From positions 496,001 to 560,000 of the forward strand of contig NZ_CP014766.1 of assembly GCF_001611675.1 (NCBI RefSeq): a DNA stretch of 64,000 bases, read 5' to 3'. The translations under genes and the position numbers were made by a program. The notes under the pieces were generated by a model. That model worked only from the letters and a program-made list of their open reading frames with translations. It was not told the DNA's origin and did no database searches. Positions 1 to 64,000 of this stretch are shown piece by piece. Numbering within the stretch: position 1 is the stretch's first letter; the number at the start of each line of letters is the position of its first letter. The stretch comes from Pontibacter akesuensis. GTDB taxonomy: Bacteria > Bacteroidota > Bacteroidia > Cytophagales > Hymenobacteraceae.

Positions 1-1
1 T

Positions 2-1159
2 GGCGTACGCATCCAGGAAGGGATCGTGGCTGAGACGCCAGAGCAAGCCGTAGCGGCTGCAAAGAAACTCACCGAAGAGACGGGCACAGGCTGGCACGTA
101 ATCAAGGCGCAGATACATGCAGGTGGCCGTGGCAAGGGCGGGGGCGTAAAGCTGGCCAAAAACCTGGAGCAAGTTAAAGACATTGCTGACCAGATTCTAG
201 GCATGACGCTTGTAACGCACCAGACAGGCCCTGAAGGCAAGCTGGTGAACAAAGTACTGGTGGCACAGGATGTTTACTACCCTGGCGATTCAGAGCCGAA
301 AGAATTCTACCTGAGCATTCTGCTGGACCGCGCCAAGGGCCAGAACGTGATCATGGCCTCAACTGAAGGGGGTATGGACATTGAAGAAGTAGCTGAGAAA
401 ACACCAGAGAAGATCATCAAAGAGTGGATTGACCCGGCTGTAGGTTTGCAAGGTTTCCAGGCCCGCAAAATCGCTTTCGCGTTTGGTTTGCAGGGTGAAG
501 CTTTCAAGGAGATGGTGAAGTTTGTAACTAACCTTTACAAGGCTTATGTTGAAACCGATTCCTCTATGTTCGAGATCAACCCGGTGCTGAAAACATCTGA
601 CAACAAAATACTGGCCGTTGACGCCAAAGTTGACCTGGATGACAACGCACTTTTCCGCCACAAAAACCTGGCTGACCTGCGTGATGTATCAGAGGAAGAT
701 CCGTTGGAAGTGGAAGCTGGCGAGTATAACCTGAACTACGTAAAGCTTGACGGTAACGTGGGCTGTATGGTGAACGGTGCTGGTTTGGCCATGGCAACCA
801 TGGACATTATCAAGCTTTCCGGTGGCGAGCCTGCCAACTTCCTGGACGTAGGCGGTAGCGCCAACGCGCAGACAGTGGAAGCTGGTTTCCGCATTATTTT
901 GAAAGATCCGAACGTAAAGGCAATCCTGATCAACATTTTCGGCGGTATCGTACGTTGCGACCGTGTGGCAAATGGTGTAGTGGAGGCTTACAAGAACATC
1001 GGCGACATCCGTGTTCCGATCATCGTTCGTCTGCAGGGCACGAACGCTGAAGAAGGTGCGCGCATCATTGATGAGTCTGGCTTGAAAGTATACTCAGCTG
1101 TAGTGCTGAAAGAAGCTGCCGAGAAAGTGAAGCAGGTGCTTGCCGAGCAAAACGCCTAA
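2..1159 (+). CDS. sucC: Succinyl-CoA ligase (ADP-forming) subunit beta, 5' end cut by window
   Basis: Beta subunit of succinyl-CoA synthetase, the TCA enzyme that converts succinyl-CoA, ADP and phosphate to succinate, CoA and ATP in the cytoplasm. The reading frame is open from base 2. The first residues, GVRIQEGIVAETPEQA, match the family shortly after its usual MNIHEYQ start, so only about 15-20 residues are missing. The ATP-grasp region is visible (KAQIHAGGRGKGGGVKLAK), as are the Mg/phosphate segment FEINPV and the C-terminal CoA-ligase domain with GGSANAQTVEAGF and NIFGGIVRCDRVA. The gene ends in a strong terminator. No sucD partner follows, so the alpha subunit is upstream of the window or elsewhere. 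Confidence 0.95.
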   Translation, partial: GVRIQEGIVAETPEQAVAAAKKLTEETGTGWHVIKAQIHAGGRGKGGGVKLAKNLEQVKDIADQILGMTLVTHQTGPEGKLVNKVLVAQDVYYPGDSEPKEFYLSILLDRAKGQNVIMASTEGGMDIEEVAEKTPEKIIKEWIDPAVGLQGFQARKIAFAFGLQGEAFKEMVKFVTNLYKAYVETDSSMFEINPVLKTSDNKILAVDAKVDLDDNALFRHKNLADLRDVSEEDPLEVEAGEYNLNYVKLDGNVGCMVNGAGLAMATMDIIKLSGGEPANFLDVGGSANAQTVEAGFRIILKDPNVKAILINIFGGIVRCDRVANGVVEAYKNIGDIRVPIIVRLQGTNAEEGARIIDESGLKVYSAVVLKEAAEKVKQVLAEQNA

Positions 1160-1173
1160 ATCATTATACTTAT

Positions 1174-1215
1174 AAAACAGAAAGGGCTATCGATTTCGGT
1201 AGCCCTTTCTGTTTT
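1174..1215 (+). terminator. Rho-independent terminator after sucC
   Basis: AAAACAGAAAGGGCTA pairs with its reverse complement TAGCCCTTTCTGTTTT around a 10-nt loop. The A-tract before and T-tract after the stem let it work in both directions, so it may also serve the convergent ohr-like gene. Confidence 0.85.
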
Positions 1216-1273
1216 AGGTAATTGTGTAGCTGAAGTATAGTTCTCGGCTACCCAACTTAAACTTTTTAGTTGA

Positions 1274-1690
1274 TTAAACCACTTCCAGTTCTACCTCAAT
1301 GTTTCCGCGTGTTCCGACAGAGTAAGGGCAAATCTGGTGCGCCTCGTCCACCATCTGCCTTGCTTTCTCACCGTCAACGCCTTTCAGGTCCACGCTTAGC
1401 TTCACGCCAAGTCCGTAGCCGCCATCATCGTTCTTTAGGAGATCCACGTGTGCCGTTACGGTAGATTCAGGATTAAGGCGCTCTTTATGCTTGCCTGCCA
1501 CCACGAGCAGTGCGCTTTGGAAGCAAGCAGCATAGCCTGCCGCAAACAATTGCTCCGGGTTCGTTTTTTCATTGTTCCCACCCACTCCCACGGGCAAAGC
1601 CAGTTGCATATCAATTATGCCATCATCAGATTTTACCTGCCCTTGGCGGCCTCCTGTTGCAGTTACCACTGCCGTATACACTTTTTCCAT
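1274..1690 (-). CDS. ohr: Ohr/OsmC family organic hydroperoxide resistance protein
   Basis: Cytoplasmic thiol peroxidase of the Ohr subfamily, which reduces organic hydroperoxides. The 138 residues match the usual length of about 140. Catalytic Cys56 lies in AAGYAACFQSA and resolving Cys121 in ICPYS. The catalytic Arg (ATGGRQGQV, near residue 15) and Glu46 (NPEQLFAAGY) of the family are also present. The arrangement with Cys at the FAAGYAACF helix and CPYS near the C-terminus favours Ohr over OsmC. It stands alone between sucC (convergent) and the tRNA pair; no OhrR-type regulator is next to it. Confidence 0.9.
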   Translation of the reverse strand: MEKVYTAVVTATGGRQGQVKSDDGIIDMQLALPVGVGGNNEKTNPEQLFAAGYAACFQSALLVVAGKHKERLNPESTVTAHVDLLKNDDGGYGLGVKLSVDLKGVDGEKARQMVDEAHQICPYSVGTRGNIEVELEVV

Positions 1691-1844
1691 AGCTATTTGC
1701 TTTTATTGTTTGACTCTCATATAGATACCTAAACTCCATAAGCAGGGGTAAAGTTTTAGAATAAAAGTTTGTGCGACTCCCTCTCAAAAAATCAGCTCGA
1801 ATGTTTCGTATTCCGCGCATACTTGCTATTTTTGCAATCGTTCT

Positions 1845-1921
1845 GCACCCGTAGTTCAACTGGATAGAATATCGGATTTCGGCTCCGAGGGTTAGGGGTT
1901 CGAATCCTCTCGGGTGCACCA
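1845..1921 (+). tRNA. tRNA-Arg (anticodon TCG)
   Basis: Cloverleaf: acceptor stem GCACCCG/CGGGTGC, D-arm with AGTTCAACTGGATAG, anticodon stem TCGGA/TCCGA enclosing loop TTTCGGC (anticodon TCG), T-arm GGGTTCGAATCCT, discriminator A and an encoded CCA (1919-1921). Reads CGA codons. Confidence 0.93.
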
Positions 1922-1929
1922 CCAAGTAT

Positions 1930-1966
1930 AAAAGCCTTGTAAGCCTACGTTTGCAGGGCTTTTTTT
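1930..1966 (+). terminator. Terminator between the two tRNA genes
   Basis: AAAAGCC and GGCTTTT close a longer imperfect stem containing G-T pairs, followed by a run of T. It suggests tRNA-Arg ends here and tRNA-Pro may be transcribed separately or by read-through. Confidence 0.6.
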
Positions 1967-1973
1967 CGATCAT

Positions 1974-2047
1974 CGGGATGTAGCGTAGCCTGGTATCGCG
2001 CCAGCATGGGGTGCTGGAGGTCGCAGGTTCGAATCCTGCCATTCCGA
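1974..2047 (+). tRNA. tRNA-Pro (anticodon GGG)
   Basis: Acceptor stem CGGGATG/CATTCCG with one G-T pair, D-arm TAGCGTAGCCTGGTATCGCG, anticodon stem CCAGC/GCTGG with loop ATGGGGT (anticodon GGG), T-arm GCAGGTTCGAATCCTGC, discriminator A. Unlike the tRNA-Arg next to it, the CCA end is not encoded (ACAA follows). Confidence 0.93.
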
Positions 2048-2053
2048 CAATCA

Positions 2054-2085
2054 AAAAGGCCTGCTTTCTATAAAGCAGGCCTTTT
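2054..2085 (+). terminator. Terminator after tRNA-Pro
   Basis: Perfect 14-bp stem AAAAGGCCTGCTTT/AAAGCAGGCCTTTT with a 4-nt loop. It ends with T residues on either strand and lies between tRNA-Pro and the convergent lipoprotein gene. Confidence 0.85.
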
Positions 2086-2128
2086 CTGTTAATTGCTTCT
2101 TCGTAATCGGGCACCGCCGATATTCCTA

Positions 2129-2677
2129 CTATGGAATTAGCTCTATTAATTTCTGTACGCCCTCACTGATGCGTTTCTGCAATTTGGCGGTATTATCGTC
2201 TGGCACCACACCCGCGGCGGCACCCTGCCAAACCATCTCATTCCGGGCATTATCTACCAGGTGCACCGACAGTGTACCCTGCTGGTAACGTCCTGTTTCC
2301 ACCTCACGACTCCGCCAGGAATAGCGGCGCTGCCCCATGTAGAAAGGCGGATCGGTCTGTATGTTCGTCTCACGTGTCTGTACTTTCTCGGCCACCACAA
2401 TGCCAAGGTTTATCTTCAAATCGGGGTTGGAGGAGGTACGCGTAAGGCCGCGCTGCTGCAGTTGCTGAGTTATTTCCTGCTTCAGGAAAGCAAGCTGAGG
2501 GCCATACGGTTCCAGGGCATCGCCACTGGCCTCCACCTGGTAGAAGTCAAACGTACTGTAGTTCCTCAGCTGGAAGCCTGCATCGGCCTCTGTATCCAGC
2601 ACACGTATGGGCGAGCAGGCGGCTAGCGCGCTTGCAATTAACAGTAACGCAAAGTATAAGCTAAACGAACGTAACAT
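2129..2677 (-). CDS. DUF4136 domain lipoprotein
   Basis: Predicted lipoprotein of 182 residues, anchored in the cell envelope. An N-terminal hydrophobic signal ends in a lipobox (ALAAC, lipidated Cys21). The rest matches the DUF4136 pattern: a TFDFY segment after the lipobox, an I(T)QQLQQRG segment, a DLKINLG strand, then the tail NEMVWQGAAAGVV with a helix ending KLIELIP. DUF4136 proteins are common in Bacteroidota but have no established function. A TAnnTTTG-type -7 element lies about 50 bp upstream. No operon partner. Confidence 0.85.
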   Translation of the reverse strand: MLRSFSLYFALLLIASALAACSPIRVLDTEADAGFQLRNYSTFDFYQVEASGDALEPYGPQLAFLKQEITQQLQQRGLTRTSSNPDLKINLGIVVAEKVQTRETNIQTDPPFYMGQRRYSWRSREVETGRYQQGTLSVHLVDNARNEMVWQGAAAGVVPDDNTAKLQKRISEGVQKLIELIP

Positions 2678-2727
2678 AGCACATCGGTAAAATGGGGCAA
2701 CATAGAGCCGTTAGTTGCTATACGCTG

Positions 2728-2735
2728 CAAAAGTA
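2728..2735 (-). promoter_or_regulatory. Candidate -7 element for the DUF4136 gene
   Basis: Reads TACTTTTG on the minus strand, an exact TAnnTTTG match, 51 bp before the start codon. No clear TTG-type -33 element lies at the right distance, so this is tentative. Confidence 0.35.
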
Positions 2736-3127
2736 CAGGCGTTTATGTTATGCCATCTGCCCCTAATGCAGTAGCGTTTGGTGATCAAAAGTAGGTGTGG
2801 CATTTCCGCTCATACTTGCCATTAACCTCCCTCCAAAGCTTTTGCAATTTGTGCTCCCCATAAGATCAGCACTGTGCACCTGTAAAGTTTTCTGTATTTG
2901 AAGCTTTATCCTTAAAGCCGCGGCTCTGGAAGCACCAAACGGATACAGGTGATTAAAATAAATTGGTGCCTGGTCTGCACCAGCGCCGCACGATTTCCGT
3001 ATCAGCAAGCTTATGCGAACAAACTACAAGCATCATCCCTAGTTTCAGGTTTGATTCTGTATCTTTAGGTGCTAATTAATGTTATTCTCTAAAATCACAC
3101 CTATCCCCGCCAACTGGTAAAGCCAAT
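2736..3127. other. Intergenic region between DUF4136 and rsbR, no gene seen
   Basis: The only open frame (2763-3008, minus) has no recognisable motif and unconvincing composition. It probably holds the rsbR promoter, but I see no full-consensus element; TATCTTTA at 3060-3067 is one mismatch from TAnnTTTG. No hairpin or repeat stands out. Confidence 0.5.
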
Positions 3128-4000
3128 ATGAACACTACTGCCCAACTATTACACGATTACAAAAAGAACATCCTGGAAAACTGGATGCAAAACCAGTTAG
3201 CAGATGCTGCCCTTCGCGACGACCTTATCTCGAATGATGAGATGCGCCGCCAGTCTGAAGAACTGCTGGAAGGGCTTGCACGTGCCGTTTCGAACGGAAA
3301 TGTGGACAATGTATATGCTCCAGAGTTTGAGCAGGTAACTGATATCCTAACAGATATTTCCATCACCAGAGCCCGCCAGGGATTCAGCCCACGCGAAACC
3401 GGCATGTACGTACTGAGTCTGAAGCAGGCGCTGTACCAGGTGCTGGAAGAAAAGTATAAGTCGCAGCCAGAAGTGCTCTATAAAGAACTACTTGTTATTA
3501 ATAACTTGCTGGACAAGCTGAGCATGGTGACGTTCGACACCTACATCAAAGGCCGTGAGGAGGTAATTCTGCGCCAAAACGATGAGATAAATGAAATATC
3601 CACTCCGGTAATCCGCGTGTGGGAAGGCATTCTGGCCCTGCCGATCATCGGTACACTGGACAGCGCCCGCACACAGATCGTGATGGAAAACCTGCTCCAG
3701 GAAATTGTGAATACCGGAAGCAGCATTGCCATACTTGACATTTCTGGCGTACCAGCTGTAGATTCTCTGGTGGCACAGCACCTGATCAAGACCGTTAGTG
3801 CCACACGCCTGATGGGTGCCGAGTGCATCATCAGTGGTATCCGGGCAGAAATTGCGCAGACAATCGTGCACCTGGGCATCGACCTTTCCAACATCAAGAC
3901 AAAGGCAACACTAGCCAGTGCATTGCAACTTGCCTTTAGCATGCGCAAAGTGGAAGTAAGAAAAATAGCCAGTAACAACGGGTTCAACCAACCAAGATAA
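3128..4000 (+). CDS. rsbR: RsbR-type stressosome co-antagonist (STAS domain)
   Basis: Scaffold/sensor protein of a stressosome-type signalling complex. Residues 1-150 form a helical N-terminal domain resembling the RsbRD fold (no heme-globin pattern). Residues 160-275 are a STAS domain with DISGVPAVDS and GIRAEIAQTIVHLG, very close to Bacillus RsbRA. Ser213 (VDS) and Thr245 (AQTIV) sit where RsbRA carries phosphorylation sites Thr171 and Thr205; Ser replaces Thr at the first. It heads a tight five-gene operon, with rsbS starting 8 bp after its stop. The sensed signal cannot be deduced. Confidence 0.88.
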   Translation: MNTTAQLLHDYKKNILENWMQNQLADAALRDDLISNDEMRRQSEELLEGLARAVSNGNVDNVYAPEFEQVTDILTDISITRARQGFSPRETGMYVLSLKQALYQVLEEKYKSQPEVLYKELLVINNLLDKLSMVTFDTYIKGREEVILRQNDEINEISTPVIRVWEGILALPIIGTLDSARTQIVMENLLQEIVNTGSSIAILDISGVPAVDSLVAQHLIKTVSATRLMGAECIISGIRAEIAQTIVHLGIDLSNIKTKATLASALQLAFSMRKVEVRKIASNNGFNQPR

Positions 4001-4008
4001 AGATTGCG

Positions 4009-4416
4009 ATGGAAAGAATTCCAATATTAAAGATGGGCCCCTTTCTGTTGGTTACCATTCAAGTAGACCTTTACGACCGGCTTGCCCTCAACCTCGAAAA
4101 CGACCTCATCTCCATGGTGAGCAAGACTGGGGCAAGGGGCGTGCTAATCGATATTTCAGTAGTAAGTATAGTTGACTCCTTTATGGGCCGCATTCTGGGC
4201 AACATTGCCTCCATGTCGCGTATAATGGATGCTGAAACGGTGGTGGTGGGCATGCAGCCTGCCGTGGCCATTACACTGGTAGAGCTTGGCCTTACGCTAC
4301 AGGGCGTCCACACTGCACTGGATGTGGAGAAAGGCATGGAGCTGCTCCATGACAAGATCGGTTTAGGCCTGAATTCTGAGCAGGAAGAGGAGGGCTCGGA
4401 TGATAGTGATGAGTAA
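4009..4416 (+). CDS. rsbS: RsbS-type stressosome antagonist (STAS domain)
   Basis: Single STAS-domain protein of 135 residues that, by family knowledge, holds the RsbT kinase in the stressosome until it is phosphorylated. IPILKMGPFLLVTIQ at the start and GMQPAVAITLVELGL near residue 90 closely match Bacillus RsbS. The phosphoacceptor is predicted to be Ser57 (SIVDSFMGR), equivalent to RsbS Ser59. The last dozen residues are unusually acidic (EQEEEGSDDSDE), an extension not present in the Bacillus protein. Its 3' end overlaps rsbT, implying translational coupling. Confidence 0.9.
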   Translation: MERIPILKMGPFLLVTIQVDLYDRLALNLENDLISMVSKTGARGVLIDISVVSIVDSFMGRILGNIASMSRIMDAETVVVGMQPAVAITLVELGLTLQGVHTALDVEKGMELLHDKIGLGLNSEQEEEGSDDSDE

Positions 4417-4813
4417 AGATACGATGCCCATTTTGCGTGAGCAGGATGTGGTGCCGTTTCGAAACAGGGTGCGTGAGTACAGCACCAAAATAGGCATGAG
4501 CCTGGTAAACCAAACCAAACTTATAACAGCAGCCAGCGAACTGGTGCGAAACATGCTCAAGTATGCGGGAGGCGGACAAGTGAAACTGGAGATCATCAGT
4601 AAGAATGCCCAAACGGGAGTACGCCTTATTTTTGAAGACAAAGGGCCGGGTATAGCCGATATAAAGCTGGCTATGCAGGATGGGTTTACAACCGGAAAGA
4701 GCCTGGGCCTGGGCTTGCCCGGGGCAAAGCGCCTTGTAAACGAATTCGATATCGTGAGCAAGCTGAGTGAAGGCACCACCGTTACTATTACTCACTGGAA
4801 AAATGTACGTTAA
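4400..4813 (+). CDS. rsbT: RsbT-type serine/threonine kinase
   Basis: GHKL-fold kinase that phosphorylates RsbS and RsbR and, in Bacillus, is then released to activate a downstream phosphatase. The 137 residues carry the N-box ELVRNMLKYAGGG and G-boxes EDKGPGI and KSLGLGLPGAKRL, with the RsbT-specific segment DIKLAMQDGFTT between them. Translation could start at the ATG at 4400 or at 4409 (MSKDTM); both overlap the end of rsbS, and the second leaves a shorter overlap. No sigma B, RsbU or RsbW gene is nearby, so the usual output is missing. Confidence 0.9.
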   Translation: MIVMSKDTMPILREQDVVPFRNRVREYSTKIGMSLVNQTKLITAASELVRNMLKYAGGGQVKLEIISKNAQTGVRLIFEDKGPGIADIKLAMQDGFTTGKSLGLGLPGAKRLVNEFDIVSKLSEGTTVTITHWKNVR

Positions 4814-5837
4814 GCAGCACCAGAAATACGCTGTGCCCGATAAGTCTTACGCCAGTATGGCCAAGCGTGATATCAGCCGCATGGCTGAGGCGCAGGGCTT
4901 TTCCGCCAGTGAGGTGGGCAAGGTGAACATCGTGGTGTCGGAGCTTACTTCGAACCTGATGAAGCATGTTCCCGAAGGGGGTGAATTGTTGGTGCGGCCG
5001 CTTGGAAAGGACGGACTGGAGATTATCTGCCTGGACAACGGGGAAGGCATGCGCGATCCATCCCGGATGCAGGAAGACGGCGTATCGACCTACGGCTCTG
5101 CTGGGGAAGGTTTAGGGGCCATCAAGAGGCAATCCGATGAATTCGATCTCTTCTCCCAGGCGGGCGTTGGCACCATCATCCTATCCAGAATATTCAAAGC
5201 CGGGAAGTACAATGCCCGGACAGCTCAGGACGCAAACCACGAACTGGGCTATGTACTGGTGGCGAAACCCCACGAAACACTGTGTGGCGACAACCTGGCT
5301 GTTATAGAGAAAGGACCCGAACTGTACCTGCTGGCCCTCGACGGCCTTGGCCACGGCGAGAATGCCTACGAAGCGGCTCAGCTGGCGGCAAAGGTGTTCA
5401 ACACCTCCCCTATTCTGCCGCCCGACAAGTCGCTGCGCCACATTCACGAGCAGATCAGGCGAACACGCGGTGCGGTGGGCTTTGTGGCCAATATCAGCGG
5501 TGCCACCCAATCATTATCATACTGCGGCATTGGCAACATAGCCGGTAAGCTTTATTCGGCTGATGGCGTCTGGACCGGTTCCGGCTACAAGAACATCATC
5601 TCCTACAACGGTATACTTGGCCACAACATACCGAACACGACGAGCAACCAACAGCTGGAGTGGGGCAGGCAGAAATTACTTATCCTGCACTCTGATGGCA
5701 TAAAGTCGAGATGGGAACTAACTAAATACCCGGCGCTTGTGCGGCACCATGCCGCTGTTATCGCGGCCTTGCTGTACAAAGAGTATAGCCGCCAAACGGA
5801 TGATACCATGGTAGTAGTTTGTAAAGGTAAATTTTAG
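4803..5837 (+). CDS. Anti-sigma-type ATPase fused to a SpoIIE/RsbX-like PP2C phosphatase
   Basis: Two-domain protein of 344 residues. Residues 1-130 are an RsbT/RsbW-like GHKL ATPase (ELTSNLMKHVPEGGE, DNGEGMRDPSRM, AGEGLGAIKRQSDEF). Residues 150-344 are a PP2C-type phosphatase resembling RsbX, with the metal-binding LALDGLGHGENA, LHSDGIKSR and the terminal TDDTMVVVC. RsbX dephosphorylates RsbR and RsbS to reset the stressosome; that role is inferred here from the DGLGHG motif and gene order. I chose the ATG at 4803, which overlaps rsbT by 11 bp; a GTG at 4767 would add 12 residues lacking family support. The next gene starts 6 bp after its stop. Confidence 0.85.
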   Translation: MYVKQHQKYAVPDKSYASMAKRDISRMAEAQGFSASEVGKVNIVVSELTSNLMKHVPEGGELLVRPLGKDGLEIICLDNGEGMRDPSRMQEDGVSTYGSAGEGLGAIKRQSDEFDLFSQAGVGTIILSRIFKAGKYNARTAQDANHELGYVLVAKPHETLCGDNLAVIEKGPELYLLALDGLGHGENAYEAAQLAAKVFNTSPILPPDKSLRHIHEQIRRTRGAVGFVANISGATQSLSYCGIGNIAGKLYSADGVWTGSGYKNIISYNGILGHNIPNTTSNQQLEWGRQKLLILHSDGIKSRWELTKYPALVRHHAAVIAALLYKEYSRQTDDTMVVVCKGKF

Positions 5838-5843
5838 CAGCCC

Positions 5844-7193
5844 ATGCAGCGCACCATACTTAAGATCAACATCAACAACGAGCTGGATGTAGTGCTGGCT
5901 TACAAGCGCGCCATGCAGCTGTCGGAGCGGCTCGGAATGCAGCAGGCCAACCAAACCAAGTTTGCCACGGCCGTGTCTGAGATCTGCCGCAACGTGGTGG
6001 AGCACGTGGGCAGCGGCGGCATTCAGTTCAGTATGCTGGACGAAGTCGGGGTAAATTACCTAGAGGCGCTCATTACGGACAGGGGCCGGGGCATCGGCAA
6101 CCTTCCTTCCATACTTGCCAGCCACACCTTTATGAGTGGCAGCCGCGGCTCAGGCATCAGCAACTCCAGAAAGCTGGTGGATGTGTTTGATATACAAAGC
6201 GATTCGGAGAAAGGAACGCGGGTGATGCTGCGCAAAAAGCTGCCCTCGCTCGGAGCGGCCGTCTCAAAAGCAGTGCTGGACAACTGGACAACCGAATTTG
6301 AGGAGGATGCAGATATATCGCCCTACGCTGAGATAAAAAAGCAGAACATGCAACTGCTGGAGGTGATGGAAAAGCTGCACCTGCAGAACCTGGAGGCCGA
6401 GCAGCAACTGCTTGAGATCCGCCGCCTGAACGTGCAGTTGCAGCAGTCGAACCAGGACATCAGCCAGCTGCTGGAGGACCGCGACAGAAAGAACCGCATG
6501 CTCGAGGAAATCAACCAGAACCTGGATGCCTTTGCCCACACCGTGACACACGACCTGCGTGCGCCGCTGCAAAACATCGACGGCATCAGCACCGCCCTGG
6601 AAGCCTGCATCCAGACCAACCACCTGGATGAGGCCCAGGTAATGCTCCCGATGCTGCGCCACCAGACACAGAAAATGGACCGGCTCATTACCGGCATCTT
6701 GGCTTACTCGCTGGCGGGCCACCAAAGTATAGCCAAAAAGGTACTGGACCTACAGGTGCTGGTACCCCAAGTCATCAGCTCACTCGATGTACCTCCCTCC
6801 ATCACCTTTGAGCTTGCGGACGAACTGCCCATACTTTACTCGCAGGAGATTTACCTGTACCAGGTATTCAGCAACCTGATTGGCAATGCCATCAAGTATT
6901 ACGATAAACCTGACCAAGGCTTGATCCGGATCAGTTTTGAGTCAGGAAAGGAGTGGCTGCATTTTTCAGTGGAGGACAACGGCCCGGGAATACCACAGGA
7001 GGTGCAACATCAAATCTTCTTTATGTATGAAATAGGCAAAGCTATTCCGCGCGCTGACAGTTCAGGGCTTGGCTTGTCTATCATCCGGAAAATAATTGAG
7101 GAAAAGGGAGGCAAAGTATGGGTAGAATCATCGGGACGCGGAAGCCGCTTTTCCTTTACATGGCCCGCCCAGGAACTTGTGAACGAAGTATAA
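5844..7193 (+). CDS. Hybrid RsbT-like ATPase / sensor histidine kinase
   Basis: 449 residues, with no membrane segments. Residues 1-132 form an RsbT-like GHKL ATPase (TAVSEICRNVVEHVGSGG, TDRGRGIG, SRGSGISNSRKLVD). Residues 160-225 are a coiled coil rich in Leu, Gln and Glu. Residues 225-445 are a HisKA/HATPase transmitter with phosphoacceptor His236 (TVTHDLRAP), N-box NLIGNAIKYY, G1 box EDNGPGI and G2 box SSGLGLSI. Having both a stressosome-type kinase domain and a two-component kinase suggests that it links RsbRST output to histidyl phosphotransfer. The likely partner is the convergent response regulator at 7256-7696. Confidence 0.88.
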   Translation: MQRTILKININNELDVVLAYKRAMQLSERLGMQQANQTKFATAVSEICRNVVEHVGSGGIQFSMLDEVGVNYLEALITDRGRGIGNLPSILASHTFMSGSRGSGISNSRKLVDVFDIQSDSEKGTRVMLRKKLPSLGAAVSKAVLDNWTTEFEEDADISPYAEIKKQNMQLLEVMEKLHLQNLEAEQQLLEIRRLNVQLQQSNQDISQLLEDRDRKNRMLEEINQNLDAFAHTVTHDLRAPLQNIDGISTALEACIQTNHLDEAQVMLPMLRHQTQKMDRLITGILAYSLAGHQSIAKKVLDLQVLVPQVISSLDVPPSITFELADELPILYSQEIYLYQVFSNLIGNAIKYYDKPDQGLIRISFESGKEWLHFSVEDNGPGIPQEVQHQIFFMYEIGKAIPRADSSGLGLSIIRKIIEEKGGKVWVESSGRGSRFSFTWPAQELVNEV

Positions 7194-7234
7194 ATAAATA
7201 AGGCGCTTCAGTACTGAAGCGCCTTATTTATTTA
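7191..7234. terminator. Bidirectional terminator, perfect 22+22 palindrome
   Basis: The 44 bp form a perfect inverted repeat with no spacer (centre AGT|ACT; core AGGCGCTTCA/TGAAGCGCCT, AT-rich outer arms). It begins on the stop codon of the histidine kinase gene and lies 22 bp from the end of the convergent response regulator gene. Confidence 0.85.
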
Positions 7235-7255
7235 TACTTGTGTACCCGTGGTATT

Positions 7256-7696
7256 CTATATTTGCTTTATCCGGAAGAACTCCTGCATCACCTCCCGCAC
7301 ATCGTGCTTGGTGAGCGACTTGGAAAAATGCTTCTTTACCTTTTTGTAGCTCTTTAGCTTCTCCAGGTCGTAGAAACTGGCGGAGGAGGTAAGCATCAGG
7401 ATGATCACCAGATTCGCCTCATCTATTCCGCTTTTCTGGTACTGCTCCAGAAACGTGAAGCCGTCCATCACAGGCATTTTAATATCCAGGAAAATAATAT
7501 CCGGCTGCTTATACGCTGGGTCTGGCTCAGGACCGTATGCCTTGGTTAGATAGTCTATCGCTTCCTTCCCGTTTTTGAGTATCCGAACCTCCTTGGATAC
7601 CTGCATTTCGCGCAGAAGGCGCTGGTTCAGAAAGTTTGTGGTATCGTCATCGTCTACCAGCAGTACAAGGTCAAGCGGCGTGTTATAAGGCTGCAT
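7256..7696 (-). CDS. Single-domain response regulator (REC)
   Basis: Receiver domain only, 146 residues, no output domain. Acidic pocket Asp15-Asp18 (LLVDDDDTT), phosphoacceptor Asp71 (IIFLDIKMPVMDG), switch residue Thr103 (MLTSSA) and conserved Lys126 (HFSKSLT) are all present. It resembles the CheY-like/Rcp1-like regulators common in Cytophagales. It faces the hybrid kinase gene across a shared terminator, so it is a natural candidate for the phosphate acceptor. The effector downstream is unknown. Confidence 0.9.
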   Translation of the reverse strand: MQPYNTPLDLVLLVDDDDTTNFLNQRLLREMQVSKEVRILKNGKEAIDYLTKAYGPEPDPAYKQPDIIFLDIKMPVMDGFTFLEQYQKSGIDEANLVIILMLTSSASFYDLEKLKSYKKVKKHFSKSLTKHDVREVMQEFFRIKQI

Positions 7697-8071
7697 CAGT
7701 TTCTTCTCTTCTCATAGGTGTAGTTGCGCCAGCAATCAGTGGCATAAAGTTACAGATTTGGCAGTGCCCGTAAAAGACATGCAGTAAAATAAGTGTTTAA
7801 ACTACTGCTTTTCTTTTGCAACTCCCTTGTATATCATATAAATCAGAACCTTTAGTTCCGTGCCGCCAGAATAAATCTGCACCAGGGCTAGAACGGCTTT
7901 CTTAAGAATAGCACTTTGCGCAAACCAGTGGGGTTCTACCATACGTGCATGGCCTGGGCATAGAACTATTTCATATTTCGTTTCCGGCGCACTCTTTTAC
8001 ATCCTTTTGCCGATTTTACAGTATTACCAGTAGGCGCCCGGCGCAACATGTGTTACCAACAAACGAACGAT
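7697..8071. other. Intergenic region, no gene seen
   Basis: Divergent spacer between the response regulator (minus) and the small helical protein (plus). I see no consensus TAnnTTTG element, hairpin or repeat in it. Confidence 0.45.
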
Positions 8072-8368
8072 ATGGATAGATACCCTTTGAAACCCGAGCA
8101 TATGCGCGCACCTGAGCACCTGACAAAGGGCGAGGTGCAGAAGAGCCTGGATGAGTTGGATCATAAAATAAAGACGCTCAAGGGCAGGCTAAACGCCACC
8201 ACTGCCGATTCCAGCAACAACTACCAGCAGCACATAGAGGCGCTGGAAAAGAAACGGGCGCTCATTGCCCAGAAAATCGGCGATTCTCAAAACGAATCGC
8301 AGCACTGGAAAGACCTGCACGACAACATCGGCAACCTGCACAACGATGCAGACAATATGCTGAAATAG
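8072..8368 (+). CDS. Small helical/coiled-coil protein of unknown function
   Basis: A 98-residue charged protein starting MDRYPLKPEH (an upstream ATG at 8048 would add eight residues). The body is predicted to be two helices with heptad-like Leu/Ile spacing (VQKSLDELDHKIKTLKGRL and HIEALEKKRALIAQKI), joined by a Ser/Thr/Asn linker and ending in a His/Asp/Asn-rich tail. No signal peptide or Cys. It does not match a family I recognise. The tight downstream terminator supports it being a real expressed gene. Confidence 0.6.
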   Translation: MDRYPLKPEHMRAPEHLTKGEVQKSLDELDHKIKTLKGRLNATTADSSNNYQQHIEALEKKRALIAQKIGDSQNESQHWKDLHDNIGNLHNDADNMLK

Positions 8369-8406
8369 AAAACGCCCCTGCAGCGCAAATACTGCAGGGG
8401 CGTTTT
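8369..8406. terminator. Bidirectional terminator between the small protein gene and paaN
   Basis: Perfect 15-bp stem AAAACGCCCCTGCAG/CTGCAGGGGCGTTTT with an 8-nt loop, between convergent genes; A/T ends suit both directions. Confidence 0.85.
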
Positions 8407-8426
8407 GCTTGATTATAAAGTATAAA

Positions 8427-10100
8427 CTAGCCTTGCACCGGCTCACGGAAGCCAACCCAGGTAAAGCGCTTGATCACAAACTCAGGGTTGGTGAAAGAGG
8501 CATTGCCCGCCGGGTTTCCACCTGTTACGTGGAAGTCGGAGAAACTGGCGTTCTGGTTCACGTAAATGCCCCCCGTCAGGTTAAACGACACTGGCGTTCC
8601 CGCTAGGCTCATCTCATCCATTATCTTCTCCTTTATCTCCGAATCAGTAGTATAGGCGCCGCAGGAAATAGCACCATGGTTAGTGGCCATCTCTTTGGCA
8701 ATCTCAATGGATTGGTCCGTGCTTTTTGTCTTGATGATCAGCACTACCGGGCCGAATAGCTCACGGCTGTAGCTCTCCTTGTCGGTGGCATCCACCTCGT
8801 AGATAACAGGCGTGCAGGTGCGGGCGTTGGCAAACACCGGATTTTCAAAATCGCAGGAGCTGAGCACCTCGCGGCTGTTCGCCGATTTAGCACCTTTTAA
8901 ACGCTCCGTAGTTGCCGGGTTCTGGATGGCGCCAAGTATGTGCGGCGCTGCCTTCGGGTTGTTGACCAGCGCTGTTACGGCACCGGCAATTTTCTCCACC
9001 ACTTCCTCATACGGCACCTGCTCGCCACCCACTTTCACGCCTGTTTCAGGCACGAAGAAGTTCTGCGGCGCCGTGCACATCTGCCCGGAGTATAAAGTAA
9101 CAGAAAAGGCAAGATTCTGCGCTACCTTGTCCAGGTCATCCATAGAATCCAGGATGATGGAGTTAACGCCGGTTTTCTCGGTGAAGGTAACCTTGCCCGG
9201 AAGGCCCTCCACATAGTTGCCGAATTCGTTGCCACCTGTATAATCTATCAGCTTCACCTTCGGGTGCTCTGCCAGGTCCTTTGTGATCAGGCGGTCATCG
9301 GCATCCACCGCCAATTGGCAAATATTCGGGTTCAGGCCGTTTTCCTGCAGCACCTTCTGCACCTCAGCCACCACGATGGCAATTGGCAGCACGGCCTTCG
9401 GGTGTGGCTTGACGATAACCGGGTTGCCGGTTACAAGGCTGGCAAACATGCCCGGCACGGTGTTCCAGGTCGGGAAGGTAGAGCAGCCGATTACGAGCCC
9501 CACGCCTTTCGGCACAGCTCTCCAGCTTTTGTTCAGCTTCAGGTTATACTTGCCCATCGGCTTCTCCCACTCGGTGCTTTCCGGGAAGCGCGTCTGCTCC
9601 TCAAAGCCAGAGGCAATCGCTTCCAGCGCTCTGTCGGCAGCATGCGGTCCTGAGGCCTGAAACGACATCATGTAAGCTTGTCCCGTGGTGTGCATGGTGG
9701 CATAGGCGATTTCGAAGAAGCGCGTCTTCATCCGCTCCAGCGACTCCACCAGCAGGGAGGCACGGTCGGCCGGCGATACCTTTCGCCATTGGTGGTAGGC
9801 TTCGTCAGCACGGCTCACCAGCGTTTCGGGCGAGAAGAAAGGATACGTTACGCCCAACGGCTGCTGCTCATACGGCGACTCCTCCTGCCCTACCCAGCTT
9901 TCCGGGTTTTCCTGCAACAGCTCCTCAAACTTGCTGTTAAGGTGCGTTTTATATTTCTCGCGTCCCTCTTTGTCAGCATTCTCGCCATACACGTCAGGCT
10001 GTGGGTTTTCCGGGTATTGCGCGAAGAACGTACGCTCGTGCAATGCCTGCACCGCCTTATCGATTATCTCTTGATGCTTGTCCATCAAATTTAAGTTCAT
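8427..10100 (-). CDS. paaN: PaaN-type aldehyde dehydrogenase (phenylacetate catabolism)
   Basis: 557-residue NAD(P)-dependent aldehyde dehydrogenase of the PaaN subfamily, linked to phenylacetate degradation. The long N-terminal extension before the Rossmann region is typical of PaaN. Visible motifs are the nucleotide-binding segment VPKGVGLVIGCSTFPTWNTVP, IVKPHPKAV, VTFTEKTGVNSIIL and catalytic Cys342 in LYSGQMCTAPQNFF. The C-terminus VTGGNPAGNASFTNPEFVIKRF also fits. Start at ATG 10100 (MNLNLMDKHQ); an internal ATG at 10085 is possible. It stands alone here, but a PaaR-like regulator with its operator lies at the other end of the window. No PaaR-type operator is visible in its own upstream region. 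Confidence 0.88.
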   Translation of the reverse strand: MNLNLMDKHQEIIDKAVQALHERTFFAQYPENPQPDVYGENADKEGREKYKTHLNSKFEELLQENPESWVGQEESPYEQQPLGVTYPFFSPETLVSRADEAYHQWRKVSPADRASLLVESLERMKTRFFEIAYATMHTTGQAYMMSFQASGPHAADRALEAIASGFEEQTRFPESTEWEKPMGKYNLKLNKSWRAVPKGVGLVIGCSTFPTWNTVPGMFASLVTGNPVIVKPHPKAVLPIAIVVAEVQKVLQENGLNPNICQLAVDADDRLITKDLAEHPKVKLIDYTGGNEFGNYVEGLPGKVTFTEKTGVNSIILDSMDDLDKVAQNLAFSVTLYSGQMCTAPQNFFVPETGVKVGGEQVPYEEVVEKIAGAVTALVNNPKAAPHILGAIQNPATTERLKGAKSANSREVLSSCDFENPVFANARTCTPVIYEVDATDKESYSRELFGPVVLIIKTKSTDQSIEIAKEMATNHGAISCGAYTTDSEIKEKIMDEMSLAGTPVSFNLTGGIYVNQNASFSDFHVTGGNPAGNASFTNPEFVIKRFTWVGFREPVQG

Positions 10101-10429
10101 AGTTAGTTTTTTATGGATTTAAACACTTGATTTCAATTGCTTGCTTTAGGAAAGTTACGCAAAAATCATGAAACAGGAGAATGTAGGCTAAATTCCTGGT
10201 GCACCGCTAATCTTGCTATTGTATCCCATTCCTGAATAAAAACCATCACATAGCCCACGCCTTTGCTTAGTGCTGTATCCTAAGTACGGGGATGATTGGA
10301 TACTTCATTGAGATTAGCGGTATATGTTTCCTGTTTAAGACGGGAGCAGCGGGAAATAAATTCTATTTTTACTATATTTTAAATTAGTTTTATACATGCA
10401 AGCCGCTATTACTTTTTAGTCTAAAGTTG
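10101..10429. other. Divergent intergenic region paaN / subtilase 1
   Basis: Must carry both promoters. No exact TAnnTTTG found; TATGTTTC near 10324 is one mismatch away. No palindromic AACG..CGTT operator and no convincing hairpin. Confidence 0.45.
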
Positions 10430-13400
10430 ATGTTCCTACTACCCCTCCTGCTCAAGCGAAGCGTATACTTTGCTGCCTTTTTCCTGCTGCTGACACCCAT
10501 GCTACAGGCACAGGAATTCGGCAACAAGACGGTGCCCCACAAGGTGGTGTACAAGCTGAAGCAGGCGCAGCTACAGAGCGCACTACCAGCCAATGCACTT
10601 TCTATGACCCAGGCGCACCAACTGATAGGGGCAGAAAAGGTGCGGCAGAAGTTCCCGCACGCTACTGGAGTCCGGGTGCCGGAAAACGCCCGCTTGAAAA
10701 AACCAACCGTGGACTTAACGTTGATTTACGAACTTAGCTATAACGCTGCCTTTAGCTTTGAAGAAGTACAGACGGCGCTGCTGCGTACAGGGCAGGTGGA
10801 CTATGTAGAACCGCTTTACATCCGGGAGCCGCTCCACCAGCCCAACGACCCAGCCTCCGACTCCACCAAAACGACACAGTTTTACCTGAAGCAGGTGCAG
10901 GCCTATGGCGGCTGGACCGTCGAAAAGGGAGATACAACTATGGTAATCGGCGTATTGGATACGGGTTTCCGGCTAACGCACCGGGACCTGCAAGCCAAGG
11001 TGAAGCATACTTATTCAGATCCAATAGATGGAATTGACAATGACGGCGACGGCTTTATTGACAACTTTACGGGTTGGGATTTCGGCGATGACGACAACAA
11101 CGTGAGCTTTGCGGACAAGGCAAACGGATCGGCAGAACATGGTACGGCAGTAGCGGGCGTCGCCGCTGCCGCTACCAACAATGGCTCAGGTATGGCGGGC
11201 ATGGGTTACAACGCCCTGTACATGCCGCTCAAAGTGTTTTCATCTAACCCGGGCGGATCTTTTGGCGGCTACGAGGCTATTGTGTATGCCGCCGACAAGG
11301 GGTGCAAGGTCATCAACATCTCTTGGGGCGGAACCGGTTCCTCTAAATATGAGCAAGACATTATCAACTATGCCGTGCTGGAAAAGGACGCGTTGGTGGT
11401 TGCAGCGGCTGGTAACACAAACGCCCATGTCTACATCTACCCCGCTGCTTACGATAACGTGCTGTCGGTGGGCGGCGCCAGCAGCACAGACCTGAAGTAC
11501 AGGACGCACACCTACAACTACAACATCGATTTGATTTCGCCAAGTGCAGGCATCTACACCACAGGCATCAACTCCGACTCTGCGTACTTCGTCGTTGGCG
11601 GCACCTCCTTTGCTGCCCCAACTGTGGCTGGTGGCGCCGCACTGGTGCGCACGCACTTCCCTGAGTTGAACGCCCGGCAGGTGGCCGAGCGGCTGCGCGC
11701 CTCCACCGACAATATTTACACGCTGCCTGGCAACAAACCCTATTTCGAGATGCTCGGCACCGGGCGATTCAACCTGAAGAAGGCGCTGAAACTGCTGAAC
11801 CTGAAATCAGTGCGCTGCCTGACTTTTGCTCCACGGCCAAAACAACGCATGGCAGCAGGCCAGAGCATAGTGATAGATGCGGACTTCGTCAATTTCCTGG
11901 CTCCGACCAGTGCCCTGCAAATTACGCTTACCTCCCTCTCCCCCTACGTCAGCATTGAGCAAGGCAGCTTAGCGCCCGGTCAGTTGGGAACCATGGCGGG
12001 TGCCGCGACAGGCGAGCGGCCCTTTGTCATCCACATTTCGGAGGATGCACCGATGAACCACACCGTGTACTTAAGGCTTGGCTATGCGGACGACGGCTAT
12101 GCTGATTTTCAGCATTTCGAGTTACTCGTTAACCAAGGCTTCGCCACACTTACCGCTAACAACCTGCACCTGTCGCTAAACAGCGAGGGGAACCTGGGCT
12201 ATGACCGCAACAGGAAGCTGGGCATAGGCGCAAAGTATAGAGGGCGCATGCCTGTTCTGTTTGAAAGCAGCCTGATGCTTGCCACCGAGGGCGGCTTGGT
12301 GGCTGACAACCTGCAAGATTCAAAAAAGAAGTATGACCAGGACTTTGTTCCGTTACAGCTGGCGCGGCTACATGAAAACACGCCTCTCGCCGAACAGGAA
12401 GTGCGCAGCCTGATGCAAACCAATTTAACAGGCTTTCCGAAGCTGGAGGTAAAAACGGTGGGGTATGCGTGGAGCAGCGCTCCGGATCAGGACTATGTGA
12501 TTGTGGAATACCAGATCACAAACAAGTCAACCGACACAATACAGGAACTACACGCGGGGCTTTATGCCGATTGGAATATTTACAACTACTTCAAGAACGC
12601 CGTTGTCTGGAACGACTCCCTTCAAATGAGCTATGCCTTCAGCACGATAGCGTCATATCCCTATGCAGCTATTAAAATTCTAACGCCTGAGCAGCAGATT
12701 TTCCACGCCACGGCCGATGACACAGCCGAAAATGACTCGACGGTACTGAAGGATGGCAGCTACACGAACGCCGAGAAGTATAAACTGATCGCTAACGGAA
12801 AGCGCCGTTTAAGCGCCGGCGGGACTACCGGTGCCGATGTGGCGCATGTGTTCGGCGGCACCACCTTGAATGTGGCCCCAGACCAAACGAAAACCATTGC
12901 CTTTGCCATACTTGCCGGTGAGGACCTGAAGGCGTTAAAACTACACGCAGAGGCAGCACAGCAAAAATACAGAAGCATTAAATCCGGCGCCGCGCCAGCC
13001 GCCGCCACCTTCAACATTTGTGCTGCTGATACCGTGGAGATAGTCCCGGCAGGAGGGCGTAACTTTCACTTCTACGCCGATGCCGCTGGCAAGAACCTGC
13101 TCGCCACAGGATTCCGTTATACCGTAGCCGCTTCCGCTCAAAGCTCCACCATTTATGTAGCAAACGCAGATTCAGTTCTTACAAGTATAGCCGTACCGGT
13201 GGAGGTACAGGTTGAACCGGCTCCCAAAGCATCCTTTGCTGCACCCTATGCCCAAACTAACACAGCCCTGCAGCTAACAGACAAAAGCGCCTATGCCACC
13301 GCCTGGGAGTGGGACTTCGGAGACGGCGGCACCTCAACGGACCAGCACCCCATACATACGTTCCGAAAGCCCGGCAGCTACAACGTGAAGCTGACGGTAA

Positions 13401-13708
13401 CCGACAAGCTCAACTGCCAGCGCCATACCTTAACCCAGACGCTCCAGGTTTTTGCTACGGCACCGAACCTGTACCCCAACCCGGTAAAGGACTACCTGGC
13501 GCTCGCACTGACAGAACCGCTTACGCCAGCCACAACTCCGGTTCTTACCCTGCGGGATGTTACGGGCAAAGTGGTAGCCGCCCCATTTTCTTCCGCCGAC
13601 GAGTTCCATGTCTATTACGACCTAAGGGCGCTGTCGCCCGGTGTATACCATGTACACGTTACGTACTTGGGCACATCCTACACCAGGCGGGTGCTTGTGC
13701 GGCGCTAG
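10430..13708 (+). CDS. Secreted S8 subtilisin-like peptidase with PKD and T9SS type A sorting domain (copy 1)
   Basis: 1092-residue exported protease. Signal peptide of about 27 residues (hydrophobic stretch ending MLQAQ). A propeptide-like region follows to about residue 150. The S8 catalytic domain has Asp177 (GVLDTGFRLTH), His237 (AEHGTAVAGV), oxyanion Asn329 (AAGNTN) and Ser393 (GGTSFAAPTVAGG). After about 500 residues of beta-rich sequence comes a PKD domain (WEWDFGDGG, HTFRKPGSYNVKLTVTD). The C-terminal sorting domain starts LYPNPVKDYLAL and ends in GVYHVHVTYLG...RRVLVRR, the T9SS type A pattern. The start is ATG 10430, directly after a TTG. It is followed by a close paralogue. Confidence 0.9.
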   Translation: MFLLPLLLKRSVYFAAFFLLLTPMLQAQEFGNKTVPHKVVYKLKQAQLQSALPANALSMTQAHQLIGAEKVRQKFPHATGVRVPENARLKKPTVDLTLIYELSYNAAFSFEEVQTALLRTGQVDYVEPLYIREPLHQPNDPASDSTKTTQFYLKQVQAYGGWTVEKGDTTMVIGVLDTGFRLTHRDLQAKVKHTYSDPIDGIDNDGDGFIDNFTGWDFGDDDNNVSFADKANGSAEHGTAVAGVAAAATNNGSGMAGMGYNALYMPLKVFSSNPGGSFGGYEAIVYAADKGCKVINISWGGTGSSKYEQDIINYAVLEKDALVVAAAGNTNAHVYIYPAAYDNVLSVGGASSTDLKYRTHTYNYNIDLISPSAGIYTTGINSDSAYFVVGGTSFAAPTVAGGAALVRTHFPELNARQVAERLRASTDNIYTLPGNKPYFEMLGTGRFNLKKALKLLNLKSVRCLTFAPRPKQRMAAGQSIVIDADFVNFLAPTSALQITLTSLSPYVSIEQGSLAPGQLGTMAGAATGERPFVIHISEDAPMNHTVYLRLGYADDGYADFQHFELLVNQGFATLTANNLHLSLNSEGNLGYDRNRKLGIGAKYRGRMPVLFESSLMLATEGGLVADNLQDSKKKYDQDFVPLQLARLHENTPLAEQEVRSLMQTNLTGFPKLEVKTVGYAWSSAPDQDYVIVEYQITNKSTDTIQELHAGLYADWNIYNYFKNAVVWNDSLQMSYAFSTIASYPYAAIKILTPEQQIFHATADDTAENDSTVLKDGSYTNAEKYKLIANGKRRLSAGGTTGADVAHVFGGTTLNVAPDQTKTIAFAILAGEDLKALKLHAEAAQQKYRSIKSGAAPAAATFNICAADTVEIVPAGGRNFHFYADAAGKNLLATGFRYTVAASAQSSTIYVANADSVLTSIAVPVEVQVEPAPKASFAAPYAQTNTALQLTDKSAYATAWEWDFGDGGTSTDQHPIHTFRKPGSYNVKLTVTDKLNCQRHTLTQTLQVFATAPNLYPNPVKDYLALALTEPLTPATTPVLTLRDVTGKVVAAPFSSADEFHVYYDLRALSPGVYHVHVTYLGTSYTRRVLVRR

Positions 13709-13730
13709 CTCTCAAAGCACAAATTTTATA

Positions 13731-13782
13731 GTGGCACAGCAGAAAAGGTTTATCAGATGATAAGACCTTTATGCTGTGCCAC
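13731..13782 (+). terminator. Hairpin after subtilase 1
   Basis: GTGGCACAGC pairs perfectly with GCTGTGCCAC, and an inner AAAGGT...ACCTTT helix extends the stem. There is no T-tract after it, so it may be a processing or stabilising hairpin rather than a classical terminator. Confidence 0.55.
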
Positions 13783-14147
13783 TGCGATATTCCTATAGTT
13801 GCTTTCTAAACTTCAGGGTGCTTTAACAGACAGCAAACCAAATTACCTTAACGCGTCTTGCTTTCCCTCTCCTTCTAGGTTCAGCTCAATGCGGACAAGA
13901 AACCCAAGGATGGCTAAGCTACTCAAGCCGATGCCCTTACGTGCATTTTACACCTATAGTTAATATTTAATATTTTATTGTAAAAAAGAAACATTATTTA
14001 TAAAACACCAGTTGAAGCTAAAGTAGAAAAAGAGCCCGGAGGCGCTCCCCATACTTGTTTGGGTAACACACGCGCCTGTCCCTTCTTTTTTTCACCTTAA
14101 CCTAAAGTATTGAACCTATAGTCTAACTTCTAAGCTACATCCAGCAG
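13783..14147. other. Intergenic region between the two subtilase genes
   Basis: No gene seen. The second half is AT-rich (13960-14030). No exact TAnnTTTG element found upstream of subtilase 2, and no remnant of a third protease copy is visible. Confidence 0.45.
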
Positions 14148-17100
14148 ATGCCTACCCTATCTCCGCTGCAAAGGTGCAGCCTATGCCTCCTGCTTATGTG
14201 CCTGTTGCACATACCCTTATTATATGCACAGCGGCCCGAAGCAGACTTCGGTACAAAAACAATTCCTAATAAGGTAGTGTACAGGCTAAAACCGCAGCAG
14301 CCACGGCTCATGCGCAGCGGCCAGGAAAACGGCATGCGGCAGGCACTGCAGCGGATAGGAGCTGAGCAGGTTCAGCCAAAATTTCCGGCCATAGCCGCTA
14401 AACAAGCCATTGCCACCGCCCGACAGGCAGCCCCCTCCGCCGATCTTTCCTTGATATATGAACTAAAGTATGGCACAGCCCATACCTTCGAAGAAGTGAA
14501 AACAGCCCTGATGGCTACAGGACAGGTGGCATACGTGGAGCCGCTCTATATCCGGGAACCGTTCCACCAGCCCAACGATCCGGCCTCCGACTCCACCAAA
14601 ACGACACAGTATTACCTGAAGCAGGTGCAGGCCTATGGCGGCTGGGCCGCAGAGAAGGGAGACACAACCATGGTGATCGGTATACTGGATACCGGTGTGC
14701 GGCTCACGCACCAGGACCTGCAATCCAAAGTGAAGTATAACTATGCCGACCCGGTGGATGGGATTGACAACGACGGCAACGGCCTGATTGATGATTTTGC
14801 AGGTTGGGATTTTGCCGACAAAGACAACAACGTTGCCGATGATTCTCCCTGGACCGGCCACGGCACAGCTGTAGCCGGCGTGGCTGCCGCAGCCACTAAC
14901 AACGGCACGGGCATGGCGGGCATGGGCTACAATGCCAGGTTTATGCCGCTCAAGATATTTTCCTCTCACCCAAATGGCCCTTTTGGCGGCTACGAAGCCA
15001 TTGTGTATGCGGCTGACAATGGCTGCAAAGTCATAAACCTCTCCTGGGGCGGCACAAGTTACTCGCAGTTTGAGCAGGACGTGATCAATTACGCGGTACT
15101 GGAGAAAGACGTGCTCATTATCGCCTCGGCCGGTAACACCAATGCCGATCTTGACTTCTATCCTGCCTCCTATGAAAATGTTGTGTCGGTGGGCGGCGCA
15201 AACAACAAGGATGTTAAGTACAAGGACCACACTTACAGTTATAAAATTGACCTCATCTCCCCCAGCATAAACATCTACGCCCCATCTGCTGCCGGCGACA
15301 CCAAGTATGGCAATGTGGGCGGCACCTCCTTTTCGGCCCCTACAGTGGCAGGTGGCGCGGCCCTGGTACGCCATCATTTCCCTGACCTGAACGCCCGGCA
15401 GGTAGCTGAGCGGCTGCGCTCCAGCACCGACAATATCTATACATTAGAAGGAAACAAGCCTTACCTGGAGATGTTGGGAACAGGACGCTTCAACCTGAAA
15501 AAGGCACTGACAACACCAGACCTGAAGTCGATAAGGTGTACAAAACTTGCCCCAGTTGCCAAGCAGAACCTGGCGGCCGGTAAAACGATTCGCTTTGCTG
15601 CGGAATTTATAAATTTACTCGCCCCAACCACAGCGCTGGAAGTAACACTCACCTCGCTGTCTCCTTACGTCACGGTGAAGCAGAGCGACGTAAACCTCGG
15701 AAGTATAGGCACAATGGTCAGTGCTTCGACCGAGGGGAAGCCTTTTGTGTTGAAGATTGAGGACAACGCGCCGATATTCCATAAGGTTTACCTGCGCCTG
15801 GGCTTTAAAGACGGAGACTATGAGAGCTTTCAGCACTTTGAACTGGTTATCAATCCTGATTTTGCCACGCTTAATGCCAACAATTTGCGCCTGACTCTGA
15901 ACAGCCTTGGTAACATTGGCTATAATGGCCTTAAGATGCAGCAGGGTGTGGGGGTAACGTACGGAGAGGGTGCCTCGATGCTGTTTGAGGGTGGCTTGAT
16001 GGTGGCAACGGAAGCCGGTGTGGTGGCAGATAACCTGCACAACGCGGATTGGCAGAACGATAATAATTTCACGCCGCTGCACCTCACGAGCCAGCATTTT
16101 GAAACACCTCAGGCCGACCAGGAAATCCGTAGCCTGATGGAAACGAAAGTGACAGGACACCCGCTGGTAGAGGTGAAAACAGTCGGGTTTGCCTGGGCAG
16201 ATGCAGCCAACCAGGACTATGTGATCATTGAGTACCAGATCACCAACCGCTCCTCCGACACTATACAGCAACTGCACACCGGCCTCTTCGCGGATTGGGA
16301 TATTGGCAGGTACACCAGAAACATTGCCGCTTGGGACAGCCAGCTGCAACTGGGCTACGTCTATAACCCGGAGGTACAACTCCCCTACGCCGGCATAAAA
16401 TTATTAACTCCGGAACAGCAGGTTATCTACCACGCCATCGATAACATTGGCGGAAACGATTCTACAGTGTCGGTGGATGATGGTTTTACGAACGAGGAGA
16501 AGTACAAAATCATCTCCAACGGCACCAGCCGTCTGCGGGCCGGTGGTAAAACGGGTAACAACGTATCGCATGTGGTGGGCGGAACAAGTATAAACCTTGC
16601 GCCGGGCCAGGTGAAGACCATCGCCTTTGCCGTGCTGGCCGGCCACAACCTGGAGGCGCTGCAGCAGCACGCACAGGCCGCACAGCAGAAATACATCAGC
16701 ATCAGGACCGGCCCGCTGCCGGTAGCCACGGCTTTTGAGGCATGTCTATCAGGCCCCGCAGTGGTGGCCCCTGAAGGAGGCAGCAACTTTAACTTTTATG
16801 CCGACGCTGACGCGAAAAACTTTCTCGGAACCGGAAAGTATTTCACCATACCTTCCACCGCCCAAAATACAACCATCTACGCGGCCAACGCAGACTCCAT
16901 GTTTTCAAGTATGGCCGTGCCGATGGAAATCCAGGTGATACCAGCTCCCAAAGCGGATTTTAGTTTTCTGACAGAGTATCCGCAGGTAAACGCTGTTGTG
17001 CAGCTGAAAGACCGAAGCCAGGATGCTACCGCCTGGGAATGGGATTTTGGCGACGGTACCACGTCCACGGCCCAGCACCCACAGCATGCATTCCAAAAGC

Positions 17101-17441
17101 CTGGTAGCTATAATGTGAAGCTGACGGTAACAGATAAGCTCAACTGCCAGCGCCACACCATCAGCCAGACAATTGCGGTTTTCGATACTGCTCCGAAGCT
17201 CTACCCTAACCCGGTACGTGACTACCTGGCTATCACCCTCACCCGCCCGCTCACCGCTGATGCCAGTACGGCGCCAATGCTACAGCTCACCGATGTGACT
17301 GGCAAGGCAGTCTCCGTGACGTTCTTATCCGCCGACAACACCAATTTCAAATATGACCTGAGTACTTTGGCACCCGGCGTGTACTTTGCCCGTATTACGT
17401 ACCTGGGTAAAACATTTGTGGAACGGGTGCTTGTGCAGTAG
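14148..17441 (+). CDS. Secreted S8 subtilisin-like peptidase with PKD and T9SS type A sorting domain (copy 2)
   Basis: 1097 residues, same architecture as the preceding gene: signal peptide (hydrophobic segment ending LLYAQ), prodomain, S8 catalytic domain with Asp181, His238, Asn330 and Ser394 (GGTSFSAPTVAGG), a long beta-rich middle, PKD domain (WEWDFGDGTTST) and a C-terminal sorting domain starting LYPNPVRDYLAI. The two copies align end to end without large gaps, so this is a tandem duplication that has diverged mainly in the prodomain and middle region. A short block near the prodomain/catalytic boundary is almost identical at DNA level. The catalytic residues are intact in both. Confidence 0.9.
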   Translation: MPTLSPLQRCSLCLLLMCLLHIPLLYAQRPEADFGTKTIPNKVVYRLKPQQPRLMRSGQENGMRQALQRIGAEQVQPKFPAIAAKQAIATARQAAPSADLSLIYELKYGTAHTFEEVKTALMATGQVAYVEPLYIREPFHQPNDPASDSTKTTQYYLKQVQAYGGWAAEKGDTTMVIGILDTGVRLTHQDLQSKVKYNYADPVDGIDNDGNGLIDDFAGWDFADKDNNVADDSPWTGHGTAVAGVAAAATNNGTGMAGMGYNARFMPLKIFSSHPNGPFGGYEAIVYAADNGCKVINLSWGGTSYSQFEQDVINYAVLEKDVLIIASAGNTNADLDFYPASYENVVSVGGANNKDVKYKDHTYSYKIDLISPSINIYAPSAAGDTKYGNVGGTSFSAPTVAGGAALVRHHFPDLNARQVAERLRSSTDNIYTLEGNKPYLEMLGTGRFNLKKALTTPDLKSIRCTKLAPVAKQNLAAGKTIRFAAEFINLLAPTTALEVTLTSLSPYVTVKQSDVNLGSIGTMVSASTEGKPFVLKIEDNAPIFHKVYLRLGFKDGDYESFQHFELVINPDFATLNANNLRLTLNSLGNIGYNGLKMQQGVGVTYGEGASMLFEGGLMVATEAGVVADNLHNADWQNDNNFTPLHLTSQHFETPQADQEIRSLMETKVTGHPLVEVKTVGFAWADAANQDYVIIEYQITNRSSDTIQQLHTGLFADWDIGRYTRNIAAWDSQLQLGYVYNPEVQLPYAGIKLLTPEQQVIYHAIDNIGGNDSTVSVDDGFTNEEKYKIISNGTSRLRAGGKTGNNVSHVVGGTSINLAPGQVKTIAFAVLAGHNLEALQQHAQAAQQKYISIRTGPLPVATAFEACLSGPAVVAPEGGSNFNFYADADAKNFLGTGKYFTIPSTAQNTTIYAANADSMFSSMAVPMEIQVIPAPKADFSFLTEYPQVNAVVQLKDRSQDATAWEWDFGDGTTSTAQHPQHAFQKPGSYNVKLTVTDKLNCQRHTISQTIAVFDTAPKLYPNPVRDYLAITLTRPLTADASTAPMLQLTDVTGKAVSVTFLSADNTNFKYDLSTLAPGVYFARITYLGKTFVERVLVQ

Positions 17442-17526
17442 TGGTGAAACAGATTTGTAGCCTTGCTCTTATAAGGAGCGCTAAGAGGTTCCTCCGAACG
17501 TGTTTTTGCGGGGATATCACAAGTAT

Positions 17527-17568
17527 AAAACAGAAAGGCCTCACCGTTTGGTGAGGCCTTTCTGTTTT
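17527..17568. terminator. Bidirectional terminator subtilase 2 / acn
   Basis: Perfect 19-bp stem AAAACAGAAAGGCCTCACC paired with its complement around GTTT, flanked by A and T tracts, between convergent genes. Confidence 0.88.
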
Positions 17569-17588
17569 ATTTCCTGGAGCGCTGGTGC

Positions 17589-19868
17589 TTACGCGCCTGC
17601 GTTCTGCTTCTGCTGCAAACGGATCAGGTTCAGTGCAGATCCGGCTTTAAACCACTCGATCTGTCCTTGGTTGTACGTATGGTTTACCATGAAGCTGTCC
17701 TGGCTTCCGTCGGAGTGGTGCAACACCACTTTCAGCGGCTTGCCTTCCTGGAAATCCTCCAGGCCAAGGATGTCGATTGTATCGGTTTCTTCGATCAGGT
17801 CGTAGTCTGCTTTGTTGGCAAACGTAAGACCCAGCATGCCCTGCTTTTTCAGGTTTGTTTCGTGGATACGCGCGAACGACTTCACGATAACGGCACGAAC
17901 GCCTAGGTGCCGTGGCTCCATGGCCGCGTGCTCACGGGAAGATCCCTCGCCATAGTTTTCGTCACCCACCACCACTGTACCGATACCGGCAGCCTTGTAC
18001 GTACGGGCAGTAGCTGGTACAGTATCGTAGCCACGCGTCATGTCGTTGTACACGTTGTTAGACTCACCGTTGAAGGCATTAATGGCACCGATCAACATGT
18101 TGTTAGAGATGTTGTCGAGGTGACCACGGTACTTCAACCACGGGCCAGCCATGGAGATGTGGTCTGTCGTACACTTGCCCTGCGCCTTGATCAAAAGCTT
18201 CAAACCTTTCAGGTCTGTGCCTTCCCATGGCTTAAAGCCTTCCAACAGTTGCAGACGGTCCGAAGCCGGGTCAACCACAACTTCTACTGTGCTGCCATCT
18301 TCGGCTGGTGCAGTATAGCCTGCGTCTTCCACGGCAAAACCGTTGAGCGGCATCTCTACACCTCTTGGCTCATCAAGTTTCACCTGCTGGCCATCTCTAT
18401 TTGTCAGGGTGTCAACAAGTGGATTGAATGTCAGGTCACCGGCAATGGCGAACGCCGTTACAATCTCTGGCGAAGCCACGAACGCGTGCGTGTTCGGGTT
18501 ACCGTCGTTACGCTTGGCAAAGTTACGGTTAAAGGAAGTGATGATCGAGTTCTTACGGGTAGGATCGTCAGTATGGCGTGCCCATTGGCCGATGCACGGA
18601 CCGCAAGCGTTTGCCAGTACCACGCCACCCATTTCTGCGAACGTATCCAACAGGCCATCGCGGGCAGTTGTGTAACGCACCAGCTCAGAACCAGGGGTGA
18701 TGGTGAACTCGGCCTTTGCCTCCAGGTTCTTCTCCACCGCCTGTGCAGCGATAGAGGCAGAACGTGTGATGTCTTCATAAGAAGAGTTAGTGCATGAGCC
18801 GATCAAACCCACCTCCAGTTTCGCTGGCCAGTTGTGCTCCTGCACTACAGCGGCAAATTGAGAGATTGGCCATGCTGCATCCGGTGTAAAAGGACCGTTT
18901 ACGTGTGGCTCCAGCGTAGTCAGATCAATCTCGATTAGTTGATCGTAGTAGGCAGCCGGGTCAGCTAAAACCTCGTCATCAGCACGAAGTACGTGTGCCA
19001 CTTCATCAGCCAACTGCACAATCTCCTCACGGTTAGTACCGTTCAGGTACACGCGCATTTTCTCATCGTAAGCGAATACGGATGTGGTAGCACCAATCTC
19101 CGCACCCATGTTACATATAGTGGACTTACCTGTACAAGACAAGTTCTCAGCTCCTTCGCCGAAATATTCTACAATGGCACCGGTACCGCCTTTCACAGTA
19201 AGTATACCAGCCACTTTCAGGATAACGTCTTTCGGTGCAGTCCAGCCGCTCATCTTGCCTGTCAGCTTCACACCGATTACTTTCGGGAACTTCAATTCCC
19301 AAGGCATACCGGCCATCACGTCCACGGCGTCAGCACCACCAACACCAATGGCGATCATACCCAAACCACCGGCGTTCGGTGTGTGGGAGTCTGTACCGAT
19401 CATCATACCACCCGGGAAAGCATAGTTCTCCAGTACTACCTGGTGAATGATACCTGCGCCCGGCTTCCAGAAGCCAAGGCCATACTTGTTCGATACAGAA
19501 GCCAGGAAGTCATAAACTTCTTTGTTCTCGTCGTAGGCGTCCTGCAAGTCAGAGTCTGCACCCACACGTGCCTGGATCAGGTGGTCGCAATGTACTGTGG
19601 AGGGCACTGCTACCTGCGGCTTTCCAGCCTGCATGAACTGAAGCAGGGCCATCTGTGCCGTAGCATCCTGCATGGCCACTCTGTCGGGCGCAAAATCCAC
19701 GTAAGACTTGCCACGCTCAAATCCCTGCTTTGCTGCACCATCGTACAAGTGTGCGTAGAGAATTTTCTCTGTCAGGGTAAGCGGACGGCCTACTGCCTGG
19801 CGGGCAGCATTTACGCGCTCTTCCATGCCGGCATATACTGCCCTGATCATTTCTAAATCAAATGCCAT
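17589..19868 (-). CDS. acn: Aconitate hydratase (mitochondrial-type)
   Basis: TCA-cycle enzyme that interconverts citrate and isocitrate through cis-aconitate with a [4Fe-4S] cluster. The 759 residues fit the mitochondrial-type aconitase rather than the roughly 900-residue AcnA type. Cluster ligands are Cys359 ([11 protein letters not shown]), Cys422 and Cys425 ([11 protein letters not shown]). Substrate-binding segments [21 protein letters not shown] and the swivelling-domain [17 protein letters not shown] are present. It is monocistronic: the nearest downstream gene is convergent and the upstream lipoprotein is divergent. A TAnnTTTG-type element lies 45 bp before the start. Confidence 0.96.
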
Positions 19869-19912
19869 AGTTTGCTATTATTAGTGTTTTATACTCTATT
19901 TATTTAAGTCTA

Positions 19913-19920
19913 CAAATGTA
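19913..19920 (-). promoter_or_regulatory. Candidate -7 element for acn
   Basis: Reads TACATTTG on the minus strand (exact TAnnTTTG), 45 bp upstream of the acn start. A TTG-type -33 element is not obvious. Confidence 0.4.
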
Positions 19921-20023
19921 CGAAATCTATATATCTCTAAAAACATTAGCACATATGAATATAGGTCGGTACATTAATATGCATGCAGAAGTGGCGGTAC
20001 GAGGAATTTAAAGACATTAGCGC

Positions 20024-20031
20024 TACTTTTG
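20024..20031 (+). promoter_or_regulatory. Candidate -7 element for the thioredoxin-fold lipoprotein
   Basis: TACTTTTG, an exact TAnnTTTG match, 28 bp before the ATG at 20060. The -33 position lacks a clear TTG. Confidence 0.42.
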
Positions 20032-20059
20032 CATCGCAATATTTCAAAAGGTTTACCAC

Positions 20060-21328
20060 ATGAAACATCACTTTATTAATACCCATACAAGCCTCTTTTT
20101 GTTATTAGTATTGATCATTACACAATTGGCAAGCTCTTGTTCTTCTATGGAATCTACCGAAAACACCATCCAAACCGGCACCTGGCGCGTTGCTCTGCAG
20201 CACGCCGAAGGAAAAGAAATCCCTTTCACCATGGAAGCCGAAGCGCAGGACGGGAAAACTGTTTTGTACCTGGTTAACGGGGAGGAGCGCATTCTGGTGG
20301 ATGACGTGCAGCAGCAGGGAGACTCTGTGAAAATAGGACTGCATATTTTTGATGCCGACCTGATCGCTAAAGTAGACGGAGATAAAATGGCCGGTCGCTT
20401 TGTGAAAAACGACACGCCAGAGCCGTACAGCGTGCCTTTCACCGCGGAGCACGGCAGCAAGCATCGCTTTACCACTGACCCGGCTCCCGCCACTTTCGAT
20501 TTCGGTGGCAAATGGGAAGTCGTTTTCTCTGACCGCGAGGGCGGCAGCTACAAGGCCATTGGTGTGTTTGAGCAGCAAGGCAACCAAGCTACCGGCACCT
20601 TTCTGACCGAAACCGGCGATTACCGTTACCTAGAGGGGCAAGTGGCCGGAAACGAGCTGAAACTTTCTACTTTTGATGGCAACCACGCTTACCTCTTCAC
20701 TTCCAAGCCAAACGGCGACAGCACCCTAACCGGTGATTTCTACTCTGGCATGAAAGGCTACGAGAGCTGGACGGCCAAACGCAACCCCAATGCTCAGCTA
20801 GCCAGTGCCGACACGCTGACGTACCTGAACCCTGGCTTCGAGACACTGTCCTTCACGTTCCCGAATCTGGAGGGCAAGAACGTTTCACTATCGGATGAGA
20901 AGTATAAAGGCAAGGTAGTGGTGGTGCAGCTACTGGGCTCGTGGTGCCCGAACTGCCTCGACGAGACACAGTTCCTGATCCCTTACTACAACGAGAACAA
21001 GGACCGCGGCATGGAGGTAATCGGACTTGGCTTTGAGCGCAGCGCCGAGTTTGAGAAAGCCGCCGCCCGCCTGCAGAAAATGAAAGACCGACTCGGCATT
21101 AACTATGATTTGCTGGTTGCCGGCACATCAGACAAGGAAGCCGCCGCGAAAGCCCTTCCAGCCCTTAACCATGTGCTCTCTTTCCCAACAACAATCTTCA
21201 TCGGGAGAGACGGCAAGGTGCGCAAGATCCACACAGGCTTTTCCGGACCAGGTACCGGCAAATACTACGAGGAATTTGTGGCTGATTTCAACAAGACAAT
21301 GGATGAACTGCTGGCGGAAAATAGATAG
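20060..21328 (+). CDS. TlpA/AhpC-like thioredoxin-fold lipoprotein
   Basis: 422-residue envelope lipoprotein: hydrophobic signal with lipobox LASSC (Cys27). A beta-rich N-terminal region of about 220 residues appears to contain two similar halves (TGTWRVALQH... and GGKWEVVFSD...). Residues 260-420 form a TlpA-type redoxin domain with WCPNC (Cys296, Cys299) and the cis-Pro segment SFPTTIFIGRDGKV. Proteins of this layout are thiol-disulfide reductases facing the periplasm; substrates are unknown. Monocistronic, with its own promoter-like element and terminator. Confidence 0.87.
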   Translation: MKHHFINTHTSLFLLLVLIITQLASSCSSMESTENTIQTGTWRVALQHAEGKEIPFTMEAEAQDGKTVLYLVNGEERILVDDVQQQGDSVKIGLHIFDADLIAKVDGDKMAGRFVKNDTPEPYSVPFTAEHGSKHRFTTDPAPATFDFGGKWEVVFSDREGGSYKAIGVFEQQGNQATGTFLTETGDYRYLEGQVAGNELKLSTFDGNHAYLFTSKPNGDSTLTGDFYSGMKGYESWTAKRNPNAQLASADTLTYLNPGFETLSFTFPNLEGKNVSLSDEKYKGKVVVVQLLGSWCPNCLDETQFLIPYYNENKDRGMEVIGLGFERSAEFEKAAARLQKMKDRLGINYDLLVAGTSDKEAAAKALPALNHVLSFPTTIFIGRDGKVRKIHTGFSGPGTGKYYEEFVADFNKTMDELLAENR

Positions 21329-21353
21329 CTAAATTTAGATCAGCATGAAGTAC

Positions 21354-21392
21354 AACCTCCCCCTCCTAAAAACAGGAGGGGGTTCTTTTTTT
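21354..21392 (+). terminator. Terminator after the thioredoxin-fold lipoprotein
   Basis: AACCTCCCCCTCCT/AGGAGGGGGTT stem with an A-rich loop, then a run of seven T. A typical Rho-independent terminator. Confidence 0.88.
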
Positions 21393-21461
21393 ATGCATCT
21401 ATGGTCTAATTTATACTTTCTGATACCCCTCTCCTGTTTTTGAGCCACAGCTAGTGTAGGA

Positions 21462-22085
21462 TTAAAACGGCTTACGCAGCCGCACAATCCGAAAAGCACC
21501 TCCCAGGGCAGCTGGCTCGTTTAGCTCCTGCTGTAGCGAAGTATGGCTGATGATGCTGCCCATACTTCGGTTGATGTCGGAGAAGAGGGTGCTGGCAACC
21601 TGGTTGAGCAGGCGGCGCAGTGCGGACGGCTTCTGTCCGTCGGGCAGGAATTTATCAAACACCATCACGGTGCCGCCTGGCTTCAGCACCCGCTCCACTT
21701 CCTTTATACAAGCCACTGGGTCCGGAATAACGGCAAGTATGAGGTGAAGCATGACAGCGTCGAAAGCGGCATCAGCGAAAGTCATTTTCTGCCCGTTCAT
21801 CACCTTTGCATCCACAGGTATTTGTAGCTTCTCCGCCCGCTGCTTCAGCTTGAAAATCATACCTGGAGTGATGTCATTAGCCGTGAGGTTGGTGCAGCCT
21901 TGCAGGTAGGGCAGATCGAGGCCGGTGCCGGCACCAAGTATAAGTATAGCATCCTCCGGCTTTGCACCCAACAGCTGCACTGAGCGCTTTCGATATTTCC
22001 GGAAGATACGGTCGGCCACAAAATCGTAAATGGGCAGGTATAAGGTATACCGCAGGCGGTTCCAGGTGTTGGTGTTGAGGCTCAT
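21462..22085 (-). CDS. Class I SAM-dependent methyltransferase
   Basis: 207-residue methyltransferase with the Rossmann-like SAM fold. Motif I is ILILGAGTGLDLPYL (residues 48-61), the acidic motif II region is TANDITPGM, and post-I/IV is AAFDAVMLHLILAVIPDP, followed by VLKPGGTVMVFDKFL. It most resembles phospholipid N-methyltransferase/UbiE-like enzymes (N-terminal RLRYTLYLPIYDFVADRIF). The substrate is not certain. It lies upstream of nothing co-directional within 100 bp except the acn-side spacer; the prenyl synthase gene is on the same strand 156 bp upstream. Confidence 0.8.
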   Translation of the reverse strand: MSLNTNTWNRLRYTLYLPIYDFVADRIFRKYRKRSVQLLGAKPEDAILILGAGTGLDLPYLQGCTNLTANDITPGMIFKLKQRAEKLQIPVDAKVMNGQKMTFADAAFDAVMLHLILAVIPDPVACIKEVERVLKPGGTVMVFDKFLPDGQKPSALRRLLNQVASTLFSDINRSMGSIISHTSLQQELNEPAALGGAFRIVRLRKPF

Positions 22086-22241
22086 TTTTTCATAGGTTTG
22101 TTTGCGTATGCAATACTACCTATCATCCGGTGTACCTCTGTTACAGAATTTTGGCGGATGCTTACAGAAATTTAAGATTGATGTTTCATCCACCTTACAC
22201 GTTGCGGACACAGAAACAATTAATAATCAACAAGCAGCAAT

Positions 22242-23219
22242 TTACTTCTCGCGCTCAATTGTGTAGGCAATCAGCTCCTCAAGCGAGCGACGGGATGGCG
22301 TATCGGGGAAAGTATGAAGTATGGCCAGTGCCTCTGCATGATAGTGATTCATCAGTTGCACCGTGTAGGCAATGCCACCGGACTTCTTCACGAAGTCAAT
22401 CACCTGTTGCACCCGCTTGCTTTCGCCGTTGTTGTTTTTGACGTTATAGATCACCTTTCGCTTCGTCAGCCAGTCAGCCTCGCGCAGGGCGTGGATCAGC
22501 GGCAGCGTCATCTTCTTTTCTTTGATATCGATGCCCACCGGTTTGCCGATTTCGGCCGTGCCGTAATCGAACAAGTCATCTTTTATCTGAAAGGCGATGC
22601 CTACTTTCTCACCGAAGAGGCGGGCTTTTTCCACATCCTCTTTACAGGCGCCGGCAGAGGCGGCTCCAACGGCGCAGCAGGAAGCAATCAGCGAAGCCGT
22701 TTTCTGGCGGATAATATCGAAATACACGCTTTCGTCGATGTCCAGCTTGCGTGCTTTTTCTATCTGTAGCAGCTCGCCTTCGCTCATCTCCTTCACCGCA
22801 TTCGATACAATCTTGAGCAGTTCGTAGTCGTCGTTTTGGAGGGAGAGCAGCAGGCCTTTGGAGAGCAGGTAATCGCCCACAAGCACGGCAATTTTGTTTT
22901 TCCAGAGGGCGTTAACGGAGAAAAAGCCACGGCGGTAGTTGGCGTCGTCCACCACGTCGTCGTGCACCAGCGTGGCCGTGTGCAGCAACTCAATCAGGGC
23001 GGCGCCGCGGTAGGTGGCTTCTGTTATACTTTGGTTGAAGAGTTTGGCGGAGAAGAACACGAACATCGGCCGCATCTGTTTTCCCTTGCGCTTGACGATG
23101 TAGCTCATAATCCGATCCAGAAGCAGTACGCGGGTCTTCATAGAGGCCCTGAACTTCTTTTCGAACTGCTGCATCTCGGGCGCAATAGGCGCCTGTATTT
23201 CTTTTAGGCTTATGCTCAT
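22242..23219 (-). CDS. Polyprenyl diphosphate synthase (ispB-like)
   Basis: Trans-isoprenyl diphosphate synthase that elongates allylic diphosphates with isopentenyl diphosphate, in Bacteroidota usually to make the menaquinone side chain. 325 residues. First aspartate-rich motif LVHDDVVDDANYRRG (Asp87-Asp92) and second FQIKDDLFDYG (Asp214, Asp215, Asp218) are intact. Small residues upstream of the first motif (ALIELLHTATLVHDD) fit a long-chain (heptaprenyl/octaprenyl) product rather than GGPP, but chain length is inference. It could also feed the carotenoid pathway 35 kb away only if it released short products, which is less likely. Confidence 0.88.
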   Translation of the reverse strand: MSISLKEIQAPIAPEMQQFEKKFRASMKTRVLLLDRIMSYIVKRKGKQMRPMFVFFSAKLFNQSITEATYRGAALIELLHTATLVHDDVVDDANYRRGFFSVNALWKNKIAVLVGDYLLSKGLLLSLQNDDYELLKIVSNAVKEMSEGELLQIEKARKLDIDESVYFDIIRQKTASLIASCCAVGAASAGACKEDVEKARLFGEKVGIAFQIKDDLFDYGTAEIGKPVGIDIKEKKMTLPLIHALREADWLTKRKVIYNVKNNNGESKRVQQVIDFVKKSGGIAYTVQLMNHYHAEALAILHTFPDTPSRRSLEELIAYTIEREK

Positions 23220-23590
23220 GTGTTACGTCCGCAATATTACTGCCTCCCAGAGTGGTTTCCAAACCTGCACCCGCAAAACATTCCCGGCGCCGGCAATTGA
23301 TTAACCCGTTTCGCTGCGAATGGTTAAGTTTAAGCCTGGAGTTAATCTGAGGCTGTGATTTTCCGGGGGTTATACTTGTGCGGGCGCTGCATGTTTTACT
23401 GAAGCGTTTTTAAAGAAGGAGACTATCGATGTTAAAAAATGTAGTCTTGAAAAATAACACGCATGATTTGACACTCCGGTTTCTATACTTCGTCATCCTG
23501 AACAAAAGAATCCCGTATCTTAGGCTACCTAATGCTATCACTCAAACTACCCGGGGCACCGGAATCGGGTAGATCAAAATAAACATCAGA
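23220..23590. other. Divergent intergenic region, no gene seen
   Basis: Spacer between the prenyl synthase and alpha/beta hydrolase genes. Two AAGTATA-type words on the minus strand are visible; no consensus promoter, hairpin or small gene is convincing. Confidence 0.45.
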
Positions 23591-24436
23591 ATGAAAGTTG
23601 ATTTTGTAGTATACCCCGACCACGGACGCGCCTTCACGGCGGATGCAACTTACTGGCCAGACGACACACCCAAACCCATCGTTATTTTTGCCCACGGGTT
23701 CAAAGGCTTCAAAGACTGGGGCCATTTTAACCTGTTGGCTACCTACTTCGCGGAGCAGGGTTTCGTGTTCCTGAAATTCAATTTTGCCTATAACGGCACC
23801 ACGGTTGAGGATGCCTCCGACATGCACGACATGGAGGCCTTTGGGCAAAACAACTTTAGCCTGGAGCTGGACGATATGCAGGCCCTGATCGAGCTGCTGC
23901 ACACAGACAACCCACCCATTCAAAAAAAGGAATTGGATTTAAGCCGCATCTACCTGATCGGGCACAGCCGTGGCGGAGGCGCCGTGATTTTAAAAGCCGC
24001 TGAAGAACCACGTGTAAAAGCTGTGGCTACCTGGTCGGCTGTAAGCGATTACGACAGCCGCTGGGATGAGCTGCAGATGGAGCAGTGGAAGGAGAGTGGT
24101 GTGCAGTACGTGCTGAATGGCCGCACCGGGCAGCAAATGCCGCTCTACTACCAGCTAGTGGAAGATTATTACCAGAACCAGCACCGCCTCGACATTCCAA
24201 CGGTGATAAAAAAGATGCAACAACCGCTGCTTCTGCTGCACGGCGAACAGGACGAAACCCTGCCCGTCCAGATGGCCCACGACCTGAAAAGCTGGAAACC
24301 TGATGCGGAACTGCACCTCATACCGGAGGCAAATCACTCTTTTGGCGGGCAGCACCCTTACCCGGAACAGGAGCTGCCTGAGGCAGCACGGGCTGCTGCG
24401 AATCTAAGTATAGCTTTCTTTCGCAAACATGCCTAA
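23591..24436 (+). CDS. Alpha/beta hydrolase (esterase-like)
   Basis: 281-residue cytoplasmic alpha/beta hydrolase. The oxyanion region is VIFAHGFKGFKDWGHF. Nucleophile Ser126 lies in IGHSRGGG. The acid is probably Asp in LLLHGEQDETLPV and the catalytic His is in PEANHSFGG. The fold and HGFKGFK segment resemble dienelactone hydrolase-like or prolyl-oligopeptidase-like esterases. Substrate unknown. Its last 8 bp overlap folK, so the two are translationally coupled. Confidence 0.85.
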   Translation: MKVDFVVYPDHGRAFTADATYWPDDTPKPIVIFAHGFKGFKDWGHFNLLATYFAEQGFVFLKFNFAYNGTTVEDASDMHDMEAFGQNNFSLELDDMQALIELLHTDNPPIQKKELDLSRIYLIGHSRGGGAVILKAAEEPRVKAVATWSAVSDYDSRWDELQMEQWKESGVQYVLNGRTGQQMPLYYQLVEDYYQNQHRLDIPTVIKKMQQPLLLLHGEQDETLPVQMAHDLKSWKPDAELHLIPEANHSFGGQHPYPEQELPEAARAAANLSIAFFRKHA

Positions 24437-24914
24437 GCTATACTTGCTTCTTGGCGGCAACCTCGGCGAGCGCACCTCCTACCTGCAACAGGCCCGGGAA
24501 AGTATAGCCGCACAGGTTGGAGGCATTCAGCACTGCTCAAAAATTTACGAAACTGCCGCTTGGGGAAAAACAGATCAGCCCAGCTTCCTGAACCAGGTAC
24601 TGGAGGTGAAAACTACGCTTGCCCCGGAGCAGGTACTGCAACATATAAACAATATTGAACAGGAGCTAGGGCGCGTACGGCTGGAGCACTGGGGCAGCCG
24701 CGTCATCGACATCGATATTCTTTTCTATGATTCCCTCGTGCTGCAAACACAGCGCCTCACCATTCCCCACCCGCAACTGCACAAGCGTAGATTCACCCTA
24801 CTGCCCCTGGCTGAAATTGCGCCCGAGCTGGTGCACCCGGTGCTAGAGACAAGTATAAAGCAACTGCTGCAGGAGTGTTCAGACACGCTGGAGGTGTGGG
24901 AATACAAAGTATAG
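24429..24914 (+). CDS. folK: 2-amino-4-hydroxy-6-hydroxymethyldihydropteridine diphosphokinase
   Basis: HPPK of folate synthesis: transfers pyrophosphate from ATP to 6-hydroxymethyl-dihydropterin. 161 residues, the usual length. Conserved segments are LLLGGNLGERTSYL, YETAAWGKTDQPSFLNQV, the ATP/Mg loop LGRVRLEHWGSRVIDIDIL (two metal-binding Asp) and the C-terminal IPHPQLHKRRFTLLPLAEIAP signature. It overlaps the hydrolase gene upstream. Confidence 0.95.
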   Translation: MPKLYLLLGGNLGERTSYLQQARESIAAQVGGIQHCSKIYETAAWGKTDQPSFLNQVLEVKTTLAPEQVLQHINNIEQELGRVRLEHWGSRVIDIDILFYDSLVLQTQRLTIPHPQLHKRRFTLLPLAEIAPELVHPVLETSIKQLLQECSDTLEVWEYKV

Positions 24915-24982
24915 CGTCTCGCGCTGAGTCTCAACAAAGTTCTTTCGAATCATTGCTAAAATATTCTCCAAAACGCACCTAC

Positions 24983-25546
24983 TTGAAAACTGAAAAAGAG
25001 AAAATGCATTCAGGGGAGCTCTATGATGCTCTCGACAAACAGCTTTCGAAAGAAAGATTACAGGCCCGGCTACTTTTGAAGGCGCTGAACGACAGCCGCG
25101 AAGACCAGGAAACGGAACGCGCTAAATTACTGAAAGAGCTTATTCCCAATGCCGGAGAAGGGCTGTGGATTCAACCTCCTTTTTACTGTGACTACGGCAC
25201 CAACATCCAAATTGGCGAGAGAGTGTTCTTTAACTTCAACTGCGTTGTACTTGACGTGATGCAGGTAACTATTGGCAGCAGATCACTATTTGGGCCAAAC
25301 GTACAGATTTACACCGCCACGCATTCCATGGATTATAAAGAAAGAGCATCAGGGCTAGAGTATGCAAAACCCATCACCATTGGCGAAGATGTATGGATAG
25401 GCGGCAGCGTGGTTATCTGTCCCGGCGTTACCATCGGCGACCGCAGCGTAATAGGCGCCGGCAGCGTCGTCGCCAAAGATATTCCTGCCAATGTTTTTGC
25501 AGCTGGTAATCCTTGCCGAGTTATTCGTGATTTAGCTAGAGAATGA
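24983..25546 (+). CDS. Maltose/galactoside O-acetyltransferase family protein, TTG start
   Basis: 187-residue hexapeptide-repeat acetyltransferase of the Maa/LacA family that transfers acetyl from acetyl-CoA to sugars. The N-terminal maltose-acetyltransferase domain (GELYDALDKQLSKERLQARLL) is followed by left-handed beta-helix repeats (IGERVFF, IGSRSLFGPNVQIYT, IGEDVWIGGSVVICPGVTIGDRSVIGAGSVV). The catalytic His is in TATHSMD. The TTG at 24983 gives (M)KTEKEKMHSGELYDA, which aligns exactly with the family N-terminus (MSTEKEKMIAGELY in E. coli Maa); an ATG seven codons later (25004) is the alternative. Confidence 0.85.
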   Translation: MKTEKEKMHSGELYDALDKQLSKERLQARLLLKALNDSREDQETERAKLLKELIPNAGEGLWIQPPFYCDYGTNIQIGERVFFNFNCVVLDVMQVTIGSRSLFGPNVQIYTATHSMDYKERASGLEYAKPITIGEDVWIGGSVVICPGVTIGDRSVIGAGSVVAKDIPANVFAAGNPCRVIRDLARE

Positions 25547-25628
25547 TAAGGAGAATCGTTGGTAGCACACATCTAAAAATAGTATTGCGTAGCAAAGCTG
25601 AAGGCTATACCTAAATTCAACATAAGGA

Positions 25629-26435
25629 TTAAACAACCGCTTGCTCCTCCGTCACTTGTTTTAATGTGCGAGTTGATTCCCTCCTGCCCCGAAGTATAAA
25701 GTATACGGCTGGCAGCATTAGCGCCGTGATAAGCAGGCTTACATAATTATACAGCGGCGCTTCCTGCACGTTTTCCAGTTGCCACATGCCTTGTCCGTCG
25801 AAGCCATACATTACCCTGTACATCATGTTGCCTCCCCAGTGCAGGCCCAGCGACATCCAGATAGCGCCGGTTTTATGAACAGTGTAAGCGAAAGCAAGAC
25901 CAAGTATGGTAGAGAATGTTAGGTTCAGAAAATCAAAGCCAGCATGAATGGAATCATCGAGGGCGTAAAGTACAGTGGCCGCGAAAACGTACCAGGCCAG
26001 CAGCTGCCGCCGCTGAAAATACGCAAACCAGTAGCCACGAATGGTAATATCGTTTAGAATAGAGGAAAAGAACATGGCCAAAAGCGCCTGCCCCAGCATA
26101 GGAAGTACAAACGATGGTTCGGCCATGCCCGCCACATCGAACTTGCCGAACTCATAAAAAACCAGGTACTTCAGCGCGTATACTGAAGAACCTAACACGA
26201 AGCCGATTCCCAGGTGTCGCAGCCATCCCCGCTGCCGCTGCATTCCAAGCGCATTCAAGCCCTCCAGCCTCAGCAGGTACTTGCTCACCAGAAACGCCAG
26301 TATAAAAAAGCAAGCCCAGTAGGCAAACCATGCCGGTACATTGCCCGCATCAAACATGTCTGTCGTAAGGTTTACGTACAGGCTCAGCAGCAAAAAGTAC
26401 CCGATCCAAATTGTCGTGGCAGGTCTTCTCTCCAT
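25629..26435 (-). CDS. CPBP-like integral membrane protein with degenerate catalytic motif
   Basis: 268-residue membrane protein with about seven hydrophobic segments, related to the CPBP (CAAX protease/bacteriocin-processing) family. The family's glutamates in EExxxR are replaced: here NDITIR (Asn128, Asp129, Arg133). The second and third motifs are retained as SIHAGFDF (His164) and LHWGGNMM (His199, Asn203). Loss of both glutamates predicts no classical protease activity. It could be a pseudoenzyme, or Asp129 may partly replace Glu. No operon partner; downstream 82 bp holds nothing obvious. Confidence 0.75.
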   Translation of the reverse strand: MERRPATTIWIGYFLLLSLYVNLTTDMFDAGNVPAWFAYWACFFILAFLVSKYLLRLEGLNALGMQRQRGWLRHLGIGFVLGSSVYALKYLVFYEFGKFDVAGMAEPSFVLPMLGQALLAMFFSSILNDITIRGYWFAYFQRRQLLAWYVFAATVLYALDDSIHAGFDFLNLTFSTILGLAFAYTVHKTGAIWMSLGLHWGGNMMYRVMYGFDGQGMWQLENVQEAPLYNYVSLLITALMLPAVYFILRGRRESTRTLKQVTEEQAVV

Positions 26436-26506
26436 TGTATAGGTGATAGAGTACAGGCTTTAAAAATAGTAAATTTCGTGTTTTTTTTTAGCCCTGAACA
26501 TATCAT

Positions 26507-26543
26507 AAATGCCCTCCCCGGCACCAGGCCAGAGAGGGCATTT
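26507..26543 (-). terminator. Hairpin after fabD
   Basis: AAATGCCCTC/GAGGGCATTT 10-bp stem with a 17-nt loop, 24 bp beyond the fabD stop codon. The T-tract is weak. Confidence 0.55.
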
Positions 26544-26566
26544 ACACGCTGAGTTTGCGTTGGAGC

Positions 26567-27445
26567 TTACTCCGCAGAGCTTACTTCCGCGGTGCGTTCA
26601 ATTTTCTTCACGAGCCCCTGCAACACCTTCCCCGGTCCGCACTCTACAAAATGAGTGGCGCCATCCGTCACCATCTGCTGCACTGACTGAGTCCAGCGCA
26701 CGGGCGCCGTGAGTTGCCGAATCAGGTTTTGCTTGATCTCTTCCGGATCCGTGTGCGGTTTGGCGTCTACGTTCTGATAGATTGGGCAGATACCCTGGCT
26801 AAAGGTGGTTTCCTTGATGGCCTGGGCTAGTTCTACCTCAGCCGGCTTCATGAGCGGGGAGTGGAACGCACCTCCTACCGGCAGTGGCAAGGCACGCTTG
26901 GCTCCGGCTTCCTTCATTTTCTCACAGGCAATCTCAATGCCTCTGTTTGAACCGGAAATCACCAGCTGGCCCGGACAGTTGTAATTGGCTGCCACTACTA
27001 CTTCGCCTTCCACAGCCGCACACACCTCCTCCACCTTCGCATCCTCCAGCCCAAGTATGGCAGCCATAGTAGATGGGTTTGCCTCGCAGGCAGCCTGCAT
27101 TGCCAGCGCGCGCTTAAATACCAGGCGCAGTCCATCCTCAAAACTTAGCACCTTGCTGGCAACCAAGGCAGAGAATTCGCCCAGAGAGTGGCCAGCCACC
27201 ATGTCCGGGGCAAAGTCTTTGGCTACGGCAGCCTGCGCTACCGAATGCAGAAAAATTGCAGGTTGGGTTACTCTTGTCTGCTTCAGCTCCTCGTCGGTGC
27301 CGCTAAACATAATCTGGGTGATGTCGAAGCCAAGTATCTCGTTCGCCTTGTCAAAGAGCTGCTTTGCTTCTTCGTGCTGCTCGTACAGGTCTTTGCCCAT
27401 CCCTACAAACTGTGATCCCTGGCCAGGGAAAATGTATGCCTTCAT
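26567..27445 (-). CDS. fabD: Malonyl CoA-acyl carrier protein transacylase
   Basis: Transfers malonyl groups from CoA to acyl carrier protein to supply fatty-acid elongation. 292 residues. FPGQGSQ at residues 6-12, nucleophile Ser87 in AGHSLGEFSAL, substrate-carboxylate Arg112 (VFKRALAMQ) and catalytic His195 (GGAFHSPLM) are all present. It starts at ATG 27445, immediately after a run of ACGAA-like repeats on the minus strand. Monocistronic here, not in a fab cluster. Confidence 0.95.
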   Translation of the reverse strand: MKAYIFPGQGSQFVGMGKDLYEQHEEAKQLFDKANEILGFDITQIMFSGTDEELKQTRVTQPAIFLHSVAQAAVAKDFAPDMVAGHSLGEFSALVASKVLSFEDGLRLVFKRALAMQAACEANPSTMAAILGLEDAKVEEVCAAVEGEVVVAANYNCPGQLVISGSNRGIEIACEKMKEAGAKRALPLPVGGAFHSPLMKPAEVELAQAIKETTFSQGICPIYQNVDAKPHTDPEEIKQNLIRQLTAPVRWTQSVQQMVTDGATHFVECGPGKVLQGLVKKIERTAEVSSAE

Positions 27446-27607
27446 TCGTTATCCGTTTATCGTTATTTGTCTTTCTTTTTCAAGACACTGGATTTCAGAC
27501 ACAAGACGCCAGACTTGGTAATAATGACAGTGGTGGTATACCAGGTATACCTGATGCTATCAACTCATACTTAATCTAACGATTCGAGACTGACACCCAG
27601 CGGCCTT

Positions 27608-28036
27608 CTAACCTACAAACCGGGCCCGTTGTGCAGGGCTTGGCAGCAGGCAGCTTTCTGTGCGGCCGGCTATCCTGTAGCGGTTTCTGGCTACAAAGCG
27701 GTACACAAAATCGCGGAAAGATAAAGGAATAATGCGAAAAACTGAAAGTATGGACAGCGGAAAATTAAGGTACCCGGCAATGCGCAAGGCCGCCTCAGAC
27801 TCAGCGTAAAGCCTGCCCTTTTCATAAAACAAGATAGAATCCGGCAGCACCTCAGGCAGTTGCTGGCCGGGCACAAGCGCCTCCAGCATACCTGACTGCA
27901 AGGCCGCAAAGTATAAATCCTGCTTTTTATTGTGCCTCAGAACCAACTGCACGGTGCCCTGACAAAAGCCGCAGGTGCCATCGTAAAACACAATGGCCTT
28001 GTGCTCCAGTTGCTCTAAATCTGCTGGTTCCATCAT
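27608..28036 (-). CDS. DCC-family thiol-disulfide oxidoreductase
   Basis: 142-residue member of the DCC family, named for the Asp-x-Cys-x-x-Cys motif: YDGTCGFCQGTV with Cys22 and Cys25. A later segment, IAGYLNFPLSILSVFRIIP...DFVYRFVARNRYRI, is also typical. Function in most bacteria is not established beyond a predicted redox role. I chose the ATG at 28036, whose ATGATG contains the TGA stop of the preceding gene (ATGA-type coupling); an upstream in-frame ATG at 28054 would enlarge the overlap. Confidence 0.82.
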   Translation of the reverse strand: MMEPADLEQLEHKAIVFYDGTCGFCQGTVQLVLRHNKKQDLYFAALQSGMLEALVPGQQLPEVLPDSILFYEKGRLYAESEAALRIAGYLNFPLSILSVFRIIPLSFRDFVYRFVARNRYRIAGRTESCLLPSPAQRARFVG

Positions 28037-30807
28037 CTTACAATTTCTACCCAACCTTTGTAGGTGGCGCGCGCCTGCGAAGGATCTAATCTAAAGAACT
28101 CCACTTCGGCCTCGTAATAGTAGGTGCCATCAGACAGGCGGTTTCCATCCTTGTCCACTCCGGGCCAGTTAATGTTGCTGTCATTGCCCTCGTATACTTG
28201 CACGCCCCAGCGGTTAAACACCTTAAACTTCAGGCTCTTGATAAACGCTCGGTTCTTAGGGCGGAACACATCGTTTAAATTGTCCCCATTCGGCGTGATG
28301 ATGTTCGGAAGTATAAAGGAGATACAGTTGTCTTTGCACACTTCGTTGCTGAACACGCTTTCGCGGCCTGTCACATCCGTAGCAGTTACCACATAGCAGC
28401 CCGCAAAAGACTGCAAGCCAGTATGGGTATAGGTAGTGGCCGAGGTGGTATCCAATTTTGTAAACTCGTCCTCCAGCGTCGGCTTAAAGTAGATGGTGTA
28501 ATAGGCAATGTCCTGCGTACAATCCGGCGAGGCATCTGGCACCCATGTTAGCACGTTCTGGAAAGGCGGCTCTGTTGGGTTCTGGTTAAACACCGCACAG
28601 TTCAGTTGGTCTATACTTAGCACCGGCGGACAGATCAGCTTCGGCAGCGCCACGCAAACCTGCTGGCTGTTGTTCAGCAATGGCTCCGGCAGACCTTCAA
28701 TCTCATAGCTGCCGCGCGTCTGCACGTAGTAGCAGTAGTCTTCACCCCGCACCAGTTCTTCGCCACCAAAAGCACCTTGGTCGGTATAGGAGCCACTGCC
28801 ACCTGTTGCCGTTACACTGTCTATCAGGGTAAAGGTATTGTCTATGCGGCGGTAAATCAGGTGCGTGTAAACGCTGTTATCCCACGGCACATCGTAATTC
28901 CAGGTGAGCGTAAACTGCTTCGCATCGCCCGTTGCCGGAGCGGCGGCCGTCAGGTACACGCTGCTGGCCTCGGTACTGTCACGCAGCGAGGTAGGCTGTG
29001 CGCCCGCCGATGGGGCCTGGTAGAACTCCAGTCGGTAGCGGTATGCATTCGCAACGGTGTTCAACCCTCTGTCCACAAAGGTAGTATCAGCCATGTTTCG
29101 GGTTCTCTTCACTTCCGTGAACGTGCCGCCCGGCTCCATTCCCACAGCACGGTACAAGCGGTACTCCAGCGGCGGTGTCAGATCCTCCACCTCTATGGGT
29201 TGTGTCCATTTCACGGTTATCTGGCCGTTGGTTTCATCGGTCTCATCCACCGTCACATTGGTCAGGTACGGGATGTCCTGATTGATGACAATACAAACCT
29301 CGTTCGAGGCAAGGCTTTCGCCGAAGCCACGCGCAGGGAAGGTTGCGTAAATAATGTAGCAGTACTCCACACCAGCCTCCAGGCCGGCACCACCGTTATT
29401 ATCGAAGAAGGTCACATCACCGGCATCTACTTCACCAATCAGCACATAACCCGTGGAGGCGGGCACACCCGTCTGGCACTCATCCGGCACAAAGTTGCTC
29501 GGCCCTTCGCGGCGGTAAATCCGAATCTTGTCGGCGTTCTCGCACAGGTAAGGGTCCCAGGTCAGGGTTACGTTCCGGTCAGCGTTTTGAGGTTCGTTCA
29601 GCACGGGCGGCGGACCTATCACCCGTATGTTCCACGCCTGCACATCCGCCAGTCGCTCGGCGCCATCAGCACGGATGTCCTCTGCACGGAACACCACCTG
29701 GTACGGGCTCTCGCGCACGTCGTTGCAGGTAGTAGCCCACTGGAAGGTGCCAGTGGTTAGGCCAGGTGACTGCTGGATGTTAGTTAGCGTAGCCGGGTTA
29801 TTCACTCTGGCAGGGGGTACAATGCCACCTCCCGCTATTGTCAGGTTAATTAGGTCGCCGTCAGGGTCTGTTGCCCTGATCACTGAGCGTAATACTGTTC
29901 CTGCCACCACGCAGGTATCACGTAACTCAATTCGCGGCGGTTTGTTTTTCGTGTCCTCCACCGTAATGCGCATATCGCGTATTACCTCACCTATCTTCAC
30001 GTAGCCGCCATTGGCCCCTCTGCGCCACTCCTCCACCACAAAGGCAATGTTATACTTACCCGCCACGCAGGGGGCATTCCATTCAATCTGCCCTGTCAGC
30101 ACATCCATGGTAAAATAGGCAGGAGCGCTGCCATCTGCCGTGGTGCACTGAAACGTGTTTGAGGGAAGGGAGTAGCCTGGCACCACCGTAATGTCGCCAC
30201 TTGGATTGGCGCGGTGCTGCGGGGCAATCAGCTTAAACGAAAGGCTGTCGCCGTCGGCATCGTATGCGCCGGGGTTGTGGGTGAAGCGCTGGAAAAGTAC
30301 GGCGTCATCAATTGGCTGCACCGTAAGCACAGGCGTGCTGTTGAGGGCGCGCAGGGAGTTGATATTGATAGTGGTGGCGATGAAGAACGAGCGCTGGTCA
30401 GACGGGGCTGCCATGTTCAGAATGTTGTTGTCGCGGTTCTCCCCTACCCAGTAGGTAGTGAATTGCCCATCGGAAGGGTACGTGTACTCCCACTCAAATA
30501 TTTCCTCATCCGTCTCAGGGCTTATCTGCCTTACACTTTTCCGGGGCACTTCCAGCGTAACACCACCCGCGCCAGTATTAATAATTGCCACCAGATCCTC
30601 CGCTGTAGAGTTCCGGTTGGTGTAAATGGTCATCCTGAAGAAAAACCGTCGGGGATTTGGGTTGGCCGTTGTATCCTTTCTGGCAGTTATGTCCCCCGCT
30701 CTGATGTGTGTGGCCTGCACCTCGTTAAAGGACCCGGCCAGCAGCAAAAGTAACACCCACAACAGACTACCACTCAGCAGGTAATTTAGGCGTAAACGGT
30801 TCGGCAT
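28033..30807 (-). CDS. Large secreted FN3-repeat protein with gliding motility-associated (T9SS type B) C-terminal domain
   Basis: 924-residue exported protein. The signal peptide ends near QATHIRAG. An N-terminal region with PKD/cadherin-like character (DADGDSLSFKL, ATDPDGDLINL) is followed by several fibronectin type III-like modules (LTWDPYLCENADKIRIYRREG, ITVKWTQPIEVEDL, FTLTWNYDVPWDNSVY). The C-terminal domain SFILPNIITPNGDNLNDVF...FNRWGVQVYEG is the CHU_C/gliding motility-associated type B signal that routes proteins through the type IX system. It is probably a cell-surface or secreted adhesin-like protein; role in gliding is not shown. Coupled to the downstream DCC gene. Confidence 0.88.
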   Translation of the reverse strand: MPNRLRLNYLLSGSLLWVLLLLLAGSFNEVQATHIRAGDITARKDTTANPNPRRFFFRMTIYTNRNSTAEDLVAIINTGAGGVTLEVPRKSVRQISPETDEEIFEWEYTYPSDGQFTTYWVGENRDNNILNMAAPSDQRSFFIATTININSLRALNSTPVLTVQPIDDAVLFQRFTHNPGAYDADGDSLSFKLIAPQHRANPSGDITVVPGYSLPSNTFQCTTADGSAPAYFTMDVLTGQIEWNAPCVAGKYNIAFVVEEWRRGANGGYVKIGEVIRDMRITVEDTKNKPPRIELRDTCVVAGTVLRSVIRATDPDGDLINLTIAGGGIVPPARVNNPATLTNIQQSPGLTTGTFQWATTCNDVRESPYQVVFRAEDIRADGAERLADVQAWNIRVIGPPPVLNEPQNADRNVTLTWDPYLCENADKIRIYRREGPSNFVPDECQTGVPASTGYVLIGEVDAGDVTFFDNNGGAGLEAGVEYCYIIYATFPARGFGESLASNEVCIVINQDIPYLTNVTVDETDETNGQITVKWTQPIEVEDLTPPLEYRLYRAVGMEPGGTFTEVKRTRNMADTTFVDRGLNTVANAYRYRLEFYQAPSAGAQPTSLRDSTEASSVYLTAAAPATGDAKQFTLTWNYDVPWDNSVYTHLIYRRIDNTFTLIDSVTATGGSGSYTDQGAFGGEELVRGEDYCYYVQTRGSYEIEGLPEPLLNNSQQVCVALPKLICPPVLSIDQLNCAVFNQNPTEPPFQNVLTWVPDASPDCTQDIAYYTIYFKPTLEDEFTKLDTTSATTYTHTGLQSFAGCYVVTATDVTGRESVFSNEVCKDNCISFILPNIITPNGDNLNDVFRPKNRAFIKSLKFKVFNRWGVQVYEGNDSNINWPGVDKDGNRLSDGTYYYEAEVEFFRLDPSQARATYKGWVEIVR

Positions 30808-30960
30808 ATATCGTAAGGATTAGGCAATAACAGGTATATATATAGTAAACTTAAGAAAAGCAGCTTTATTATCAACAATTAGAGATATTGTTGGTTTATA
30901 TTATATAGGTTTTAGTGGTACGCAGGGCAATTTAGATTGATTCAAAATATGATATTAATA

Positions 30961-30991
30961 TTGGTTTATATAACACCTGCTTGTACCTTTG
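30961..30991 (+). promoter_or_regulatory. Bacteroidota-type promoter of sdhCAB
   Basis: TTG(G) at 30961 and TACCTTTG at 30984-30991 are separated by about 20 nt, matching the TTG / TAnnTTTG pattern of the Bacteroidota housekeeping sigma. The predicted start lies about 35 nt upstream of the sdhC ATG. Confidence 0.65.
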
Positions 30992-31032
30992 AGTATTAAA
31001 AAGCTTCTTAATTTAACCTATAACTAATACAA

Positions 31033-31713
31033 ATGAATTGGTTTACTAAAACGTTTTCCAGTACAATTGGGCGCAAGATCATCATGTCGGTCACGGGTCT
31101 TTTTCTGTGCTCTTTCCTGGTGGTACACCTTATCGGTAACCTGCAGCTATTTAATGACGACGGTGGTGCGGCCTTCAACCTTTACTCGCACTTCATGGCA
31201 AATAACATCGTTATCCGCATCATGGAGATCGTGTTGGTGCTTGGCTTCCTTTTCCATATCTACGACGCCATCATGCTGACACGCAGAAACAAGGCTGCAC
31301 GCCCCATTGATTATGCGGAAACGCGTCCTCAGGAAAACAGCACCTGGTCTTCCCGCAACATGGGCCTGCTGGGCACTGTAATTCTTGTTTTCCTGATCAT
31401 CCACCTCTGGAACTTCTTTGTTCCTGCACGCTTCGGCGGTTTGGAGGGAGTCGTGATTGAGGAGGTGGAATATGATAACCTTTACCTGAAAGTAGTGCAA
31501 TCTTTCCAGGTGTGGTGGTATGTGTTGATTTATGTTATTTCCATGATCGCGCTTGCCTATCATCTGATTCACGGCTTTCAAAGTGCCTTCCAGACCCTTG
31601 GCCTGGACCATAAGAAGTATACGCCGTTCATTCAGAGCTTCGGATATGCTTTCTCAGTTTTAGTGTGCCTGGGCTTTGCGGCCATTCCACTATACTTCTT
31701 CTTTAAATTCTAA
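31033..31713 (+). CDS. sdhC: Succinate dehydrogenase cytochrome b558-type membrane subunit
   Basis: Membrane anchor of succinate:menaquinone oxidoreductase (complex II), of the five-helix di-heme b558 type. 226 residues with five hydrophobic segments. Candidate heme-ligand histidines sit in [29 protein letters not shown] and [11 protein letters not shown]. It is the first gene of sdhCAB, 17 bp before sdhA. A single membrane subunit with two hemes is the normal arrangement in Bacteroidota, so no sdhD is expected. Confidence 0.93.
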
Positions 31714-31730
31714 CTGTCTATTATTCTACT

Positions 31731-33665
31731 ATGATATTAGATTCTAAGATCCCGGAAGGCCCGATAGCCGAGAAGTGGGACAAGCATAAATTTAATGTGA
31801 AGCTGGTAAACCCGGCAAACAAACGTAAATACGATATTATTGTAGTTGGTACGGGGCTGGCAGGCGCGTCTGCCGCAGCAACCTTTGGTGAGCTTGGCTA
31901 TAACGTGAAAGCGTTCTGCTTCCAGGATTCACCGCGCCGTGCGCACTCTATTGCGGCTCAGGGTGGTATCAACGCAGCAAAAAACTACCAGAACGACGGT
32001 GACTCTATCTACCGCCTGTTCTACGACACAGTAAAGGGTGGTGACTACCGCTCCCGCGAGGCAAACGTGTACCGCCTTGCCCAAGTATCGGTTAACATCA
32101 TTGACCAGTGCGTGGCCCAGGGTGTTCCTTTTGCACGTGATTACGGCGGGTTGCTTGCCAACCGCTCCTTCGGTGGTGCCCAGGTGTCGCGTACGTTCTA
32201 CGCACGTGGCCAAACCGGACAGCAGCTGCTGCTAGGTGCCTACTCTGCCCTGAACCGCCAGATAGCCTACGGAAAGGTGAAGATGTTCCCTCGTACCGAA
32301 ATGCTCGATCTTGTTGTGATCGACGGACAGGCACGTGGTATTGTGGTGCGCAACCTGATCACGGGTAAGATTGAATCGCACAGCGCACATGCGGTTGTGT
32401 TGGCCACAGGCGGATACGGCAACGTGTTCTTCCTATCTACCAATGCGATGGGTTCTAATGCCACAGCGGCCTGGAGAGCACACAAAAAAGGTGCTTTGTT
32501 CGCGAACCCTTGCTTCACCCAGATTCACCCAACTTGTATCCCTGTTTCGGGTGGTTACCAGTCTAAGCTGACGCTGATGTCTGAGTCGCTGCGTAACGAC
32601 GGACGTGTGTGGGTGCCGAAGACGGTAGAGATAGCAGAGCGCTTAAGAAAAGGCGAGATTACTGTCAATGACATTTCAGAGGCTGACCGCGATTACTACC
32701 TGGAGCGCAAATACCCTGCGTTCGGTAACCTGGTGCCGCGCGACGTGGCTTCCCGTAACGCCAAATTGGTGTGCGACGAAGGCCGCGGCGTAGGATCATC
32801 CGGACTGGCTGTGTACCTCGACTTTGCCGACGCCATCAAGCGTGACGGACAGCCGGCAATCGCCGCCAAGTATGGCAACCTGTTTGAGATGTATGCCAAG
32901 ATCACGGACGAGAATCCGTACGAAAGGCCAATGCGCATCTACCCTGCCGTACACTACACCATGGGTGGCCTGTGGGTAGACTACAACCTGATGACAAACA
33001 TCCCTGGCCTGTACGCCGCCGGAGAGTGTAACTTCTCTGACCACGGTGCAAACCGCTTGGGTGCATCTGCCCTGATGCAGGGTCTGGCCGACGGTTACTT
33101 CGTGCTGCCTTACACCATTGGTGATTACCTGGCTAAAATGCCTTCTACAAAAGTTGCGACGGACCATCCGGCGTTCCTTGAGGCAGAGCAGGCGGTTATT
33201 GCAAAAAACAACCAGCTGCTTTCTATCAATGGTACCCGCACCGTGGATGAGTTCCACAAGGAGCTTGGCCTGATAATGTGGGAGCATTGCGGTATGGCCC
33301 GCAACGAAGAAGGCCTGCGCCTTGCCAAGCAGGAGATTCGCAGAATACGCGACGAGTTCTGGCGTGATGTGAAAGTGACCGGTATCGGTGAAGAGCTGAA
33401 CCAGACACTGGAGCGTGCTAACCGTGTGGCTGACTTCCTGGAGCTTGCAGAGCTGATGGTGGACGATGCACAGAACAGAAGAGAATCGTGTGGCGGACAC
33501 TTCCGCGAGGAGTCGCAAACGCCGGAAAACGAGGCACTGCGCGACGACGAGAACTACGCATATGTGGCAGCCTGGGAGTTTACGGGTGTCGGAAACGACC
33601 CTATTCTTCACAGAGAAGAGCTCGAGTTTGAAAATGTCAAACTGACGCAGCGTAGCTACAAGTAA
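31731..33665 (+). CDS. sdhA: Succinate dehydrogenase/fumarate reductase flavoprotein subunit
   Basis: Catalytic subunit that oxidises succinate to fumarate using covalently bound FAD. 644 residues. The dinucleotide-binding motif is [13 protein letters not shown] (residues 38-50), and the FAD-linking His is probably His72 in [14 protein letters not shown]. The active-site segments [24 protein letters not shown] and [22 protein letters not shown] are conserved. The long C-terminus [28 protein letters not shown] fits the b558-type (non-E. coli) subfamily. Confidence 0.96.
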
Positions 33666-33742
33666 ATTGATAATGAATAGTTATGAATGGATAATTATAC
33701 CTCATTCGTAATTTTTAATTCGTAATTCATAATTAAAATAAG
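33666..33742. repeat. AT-rich TTCGTAATT-type intergenic repeat inside the sdh operon
   Basis: The sdhA-sdhB spacer is far more AT-rich than its flanks. It contains a degenerate repeat of ATTCGTAATT, a short inverted repeat TTATGAAT (33681-33688) / ATTCATAA (33725-33732), and ends a few bases before the sdhB ATG. Repeats of this look are scattered in Bacteroidota intergenic regions; its effect on sdhB translation is unknown. Confidence 0.6.
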
Positions 33743-34525
33743 ATGGCTGGTAGTAATCCAAATGCTAAACCGATGGACCTGATTCTGAAGGTTTGGCGCC
33801 AAAAAAATAGAGAGACGGCAGGTCAGTTAGTCACTTACCCGGTAAAGGGAGTATCTCCGGATATGTCTTTCCTGGAGATGCTGGACGTGCTTAACGAAGA
33901 CCTGCAGATCAAAGGGGAAGAGCCGATTGCCTTCGACCACGACTGCCGCGAGGGTATCTGTGGTATGTGCAGCCTGTTCATCAACGGCCGTCCACATGGC
34001 CCTGAGCGCGGCACCACCACTTGCCAGCTGCACATGCGCCACTTCAATGATGGCGATACCATTACCATTGAACCATGGAGAGCAGCTGCTTTCCCGATTC
34101 ATAAGGACCTGGTGGTAGACCGCTCCGCGTTCGACCGCATTCAACAGGCTGGTGGCTACATCTCCGTAAATACGGGTGGTGTACCGGATGCCAACGAGAT
34201 CCCGATCCCGAAGACCATCGCGGATAAGGCTTTCGATGCGGCAACCTGTATTCAGTGCGGTGCCTGCGTAGCGGCCTGTAAGAACGCCTCTGCCATGCTT
34301 TTCGTGAGTGCCAAGGTATCGCAGCTTGCCCTGTTGCCGCAAGGTAAAACAGAGCGCAAAACACGTGTGGAAAACATGGTGGCTCAAATGGATATCGAAG
34401 GATTTGGTTCGTGCACCAACACAGGCGCCTGTGCCGCAGAGTGTCCGGTGGGTATCTCGATGGAAAACATCAACATGCTCCGAAGAGAATACATTTCTGC
34501 CAAGGCTACTTCCGAGAACTTGTAA
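33743..34525 (+). CDS. sdhB: Succinate dehydrogenase/fumarate reductase iron-sulfur subunit
   Basis: Electron-transfer subunit of complex II. 260 residues. The [2Fe-2S] ligands are Cys68, Cys73, Cys76 and Cys94 ([15 protein letters not shown]). The [4Fe-4S] and [3Fe-4S] clusters are bound by Cys169/172/175 with Cys234, and by Cys179 with Cys224 and Cys230 ([24 protein letters not shown]). It is the last gene of sdhCAB, separated from sdhA by an AT-rich repeat and followed by a terminator. Confidence 0.96.
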
Positions 34526-34544
34526 GTATAAGTTTAGCAAATTT

Positions 34545-34581
34545 AAAAGGCAGGGCAGCTGGTGTTGCCCTGCCTTTTTTG
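34545..34581 (+). terminator. Terminator of sdhCAB
   Basis: AAAAGGCAGGGCA/TGCCCTGCCTTTT perfect 13-bp stem, 8-nt loop, then T residues. Confidence 0.9.
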
Positions 34582-34678
34582 CTTTTATAAGTATAGACTT
34601 ACGGCAGCCGGACTTAAAATCGCGTTACGTATAACCAAGTATAGACAAAGCTGTTTAGCTACAAACTAAGCGCACATT

Positions 34679-35203
34679 ATGATCACATTGATATCGGGCA
34701 CGAACAGGCCCTCTTCCAGATCCATCGCCATGGTAAACCTATATGCTGCGCATCTTCAGGAGCGGGGCGTTGCGTACCAGGTATTGGATCTGGCAGAATT
34801 ACCGGATGACTTTATCGTGTCGGCACTTTACAAAAATACGGGCAAGAGCGAGGCCTTTAACAGGCTAAGCAGCATGATCAGCGAAACGGATAAGTTTGTA
34901 TTCGTGGTACCGGAATATAATGCATCTTTCCCCGGCGTGCTGAAGGCGTTTATTGATGGCCTCGCCTACCCCTGCACCTTCAAGGACAAGAAGGGCGGGC
35001 TGATAGGTTTATCCTCGGGCATGCAGGGTAGCGGCCTGGCCCTTAGCCACCTCACCGACATACTGCATTACCTGGGCATGAACGTAATGCCTCTTAAGCT
35101 TAAATTCGCCCACATCGATAAGCACTTCGATGGCAAAAGTATCTCTAACAAACTGTACCAGGAATTGCTGGAGCAGCATGTGGAGGAGTTCATCAAGTAT
35201 TAA
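34679..35203 (+). CDS. NAD(P)H-dependent FMN reductase family protein
   Basis: 174-residue flavodoxin-fold oxidoreductase. The phosphate-binding loop is SGTNRPSSRS (residues 6-15), and the isoalloxazine-contact segment VPEYNASFPGVLKAFIDGL is characteristic of NADPH-dependent FMN reductases/azoreductase-like enzymes. The late segment GLSSGMQGSGLALSHL also fits. Electron acceptor unknown. Monocistronic, with no neighbour suggesting a pathway. Confidence 0.87.
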   Translation: MITLISGTNRPSSRSIAMVNLYAAHLQERGVAYQVLDLAELPDDFIVSALYKNTGKSEAFNRLSSMISETDKFVFVVPEYNASFPGVLKAFIDGLAYPCTFKDKKGGLIGLSSGMQGSGLALSHLTDILHYLGMNVMPLKLKFAHIDKHFDGKSISNKLYQELLEQHVEEFIKY

Positions 35204-35208
35204 ACTAC

Positions 35209-35340
35209 CATACTTGCGGGGGTTGGTATAGTACAGCAAGTATAAGTATAAAGCGTTTGGGCGTAGAGCAAGTATAAAACAAGTATAAAAAGAGAGGGGC
35301 TGCCAAGTATGGCAGCCCCTCTCTTTTTATACTTCAAGCG
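35209..35340. repeat. Cluster of AAGTATA/AAGTATG words
   Basis: At least seven copies of AAGTAT(A/G) or its complement in 130 bp, including two tandem pairs (AAGTATAAGTATA; AAGTATAAAAC then AAGTATAAAAA). Three of them form part of the terminator at 35281-35334. This is the densest patch of a word enriched across the whole window. Confidence 0.6.
35281..35334. terminator. Bidirectional terminator FMN reductase / ftsZ
   Basis: A perfect 25-bp inverted repeat with a 4-nt loop (AGTA). Its outer arms are AAGTATAAAAAGAG/CTCTTTTTATACTT and its core is GGGGCTGCCA/TGGCAGCCCC. It lies 13 bp from the ftsZ stop codon and also ends the + strand gene. Confidence 0.9.
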
Positions 35341-35346
35341 AATTGC

Positions 35347-36921
35347 TTAGTCTACATTGTCGTGCAGAAAGCGGTTATCGCCTAGGATCTCATTGTCATC
35401 GTTCAGGTTGAAGCGAGAAATGTTGCGCTCTGATGAATGGGCCACTCTGTCCAGCGCCACGTTGCGACGAAGGTAAGCCGGCGTATCCAGCTTCTCTTTG
35501 ATTGCTTCCGTGGTGATCTCTGAACTAAGCATACGCAGGCGCTCACGGCGCTCTTCCGCACGGCGCTGCATCAGCTCACGCTCATCAGCCAGGCGCTGTG
35601 CAGCTTCGCGCTCACGCATGGCCTGCTCGTTCTCACGGGCGTAGTCGTTGTTCTGGAATGTATCGTTAAATGAGTTGTTGCTGTTTCCCTCCAGTTCAAA
35701 AACAATGCGCTGCGGCTGCTGTGGCTGCTCCACAGGGCGGCGCGCGGCGTTGTTGTCTGTTCCCTGCTGGTGCTGCTGTGGCTGTTGCGCAGGCGCCTGA
35801 GGCGCTGCTACAGGTGCCGGGGCAACCGGCTTCGAAACGAAAGCCGCCACCTCCTGCACCGGCTCTGGCGCAGGCTGCTCAACTACTTCAATTTTTTTTT
35901 GGCTGTTCAGGTCAAAAACCGTTTTTTTCGGCTCTATGATTGCCTCTGCATCTCTTGCGAAGCCAGTAGCGATTACGGTTACACGGATGCTCTGACCTAG
36001 CGTGGAGTCGATTCCATGGCCAAAGATAACCTCAGCTTCCTGACCAGCTTTGTCCTGGATGTATTCTGTGATTTCAGTTAACTCATCCATCTCCAGTTCA
36101 GCCTGCTCGCCAGACATAATGGAAAGAAGGATCTTCTGAGCGCCATGAATATCAGTATTGTTGAGCAGTGGCGAAGAAAGCGCCTCTTCAGCGGCGCGCA
36201 GGGCACGGCCCTCACCTTCTGTTGTTGCAGAACCCATCACTGCAGCGCCAGAGTCTTTCATCACTGTTTTCACGTCTTCAAAGTCAACGTTTACCTCAGC
36301 TGTCACCGTAATGATTTCAGCGATAGATTTGGCGGCAGTTGTCAATACGTTATCAGCTTTCGCGAACGCCTCACGGATAGTCAGGTTTCCGAACATCTCA
36401 CGAAGCTTGTCATTCAGGATCACCAGGATCGTATCGCAGTTTTCGCTCAGGTCCTTCACCCCGTTTTCGGCGGCAATTTGCTTCTTCTTGCCTTCAAAGG
36501 CGAAAGGAGCGGTTACAATGCCTACTGTCAGGATACCCAGTTCCTTGGCTACACGGGCAATTACAGGAGCCGCACCAGTTCCGGTACCACCACCCATTCC
36601 GGCCGTGATGAACACCATCTTAGTATCGTTGCTCAGCATCTCTCTGATCTCTTCCTTGCTTTCCAGCGCAGCCTGCTTTCCTTTTTCAGGGTTTGCACCG
36701 GCACCAAGGCCCTCTGTCAGGTTTTCGCCAATCTGCAAACGGTTAGGCACACCACTGCTTTTCAGGGCTTGTACATCCGTGTTGCAAATGATGAATTCAA
36801 CATCCTTGATCCCCTGGTTATACATGTGGTTGACGGCATTGCTACCACCTCCACCTACACCAATAACCTTTATGATAGACTTGTTGCTGGCTGGCAAGTC
36901 AAATGTGTAAGCTGATGTCAT
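35347..36921 (-). CDS. ftsZ: Cell division protein FtsZ
   Basis: Tubulin-like GTPase that forms the Z ring at mid-cell. 524 residues. The GTP-binding core has GVGGGGSNAVNHM, tubulin signature GMGGGTGTGAAPV (residues 108-120) and the T7 synergy loop NVDFEDVKTVM. After residue 330 comes a long Pro/Gln/Glu-rich linker, then a charged coiled segment (REREAAQRLADERELMQ). The conserved C-terminal peptide is LDTPAYLRRNVAL, followed by about 35 further residues. It is the last gene of the dcw cluster, 27 bp after ftsA. Confidence 0.96.
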   Translation of the reverse strand: MTSAYTFDLPASNKSIIKVIGVGGGGSNAVNHMYNQGIKDVEFIICNTDVQALKSSGVPNRLQIGENLTEGLGAGANPEKGKQAALESKEEIREMLSNDTKMVFITAGMGGGTGTGAAPVIARVAKELGILTVGIVTAPFAFEGKKKQIAAENGVKDLSENCDTILVILNDKLREMFGNLTIREAFAKADNVLTTAAKSIAEIITVTAEVNVDFEDVKTVMKDSGAAVMGSATTEGEGRALRAAEEALSSPLLNNTDIHGAQKILLSIMSGEQAELEMDELTEITEYIQDKAGQEAEVIFGHGIDSTLGQSIRVTVIATGFARDAEAIIEPKKTVFDLNSQKKIEVVEQPAPEPVQEVAAFVSKPVAPAPVAAPQAPAQQPQQHQQGTDNNAARRPVEQPQQPQRIVFELEGNSNNSFNDTFQNNDYARENEQAMREREAAQRLADERELMQRRAEERRERLRMLSSEITTEAIKEKLDTPAYLRRNVALDRVAHSSERNISRFNLNDDNEILGDNRFLHDNVD

Positions 36922-36948
36922 ACTGATTTCTCCTGCTCTAATGATGGG

Positions 36949-38259
36949 TTAATAACTTTGTTTGTTGTCTATGTCGTCTGATAAGAAGCCTTTCAGCTTC
37001 TGCAGCAATCCCCCGCCGCTGCTTGAACCAGAACTTTTTTGTTGCTGCTCCACCGGCTTTGAGAAGACCTGCTCCTCTACGTCCGAATGGCGCTCTACAC
37101 GCTGGTCCAGCGGCTGGTATCCTGCCAGAACAAGACCTACGCTTGTGGCGTACATCGGGCTCTTTACAGATTCCACTTTGGAGCGGCCCAGGTGCTCGTT
37201 TGGATAGCCGATGCGGGTGTCCATGCCTGTAATGTACTCTACCAACTGCACTAAGTTCTGCAACTGGGCTCCCCCGCCCGTAATCACGATACCGCCTGCC
37301 AGGCTATTCGCATAGCCTGAACGCACGATCTCGGCGTAAACCAATTCCACAATCTCCTCCATTCTGGCCTCAATGATATAAGCCAGGTTCTTCAGCGATA
37401 TTTCCTTTGGTGTCCGGTCGCGGAGGCCGGGTATAGAGACAATCTCATTCTCAGATGCCTCGTCGGCTATGGCTTTCCCGAACTTCACTTTCAGCTGCTC
37501 GGCCTGGTTTTGCATCACCAGGCAGCCCTGCTTGATATCGGAAGTAATAATGTTTCCTCCAAAAGGAAGAACTGCCGTATGGCGGATGATATTGTCTTTA
37601 AAGATGGCTAAGTCTGTCGTGCCTCCGCCGATATCCACCAGTGCAACACCGGCTTCCTTCTCTTCCTCACTTAAAACAGACATGCTTGATGCCAGTGGCT
37701 CCAGTATAAGTTGCTCTACCTCAAGGCCTGCACGCAAAATGCACTTGTTGATGTTGTTGATCGCATTTGACTGCGCTGTGATGATGTGGAAGTTTCCTTC
37801 CAACCGTACGCCTGTCATGCCAACAGGATCCACAATTCCTTCCTCGTAATCCACCTTATACTCCTGAGGCATCACATGGATGATCTCGCTGCCTGGCGGT
37901 GTCACCAGCCGGTACATGTCGTTGGTGAGGCGGTTTACATCCTCCACCGTTATCTCATGATCCGTTACCTGGCGCGTGATGCTGCCGTTGTGCTGCAGGC
38001 TCTTGATGTGCTGCCCGGCAATACCCACGTTCACCACGCCGATGTTGATGCCCGATTGTCCTTCCGCCTGGCGGATCGCCTTTTTAATGGCCTCGACAGT
38101 CTTATCAATATTGCTCACCATGCCGCGTACCACCCCCTCTGACACGGCTTTACCCATGCCCAATATCTCTAACTTGCCAAACTCATTCTTCCGACCTACA
38201 AGTGCGCAAACCTTGGTTGTCCCGATGTCCAAGCCTACTACTATTTTGTCGTTCTGCAT
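36949..38259 (-). CDS. ftsA: Cell division protein FtsA
   Basis: Actin-like ATPase that tethers FtsZ filaments to the membrane. 436 residues from ATG 38259 (MQNDKIVVGLDIGTTKV); the longer frame would need a TTG and overlap ftsQ. Phosphate-1 VGLDIGTTKVCALVG, SHS2-like region EGVVRGMVSNIDKTVEAIKKA and phosphate-2 VALVDIGGGTTDLAIF are present. The C-terminus GGGLLQKLKGFLSDDI fits the amphipathic membrane-targeting helix. Between ftsQ and ftsZ in the cluster. Confidence 0.95.
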   Translation of the reverse strand: MQNDKIVVGLDIGTTKVCALVGRKNEFGKLEILGMGKAVSEGVVRGMVSNIDKTVEAIKKAIRQAEGQSGINIGVVNVGIAGQHIKSLQHNGSITRQVTDHEITVEDVNRLTNDMYRLVTPPGSEIIHVMPQEYKVDYEEGIVDPVGMTGVRLEGNFHIITAQSNAINNINKCILRAGLEVEQLILEPLASSMSVLSEEEKEAGVALVDIGGGTTDLAIFKDNIIRHTAVLPFGGNIITSDIKQGCLVMQNQAEQLKVKFGKAIADEASENEIVSIPGLRDRTPKEISLKNLAYIIEARMEEIVELVYAEIVRSGYANSLAGGIVITGGGAQLQNLVQLVEYITGMDTRIGYPNEHLGRSKVESVKSPMYATSVGLVLAGYQPLDQRVERHSDVEEQVFSKPVEQQQKSSGSSSGGGLLQKLKGFLSDDIDNKQSY

Positions 38260-38276
38260 ATTGTTGTTTGTGTCTG

Positions 38277-39038
38277 TTATTCGCAAATAATCTGATCTTC
38301 GTACTCTACGTTAACCCGCTTGTAGCGCTCCCAACCCATGGTGGGGAGCACCTCTTTGTAGAGGATGGCTAACTTTTTAAACTTCTCCTCCACCTGCACC
38401 GGCTTTCCAAACTCTATGGTATGGTCGCCGAGTTGGGGCAGGAAGAAAACCTTGCCACTGCCGTCGATGTGCATCTGCACAAGTTGGGCTTTCCAGAACT
38501 CATCCCGCTCCACGAACTGTAGCAGGTCAAGGTAAGACTGCCCCAGGGAATCCCTGAAAAAGCCTTTGTCAGATGGTTTGATTAGTGCTGACTTGGTTAT
38601 TGGTATTACACGAGCGGTATATCTATCGGAGAGCGGAAGTAAGTTTCCCTCTGCATCGATGTAAACATCTTGATCTGATCGTATAATTCTGGCAATAGGC
38701 CTGTTCTGTTTTACACTTACCTGAATATTTCCATCTAAGCCCCTGTACACCTCCGCATCTTTTACAAACTTATGCGCTTCAATGCGTTTCTCAAGGTTTT
38801 TCAGGTTGATGAATTGGTTTGAAAGGCCTTCAATTTTCCGCTCTCCCTCGCGGGTTAGCAGGTCCCTTACTTCCTTATCACCAATAAAGTAATTATTGTA
38901 CTCATTATCAATATTTATTGAAACTTTTTCACAAGTTTTTACATTTTGTCTCGACGATGCAAAACCTGCCAAAGCCCCTATTGATATAAGGCTACAACCT
39001 GCAAAAATTAGAGATTTTATTCTACTATTCAAGCCCAT
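38277..39038 (-). CDS. ftsQ: Cell division protein FtsQ/DivIB
   Basis: 253-residue bitopic membrane protein of the divisome. One membrane segment near residues 9-27 (LIFAGCSLISIGALAGFA) is followed by a periplasmic POTRA-like region (IEGLSNQFINLKNLEKRIEAHKFVKDAEVYRGLDGNIQVSVKQNRPIARI) and a beta domain. Sequence is divergent, as usual for FtsQ in Bacteroidota; identity rests on topology, POTRA pattern and position between murC and ftsA. Its start overlaps the end of murC by 14 bp. Confidence 0.88.
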   Translation of the reverse strand: MGLNSRIKSLIFAGCSLISIGALAGFASSRQNVKTCEKVSINIDNEYNNYFIGDKEVRDLLTREGERKIEGLSNQFINLKNLEKRIEAHKFVKDAEVYRGLDGNIQVSVKQNRPIARIIRSDQDVYIDAEGNLLPLSDRYTARVIPITKSALIKPSDKGFFRDSLGQSYLDLLQFVERDEFWKAQLVQMHIDGSGKVFFLPQLGDHTIEFGKPVQVEEKFKKLAILYKEVLPTMGWERYKRVNVEYEDQIICE

Positions 39039-40434
39039 CTCTGTTATTTTCTAAAATATTTTTAATAGGCCTAACCAGCGTATCAATGTCACCGGCGCCA
39101 AGCGTCGCTAAAACATCGAAATCTGGCTCCAATCGCAGTTTTTCCACTACTTCCTCTTTTCGCATCAGCCTTTTAACCGGGCAATTTACCTGGCTCAGAA
39201 TGATGTCGGAAGTCACGCCCGGAATCGGTTTTTCACGCGCCGGGTAAATGTCGAGCAGCACCAGCTCGTCCGCCTTGCTCAGGCTCTCCGCAAACTCGCT
39301 TGCGAAATCCTTTGTGCGGCTGAAAAGGTGGGGCTGAAATATCACTTTAATTCTCTTGCTCGGGTATAGTGCCCGCAGTGAATTCATGAACGCATCAATC
39401 TCTTTGGGGTGATGCGCGTAGTCGTCAATATAAACTTTTCCGTTGCCTTCGTACACAAACTCGAAGCGGCGCTTCACACCGGTAAAGGCCTCGACTCCCG
39501 CTCTGATTTTAGCTGCCGGCACCTCCAGAACCTCGGCAGCAAGTATGGCCGCGAGCGTGTTCTCCGCATTGTGAAAACCGGGTACGCCAAGCTTCATACT
39601 TTGTATGTTACCGTAAGGGCTCTGCACATCAAACTCAAACCAACGCCCGTTAATATTCAGGTTCTCTACATGGGCCGCTCCATTGTCTAAACTATACTTC
39701 ACCACCTGCACTCCCTCCTGTACTTTTTCTGTCAGGCGAGAATCCACTGAGGCATGTATAAACAGGAATCCACCCGGCTTTACCTGGCTAATGAACCGCT
39801 GGAAAGTCCGGATCAGTTCCTCGCCGTCGCCATAAATATCTAAGTGGTCTGGGTCTGCGGAAGTTACAATTGCCACATCCGGAAACAAGGTTAGGAAAGA
39901 GCGGTCGTACTCATCAGCTTCCACCACTACCACCTCTTTCGCCGCCGAGCCGTTTCCGATCAGCAGGTTGGAATTGAGGTTGGTGGAAATGCCACCCAGA
40001 AACGCCGAACAGTCCACCCCTGCGTGGTGCAGCAGGTGCGCCACAATGCTGGAAGTGGTCGTTTTGCCATGCGTTCCGGCCACCGCCACCGTATAGGCCG
40101 AGCCGGTAATAATGCCCAGTACCTCCGATCGCTTTTTGATGGTGTATTGCTGTTCCTTCAGGTAATTCCACTCGTTGTGCTCGGCAGGTATGGCTGGCGT
40201 AAGCACGACCAACGTTTCCTCCTTATGCTGCAGTAATTCCTGCGGCAGGTTGTTTATATCGTCCTCGTAATGCACAACTATTCCCTCCTGCTCCAGGGCC
40301 TCGGTCAGTGCGGTGCGGGTTTTATCGTATCCCCACACCGGAAAGCCCTTGGCTTTGAACCAGCGTGCTATGGCGCTCATGCCGATACCGCCAATGCCCA
40401 AAAAGTAGATATAGCTGTAGTCCTCGAGTTTCAC
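39025..40434 (-). CDS. murC: UDP-N-acetylmuramate-L-alanine ligase
   Basis: Adds L-alanine to UDP-MurNAc, the first amino acid of the peptidoglycan stem. 469 residues. N-terminal FLGIGGIGMSAIARWF, ATP loop VAGTHGKTTTSS (residues 118-129), central EADEYDRSFLTLFPD and C-terminal DDYAHHPKEIDAFM are diagnostic. The start is GTG at 40434, which overlaps the murG stop as GTGA. Confidence 0.95.
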   Translation of the reverse strand: MKLEDYSYIYFLGIGGIGMSAIARWFKAKGFPVWGYDKTRTALTEALEQEGIVVHYEDDINNLPQELLQHKEETLVVLTPAIPAEHNEWNYLKEQQYTIKKRSEVLGIITGSAYTVAVAGTHGKTTTSSIVAHLLHHAGVDCSAFLGGISTNLNSNLLIGNGSAAKEVVVVEADEYDRSFLTLFPDVAIVTSADPDHLDIYGDGEELIRTFQRFISQVKPGGFLFIHASVDSRLTEKVQEGVQVVKYSLDNGAAHVENLNINGRWFEFDVQSPYGNIQSMKLGVPGFHNAENTLAAILAAEVLEVPAAKIRAGVEAFTGVKRRFEFVYEGNGKVYIDDYAHHPKEIDAFMNSLRALYPSKRIKVIFQPHLFSRTKDFASEFAESLSKADELVLLDIYPAREKPIPGVTSDIILSQVNCPVKRLMRKEEVVEKLRLEPDFDVLATLGAGDIDTLVRPIKNILENNRDGLE

Positions 40435-41543
40435 TTGATTAACTTTAACAGTTCCGTTACAATATCTGAGGCCGCATTTGGGCGGGCCATCTTCCGTATG
40501 TTTTGCTGCAAGCGCTGCTGCTCCTGCTCATCTTTCGCCAACTGCAGCGCTGTGGGCACCAGTTTCTCGTTTGCCTCCACGTCTCGCACAAGTATAGCGG
40601 CCTGCTGTTGCACCAATGCCATCGCGTTCTTTGTCTGATGGTCTTCGGCCACGTTGGGTGAAGGCACCAGCACAGCGGGTTTCCCGGCCAGGCAAAGCTC
40701 TGAGATCGAAAGTGCACCGGCTCTGGAGATAACCACATCCGCCGCGGCATAGGCCAAATCCATTTGCCTGATAAAATCAAACGCCCGGATTCCCTGCTGC
40801 TTATACTTGCTCTCCAGTTCCTGTGCCTGGGGGTAAAAAGCCTTTCCGGTTTGCCAGATCAGCTGATAACCCGCGGCGGCTATACTTTCCAGGCCAGCGG
40901 CCATACTTAAGTTGATCGTTCTGGCACCCAGGCTTCCGCCAATCACCAGTATTGTTTTCTTCTCTGCACTTAGGCCAAAGTGCTGCAGTGCCTCTTGTCT
41001 TTTTCCTGCCAAGTTCATGATGTCCGCACGCACCGGGTTTCCGGTGAGCACCAACTTATCAGCCGGAAAAAAAGCCTCCATGTTCGGGTAGGCCACACAT
41101 ACTTTCTGCACCCGCTTGGCCAGCACTTTATTCGTGATACCGGCATAGGAATTCTGCTCCTGTATCAGCGCCGGAATACCTTTAGAAGTGGCAGCATACA
41201 ATAGCGGCCCGCTGGCATAGCCTCCCACGCCAACCACGGCATCCGGCTTGAACTCTTTGATGATTTTGTGCGACGCACGCACGCTTGAAATCACTTTGAA
41301 CGGGAAAGACAGGTTGTCCAGTGTCAGGCGGCGCTGCAGACCGCTGATCCAAAGACCAACGATTTTATAGCCTGCCTCCGGCACCCGCGTCATTTCCATT
41401 CGCCCCTGGGCTCCCACAAAAAGTATTTCAGTAGCAGGATTCACCGTGCGCAGTTCATTCGCAATCGCCACAGCCGGGTATATGTGCCCGCCCGTGCCGC
41501 CGCCACTGATTATCACGCGATATGGTTGACCCTGCTTAGGCAT
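40431..41543 (-). CDS. murG: UDP-N-acetylglucosamine transferase, lipid II synthesis
   Basis: Membrane-associated GT28 glycosyltransferase that adds GlcNAc to lipid I to make lipid II. 370 residues. N-terminal donor/acceptor loop ISGGGTGGHIYPAVA, second loop GVGGYASGP, LIQEQNSYAGITNK, GGSLGAR and the UDP-GlcNAc site SRAGALSISEL are present. Overlaps murC (4 bp) and ftsW (8 bp). Confidence 0.96.
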   Translation of the reverse strand: MPKQGQPYRVIISGGGTGGHIYPAVAIANELRTVNPATEILFVGAQGRMEMTRVPEAGYKIVGLWISGLQRRLTLDNLSFPFKVISSVRASHKIIKEFKPDAVVGVGGYASGPLLYAATSKGIPALIQEQNSYAGITNKVLAKRVQKVCVAYPNMEAFFPADKLVLTGNPVRADIMNLAGKRQEALQHFGLSAEKKTILVIGGSLGARTINLSMAAGLESIAAAGYQLIWQTGKAFYPQAQELESKYKQQGIRAFDFIRQMDLAYAAADVVISRAGALSISELCLAGKPAVLVPSPNVAEDHQTKNAMALVQQQAAILVRDVEANEKLVPTALQLAKDEQEQQRLQQNIRKMARPNAASDIVTELLKLIK

Positions 41544-42696
41544 TTACCTGTGTTTTCAAAGTTGAATTTACAGCTGTGGCATTGCGCTTTTCTTCCATGT
41601 CAGTTCGGCTCACGCTAAGTATAATGCCGATGGAAATGCCTGTAAAGATCAGCGAAGTTCCTCCCATACTTAAGAGCGGCAGCGGCAAACCCGTAATGGG
41701 CCCTAAACCAACGGCCACCGCCATGTTCACCATCCCTTGCATCACCAGACTAAAACAAACACCGGCAGACAACAAGCTGGCAAAGGCGCCATTGCTCTTT
41801 GTCACCGTTACCAACCCGCGATACAGAAAAGCCAGGTACAGGAAAAGCACCACGACTCCGCCCACCAAACCATACTCCTCCAGGATGATGGCATAGATAA
41901 AGTCAGAGTATGGGTGCGGCAGAATATCGCGCTGGTCGCTGTTGCCTGGGCCTTTGCCCAACACACCGCCCGTTGCGATGGCAATATAGGATTGCTCTAA
42001 CTGGAACGGAACCTCCGACGGGTCCATGAAATCTTCGAAGCGGCTAACGGCGGTGTCCATTCGCTGGCCCAAAGCCAGGGCTGTGGTGCCCACCACCCCA
42101 ACTACCAGCACCATCACAGCCAGTTGTTTCAGGGGAACTCGGCCGATAAACATCAGCAGCACACAGGTAATGAACAACAGTACTGCTGTAGACGTGTTGG
42201 TCAGCGCAATCAGGCCACAGATGAAACCGGTCCAGAGTACCATCGGTAACAGGGCGCTTTTCCAGTTATCCACCCCATCCTGCCTTTTGGAAAGCATACT
42301 AGCCAGGTAAGAGATCAGGGCCAATTTTGCCAAATCCGAAGGCTGGAACGTTTGGTTGATTACCGGGATAGTGATCCAGCGGGATGCCTCGTTGATGTTA
42401 GAGCCGTAGAAAAAGGTAAAGATCAAAAGCGGAGCCGATACAATCAGCGCCACCAGCGACAGGCGCGAGTAATAGCGGTAAGGCACTTTGTGTGCAATCC
42501 ACATAAAACCAAGGCCGACCAGGATCAGGGATGTGTGCTTAAACAGGAAATACTCCGTATTCCCCTCCATCATCTTGTATGCCAGCGTACCTGTGGCAGA
42601 GTAAACCACCGCCACGCTGATCAGCGAGAACGCGATTACGATACCCCACAATACGGGGTCGCCTTTCAGGTTTTTCTGTAACCACTGCTTTATCAT
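41536..42696 (-). CDS. ftsW: Peptidoglycan glycosyltransferase FtsW (SEDS family)
   Basis: 386-residue SEDS-family membrane protein with about ten hydrophobic segments; polymerises lipid II at the septum with the FtsI transpeptidase. The SEDS signatures RWITIPVINQTFQPSDLAKLALI, and the C-terminal GLPLPLLSMGGTSLIF are clear. In the dcw order it lies between murD and murG. Confidence 0.94.
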   Translation of the reverse strand: MIKQWLQKNLKGDPVLWGIVIAFSLISVAVVYSATGTLAYKMMEGNTEYFLFKHTSLILVGLGFMWIAHKVPYRYYSRLSLVALIVSAPLLIFTFFYGSNINEASRWITIPVINQTFQPSDLAKLALISYLASMLSKRQDGVDNWKSALLPMVLWTGFICGLIALTNTSTAVLLFITCVLLMFIGRVPLKQLAVMVLVVGVVGTTALALGQRMDTAVSRFEDFMDPSEVPFQLEQSYIAIATGGVLGKGPGNSDQRDILPHPYSDFIYAIILEEYGLVGGVVVLFLYLAFLYRGLVTVTKSNGAFASLLSAGVCFSLVMQGMVNMAVAVGLGPITGLPLPLLSMGGTSLIFTGISIGIILSVSRTDMEEKRNATAVNSTLKTQVNA

Positions 42697-42720
42697 ACCT
42701 TTGGCTTTAACTTGAATTCT

Positions 42721-44064
42721 TTATTTCTTCAGCACTATCTTCTCCACAGCCTCTATAAAGCGCTGTCCACGGTGTTCGTAATTGTTAAAAAGATCGAAGC
42801 TGGCGCAAGCCGGCGACAGCAACACCACATCGCCGGGTTCAGAAAGCGACCGGCTCAGGCGCACCGCATACTCGATGGATGTTGTTTCGGCTACAATCGG
42901 CACTACCCGGCCAAAAGCCTCCTGCAGCTTCTTGTTGTCCTCGCCCAGGCAAATCAGCACCTTCACTTTTTCGCGGGCCAAATCGACTAGCGTACTGTAG
43001 TCGTTGCCTTTGTCCACGCCGCCGGCAATCCAGACAATCGGCTGCTTGATACCTTCCAATGCGTACCACACGGCCTCCACGTTGGTGGCTTTGGAGTCGT
43101 TGATGTAGGTTACCTCTTTCGCCTCTCCAACCAACTGCATCCGGTGCTCAGCATTCTCAAAAGTGGCCAATGCCTGCTCAATAACTGCATCTTCCACGCC
43201 CAGCAGTTTGGCTACCGCTACGGCCGCCATGGTATTGTACTGGTTGTGCATGCCTATCAGCGGCGAGTTGAACGTGTCTATACTTGCCTCGTAAAACTTC
43301 TCGTTTACTTTAATCTCGTCGCCTTCAAAGTACACCTTTGCACTTTCAGCTCCCTTCAATGAAAACGGCACAGCGGTGCCGGCAAAGTCTGACGCATTAA
43401 ATGTCCTGGCTATATTCTCGTCATCTGCGTTAAACAGGAAAAAATCTGCGCCGGTCATATTCTGCGCCACACGCAGTTTAGAGTCCGCATATTTCTCCAT
43501 GCTGTATTCGTAGCGGTCGAGGTGATCGGGCGTGATGTTTGTGAGCACCGCGATGTGCGCCTTGAACTGGTACATATTGTCCAGTTGAAAGCTGCTCAGC
43601 TCCACCACGTAGTAGTCATACTTGTTCTCGATCACCTTTTCGGCCAGACTCTCTCCTATGTTTCCCGCCAAGCCTACATTCAGGCCTGCGCTTTTCAGCA
43701 GGTGGTAAGTTAGCAGCGTTGTCGTAGTTTTGCCGTTGGTGCCCGTGATGCAGATAAACTTCGCAACGGTGTACCGGCCTGCAAACTCAATCTCCGAAAT
43801 AACAGGAATCCCTTTTTCAACGGCCTCTTTTATAATCGGCGCCTTATCCGGAATACCCGGGCTTTTGATGATCTGATCGGCGGCAAGTATGCGCTCAGTG
43901 GAATGTGTCCCCTCTTCGAACGGAATATTTTCCGCAGTCAACCGCTCTTTATACTGCTGCTTTATTTCTCCTTTATCAGACACAAACACCTCGAGCCCCT
44001 TTGCCTTTGCCAGCAAAGCGGCTCCTACACCACTCTCTCCTGCTCCTAGTATCGCTAGTTTCAT
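42721..44064 (-). CDS. murD: UDP-N-acetylmuramoyl-L-alanine-D-glutamate ligase
   Basis: Adds D-glutamate to UDP-MurNAc-L-Ala. 447 residues. N-terminal Rossmann GAGESGVGAALLAKAKG, ATP loop ITGTNGKTTTTLL (from residue 106), ELSSFQLDNM, NITPDHLDRY and C-terminal INDSKATNVEA are family hallmarks. A stretch of GTTCGT-like repeats lies just upstream of its ATG (44065-44090). Confidence 0.96.
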   Translation of the reverse strand: MKLAILGAGESGVGAALLAKAKGLEVFVSDKGEIKQQYKERLTAENIPFEEGTHSTERILAADQIIKSPGIPDKAPIIKEAVEKGIPVISEIEFAGRYTVAKFICITGTNGKTTTTLLTYHLLKSAGLNVGLAGNIGESLAEKVIENKYDYYVVELSSFQLDNMYQFKAHIAVLTNITPDHLDRYEYSMEKYADSKLRVAQNMTGADFFLFNADDENIARTFNASDFAGTAVPFSLKGAESAKVYFEGDEIKVNEKFYEASIDTFNSPLIGMHNQYNTMAAVAVAKLLGVEDAVIEQALATFENAEHRMQLVGEAKEVTYINDSKATNVEAVWYALEGIKQPIVWIAGGVDKGNDYSTLVDLAREKVKVLICLGEDNKKLQEAFGRVVPIVAETTSIEYAVRLSRSLSEPGDVVLLSPACASFDLFNNYEHRGQRFIEAVEKIVLKK

Positions 44065-44095
44065 AGTTCGTTGTTCGTGTTTCGTTAGGTCCTAC

Positions 44096-45316
44096 TTATC
44101 TTAATTTTAAAGTTGCCAGGGTGAGAATGGCGAGCATGATGCCCACAATCCAGAAGCGCCCAACAATTTTCGACTCGTGGTAGCCTAGCTTCTGGTAGTG
44201 GTGGTGCAGCGGCGACATCTGAAAAATGCGCCTGCCCTCGCCATACTTCTTCCGGGTATACTTAAAGTAGCTCACCTGCAGCATCACCGACAGGCTCTCC
44301 ACCAGGAAAATGCCGCACAGAATTGGGATAAGCAGCTCCTTGCGCACGATCAGGGCCAACACCGCGATGATGCCCCCGATGGCCAAACTGCCTGTATCGC
44401 CCATGAATACCTGCGCCGGATAGGTGTTATACCACAGGAAACCCACGCATGCCCCCACAAAGGCAAGGCAGAAAATAGCCAACTCACCAGAGTTAGGGAT
44501 AAACATAATGTCGAGGTAATCAGCAAAAATGGTGTTACCAGACACGTAAGTAAAAATAGCCAGCGTTGTGCCGATAATGGCAGACGTACCTGCCGCTAAT
44601 CCATCAATACCGTCTGTCAGGTTTGCGCCGTTTGATACCGCCGTGATTACCAGGATCACGAATGGAATGTAGAGGTAGCAGGACCAGTTCTGGAATAGCG
44701 GACCAGCAAAAGCAAACAGGTTGCAGTAGTCCAGTTCGTTGTTCTTCCGGAAAGGAATGGTAGTGATCATACTGTGCACGTCTAAAAATCTGCCCGAGGC
44801 ATTAACCGCTGAGGTAGAGCCATCACTGAACAGGTACTGGCGCACCACCACATCCTCGTTGAAGTATAGCGTCAGCCCCACGATTAAACCTAACCCTACC
44901 TGGCCTAAAATTTTGAAGCGCCCGGCAAGACCTTCCTTATTTTTCTTGAAAACCTTGATGTAGTCATCCAGAAAGCCAATCGTGCCCAGCCATACAGTAG
45001 AGAACAGCATCAGCTGGATGTAAATATTGTCGAGTCGGGCAAACAGCAACACCGGCACAAGTATGGCCATCAGGATAATGAGACCGCCCATGGTTGGCGT
45101 GCCTTTCTTCTGCATCTGGCCTTCCAGCCCCAGGTCGCGAATGGACTCGCCTACCTGCTTGCGCTGTAAAACCTTTATCAATCTGCCGCCAAAAATCATC
45201 GCTATCAACAGCGAAACGAGAGTCGCCATACCTGCCCGGAAAGAGATGTATTGGAATACACCCGCTCCAAAAAGATCGAATTCGCGGTCGAGGTATGTAA
45301 AGAGGTGGTAAAGCAT
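44096..45316 (-). CDS. mraY: Phospho-N-acetylmuramoyl-pentapeptide-transferase
   Basis: Integral membrane enzyme that joins UDP-MurNAc-pentapeptide to undecaprenyl phosphate, producing lipid I. 406 residues with about ten membrane segments. [11 protein letters not shown], catalytic Asp pair [20 protein letters not shown] and [12 protein letters not shown] are conserved. It is longer than the usual roughly 360 residues because of a polar loop around residues 155-205 (including [20 protein letters not shown]), a feature of Bacteroidota MraY. Confidence 0.95.
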
Positions 45317-45367
45317 CTAAATGGTGTTCGGTAATTCTTTGGCTAAATTTTAAGTTGATTAGAGTGG

Positions 45368-46831
45368 CTACTTTCCAAGTTGCTGAAACATCTCCCGCAA
45401 GACCTGCTTGTCGTCAAAATCATGCTTCACACCTTTTACCTCCTGGTAAGTTTCGTGCCCCTTGCCCGCCACAAGTATGATATCGTTCGGCTCAGCCAGC
45501 ATGCAAGCAGTTTTAATTGCCTCCCGGCGATCGAGTACCGACAACGTCTTTTTAAAATCCAGTGGCTTTACGCCTTTCTGCATATCCTCTAAGATCGCCT
45601 GCGGCTCTTCGAAGCGCGGATTATCGGAGGTAAGTATAACTTTATCGCTTAGGCGGCAGGCAATATCTGCCATCAATGGACGCTTGGCTGCGTCGCGGTT
45701 GCCACCACAGCCCACCAGCGTAATCACTTTCTGGTTCGGGTTACGGATTTGCTGGATCGTATTCAGCACATTCTCCAGCGCATCAGGCGTGTGCGCATAA
45801 TCCACGATACCCGTTATAAGCGCATCCGAAACTAGGTAATCAAAGCGGCCTGCAGCTGAATCGAGGCTGGAAAGCACCGTTAGCGCTTCAATCTTGTCTT
45901 CGCCCAGCAAAACGGCCACGCCATAGGCGCCCAGCAGGTTGTAAGCGTTAAAGGCACCGATCAGTTTACACCAAATCTCCTGTCCGTCCACCTCCAGGTG
46001 CAAGCCCTGAATGGTGTTGTCGATGATTCGCGCCTTAAAGTCCACCACCTTGCGCAAGGCATAGTAATGCACAGCTGCTTTCGTGTTCTGCACCATTACC
46101 GGTCCGCGCTTGTCGTCCGCATTAATTAGGGCAAAAGCGCTTTTCGGAAGCATGTCAAAGAATGACTTCTTCGCTTTGATATACTCATCAAAACTGCCGT
46201 GGTAATCCAGGTGGTCGTGTGTGATATTAGTAAACACCCCGCCGGCAAACGTTAGACCTGCCACCCGCTGCTGCACCATCGCATGCGAGCTCACCTCCAT
46301 AAAGCAATGCGTGCAACCTGCTTTCACCATCTGCGCCAGCAGCTCATTCAGTCGCACAGCATCCGGTGTGGTGTGTGTGGAAGGAATAATTTCCTCGTCA
46401 ATCTGGTTCTGCACCGTGGAAAGCAGGCCTACATGGTAGCCCAACTCACGAAACAGCTTGTGCAGGAGCGTAACAGAAGTAGTTTTGCCATTTGTGCCGG
46501 TTACGCCCACTAACTGAAGCTTCTTGGACGGGTGCCCGTAGAAAGCCGAAGCCATCTGGCCAAGCGCCTCTCCTGAATTCTTTACCTGCACATAGGTAAT
46601 GCCCGGCTGCAGTTGCGCCGGAAGCTCTTCACATACGATCGCTACGGCCTTTGCTTCTTCGGCTTTTGGAATAAACTCATGGCCGTCTGCCTGCACGCCG
46701 CGCATCGCCACAAAAAGTACTCCCTCGCCTACCTTCCTCGAATCAAACGTAATGGACTGCACCTGCACCTCCAGGATTCCCTGGCTGCTGAGTACCTGTA
46801 CCCCTTTAAGTATATCCTGTAGCTGCTGCAT
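45368..46831 (-). CDS. murE: UDP-MurNAc-tripeptide synthetase (meso-diaminopimelate-adding)
   Basis: Adds the third stem-peptide residue. 487 residues. ATP loop VGVTGTNGKTTSVTL, NITHDHLDYHGS and VDYAHTPDALENVL are present. The DNPR signature in LTSDNPRFEEPQ indicates meso-diaminopimelate specificity rather than lysine. Its ATG overlaps the stop codon of the transpeptidase gene (TAATG). Confidence 0.95.
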   Translation of the reverse strand: MQQLQDILKGVQVLSSQGILEVQVQSITFDSRKVGEGVLFVAMRGVQADGHEFIPKAEEAKAVAIVCEELPAQLQPGITYVQVKNSGEALGQMASAFYGHPSKKLQLVGVTGTNGKTTSVTLLHKLFRELGYHVGLLSTVQNQIDEEIIPSTHTTPDAVRLNELLAQMVKAGCTHCFMEVSSHAMVQQRVAGLTFAGGVFTNITHDHLDYHGSFDEYIKAKKSFFDMLPKSAFALINADDKRGPVMVQNTKAAVHYYALRKVVDFKARIIDNTIQGLHLEVDGQEIWCKLIGAFNAYNLLGAYGVAVLLGEDKIEALTVLSSLDSAAGRFDYLVSDALITGIVDYAHTPDALENVLNTIQQIRNPNQKVITLVGCGGNRDAAKRPLMADIACRLSDKVILTSDNPRFEEPQAILEDMQKGVKPLDFKKTLSVLDRREAIKTACMLAEPNDIILVAGKGHETYQEVKGVKHDFDDKQVLREMFQQLGK

Positions 46832-48930
46832 TAGCTCAGTGTAATCGTTATCGTTTTTTCCTCGTTTATCTCAGTGCCAGGTTCCAGCGACTGCTCTTTC
46901 ACGCGTTTGCCGGCACCAGACACTTTCACCTTCAGGTGTTGGTTACCCAGGATGTACAGCGCATCGCGAAGCGTCATACCCTGTACATCAGGCACGGTGT
47001 TCTTCATCACTGGTGTAGCTTCAAAGCCCAGGGAGCGACGCAGCGGCACCACTTTCACCCACTCGTCATCCAGGTTTCCGTTTCTGGTGCTTACCCCAAT
47101 GGTGTTGCAAATTGTTCTGAGGTCGTCGAAGCTGCCTGCCTCCACCTGCGGTATACTTTCCCTGTTCGGCACCACGCGCTCGTGCATGGGCTTGTGCATG
47201 GCCAGGTCGCGTGCGTAGGCTTTATCAGCCAGTTCCTTAAACACCGGTGCTGCCACATCACCACCATACACGTTCACGCCACGCGGACTGTCGATGATCA
47301 CAATGCAGGAATATTTCGGGTTATCAGCTGGAAAGTAACCAGCAAACGAAGTGGAGTACTCCTTCACGTAGCGGCCATTTTTCACCTTTCGGGCTGTGCC
47401 TGTTTTACCGGCAATCTTATAGTCGGCGCTAAGCACGTTCTTTGCCGTACCGTTCGCCACTACACCCTCCAGCATCATGCGCAGCTTTTTCAGCGTTGCC
47501 TCCGAGCATATCTGGTCGTCCAGCACACGGGTGGAGTAGGAATGGAGTACTTCATCAGCCTTTCGGATTTCCTTTACAATTATAGGCTGGATCTTCACTC
47601 CGTTGTTTGCCACCGCATTGTAAAAAGCCAGCGTTTGCAGGGGAGACAGCTTTAGCTCGTAGCCAATGGACATGGACGTTAGCGTGGTGCCATACCAGTT
47701 CTTGTCGCGCGGGTCCTTCATGTAAGGCCGCGCCTCCCCTTCCATCTGGAAGCCGAGGGTGCTGTTCAGGCCAAACTTATTCAGGTAATCTATATATGCT
47801 TGCTGATCATTGCTGAAATGGGCCTCCATCAGTTTGGCAACACCCACATTAGATGACTTCTCAAACACCTGCTGCACCGTCAATTTGCCATAGCCGTTTA
47901 TCTTGGCATCCGTCATCACTGTATTCTTGATGCGGTAGCGGCCATCGCCGGTATCAATTGTATCCGTTAGCTTTACCTCAGGTGCGTGCTCAAACAAAGC
48001 CATCATCGAGGCGAGTTTGAACGTGGAGCCGGGCTCGGTACGTCCCTGGTTTCCTACCGCGTAGTTATAGTCCTCAATATAGCCGCCGGTGGTCTTGCCC
48101 AGGTTTGCGATCGCTTTGATCTCGCCTGTTTTGACCTCCATCAATATCACGCAACCATACTCGGCATTCGTTCTCTCCAGCGCCTTATAAAGGGCATTCT
48201 CTGCCACGTCCTGCAGGTTGATGTCCAGGGTGGTTTTGATGTCATAGCCGTGCTGCGGTTTCACCTCGGTGCCGTCGTAGATCGGTTTGCTGCCGCCCGC
48301 AATGCGCTCAAACAAGGCCTCACCGTCTGCGCCTGTTAAATCACCGTTAAAGCTAAACTCCAAACCAGCACCATTTTTATCTTCGTTGATAAAGCCGATC
48401 GTACGGTCGGCCAGCAGGCCGAACGGCTTGAAGCGCTTCTCTACTTTCTCGAAAATTACACCGCCTTTGTTCTTTCCGTCGCGGAACACGGGCCACTTGG
48501 CCATCAGTTTCTTGTCCTGGTAGTTGATCTGGCGGCTGTTTAGCCTGATGTACCTTCTGCCGGCATGGCGGGCGTTCTTAATCTTGCGGCGGTAATAGTC
48601 CTCTGACCTGTCGCCGTAGAATTGCGCAAGCAACATAGCCAGCGAGTCAACGCCGTTGTTAAACACTTCTGCCTTTGCCACAGTGGGATCAAATGCGACA
48701 CGGTAAAAAGGCAGGGAGGTAGCCAGAATGCTACCGTTGTCGGAAAAGATATTGCCGCGCGTGGCGTGCACCGGCTTGTAGAAAATGCGGCGCTCTTTGG
48801 AGATGCTCTTCCACTTTTCGCCATCCAGGTACTGAATCGCGATAACTTTATACACGATGGCACACGCAAAAAGGCATACCAACAGGAATGCCAAACGAAC
48901 GCGGACAACTATGGATTTCTTAATATTCAT
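46831..48930 (-). CDS. ftsI: Septal penicillin-binding protein (FtsI/SpoVD type) with PASTA domain
   Basis: Class B PBP, the D,D-transpeptidase that cross-links septal peptidoglycan. 699 residues from ATG 48930 (MNIKKSIVVRVRL); an ATG 12 bp upstream is also in frame. One N-terminal membrane segment, a PBP dimerisation domain, and a transpeptidase domain with SxxK in EPGSTFKLASM, SSN in EKSSNVGVAK and KTG in IAGKTGTARK. A single C-terminal PASTA domain (VPDVQGMTLRDALYILG) is present, a Gram-positive-like trait found also in Bacteroidota. Confidence 0.95.
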   Translation of the reverse strand: MNIKKSIVVRVRLAFLLVCLFACAIVYKVIAIQYLDGEKWKSISKERRIFYKPVHATRGNIFSDNGSILATSLPFYRVAFDPTVAKAEVFNNGVDSLAMLLAQFYGDRSEDYYRRKIKNARHAGRRYIRLNSRQINYQDKKLMAKWPVFRDGKNKGGVIFEKVEKRFKPFGLLADRTIGFINEDKNGAGLEFSFNGDLTGADGEALFERIAGGSKPIYDGTEVKPQHGYDIKTTLDINLQDVAENALYKALERTNAEYGCVILMEVKTGEIKAIANLGKTTGGYIEDYNYAVGNQGRTEPGSTFKLASMMALFEHAPEVKLTDTIDTGDGRYRIKNTVMTDAKINGYGKLTVQQVFEKSSNVGVAKLMEAHFSNDQQAYIDYLNKFGLNSTLGFQMEGEARPYMKDPRDKNWYGTTLTSMSIGYELKLSPLQTLAFYNAVANNGVKIQPIIVKEIRKADEVLHSYSTRVLDDQICSEATLKKLRMMLEGVVANGTAKNVLSADYKIAGKTGTARKVKNGRYVKEYSTSFAGYFPADNPKYSCIVIIDSPRGVNVYGGDVAAPVFKELADKAYARDLAMHKPMHERVVPNRESIPQVEAGSFDDLRTICNTIGVSTRNGNLDDEWVKVVPLRRSLGFEATPVMKNTVPDVQGMTLRDALYILGNQHLKVKVSGAGKRVKEQSLEPGTEINEEKTITITLS

Positions 48931-49351
48931 CTGGAGACACAATCACTTGGTAAGGTGGTGTTGAGCTTTCTTCCAGGCCAAGCGGCGCCACGTTGCGCGC
49001 CACCTCCGACTGTTTACTAGCCTCCATATAATCAGACTTGAGCGTAGAATAGTCGGCCCGCAGGTCTTCCACCTCCACTTTTACTTTATCGATCTTGCGA
49101 ATGGTTTTCTCGGCGAAGTGCGTGTTGCCGATGTAGAAAAGCGTAATGCCCGTCAGAAAGAGGATGCGCGGCATAAAACGCAGCGGCACACCTTCCTCAA
49201 ACAAGGCATCGACATTTGTATACTTGTCCAGCAGTGCGAAAAGACTGAACCCTCTTTTCTTTTTCTGCGGCTCCTGTACCACCTCTGGCTTCACCCGCTC
49301 CGCATTAAATCGGGGCGAGTCTGATTTCTTCACCAATACATTTGAAGCCAT
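48920..49351 (-). CDS. ftsL: FtsL-like cell division protein
   Basis: 143-residue bitopic protein between rsmH and ftsI, the usual place for ftsL. A basic cytoplasmic N-terminus (PQKKKRGFSLF), one membrane segment (MPRILFLTGITLFYIGNTHF) and a periplasmic coiled coil (IRKIDKVKVEVEDLRADYSTLKSDYM) give the FtsL topology. The start is ATG 49351; an upstream TTG would add two residues. Primary sequence similarity across phyla is low, so the assignment rests on topology and synteny. Its end overlaps ftsI. Confidence 0.85.
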   Translation of the reverse strand: MASNVLVKKSDSPRFNAERVKPEVVQEPQKKKRGFSLFALLDKYTNVDALFEEGVPLRFMPRILFLTGITLFYIGNTHFAEKTIRKIDKVKVEVEDLRADYSTLKSDYMEASKQSEVARNVAPLGLEESSTPPYQVIVSPDEY

Positions 49352-49388
49352 ACTCAATTTCCTTTAGCTAGTAATTCATTTTACTTTT

Positions 49389-50300
49389 CTACCCTTCGTC
49401 CCTCTTCTCAGCTACCCTTAGTTTGGCACTTCTGGAGCGGCTGTTCTGCAGCAGCTCCTGCTCTGGCGGCGTGATCGGCTTGCGATGCACGGCCTCCAGC
49501 GGTTTTATCTCGTTTCCGAAAAGGTCTTTTTCCACCTCCCCGAAAAATCTGCCTTTGGCAATGTAGTTCTTCACCAACCTGTCTTCCAGCGAGTGGTAAG
49601 AGATCACCGAGAGCCTTCCACCCGGCTTCAGCACTTGCGTTGCCTGCTCCAGCATCTCCTCCAGGGCCTTCATTTCGTCGTTCACTTCTATGCGCAGCGC
49701 CTGAAACACCTGCGCCAGGTACTTATTCTCTTTCCCCTTCGGTGTGCAGGAACTGATGGCCTGCTTAAAGTCACTTATTGTCTGCAGCGACTGCCTGTTG
49801 CGTTTCTCCACCACGGTGCGGGCCAGTGTTTTAGCGTTTTTCACCTCCCCGTAAATGCCGAAGATGCGGTGCAGCTGCTCCTCCGAGTAAGTCTCCAGCA
49901 CCTCACTTGCCGTGATACCTGCTTCAAAGTCCATCCGCATGTCCAGAGGACCATCAAAGCGGGTCGAAAAACCCCGCTCCGGCACATCGAACTGATGCGA
50001 TGAAACACCCAGGTCAGCCAGCAAGCCATCCACCTGCTTTACCCCGTACAGGCGCAGGTACTTTTTAAGGTCGCGGAAGTTGGCGCGCACAAACTGAAAG
50101 GTTGGCCCCTCCAGCTTCTTCGACTGCTCTTCTGCATCCTTGTCCTGGTCAAAACTATAAAGCTTACCCGTTGTAAGCTTCTGCAGGATGTGCAATGAGT
50201 GGCCCCCGCCACCAAACGTCACATCCACGTATATTCCGTCCGGCTTAATAGCCAACGCTTCTACCGACTCCTCCAGTAATACCGGGCGATGATACTCCAT
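49389..50300 (-). CDS. rsmH: 16S rRNA (cytosine(1402)-N(4))-methyltransferase
   Basis: SAM-dependent methyltransferase acting on C1402 of 16S rRNA. 303 residues, the usual length. VTFGGGGHSLHIL (SAM loop), GLLADLGVSSHQFD, ERGFSTRFDGPLDMRMD and the C-terminal ISYHSLEDRLVK are diagnostic. Its ATG overlaps the mraZ stop by one base. Confidence 0.96.
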   Translation of the reverse strand: MEYHRPVLLEESVEALAIKPDGIYVDVTFGGGGHSLHILQKLTTGKLYSFDQDKDAEEQSKKLEGPTFQFVRANFRDLKKYLRLYGVKQVDGLLADLGVSSHQFDVPERGFSTRFDGPLDMRMDFEAGITASEVLETYSEEQLHRIFGIYGEVKNAKTLARTVVEKRNRQSLQTISDFKQAISSCTPKGKENKYLAQVFQALRIEVNDEMKALEEMLEQATQVLKPGGRLSVISYHSLEDRLVKNYIAKGRFFGEVEKDLFGNEIKPLEAVHRKPITPPEQELLQNSRSRSAKLRVAEKRDEG

Positions 50301-50767
50301 TACACAAGCGGCTCCTCGGCCGGTTTATCACCCAAAAACTTTTGGGCAAGCTGTGAGAAATTCTGCTGGTCTTTGATCAGGAATTCCTCGTAACTATCAG
50401 GATTCCAGATCTCCACGCGGTTACCAAGCCCCACCACAATCGCTTCCTTCTCCAGGTTGGCAAACCTACCCATAGACTTCGGAACGATGAAACGACCAGC
50501 ACCATCCAACTCAATCTCGGTGTTGCCCCGAAAGAAGTTCCGCTGAAAATGACGGTACTCCTCGTTGAATTCGTTCAGGCCGGCCACCTTGTCGTAAATC
50601 ACTTTCCATTCTGCCTTTGGGTACAAAACCAGGCAAGGTTCAAACCCTCTCATCAGCACCACATGATTGCCCGACGCCTCCGGCAGATTGGCTTTTATCT
50701 TTGCAGGTAAAACCAACCTTCCTTTCGGATCGATCTTGCATTCATACTCGCCAGAGAGAAAGTTCAT
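50300..50767 (-). CDS. mraZ: Transcriptional regulator MraZ
   Basis: First gene of the dcw cluster, a 155-residue AbrB-like DNA-binding protein that represses its own operon in bacteria where this has been studied. Two half-repeats carry the DxxGR signatures IDPKGRLVLP and LDGAGRFIVP. I chose ATG 50767 (MNFLSGEYECKIDPKGR); the frame is open further upstream, but the extra 23 residues have no family support and would overlap the promoter. A promoter and three AAAGTGG-type boxes lie directly upstream. Confidence 0.95.
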   Translation of the reverse strand: MNFLSGEYECKIDPKGRLVLPAKIKANLPEASGNHVVLMRGFEPCLVLYPKAEWKVIYDKVAGLNEFNEEYRHFQRNFFRGNTEIELDGAGRFIVPKSMGRFANLEKEAIVVGLGNRVEIWNPDSYEEFLIKDQQNFSQLAQKFLGDKPAEEPLV

Positions 50768-50806
50768 AGGCAGCCAGGGTTTAGCCCATATAGACTTAGG
50801 ACTATA

Positions 50807-50836
50807 CAAATGTAGCGATTCAGCAAAACTACACAA
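50807..50836 (-). promoter_or_regulatory. Promoter of the dcw cluster (mraZ)
   Basis: On the minus strand TTG (50836-50834) and TACATTTG (50814-50807) are separated by 19 nt, a full Bacteroidota-type promoter, about 40 bp before the mraZ ATG. Confidence 0.65.
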
Positions 50837-50863
50837 CCACTATCTACCACTTTTTACCACTTT
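50837..50863 (-). promoter_or_regulatory. MraZ-box array upstream of mraZ
   Basis: Three AAAGTGG-like heptamers read on the minus strand (AAAGTGG, AAAGTGG, ATAGTGG) at an exact 10-bp period, directly upstream of the mraZ -33 element. MraZ is known to bind short GTG(G)-containing repeats at helical-turn spacing, so these are predicted autorepression sites. Confidence 0.7.
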
Positions 50864-50909
50864 GTGGATAAATTATGGTAATCCACACCACTTATCCACA
50901 TTATCCACA
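50863..50909. promoter_or_regulatory. DnaA-box cluster
   Basis: Three perfect consensus DnaA boxes in 47 bp: TGTGGATAA at 50863-50871 (minus orientation), and TTATCCACA at 50892-50900 and 50901-50909 (plus orientation, directly adjacent). TAATCCACA at 50879-50887 is one mismatch away. It could be a replication origin or a DnaA-responsive regulatory region. Confidence 0.65.
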
Positions 50910-50974
50910 CCACCTCCCCTTTATTTTGGGTATAACTTTATTTGCAGCAGACGCTGCTTTTAGCTAAAATACGA

Positions 50975-51064
50975 GCACATACTAAATTAACTTATTGATT
51001 ACCAATAGATTATTTATTAAGTATAGTAAAATTACTATTTTATATAGCTATTACACTTAATCCT
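50975..51064. other. AT-rich tract next to the DnaA boxes
   Basis: About 90 bp of very AT-rich DNA between the DnaA boxes and the second AAAGTGG array, with no gene. If the region is an origin, this would be the candidate unwinding element. Confidence 0.4.
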
Positions 51065-51078
51065 GAAATGCATCTGTA

Positions 51079-51125
51079 AAAGTGGGGGAAAGTGGCATAG
51101 ATTTACCACGGGTGGAGCAAAGTGG
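51079..51125 (+). promoter_or_regulatory. Second AAAGTGG array, plus orientation
   Basis: AAAGTGG at 51079, 51089 and 51119 and CGGGTGG at 51109, all in one 10-bp register (the 51099 slot is empty). It has the same unit and period as the array in front of mraZ but the opposite orientation, and ends 13 bp before the -7 element of the divergent operon. Confidence 0.6.
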
Positions 51126-51137
51126 TAGAAGATTTCG

Positions 51138-51145
51138 TATATTTG
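51138..51145 (+). promoter_or_regulatory. -7 element of the divergent metal-handling operon
   Basis: TATATTTG, exact TAnnTTTG. The predicted transcription start falls at or within a few bases of the GTG start codon at 51150, suggesting a leaderless mRNA or a later start. The -33 region is occupied by the AAAGTGG array and lacks a TTG. Confidence 0.5.
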
Positions 51146-51149
51146 CAGT

Positions 51150-51542
51150 GTGAGATACACCCACAGACATATCGCTGTTTTACTCCTTGCTTTCAGTGTA
51201 TTGCTGGGCTCGGTGGGTGTTGCGCTCAGTGAAACAATCTGCCGTATGGCTGGCACGGATACTCGTATCGCAGCCAGTGCAGATGCGTGCTGCAGCAAGC
51301 CAAGGCAAGCCGAGGAAAAAGACAGCTGCTGCGAAAAGGAAGTGTCGTATGACAAACTGGAGCCTGTGGCAGCCCAGAAACAGCATACCCTGCTGGTGCC
51401 GGTGTTTTTCCTGACTCCTTTAAAGCCGCTGCTACCACAGCAGATAATCGCCGCCGAAGCCAAAGTTTATACTTATACCGACTCTTCTCCGCCGCTCCAC
51501 GGCCGAAATTTGCTGCACCGTATCCAGGTGCTGATTGTCTGA
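51150..51542 (+). CDS. HYC_CC_PP-type small Cys-rich exported protein
   Basis: 130-residue protein with an N-terminal hydrophobic segment (residues 9-26), then Cys31, a CC pair at 47-48, a second CC pair at 60-61 (DSCCEKE), and a PP pair at 114-115 (SSPPLHGR). This pattern matches the small Bacteroidota family called HYC_CC_PP, which has no established biochemical function. The start is GTG. It is the first gene of a + strand set with a TonB-dependent receptor and an HMA-domain protein, so a metal-related role is inferred. Confidence 0.75.
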   Translation: MRYTHRHIAVLLLAFSVLLGSVGVALSETICRMAGTDTRIAASADACCSKPRQAEEKDSCCEKEVSYDKLEPVAAQKQHTLLVPVFFLTPLKPLLPQQIIAAEAKVYTYTDSSPPLHGRNLLHRIQVLIV

Positions 51543-51623
51543 TCCTGCCATTTATTCTGTATAGCGCTAAAATTCAGTTAGCGTTGTGAATCAATTCCAG
51601 CAGTATTCAACAATCAACATAAC

Positions 51624-53849
51624 ATGTCTATCATACAAAAAGGTAAATTCTGGCACCTGACTTTGGCCCTGCTTGCCATACTTAGCCTGCCTTCCCAAGC
51701 CACAGCTCAGCGCCTGCAGGGCAAGGTGGTCGATAAAAACAACACTTCCCAGCCACTTATAGGTGCGAACGTAGTATGGCTGGGCACCGACAAAGGCACT
51801 GCTACAGACGCCTCCGGCAGTTTCTCCCTGGCACTGGCTGATGCCGTGTCTCCTACTATTGTGGTGACATACATTGGCTATACCCCTGACACGATAGCCG
51901 TGCAGGGCAAGAGCACCGTTACTGTGGCACTTGGTTCGGCCAGCGGCCTGAAGGAAGTGGTGGTAGAGGGCCAGGTGGAGCGGCATTCCGCGCTAACATC
52001 TACCCAGACGGAAATCATTACTGTTCGGGACCTGGAGAAATCAGCCTGCTGCAACCTGGCGGAGAGCTTTGAGACGAACGCCTCTGTGGAAGTTTCTACC
52101 ACCGATGCCGTTTCCGGTGCCAAGCAGATACAGATGCTGGGGCTGGACGGTGCTTATACTTTACTCACTACGGACAACGTGCCGGCGTTGCGCGGCCTCG
52201 CCACGCCTTACCGCCTAAATTACCTTTCGGGCACCTTCATCGGCTCTATTGACATCATTAAGGGAATGGGCTCGGTGCTGAACGGCTATGAGTCTATCTC
52301 GGGGCAGGTGAACGTGAGCCTGCGGGACCCCGCCAAAACCGAGCGCCTGTACCTGAACCTGTATGGCAACCACCTGGGCCGGTACGACGCTAACCTGAAC
52401 CTATCCACCAACCTAGGCAGCAAGTGGAGCACATTGCTGATGCTGCACACCGACCAGCTGCACCACCGCGTGGACCGTAACAACGACGGGTTCATGGACC
52501 TGGCGGTAGGCTCGCAGTATAACGTATACAACAAGTGGAAATATGAGCACGGCGACTGGGTATCGGAGTTCGGAATTAATGCCTTGACCGAGGAGAAAAT
52601 AGGTGGTCAGTTAAAGTATAGCGAAAACCAATCTATCGCGGCGCAGCCATACTACGGCACCGAGTCGGATGTTGACAGGCTGTCTGGTTTTAACAAGACT
52701 TCCTACACTTTCCCGGGCAAGCCTTACCAGAGTATAGGGCTCATCACGTCGGCCACACACCATGCGTTTACCTCGCAGTATGGCTGGCGCGCCTATAACG
52801 GGGAGCAGAACAGTGCCAATGCTCGGCTGATTTTCCAGTCCATTATTGGGGACACCCGCCACACGTATAAAACTGGGCTCAGCTATACATTAGAGGATTA
52901 TTCCGAGAGCCTGTCCGATTCTGCCTTCAGCAGAACGGAGCGCATACCGGGTGCCTTTGCAGAGTATATATACAACAATGCCGCCGACTTAACAGTGGTG
53001 GCAGGCGCCCGTGTGGATTACCACAACCTTTATGGCACCGTCTTCACGCCAAGGCTTAACATCAAGTATGATTTCTCCCCCACCTCCATTGCCCGTATCG
53101 CGGCAGGCCGTGGCTTTCGAGTGGCGAATCCCATTGCAGAGAACACCGCTGCCTTGGTGAGCTCCCGCCGCATACGTGTGGAAGAGGCGCTAGACCCGGA
53201 GGAGGCCTGGAGCGTTGGCGGGTCGTTTACGCACTACTTCAAACTGGCCAACCGCCCCGGCTCTTTTGTAACGGATTTTTACCATACCAGCTTCACAAAC
53301 CAGGTGGTGACGGACATGTACAGTTCCCCGGGGCAGGTCCTTTTTTACAACCTGAAAGGCCGCTCGTTCTCCAACAGCTTTCAGGCGGAGGTGCAGTATG
53401 AGATTCTGCGGGGCTTTGATGCCAAGGCGGCTTACAAGTACTACGATGTAAGGACCAGCTACAAAGGCGACCTGCTGCAGAAACCGATGATCCCGGAGCA
53501 CCGCTTTTTTGTGAACCTAGGCTTTGCTACACCTTTTGATAAATGGCGCGCTGACCTGACCACCCAGTTCTTTGGCCTGATGCCACTGGCCACGCTGGAG
53601 CATCAACCGGCGCCGACAGAAATGCAGGAGCGCACCTCTGACCGCTTTATGACGGTGAACTCACAGGTGACGCGGGCGTTTAAGCGTTGGGATGTGTACC
53701 TTGGCGTGGAGAATCTGCTAAATTATCGCCAGCCTAACCCAATTATCGGTGCGGATGAGCCTTTTGGCAACAATTTTGATGCTAGCATGGTATGGGGTCC
53801 GATTACGGGCCGCACGGTGTATGCCGGCCTTCGTTACAGAATTGATTAA
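51624..53849 (+). CDS. TonB-dependent outer membrane receptor, probable metal uptake
   Basis: 741-residue outer-membrane receptor. Signal peptide (residues 1-28, ending ATAQ), then a carboxypeptidase-regulatory-like beta domain (LQGKVVDKNNTSQPLIGANVVWLGT), a plug domain (GLDGAYTLLTTDNVPALRGLATPYRLNY, GSVLNGYESISGQVNV) and a C-terminal barrel ending TGRTVYAGLRYRID. An unusual vicinal Cys pair occurs in the plug (EKSACCNLAESFETN). There is no SusD partner, so this is not a polysaccharide locus. Neighbours rich in Cys and an HMA protein suggest copper or another soft metal as substrate; this is inference. Confidence 0.87.
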   Translation: MSIIQKGKFWHLTLALLAILSLPSQATAQRLQGKVVDKNNTSQPLIGANVVWLGTDKGTATDASGSFSLALADAVSPTIVVTYIGYTPDTIAVQGKSTVTVALGSASGLKEVVVEGQVERHSALTSTQTEIITVRDLEKSACCNLAESFETNASVEVSTTDAVSGAKQIQMLGLDGAYTLLTTDNVPALRGLATPYRLNYLSGTFIGSIDIIKGMGSVLNGYESISGQVNVSLRDPAKTERLYLNLYGNHLGRYDANLNLSTNLGSKWSTLLMLHTDQLHHRVDRNNDGFMDLAVGSQYNVYNKWKYEHGDWVSEFGINALTEEKIGGQLKYSENQSIAAQPYYGTESDVDRLSGFNKTSYTFPGKPYQSIGLITSATHHAFTSQYGWRAYNGEQNSANARLIFQSIIGDTRHTYKTGLSYTLEDYSESLSDSAFSRTERIPGAFAEYIYNNAADLTVVAGARVDYHNLYGTVFTPRLNIKYDFSPTSIARIAAGRGFRVANPIAENTAALVSSRRIRVEEALDPEEAWSVGGSFTHYFKLANRPGSFVTDFYHTSFTNQVVTDMYSSPGQVLFYNLKGRSFSNSFQAEVQYEILRGFDAKAAYKYYDVRTSYKGDLLQKPMIPEHRFFVNLGFATPFDKWRADLTTQFFGLMPLATLEHQPAPTEMQERTSDRFMTVNSQVTRAFKRWDVYLGVENLLNYRQPNPIIGADEPFGNNFDASMVWGPITGRTVYAGLRYRID

Positions 53850-53891
53850 TCAATAATATTTAGAAAATATCATCCTCTTAAACACAGAAAA

Positions 53892-54242
53892 ATGAACAAA
53901 TTCAAAGCACTTCTTTTCTCCATAGTTTTAGCTTTTATGAGCTTTGGCGTGCAGGCCCAGCAGGGAAACAAAGAAACGGTAAAGATCAAAACATCTGCCG
54001 TTTGCGACATGTGCAAAGCCACCCTGGAGAAAGCCATGGCGTATGAGAAAGGTGTTAAATCATCCAGCCTCGACGTGAAATCTAAAGTATTGACGGTGGT
54101 GTTTGATAGCCGCAAGACAAATGCAGCGAACATTGCCAAGGCTGTGACGGAGACAGGGTATGATGCCGATGACAAGCCGGCACAGGAAAGAGCGTACAAC
54201 CGCCTGGACGACTGCTGCAAGAAAGAGGCAGGCGACCATTAG
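53892..54242 (+). CDS. Secreted heavy-metal-associated (HMA) domain protein
   Basis: 116-residue exported protein: signal peptide ending VQAQ, then an HMA-like ferredoxin fold with a CxxC motif (AVCDMCKATLE, Cys38 and Cys41), matching soft-metal binding domains such as CopZ/MerP. The second half has SSLDVKSKVLTVVFDSRKTNAANIAKAVTETGYDAD in the family pattern, and the C-terminus ends with an extra CC pair (DDCCKKEAGDH). It follows the receptor gene by 42 bp; a periplasmic metal carrier is the likely role. Confidence 0.87.
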   Translation: MNKFKALLFSIVLAFMSFGVQAQQGNKETVKIKTSAVCDMCKATLEKAMAYEKGVKSSSLDVKSKVLTVVFDSRKTNAANIAKAVTETGYDADDKPAQERAYNRLDDCCKKEAGDH

Positions 54243-54245
54243 ACA

Positions 54246-54313
54246 ACACAGGCATTAAAAACAGGAACGGGGAGCTGCAAGCAGCTCCCCGTTCCTGTTT
54301 TTAATGCCTGTGT
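54246..54313. terminator. Bidirectional terminator, perfect 33-bp inverted repeat
   Basis: Two 33-nt arms separated by AA pair perfectly (core ACGGGGAGCTGC/GCAGCTCCCCGT, A/T-rich middle, outer ACACAGGCATT/AATGCCTGTGT). It begins 3 bp after the HMA stop codon and ends 9 bp before the end of the convergent gene. Confidence 0.88.
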
Positions 54314-54322
54314 GAAAGCTAT

Positions 54323-54898
54323 TTAGAAGCTGAAACCCAGGTGTATGCCAATGGATAGCACTGCTGTGCCTTTTGTGTAGTAGAAGTAGCCAACACGGCC
54401 ACCCGCCACCCCATTTCGTAAAATACTGAAGTCGTTTTCAATAAAAGCATCAACACCAATATCAGTGGTCTTAATGTGTGTCACGGAGCCATCCTGCGTT
54501 CCCTGGTCTTCCGGGTCAGAGCTAATTTCCGAACGGTGCCGCACCGCCGGCCCCACCCCTAACCTGAAGGCAACGGACTCATTCTGCATTAGGTCGAACG
54601 TGCCCTCCACGGAGGCCATGTAGAATGCATTCTGTACCGTGTAAATCTGCATTGCCTCGTCGTAGTTCTTTGCTGAAAGCAAACCTAGGTTTACCCCCAC
54701 GCCAAAGCGCTTGCCCACGTAGTGGTGCAGCGTATTTTGAAACAGAAGCCCCTGGCTATCAGAGTCAGAAAGAAAAACATAGTTAATACCAGCTCTTAGT
54801 GAGCCAGGGTTACTGCTTCCTCCTATCTGGGCCTGCAGCACAGGCGCCTGAAGGCATAAGAGTACAAAAAGAATAGCAGAGGCGAGTAAAGGCTTCAT
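54323..54898 (-). CDS. Outer membrane beta-barrel-like protein
   Basis: 191 residues with a signal peptide ending VLQAQ. The rest alternates hydrophobic and polar residues, as in small beta-barrels (GINYVFLSDS, FGVGVNLGLLS, VAFRLGVGPAVRH, GGRVGYFYYTKG), and ends with an aromatic residue (HLGFSF), as expected for BamA-dependent insertion. Specific function unknown. It lies next to crtW on the same strand, 129 bp downstream, but nothing links it to carotenoid synthesis. Confidence 0.75.
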   Translation of the reverse strand: MKPLLASAILFVLLCLQAPVLQAQIGGSSNPGSLRAGINYVFLSDSDSQGLLFQNTLHHYVGKRFGVGVNLGLLSAKNYDEAMQIYTVQNAFYMASVEGTFDLMQNESVAFRLGVGPAVRHRSEISSDPEDQGTQDGSVTHIKTTDIGVDAFIENDFSILRNGVAGGRVGYFYYTKGTAVLSIGIHLGFSF

Positions 54899-55027
54899 AA
54901 AGATTAGGGAAGATATATATAGTACGACGGGTTTAAACCCTATAGCATACGCACAGCACCCATCGGCTGTTACACTTCTTTCTTATCATTGCCCTTATAC
55001 TTAGCCCTTATACTTGGCGGGGCAACT

Positions 55028-55717
55028 TCAGGTCTTTGCTTTATACAGCTGCCACCAAGGCAGATAGGGCTTGTCGTGGTGCTCGTAGTGATAGCCAAAA
55101 AAATAACAACTGATAAACGCCCAGAGGTGGTTCTTGGCTTGCGTGCCCGATTTGTGCCTGTTGTCCGCAGGATGTTCTCCGCGGTGCGGCAGGAAGGTGC
55201 CGAAGTAAAAAAGCTGGAAAGTGGCAAGTATGGCCGGCAGCATCCAGAATAGAATCACGTTCCACAGCGGGAAATACAGCTTCAGCACATTAAACGTAAT
55301 GGCCATCAGCGCAATTTGCCACCAGGTAATGTACTGCTTCAGAAAGCTAAGGTACCAGGGCCAGAAGCTGCCTGAGTGGTAATCGGGATCCTTGTCGGTG
55401 GCTACGTGGCGGTGGTGCTGGTGGTGCTTGGGCAGCAGGCGCGGATACCAGTTGTAGGCAAACAGAAATGCTGTCACCGTGCCGATAGCTTTGTTCAATT
55501 TCGGCTTTCCGGGCGCTACAACACCGTGCATGGCGTCATGGGCGGTAATAAAGAGGCCGGTGTAGAGGTGGGTTTGCACCAGTATAAACAGGTACGTCAG
55601 CGGAGAGGAGAAGTCAAACGAGCTCTGCAGCAGGTACGCCAGCAAAGCAAACCAAGCTACCAGAATAACTGCGGCTACGGCTACTCCCCTGTAATCACTG
55701 CTCCTTTTTATGGCCAT
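55028..55717 (-). CDS. crtW: Beta-carotene ketolase (CrtW type)
   Basis: Membrane di-iron oxygenase that adds 4-keto groups to beta-ionone rings. 229 residues. Histidine boxes: HDAMHG (His60, His64), KHHQHHRH (residues 98-104) and the CrtW-type terminal box GYHYEHHDKPYLPWWQL. Four hydrophobic segments. The last gene of the carotenoid cluster, after ispH. It indicates ketolated end products (echinenone/canthaxanthin or, with CrtZ, astaxanthin-like); the exact pigment is inference. A generic fatty-acid desaturase is the alternative, made unlikely by the last histidine box and context. Confidence 0.85.
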   Translation of the reverse strand: MAIKRSSDYRGVAVAAVILVAWFALLAYLLQSSFDFSSPLTYLFILVQTHLYTGLFITAHDAMHGVVAPGKPKLNKAIGTVTAFLFAYNWYPRLLPKHHQHHRHVATDKDPDYHSGSFWPWYLSFLKQYITWWQIALMAITFNVLKLYFPLWNVILFWMLPAILATFQLFYFGTFLPHRGEHPADNRHKSGTQAKNHLWAFISCYFFGYHYEHHDKPYLPWWQLYKAKT

Positions 55718-55764
55718 GCATGAAACACTACTGGTGGTGGTACTTCTTAACGTGAACGCGCTGG

Positions 55765-56616
55765 TTAAAATTCACCTTTCAGCAAAGCATCGCGCACCTG
55801 CTCCATCAGCCACATAGGTGTGGAGGTAGCCCCACAGATGCCAATGCTGTCGCCGGGGCTAAACCAGTCCGGCTGCAGTTGCTCTGCCTTGGAAATAAAG
55901 AAGGTGTTCGGATTCGTGTCTTTGCACACGTGGTACAGCACTTTGCCGTTGCTGGACTTGGTACCCGATACAAAAACTACCTTTGTAAACTTAGAGGCAA
56001 ACTTACGAAGTTCCTTGTCACGGTTCGATACCTGCCGGCAAATAGTATCGTTGGCGTTCACCTGATAGCCTAATTCCTCCAGCTGTCCCTTTATACTGTA
56101 GAAGCTGTGCGTGCTTTTGGTTGTCTGGCTGTAGAGCGTAATGTTAGCCGGAAGCTCGTGCCGCAGCAACTCTTCCATACTTTCAAACACCACGGCCTCG
56201 TTACTGGTCTGGCCAAGCAAACCCATAACCTCTGCGTGGCCGTGCTTGCCATAGATAAAAATCTTATCTTTTTTGTCATAGGATGATTTAATGCGGTTCT
56301 GAAGCTTCAGCACCACCGGGCAGGAGGCATCTACTAATGTTAGATTGTTCTTCAAAGCTGCCTGGTACGTTTCCGGTGGCTCGCCGTGGGCACGGATAAG
56401 CACAGTTTCGTCCTGTAGTTCCCGAAATTGCTCGTGATTTATGATGCGCAGGCCCTGCTGCTGCAGGCGTTCCACCTCCTCGTCGTTGTGCACGATATCG
56501 CCCAGGCAATATAGGTACCCGCGCTCCGCCAGGATGTCCTCGGCCATCTGGATGGCATAGACTACTCCGAAGCAGAAACCAGAGTTGGAATCGATTGTGA
56601 CGCTGAGGGTTTCCAT
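55765..56616 (-). CDS. ispH: 4-hydroxy-3-methylbut-2-enyl diphosphate reductase
   Basis: Last enzyme of the MEP isoprenoid pathway, making IPP and DMAPP with a [4Fe-4S] cluster. 283 residues from ATG 56616 (METLSVTIDS); an upstream TTG extension has no support. Cluster ligands Cys15 (GFCFGV), Cys99 (DASCPVV) and Cys193 (TICRQVSNRD) are present, as are the substrate-contact TTKSTHSF and FVSGTKSSNGKVLY segments. Its place between crtYcd and crtW couples precursor supply to pigment synthesis. Confidence 0.95.
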   Translation of the reverse strand: METLSVTIDSNSGFCFGVVYAIQMAEDILAERGYLYCLGDIVHNDEEVERLQQQGLRIINHEQFRELQDETVLIRAHGEPPETYQAALKNNLTLVDASCPVVLKLQNRIKSSYDKKDKIFIYGKHGHAEVMGLLGQTSNEAVVFESMEELLRHELPANITLYSQTTKSTHSFYSIKGQLEELGYQVNANDTICRQVSNRDKELRKFASKFTKVVFVSGTKSSNGKVLYHVCKDTNPNTFFISKAEQLQPDWFSPGDSIGICGATSTPMWLMEQVRDALLKGEF

Positions 56617-56623
56617 ATACCTA

Positions 56624-57322
56624 TTATACAACTACCCGGGAATATTGTTTAGCCGACTTTCGCGCTTTAATCCCCTCATACACAGAAATAGTGAGCAGCA
56701 GCATCAGCATGGAATACATGGAGTCTTCCACCGGTATAGATACAATCCGCAGCCCCAGGTTGTAGCTGTCGTTGTACCACACAATGGGCAGGTATGTCAG
56801 CACGCCGTTCACGAGCAGGAATGGCACCAGGTGCACCAGGTACGCCAGGTAAAAGCGGCCCAGGTGGCGGGTGCCGAACAGGCGCAGATGCACCAGGTGC
56901 AGCAGGGCAAGCAGCATGAAGGTGATAGAGGTATAAAGCGCTGAGATGTTGAAAACGGCGATCAGCGGAAGTATAATGATCAGTGCCACGGCAATGCTTT
57001 TGGCATAGGGCTGCAGCAGGTCTTTGCTGATATAGGCATTCAGCACCTCGTAGATGAATACGCAGGCATAGGGCACGGTAATAAAGAAAAGAATCTCCTC
57101 AAGGGGCAGGTTAAAGAAGTAGATGCCTGTCAGGTACTCCTCGTTAAAGCCCCACACGCCCATGGAAGTGAACAGCGCATCCCAAACTATAAAGAAAACA
57201 GCGTTGGCAAGTATGGCCGGAAAAAGGGCGCCCCAATTTTTATAAAAGGCCACTTTCTTATCGAAAGACAACAGGAAGGGGAAAAGAATGGTGAAGATAT
57301 TCAGGTACAGGTACAGATACAT
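56624..57322 (-). CDS. Fusion-type lycopene beta-cyclase (CrtYcd)
   Basis: 232-residue integral membrane protein with about seven hydrophobic segments. It holds both halves of the heterodimeric lycopene cyclase in one chain: the first PLEE-type motif is NLPLEEILFFITVP (residues 71-84) and the second is the related SIPVEDSMYSM near residue 195. Single-chain CrtYc/CrtYd fusions are known from Bacteroidota such as Algoriphagus. It cyclises lycopene to beta-carotene. It lies 110 bp after the unknown gene and 7 bp before ispH. Confidence 0.87.
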   Translation of the reverse strand: MYLYLYLNIFTILFPFLLSFDKKVAFYKNWGALFPAILANAVFFIVWDALFTSMGVWGFNEEYLTGIYFFNLPLEEILFFITVPYACVFIYEVLNAYISKDLLQPYAKSIAVALIIILPLIAVFNISALYTSITFMLLALLHLVHLRLFGTRHLGRFYLAYLVHLVPFLLVNGVLTYLPIVWYNDSYNLGLRIVSIPVEDSMYSMLMLLLTISVYEGIKARKSAKQYSRVVV

Positions 57323-57432
57323 GAAGCAGGATTATAAAAAGGGTGTATGTGCTATCAGCGAAATCATCAAGAAGCAATCCCTTTAGAAAACCGAAAGCAC
57401 CAAACACTGCCGTTTAACTCCTCTCCCGCAGA

Positions 57433-57966
57433 TCAAATGTCGATGCGCTGCAATACCTTCTTCTCCGCAGGCGTAGTGTGTTCTTTCGAAATCATGAAAT
57501 CAAGTATGGTGCGTGCCAGCTCCGTTGGCATACCTGATTTTGGGTGCTCTTTTAATGCCTCAATTACTATTTTTTTGTCTTTCTCGATATTCGGGCTTAG
57601 GTTCAGGTAACGCGGCACATAATACTCCACCGTAAACCTGAGGAAGCGTATTTCCGGATTATCCGCGTCCTTCTCCACCGCTTTCTCAAAAATGGCCGCC
57701 GCAGACTTCACCTGCTTTAGCTTGCTGTAAGGGTTCCAGACATACTTGGCCATCACAGCCTCCGACGCTGCTTTGTAAGCCAGCACCGAGGCATCTTCGC
57801 CTTTGTAGGCCATCATCTTCTTGTTGAAGCGCGAGGCCACGTCAGCGTCCAGGCTGGCTGCCCGATACTCCTCCCTCAGCACCGTCAGCTTGTAACTGGA
57901 GGGGTTGTCGGCAAGGGCTATCTGAACTATAAAAAGTAAAAAAAGAAACGGTAATTTATTCAGCAT
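57433..57966 (-). CDS. Exported protein of unknown function in the carotenoid cluster
   Basis: 177 residues with a signal peptide (MLNKLPFLFLLFIVQIALA) and no further membrane segment. The mature part is mainly helical: SRFNKKMMAYKGEDASVLAYKAASEAVMAKYVWNPYSKLKQVKSA has a TPR-like look (K-A-x-F-E-KAVEKDADNPEIRFLRF). No cofactor motif or Cys is visible. It starts one base before the crtB stop region, so it is tightly coupled to crtB. I do not recognise a named family. Confidence 0.7.
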   Translation of the reverse strand: MLNKLPFLFLLFIVQIALADNPSSYKLTVLREEYRAASLDADVASRFNKKMMAYKGEDASVLAYKAASEAVMAKYVWNPYSKLKQVKSAAAIFEKAVEKDADNPEIRFLRFTVEYYVPRYLNLSPNIEKDKKIVIEALKEHPKSGMPTELARTILDFMISKEHTTPAEKKVLQRIDI

Positions 57967-58803
57967 TTAGATTGCATTAAGTCTGTACTTGACGTACGAA
58001 CCCAACAATAGTGCCAGCTTCGTATTATCAGGTACTCTTACGCGCTCTTCCAGAATATGGGTTGCAGGCAGTGCCTGTATCTTCCGGAAAAGTTTAAGAT
58101 AGTAAACGTATGCCAGGTACACCCCCATCCGCGCCGTGCGCGGAAGCGCCATAATGCCGGCGTAGGCCTCGTCAAAATCTTTCCGGATGTCTGCCTCTAT
58201 CTCCTCTTTGCACTGGTTGCTAAACTTCTGGTACTCCACTTTCGGAAAGTACACCCGTCCGCGCTCCTTAAAATCGCTTTTCATGTCGCGCAGGAAGTTT
58301 ACTTTCTGGAACGCCGCGCCCAAACTGCAGGCAGGCTTCTTCAGGCGCTCAAACATTTCATTGTCTCCCTCGCAGAACACCTTCAGGCACATCAGGCCCA
58401 CTACCTCGGCAGAGCCGTAGATATATTCCTCGTAAAGGGAGCGGTCGTAAACTTGATCATCTAGATCCATCTCCATACTTTTCAGGAAGGCCTGGATGTA
58501 AGATTTGTCTATTTTATACTTGTTTACCACACACTGAAAAGCGTGCAGCACCGGATTCAGGCTTAACTGCTGGTCAATGGCTTCGTAGGTTTGCTTCTCG
58601 AAGTCCTGGAGCAGTTTGCGCTTGTCATGGCCATGGAAAGTATCCACAATCTCATCGGCGCAACGCACAAACCCATAGATGGCGTAAATGGGCAGGTGGA
58701 ATTTTTTATGCAGCGTTTTGATACCCAGCGTGAACGAGGTGCTGTAGGCCTGGGTAATTACTTTGCTGCACTGCATACAGGTATCTTCGAAAAGCTGCTC
58801 CAT
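57967..58803 (-). CDS. crtB: Phytoene synthase
   Basis: Condenses two geranylgeranyl diphosphates into phytoene. 278 residues. The two Asp-rich motifs are VRCADEIVDTFHG (near residues 47-55) and NFLRDMKSDFKERGRVYFP (residues 169-187). YSTSFTLGIKTL at the N-terminus is the usual substrate region. It sits between crtI (21 bp gap) and the unknown gene. A squalene synthase role is unlikely next to crtI. Confidence 0.92.
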   Translation of the reverse strand: MEQLFEDTCMQCSKVITQAYSTSFTLGIKTLHKKFHLPIYAIYGFVRCADEIVDTFHGHDKRKLLQDFEKQTYEAIDQQLSLNPVLHAFQCVVNKYKIDKSYIQAFLKSMEMDLDDQVYDRSLYEEYIYGSAEVVGLMCLKVFCEGDNEMFERLKKPACSLGAAFQKVNFLRDMKSDFKERGRVYFPKVEYQKFSNQCKEEIEADIRKDFDEAYAGIMALPRTARMGVYLAYVYYLKLFRKIQALPATHILEERVRVPDNTKLALLLGSYVKYRLNAI

Positions 58804-58824
58804 TCACTTGCTGTTTAAAATCTT

Positions 58825-60321
58825 TTATACGGTGACAACGGCGGGCAAGGCAAACTCCTTCGCCACTTCCTTGGCCACCACCTGCCCCGAGATAAGCGAG
58901 GGCGGCACACCCGGGCCCGGCACCGTTAGCTGCCCGGTATAAAACAGGTTCTTTACTTTTTTGCTCTTCAGGCTTGGCTTAAGTATGGCGGTTTGCAGCA
59001 GCGTGTTGGCCAGGCCGTAAGCATTGCCCTTGAAGGCGTTGTAATCTTTTATAAAGTCGCGGTGGGCGTAACTTCGCTTGTACACAATGGCACTCCGGAT
59101 TTCCTGCTTCGTAAGCCGCTCCAGGCGGTCCATCACCAGGTTAAAATATTTCTCGCGCAGTTCCTCAGTATCCTCCAAGCCAGGGGCCACTGGTATAAGT
59201 ATAAACAGGTTCTCGCAGCCTTCCGGTGCCACAGCAGGATCCGTAACGGAAGGCGCCGAAACATAGAACAGCGGCTTTGTCGGCCACTTCGGGTTTGTGT
59301 AGATCTCCTCGGCATGCGGCCCGAAATCCTCATCAAAGAAAAGGTTGTGGTGCTGCAGGTTCTGCAGCCGCTTGCTCACGCCCAGGTAAAACAGCAAAGA
59401 CGACGGCGCCATCACGCGGTCTTCCCAGTAGGCATCGGTGTAGCTTCGGCTGGTTTCGGGCAGCAGTTCCTTCTCCACATGATGATAATCGGCACTGGCC
59501 ACCACCACATCGGCCTGGAAGGCATCGGTAGAAGTCTGCACCCGGTGCACAACTTGTTTCTCCACCTGCAACTGCTGCACATCCTGGTTATAGCGGAACT
59601 TTACGCCCTTTTCGGTAGCGAGCTTTACCATGCCCTCCACTATCTTGTGCATGCCGCCCATCGGGTACCATGTTCCAAGGCTGATATCGGCATAGTTCAT
59701 GAGGCTGTAGAGGGCGGGGGTATTTTGCGGCAAGGCGCCCAGAAACAAAATCGGAAACTCCATCAGCTTGATGATCTTATCATGCCGAAAGAAACGACGG
59801 ATATGTTTGTGGAACGACTGAAAAACATCCATCCGGATCACATCCAGCAGCAGGCGCGGGCTCATGAACTCGGTTAGGGAGCGGCCTGGCTTGTACACCA
59901 GTTGGTTGATACCCACCTCATACTTGTATGCGGCCTGCTCCAGGAACTTGTCGAGCTGCTCGGCGCTTCCCTTCTCCATACTTTCGAAAAGAGCATGCAT
60001 TTGCGGCATTTGAGCTGGGATGTTTACAAAATCATTTTCGCCGAAAATAACGGCGTAGGAAGGATCCAGCCTCTTGAGATCATAGTAATCAGAGGTGCTT
60101 TTGCCGAATTTATTGAAGTATGACTCGAACACGTCGGGCATCCAGTACCAGCTTGGGCCCATATCAAAGGTAAACCCATCTGCTGAGAAGCTTCTGGCCC
60201 TGCCGCCGGGGCTGTCGTTCTTCTCCAGTACGGTTACCTCATACCCTTGGTCGGCCAGGCTGGTGGCAGCGGCTAAGCCGGAGAAACCAGACCCGATCAC
60301 AATCACGCGTGTTCCTATCAT
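58825..60321 (-). CDS. crtI: Phytoene desaturase
   Basis: FAD-dependent desaturase/isomerase that turns phytoene into lycopene. 498 residues. N-terminal dinucleotide motif VIVIGSGFSGLAAATSLADQGYEVTVLEKND, the RARSFSADGFTFDMGPSWYWMPD segment, and the C-terminal CrtI signature FYTGQLTVPGPGVPPSLISGQVVAKEVA. First of the biosynthetic block after the sigma factor gene (17 bp gap). Confidence 0.95.
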   Translation of the reverse strand: MIGTRVIVIGSGFSGLAAATSLADQGYEVTVLEKNDSPGGRARSFSADGFTFDMGPSWYWMPDVFESYFNKFGKSTSDYYDLKRLDPSYAVIFGENDFVNIPAQMPQMHALFESMEKGSAEQLDKFLEQAAYKYEVGINQLVYKPGRSLTEFMSPRLLLDVIRMDVFQSFHKHIRRFFRHDKIIKLMEFPILFLGALPQNTPALYSLMNYADISLGTWYPMGGMHKIVEGMVKLATEKGVKFRYNQDVQQLQVEKQVVHRVQTSTDAFQADVVVASADYHHVEKELLPETSRSYTDAYWEDRVMAPSSLLFYLGVSKRLQNLQHHNLFFDEDFGPHAEEIYTNPKWPTKPLFYVSAPSVTDPAVAPEGCENLFILIPVAPGLEDTEELREKYFNLVMDRLERLTKQEIRSAIVYKRSYAHRDFIKDYNAFKGNAYGLANTLLQTAILKPSLKSKKVKNLFYTGQLTVPGPGVPPSLISGQVVAKEVAKEFALPAVVTV

Positions 60322-60337
60322 ACTACAAGATACTCTT

Positions 60338-60853
60338 TTAAACGTCTTGTTGGTACACCTTCAGCGCCTGCTTCAGCTCTTTACGGGCAATGTGTATGCG
60401 GTTTTTCACGGTACCGATAGGAATACTTAGTTTATCGGCAATCTCCAGGTACTTGTAGCCTACATAGTACATCATGAAAGGCGTGCGGTGCTCCTCGCTT
60501 AAGTTGGCGATGGCTTTGTTTATATCATTCATGACGAAGGTTGCCGTGCCTTTGTTCTGAGTTACATAGCTTTCGTCAGTGTTCAGGTACTGCAGGTACT
60601 CGGAGCTGTCAACTTTACTGCTGCGCTTGGTAACCTTGTTGTAGTTGTTGATGAAGGTATTGCGCATGATGGTGTACAACCATGCTTTCAGGTTGGTGCC
60701 GGCCTTGAACTTGTCGCGGTTAGTCAATGCCTTCAGCATTGTTTCCTGCACCAGGTCCTTGGCATCGTCCGTGTCGCGCGTGAGGTTCATGGCAACCGGC
60801 CGGAGCGACTGTGCCACATTTTGTACGAGATTGTTGAATTCTATTGCAGTCAT
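60338..60853 (-). CDS. ECF-type RNA polymerase sigma factor
   Basis: 171 residues with sigma region 2 (TRDTDDAKDLVQETMLKALTN, LKAWLYTIMRNTFINNYNK) and region 4 (LSEEHRTPFMMYYVGYKYLEIADKLSIPIGTVKNRIHIARKELKQAL). No anti-sigma factor gene is adjacent. Located between the B12-type MerR gene and crtI on the same strand, it probably contributes to control of the pigment genes, as in several light-inducible carotenoid systems. The link is inference. Confidence 0.9.
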   Translation of the reverse strand: MTAIEFNNLVQNVAQSLRPVAMNLTRDTDDAKDLVQETMLKALTNRDKFKAGTNLKAWLYTIMRNTFINNYNKVTKRSSKVDSSEYLQYLNTDESYVTQNKGTATFVMNDINKAIANLSEEHRTPFMMYYVGYKYLEIADKLSIPIGTVKNRIHIARKELKQALKVYQQDV

Positions 60854-60884
60854 CTTGTTTAATGTATCAAGGTGTAACCATAAA

Positions 60885-60892
60885 CAAATATA
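60885..60892 (-). promoter_or_regulatory. Candidate -7 element for the sigma factor gene
   Basis: Reads TATATTTG on the minus strand, exact TAnnTTTG, 32 bp before the ATG at 60853. No clear -33. Confidence 0.4.
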
Positions 60893-61015
60893 CGATGTCT
60901 ACTGAAATAAAAACAGTTTTGTCTAACTTATTTTGTAAATACCTTAAACATTATCGATAAACAACCTATCAAAGCCTGTGTATGTACACTTTATTATGGT
61001 AAACGACAAAACGAG

Positions 61016-61064
61016 TCCGGGCCCCTGCCGCTTTCGAAACAAACGAAAACAGCCGGAGCCCGGA
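61016..61064 (-). terminator. Probable terminator after the MerR-family gene
   Basis: TCCGGGC/GCCCGGA stem with an inner CTTTCG/CGAAA helix; on the minus strand it is followed by CGTTTTGTCGTTT. It suggests that the sigma factor and crtI genes have their own promoter. Confidence 0.5.
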
Positions 61065-61084
61065 TTGGGTGCTGAAATAATTTT

Positions 61085-61963
61085 TTACCCTTTAAAAAGG
61101 GCGATAAAATCAGCCATGCAGGGGATGCGTACAACATTCTGCGGCAGAATCAACCCCTCCTGATGCACCTGATAGCCATACACATAGATGGTACTTCGGG
61201 TAAATCTGTCGGATAGCTTATTGATGTAACCCTGCACCTGGTCGCGCTCCGGCGATGTGGTGAAGGCCGTGCAGATGTGCGCAGTTTTGAATTGTTCGTG
61301 CGTAAGCTCCAGATCCTTGAAAGGCAGGTTTTGCCCCAGGTAAATTACCCGCTGCCTGTTAGCCCGAAGAATGTAGTTCATGTACAGCAGCGCCAGCTCG
61401 TGCAGTTCGTTCTCTGGCAAGTATAAAATGAAGGTGTCGGCGTTGTCTTTCCAGCGCGCCGGCTGCCCGTCGATGGCCACCAACAGCTTTTGCCGGATCA
61501 GGTTGCTTACAAAGTGCTCGTGGGCAGGCGTGATGTTGCCTGTTTGCCAAAGGATACCAATCTTGTTCAGGAAAGGATACACGACGTCCTGCATCGTGTT
61601 CAGGAAGCCCATTTGGATGGTGGCGGTGGAAAGGGCCTTGTCGAACTTTTCCTCGCTCATATCGATCATGGCTGATACCAGTGCGCTTACCTGGTGCGAG
61701 CACACACAGGGTTCATCGCAGAGCTGCTGCACCTTCTGCTGTATCTGCTCCGAATCCATCTGCGCTATCTTCGATATCTTATAGCCCCTGTCGTTGAGCA
61801 GCGAGATATTAAGCAGCGACTTCAGGTCTTCATCATCGTAGAAGCGAATGTTGGTGTCAGTCCGTTTGGGGTTCAGGATGCTGTAACGCTGTTCCCATAT
61901 CCGGATGGTATGCGCCTTGATACCTGATAAATGTTCGAGTTCCTTAATAGTGTACTGAGCCAC
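61085..61963 (-). CDS. MerR-family regulator with CarH-type B12-binding domain
   Basis: 292 residues. Residues 1-70 form a MerR winged HTH (YTIKELEHLSGIKAHTIRIWEQRY, FYDDEDLKSLLNI). Residues 85-165 form a four-helix cap containing the Wx9EH signature (Trp139, Glu149, His150), and residues 175-285 form a cobalamin-binding Rossmann domain with ExHxxA (Glu186, His188, Ala191). These are the residues that contact the cobalamin adenosyl group and its lower face in CarH photoreceptors. The predicted role is light/adenosylcobalamin-responsive repression of carotenoid genes. The start is GTG, and the gene overlaps the end of crtZ by 20 bp. Confidence 0.85.
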   Translation of the reverse strand: MAQYTIKELEHLSGIKAHTIRIWEQRYSILNPKRTDTNIRFYDDEDLKSLLNISLLNDRGYKISKIAQMDSEQIQQKVQQLCDEPCVCSHQVSALVSAMIDMSEEKFDKALSTATIQMGFLNTMQDVVYPFLNKIGILWQTGNITPAHEHFVSNLIRQKLLVAIDGQPARWKDNADTFILYLPENELHELALLYMNYILRANRQRVIYLGQNLPFKDLELTHEQFKTAHICTAFTTSPERDQVQGYINKLSDRFTRSTIYVYGYQVHQEGLILPQNVVRIPCMADFIALFKG

Positions 61964-62435
61964 GTTTCTCCTGTTCCTGTTTGTTCACAATTTCATAGGC
62001 TGACCGGAAGTAGCGCGGAGCCACCCACAGCATACCAAACGATTCGGAACCATGCTTGCCCTGCTCCTTGTGGTGCACCTTGTGCGCCATGTTTAAAGCT
62101 TTGAGGTAAACATTAGACGTTTTGCCAAACAACCTGATGCGCCGATGTATAAAAATATCGTGTATCAGGAAGTAAGCCACACCATACAGCGTAATGCCCG
62201 CTCCTATCCAGAACCTGTAATCTATGGGGTCGGTGCCGAATATAAAAAACAGCATCGACAAAAAGCCATAGTAGGCAAAAAACAGGTCATTTAACTCAAA
62301 AGCGTGATTGTGCCTGGTGTGGTGTGACTTGTGGAGAAACCAGAGAAAACCGTGCAGCACATACTTGTGCATTACCCACGCCACTCCTTCCATGGCCACA
62401 AACGTCAAAAGCATAATTCCGATGCCTGTCAGCAT
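61944..62435 (-). CDS. crtZ: Beta-carotene 3-hydroxylase
   Basis: Membrane di-iron hydroxylase acting on beta-ionone rings, of the CrtZ/sterol-desaturase superfamily. 163 residues from ATG 62435; a GTG six bases upstream is also possible. Histidine clusters MHKYVLHGFLWFLHKSHH, TRHNH, FIHRRIRLF and HKVHHKEQGKHGSESFG follow the CrtZ pattern. Four hydrophobic segments. It is the first gene of the pigment cluster in transcription order and overlaps the MerR gene. Confidence 0.9.
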   Translation of the reverse strand: MLTGIGIMLLTFVAMEGVAWVMHKYVLHGFLWFLHKSHHTRHNHAFELNDLFFAYYGFLSMLFFIFGTDPIDYRFWIGAGITLYGVAYFLIHDIFIHRRIRLFGKTSNVYLKALNMAHKVHHKEQGKHGSESFGMLWVAPRYFRSAYEIVNKQEQEKRGSVHY

Positions 62436-62473
62436 ACTCACAGAACAGTAAGTTTAACCAATAGTTTTGAATA

Positions 62474-62488
62474 GTAAACAAAGTTTAC
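62474..62488 (-). promoter_or_regulatory. Inverted repeat upstream of crtZ, candidate operator
   Basis: GTAAACAAAGTTTAC, a perfect 6-3-6 inverted repeat, 39 bp from the crtZ start and overlapping the end of the enoyl-CoA hydratase gene. A related AAGTTTAACC lies at 62450. Its binding protein is unknown; the co-located MerR-type regulator is a candidate. Confidence 0.35.
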
Positions 62489-63294
62489 CACTTTATCTGC
62501 TCCTTGTTCAGGAAAGCGGCAATACCGCGCTGGCAATCCTCACTGCTGCGGGCCACGGCATTCATCTCGGCGGCGTACTGCAACCCTTCCTCCAGGCTCA
62601 TTCCCTGCACCCGGGCAATCATCTCCTTCGTAGCCTCCATCGACTGCTTTGAGTTTTCGGCGCAGAGTTTTTGGGCAAAGGCAAAAACGCGCGACTCCAG
62701 TTCCTCGGCAGGCACCACCCAGTTCACCAGGCCAATCTCCTCAGCCTCGGTAGCCGAAATCAAATCGCCGGTTAGCAGGAGTTGTTTGGCTTTGGCCTCA
62801 CCTATTTTGCGCAGCAGGAACACTTTCACGATGGCCGGAATAAAGCCGATCTTTACTTCGGTATAGCCGAACTTCGCCTCCGGCACCGTAAATCCGAAAT
62901 CACAAATGGCAGCCAGCCCGCAGCCGCCCGCAATGGCGTGGCCGTGTATCTGGGCAATCACTACTTTTTTGAGGGTATAGATCATCCGGAACAACTCCAT
63001 CAGGTGGGTGGAGTCCAGCAGGTTCTCGTGGTAGTCATTTTCCTGCAGGCGCTGCAGGTACTCCAGGTCGGCGCCGGCGCAAAACACCTTGCCCGCCGCA
63101 CGGAGCACAATCACCTTGCTTGCCTCGTCTTCCTCGGCAAAGGCAAAGGCGCGCTTCAACTCGGTTACAACTTCAAAATTCAGTGCATTTCTTTTTTCTG
63201 GGCGCGACAGGGTGATAAAGCCCACTCTGTCTTTTACCTCATAGTTTACAAATTCCAGTGTTTGCTGTGCAGCAGTGTTGGACACGTCAGTCAT
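62485..63294 (-). CDS. Enoyl-CoA hydratase/isomerase family protein
   Basis: 269-residue crotonase-fold enzyme. N-terminal LSRPEKRNALN, AGADLEYLQ, the oxyanion-hole segment IHGHAIAGGCGLAAICDF and the Glu-containing FGYTEVKIGFIPAIV (catalytic-glutamate region) are present. It could be a phenylacetate-pathway hydratase/isomerase (PaaF/PaaG-like) or a methylglutaconyl-CoA hydratase-like enzyme; sequence alone does not decide. It is divergent from a PaaR-like TetR regulator with a shared operator region, favouring the phenylacetate role. Confidence 0.85.
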   Translation of the reverse strand: MTDVSNTAAQQTLEFVNYEVKDRVGFITLSRPEKRNALNFEVVTELKRAFAFAEEDEASKVIVLRAAGKVFCAGADLEYLQRLQENDYHENLLDSTHLMELFRMIYTLKKVVIAQIHGHAIAGGCGLAAICDFGFTVPEAKFGYTEVKIGFIPAIVKVFLLRKIGEAKAKQLLLTGDLISATEAEEIGLVNWVVPAEELESRVFAFAQKLCAENSKQSMEATKEMIARVQGMSLEEGLQYAAEMNAVARSSEDCQRGIAAFLNKEQIKW

Positions 63295-63338
63295 GGTAGC
63301 TCGTCTTTATATCTTTCGGAAATAATTAGCCTGGAAAA

Positions 63339-63346
63339 CAAATATA
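63339..63346 (-). promoter_or_regulatory. Candidate -7 element for the enoyl-CoA hydratase gene
   Basis: Reads TATATTTG on the minus strand (exact TAnnTTTG), 45 bp before the ATG. A TTTG (63364-63361) lies upstream, at a shorter than usual spacing of 14 nt. Confidence 0.45.
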
Positions 63347-63489
63347 CGCAAGTATGGGCGCAAAGCTTTCTTTACTCCCTCTTAATACGGCTATTCCCCA
63401 AACGCGCACGCACGCAGCTCTTTTAAAAGTATAACCAGGCACATTCCGTCAGTATCAACCTTTTACCAGACGAAACGTTTAAAAATATA

Positions 63490-63521
63490 TTTGCTAACGA
63501 ACGTTAGGTTGCATATATTTG
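63490..63521 (+). promoter_or_regulatory. Promoter of the TetR-family gene
   Basis: TTTG (63490-63493) and TATATTTG (63514-63521) are separated by exactly 20 nt, a textbook Bacteroidota promoter. The operator lies in the spacer. The predicted start site leaves only a few bases before the ATG at 63532. Confidence 0.7.
63494..63507. promoter_or_regulatory. PaaR-type operator
   Basis: CTAACGAACGTTAG is a perfect inverted repeat (6-2-6) and matches the CNAACGNNCGTTNG consensus reported for the TetR-family phenylacetate regulator PaaR of Thermus. It sits between the -33 and -7 elements, ideal for repression. Confidence 0.7.
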
Positions 63522-63531
63522 TTAGATATAT

Positions 63532-64000
63532 ATGGAGGTACTATTGAGCAGAAAAGAACAGATAGAGAAAACAGCCACGGCGCTTTTTAAGTCAAAGGGT
63601 TTTTCAGCTACTTCCATGCGTGACCTGGCGAATGCGCTGGGTATTGAGGCCGCCAGTATTTACTCCCACATCAAATCGAAAGAGGAAATACTGCAGCGGG
63701 TTTGCTTTAAGATGGCGCAGGAGTTTTTTGAGGCCATTGATGCCGCCGAAGCGAATGCGGGCACTGCTACAGACCGACTGAAACGTGCCATTGCCGCCCA
63801 CGTGCAGGTGCTCACTCAGAACACAGAGGCCTCTGCCGTGTTCCTGCACGAGTGGCGCCACCTGAGTGAGCCGATGCTGGCAACTTTCCTTTCGCTGCGC
63901 GACAAGTATGAGGCCCGCTTTCGGAACATCATCAGCACGGGCATCAGCAGCGGCGAGTTTAGTGTGCCGGACGAGAAATTTGCCGTGCTCACGATACTGT
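63532..64000 (+). CDS. TetR/AcrR family regulator, probably PaaR-like, 3' end cut by window
   Basis: The frame is open to the window end (156 codons visible). The N-terminal TetR HTH is clear: SRKEQIEKTATALFKSKGFSATSMRDLANALGIEAASIYSHIKSKEEIL. The ligand-binding part has begun (VFLHEWRHLSEPMLATFLSLRDKYEARFRNII). The operator inside its promoter and the divergent enoyl-CoA hydratase gene suggest it is an autoregulated repressor of phenylacetyl-CoA-responsive genes. A TTG at 63544 (MSRKEQIEKTA) is an alternative start that matches relatives better and leaves a longer leader. Confidence 0.88.
   Translation, partial: MEVLLSRKEQIEKTATALFKSKGFSATSMRDLANALGIEAASIYSHIKSKEEILQRVCFKMAQEFFEAIDAAEANAGTATDRLKRAIAAHVQVLTQNTEASAVFLHEWRHLSEPMLATFLSLRDKYEARFRNIISTGISSGEFSVPDEKFAVLTIL

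What the first reader, a model, noticed from the sequence alone, without database searches (positions are those of the whole stretch)
50863..51064. Three perfect DnaA boxes and an AT-rich tract between dcw and a divergent operon
Seen: TTATCCACA twice in direct adjacency (50892-50909), its complement at 50863-50871, one near match at 50879-50887, then about 90 bp of AT-rich DNA from 50975. Three exact 9-mers within 47 bp are very unlikely by chance. Known: such clusters mark replication origins or DnaA-regulated promoters. Inference: this is either the chromosomal origin or a site through which DnaA coordinates division-gene expression with replication.
Basis: partly seen in the sequence, partly recalled or inferred. 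Interest (0 to 1): 0.75.

Follow-up and report, generated by a model that had tools for sequence, protein, structure and literature searches.

The report
DnaA-box cluster beside MraZ operator
In front of the cell-division gene cluster of a Pontibacter-type bacterium lies a strictly conserved set of likely binding sites for the replication starter DnaA, touching the sites of the division-gene repressor MraZ; it is not the replication origin but probably a switch that lets replication control talk to division genes.

Summary
In detail: three perfect DnaA boxes and one near match lie in 47 bp, far beyond chance. It is not oriC: sampled GC skew puts the origin near 2.0 Mb, about 1.46 Mb away. The cluster is a fixed module at the mraZ (dcw) promoter. 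On the mraZ strand, boxes 1-3 point one way and box 4 the other; box 4 shares one base with the first of three MraZ-type repeats (10-bp period), which run up to a Bacteroidota promoter (TTG-N19-TACATTTG). At fixed offsets (9, 13, 16 bp) each of 57 sequences has a box-like word; box 4 is perfect in 57, box 1 in 54, box 2 in 40, box 3 in none. Of 17 box 2 variants, 13 change only the free position of TTWTNCACA and break GTGG: DnaA recognition, not MraZ, is kept. Four genera keep the DnaA/MraZ composite; 19 of 19 loci of two related genera have the MraZ array without DnaA boxes. Most likely DnaA binds here and tunes dcw transcription with or against MraZ. Binding, sign and timing are untested. 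A MraZ site overlapping a DnaA box is reported for E. coli mioC, so this is a new variant of a known kind.

The parts
50901..50909 (+). DnaA box 1 (TTATCCACA); distal to mraZ
   Evidence: perfect in 54 of 57 sequences
50892..50900 (+). DnaA box 2 (TTATCCACA), abuts box 1
   Evidence: perfect in 40 of 57; 13 of the 17 variants still fit TTWTNCACA
50879..50887 (+). DnaA box 3, imperfect (TAATCCACA)
   Evidence: one or two mismatches in all 57, perfect in 0 of 57
50863..50871 (-). DnaA box 4 (TTATCCACA), opposite orientation; shares base 50863 with MraZ repeat 1
   Evidence: perfect in 57 of 57, which is partly by construction because this word was the anchor; found without that anchor in 56 of 56 of these loci
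50837..50863 (-). MraZ-type operator: three GTGG repeats, 10-bp period (cores 50857-50860, 50847-50850, 50837-50840)
   Evidence: present with and without DnaA boxes; motif AAAGTG[T/G] from a passage of PMC8475190
50807..50836 (-). mraZ promoter: TTG (50834-50836), 19-bp spacer, TACATTTG (50807-50814)
   Evidence: TTG-N17-21-TAnnTTTG in 63 of 80 loci; TAnnTTTG -7 box from a passage of PMC9723704
50300..50767 (-). mraZ (ATG chosen at 50767; the open frame reaches 50836), first gene of the dcw cluster; rsmH/mraW and genes read as ftsL-like, ftsI, murE, mraY, murD follow
   Evidence: PF02381, PF01795; the later genes named by me from position and translation, not searched
50927..50935 (-). possible fifth, degenerate box (TTATACCCA; TTATCCGCA at the same place in some relatives)
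   Evidence: tentative
50975..51064 (.). AT-rich tract (80% A+T), not conserved as AT-rich in relatives
51082..51145 (+). second set of GTGG repeats in 10-bp phase (51082, 51092, 51112, 51122) before TATATTTG, facing the divergent operon
   Evidence: not tied to that operon across loci

Best explanation
The cluster is a DnaA-binding regulatory module of the mraZ (dcw) promoter. DnaA binds boxes 1 to 4 as a fixed assembly just upstream of the MraZ operator and the sigma-A promoter. Because box 4 shares a base with MraZ repeat 1, the two proteins should either exclude each other or touch; I think it most likely that DnaA interferes with MraZ repression and so raises dcw transcription when active DnaA is plentiful. 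Shown: anatomy, fixed spacing, conservation, a substitution pattern that fits DnaA, location far from the skew minimum. Inferred: binding by DnaA, effect on transcription (about 0.7 that there is one), direction (about 0.45 for anti-repression), link to the cell cycle.
For: At fixed offsets 9, 13 and 16 bp, all 57 sequences (window plus 56 loci of Pontibacter, Botryobacter, Rufibacter, Sabulibacter, Adhaeribacter) have words with at most two mismatches to the DnaA box. Ungapped conservation is 0.96 over boxes 1-3 and 0.93 over box 4 and the next 41 bp, against 0.48-0.59 upstream, in 40 sequences. TTATCCACAAAGTGG is in 75 of 76 genomes of four genera, 50 of 50 in the window's genus (my count from the table); the one miss keeps the DnaA box (L174). 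Box 2: 13 of 17 variants change only the N of TTWTNCACA and lose GTGG, which speaks for DnaA and against MraZ as reader of that box. The module stays in all 12 of 39 Pontibacter/Botryobacter loci in which the divergent TonB receptor gene was not found. One DnaA gene, with GRDHSTV (its meaning recalled). The two other multi-box clusters examined keep a perfect box in only 10 of 30 Pontibacter genomes each, own included.
Against: No binding or expression data. Two genera of the same family have the MraZ-type array and promoter without perfect DnaA boxes (19 of 19 loci), so DnaA input is dispensable there. In E. coli, DnaA boxes upstream of ftsZ were later shown not to act in its transcription (passage of PMC8203912). 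In B. subtilis, whose ftsL promoter DnaA binds, blocking oriC boxes left RsmH and PbpB of that operon at wild-type level (passage of PMC11019786). Fixed spacing would also suit a DnaA-modifying site (DARS/datA type). The sequences share ancestry, so counts are not independent events; the box 2 variants may reflect few events.
Confidence: 0.62

Rival explanations
1. A DnaA titration or nucleotide-exchange site (like datA, DARS or the B. subtilis DnaA-box clusters) that controls initiation and merely lies beside mraZ.
For: Fixed order and spacing of three or four boxes; such sites are conserved in boxes and spacing in E. coli (passages of PMC4585315). Other multi-box clusters exist in this genome. 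The composite lies about 26-34% of the genome length from the gene beside the oriC candidate in 6 of 6 genomes with at most two contigs in the sample (worked out by hand, rounded sizes, circular chromosome assumed).
Against: The boxes stay joined to the MraZ operator and promoter at fixed distance in all 57 sequences with the frame; a titration site need not. The two other clusters examined turn over between species. Constant distance to the origin is also expected from symmetric inversions.
Confidence: 0.2
2. Chromosomal replication origin (oriC) or a secondary origin.
For: Three perfect boxes next to an 80% AT tract; local skew changes at about 51 kb of the window. The oriC candidate near 2.0 Mb has no perfect box in the own genome.
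Against: Cumulative skew of 79 stretches of 20 kb falls through 0.54 Mb, is lowest at the 1.98-Mb stretch and highest at about 4.4-4.5 Mb; the fine scan turns near 1.995 Mb. An intergenic region with weak boxes lies at about 2.0054-2.0060 Mb. The AT tract is not conserved.
Confidence: 0.03
3. Not DnaA sites: the GTGG words belong to an extended MraZ operator or to another regulator with the same word.
For: Boxes contain GTGG, the core of the adjoining MraZ repeats; the 2-3 linker is GTGG in 56 of 57.
Against: Spacing 9/13/16 does not fit the 10-bp MraZ period; box 4 has opposite orientation; 13 of 17 box 2 variants destroy GTGG but keep TTATNCACA; two related genera keep the MraZ-type array alone.
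Confidence: 0.1

Closest known systems
E. coli mioC promoter (MraZ site overlapping a DnaA box)
   Same: A MraZ site and a DnaA box overlap at a promoter (passage of PMC4446571, citing Eraso et al. 2014, a paper not held)
   Different: There the promoter is mioC beside oriC; here it is the mraZ/dcw promoter itself, far from the skew minimum, with four boxes in a fixed array
DnaA-bound promoters of division genes (Caulobacter ftsZ, B. subtilis ftsL)
   Same: DnaA at a division-gene promoter (passages of PMC8203912)
   Different: Other genes and phyla; no MraZ overlap mentioned in the passages seen; here four boxes with fixed spacing upstream of the whole dcw cluster, and binding not shown
E. 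coli DARS1/DARS2/datA and B. subtilis DnaA-box clusters
   Same: Non-origin clusters of DnaA boxes, in E. coli with conserved spacing (passages of PMC4585315 and PMC5295017)
   Different: Here joined to a promoter and a repressor operator; IHF and Fis sites were not looked for
MraZ operators of E. coli and Mollicutes
   Same: Sites upstream of the mraZ gene cluster; direct repeats AAAGTG[T/G] in Mollicutes (passages of PMC8475190)
   Different: Here preceded by DnaA boxes, one sharing a base with the first repeat

Membership tests
DnaA-regulated promoter | Cluster of sequences matching the DnaA box at a promoter | tested here: met
   the promoter itself is a motif match
DnaA-regulated promoter | Sites kept by selection in the way DnaA recognition predicts | tested here: met
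   conservation 0.96 against 0.48-0.59; 13 of 17 box 2 variants at the N of TTWTNCACA; box 3 variants (57) do not fit TTWTNCACA
DnaA-regulated promoter | DnaA binds in vivo or in vitro | not testable with these tools
   needs ChIP or footprinting
DnaA-regulated promoter | Transcription changes when DnaA or the boxes are altered | not testable with these tools
   no expression data
Chromosomal oriC | At the cumulative GC-skew minimum | tested here: not met
   minimum near 2.0 Mb, cluster at 0.547 Mb
Chromosomal oriC | DnaA boxes plus conserved AT-rich unwinding region | tested here: not met
   boxes yes; AT tract not conserved
MraZ operator | Direct GTGG-type repeats with 10-bp period upstream of mraZ | tested here: met
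   for 50837-50863 only; boxes 1-3 do not fit the period; binding by MraZ not tested
DARS/datA-type DnaA control site | Three or more DnaA boxes with conserved order and spacing outside oriC | tested here: met
DARS/datA-type DnaA control site | Promotes ADP release from, or ATP hydrolysis by, DnaA | not testable with these tools
   needs biochemistry
DARS/datA-type DnaA control site | Partner sites for IHF or Fis | not tested
   no search made

The most novel reading that the evidence does not exclude
A direct DnaA-MraZ switch: DnaA on box 4 displaces MraZ from its first repeat, boxes 1 and 2 hold DnaA permanently, and the never-perfect box 3 fills only with ATP-DnaA, so that the whole dcw cluster is fired once per replication cycle. 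It would be a direct transcriptional link between the replication initiator and the division gene cluster, begun as one box in an ancestor shared with another Cytophagales family and built up to four in Pontibacter, Rufibacter and Adhaeribacter.
Probability: 0.22. Interest if true: 0.85.

Novelty: new variant of a known kind. Interest (0 to 1): 0.6.

Why it matters
How bacteria tie replication initiation to division is open; [quoted passage not shown] Here is a short, rigid, conserved element that puts DnaA boxes and the MraZ operator on one promoter, with sister genera that lack the DnaA boxes as natural controls, so the idea can be tested with one promoter and two proteins.

Tried and rejected
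oriC reading: rejected by skew. Link of the boxes to the divergent metal operon: rejected, since in 12 of 39 Pontibacter/Botryobacter loci no TonB receptor gene like the window's was found within the 3-kb flank and the boxes remain. Idea that MraZ also governs that operon through the second GTGG array: not supported, an array of three or more repeats in 7 of 39 loci with the receptor and 4 of 41 without, p = 0.34. RNA family in 50300-51700: none up to E = 1. Conserved unwinding tract: not found. Composite motif as a phylum-wide feature: 3 of 395 genomes, two of them in what looks by eye like coding sequence without mraZ behind it. Order sample: 18 of 194 genomes, of which 12 have it before mraZ (5 in the window's family, own included, and 7 in family f68) and 6 only elsewhere.

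Literature: search listings; passages seen in PMC8475190, PMC4446571, PMC8203912, PMC11019786, PMC5295017, PMC4585315, PMC9723704, PMC7561715; no paper was read whole. No report of DnaA boxes at a mraZ promoter was seen in these; most papers of listings 32, 47 and 61 were not opened, and subscription journals are mostly not held.

Full report
Observation. The window is G000:C1:496001-560000 of a 4,829,559-bp genome in two contigs, C1 being 4,713,421 bp. The nearest named relatives by MraZ are Pontibacter species. TTATCCACA occurs 50 times in the genome against 24 for the reversed word, and only here three times within 47 bp; random placement gives about 4e-6 such triples. Words with one mismatch are not enriched in the window as a whole (17 against 12.9 expected), and TTWTNCACA only slightly in the genome (301 against 247).

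Not the origin. In 79 stretches of 20 kb taken every 60 kb, the cumulative GC skew falls through the window region, is lowest at the 1.98-Mb stretch and highest at about 4.4-4.5 Mb. A finer scan turns near 1.995 Mb, beside a gene at about 1.9998-2.0018 Mb that I read from its sequence as mnmG/gidA. About 4 kb further, an intergenic region upstream of a gene I read as a cation/proton antiporter holds several weak DnaA boxes. In 30 Pontibacter loci (own included) the 900 bp before that gene hold 10 perfect and 58 one-mismatch boxes, against 0 and 15 for the reversed word; none of the 30 has two perfect boxes, and the own genome has none. I take it as the oriC candidate; this is inference. dnaA itself is at 2.83 Mb. 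The local skew step at 51 kb of the window falls at the mraZ end of the dcw cluster.

Anatomy, on the mraZ strand: box1 (50909-50901), box2 (50900-50892), box3 (50887-50879), then box4 facing the other way (50871-50863), then three GTGG repeats with 10-bp period (cores from 50860, 50850, 50840), then TTG, 19 bp and TACATTTG, then ATG of mraZ at 50767. Box4 and the first repeat AAAGTGG share base 50863. TAnnTTTG is the sigma-A -7 box in Flavobacterium (passage of PMC9723704); TTG-N17-21-TAnnTTTG is found upstream of mraZ in 63 of 80 loci (16 of the 17 misses are outside the Pontibacter-Rufibacter-Adhaeribacter group, one is an Adhaeribacter) and in 27 of 1600 mononucleotide shuffles. AAAGTG[T/G] direct repeats are the MraZ site of Mollicutes (passage of PMC8475190).

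Conservation. Of 39 Pontibacter and Botryobacter loci, 37 have three perfect boxes in the 350 bp upstream of the mraZ match and 2 have two; of the 41 other loci, 18 have two, 7 one and 16 none (one search returned 80 of 154 relatives). Fifty-seven sequences (window plus 56 loci) were read at fixed offsets from box4: box4 is perfect in 57 (the anchor, so by construction; one search finds it in the same 56 loci without it), box1 in 54, box2 in 40, box3 in 0; no word has more than two mismatches; the 2-3 linker is GTGG in 56. Column conservation is 0.96 (boxes 1-3) and 0.93 (box4 and the next 41 bp) against 0.48-0.59 upstream in 40 sequences; the promoter part downstream has 0.80 and the stretch after it 0.52. 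In 17 sequences of Rufibacter, Sabulibacter and Adhaeribacter the values are 0.96 and 0.89 against 0.48-0.61.

Distribution. The 15-mer TTATCCACAAAGTGG is in 76 of 150 family genomes. By my count from that table: 50 of 50 in the window's genus, 2 of 2 in g172, 8 of 8 in g173, 15 of 16 in g175, 0 of 8 in g174 and 1 of 66 in g2, the last with no mraZ found behind it. I did not check the mraZ position for each of the 75. For g172 only the 15-mer is known. The g175 miss (G436) keeps the DnaA box beside AATGTGG (L174). In 19 of 19 loci of g2 (11) and g174 (8) no perfect box lies in the 330 bp before the start of mraZ, and one has a one-mismatch word, while the GTGG-type array and the TAnnTTTG element are there, judged by eye. 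Further out, 7 order-sample genomes of family f68 have the single composite box before mraZ, as do two Sporocytophaga loci (L140, L142) and one Cytophagaceae locus (L159).

Which protein. Box2 variants are TTATGCACA (7), TTATACACA (6), TTATCCACT (2), ATATCCACA (1), TTATCCACG (1). Thirteen of 17 fit TTWTNCACA, the R-box consensus quoted in PMC4585315 (passage), and lose GTGG. That favours DnaA over MraZ at this box. Box3 shows the opposite: none of its 57 words fits TTWTNCACA and only 4 lose GTGG. It might be a weak, nucleotide-sensitive DnaA site (speculation) or be read by another protein. The genome has one DnaA with GRDHSTV near its end; that this is the usual signature is recalled.

Context. 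In 12 of 39 Pontibacter/Botryobacter loci the divergent TonB receptor gene was not found, but the boxes remain. Pairs of perfect boxes within 100 bp occur at three other places in the genome (1,320,511; 2,557,767; 4,429,705). The first lies between genes I read as nuoN and aspS, the second upstream of one I read as a sigma factor; each keeps at least one perfect box in 10 of 30 Pontibacter genomes, own included (30 of 31 genomes gave loci). Weaker clusters were sought only in the stretches taken, about a third of the genome. In 6 of 6 genomes with at most two contigs in the sample the composite lies about 26-34% of the rounded genome length from the gene beside the oriC candidate (by hand).

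Mechanism. I commit to DnaA acting at the mraZ promoter, most likely against MraZ because box4 and repeat 1 overlap. The direction is a guess. The closest precedent is E. coli mioC, where MraZ binds a site overlapping a DnaA box (passage of PMC4446571). Two warnings: in E. coli, DnaA boxes upstream of ftsZ proved irrelevant to its transcription (passage of PMC8203912); in B. subtilis, replication arrest left RsmH and PbpB of the ftsL operon at wild-type level (passage of PMC11019786). The main rival is a DnaA control site of the DARS or datA kind.

Novelty. DnaA-bound division promoters and MraZ operators are known; a rigid four-box DnaA array sharing a base with the MraZ operator of dcw was not seen in the searches made (and the others listed), which cover open-access papers only and of which only passages were seen.

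Noticed in passing
own genome C1:1320511-1320688 (L165:7511-7688): DnaA-box cluster between convergent genes read as nuoN and aspS, seven boxes by a weighted score; at least one perfect box in 10 of 30 Pontibacter genomes.
   Followed up: partly
own genome C1:2557767-2557963 (L164:7767-7963): DnaA-box cluster upstream of a gene read as a sigma factor; at least one perfect box in 10 of 30 Pontibacter genomes.
   Followed up: partly
own genome C1:4429705-4429728 (L080): Two perfect boxes face each other in a longer inverted repeat, near the skew maximum; perhaps a hairpin or terminator.
   Followed up: no
window, about 50920-50975: Conserved element upstream of the boxes in Pontibacter, on the mraZ strand CTCGTATnTTA, a spacer of roughly 20 bp, GCAAAnnnAnTTATaCCCAAAA; function unknown, perhaps a divergent promoter or a weak fifth box.
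   Followed up: no
window 51082-51145: GTGG repeats in 10-bp phase before TATATTTG on the divergent side; not associated with the metal operon across loci.
   Followed up: partly
window 50879-50887 and relatives: Box 3 is never perfect in 57 of 57 sequences and nearly always keeps GTGG, as if a weak or different site were kept.
   Followed up: partly
window 51150-54242: Divergent genes: Cys-rich small protein without Pfam match, TonB-dependent receptor with CarboxypepD_reg domain, HMA-domain protein; perhaps metal uptake or resistance.
   Followed up: no
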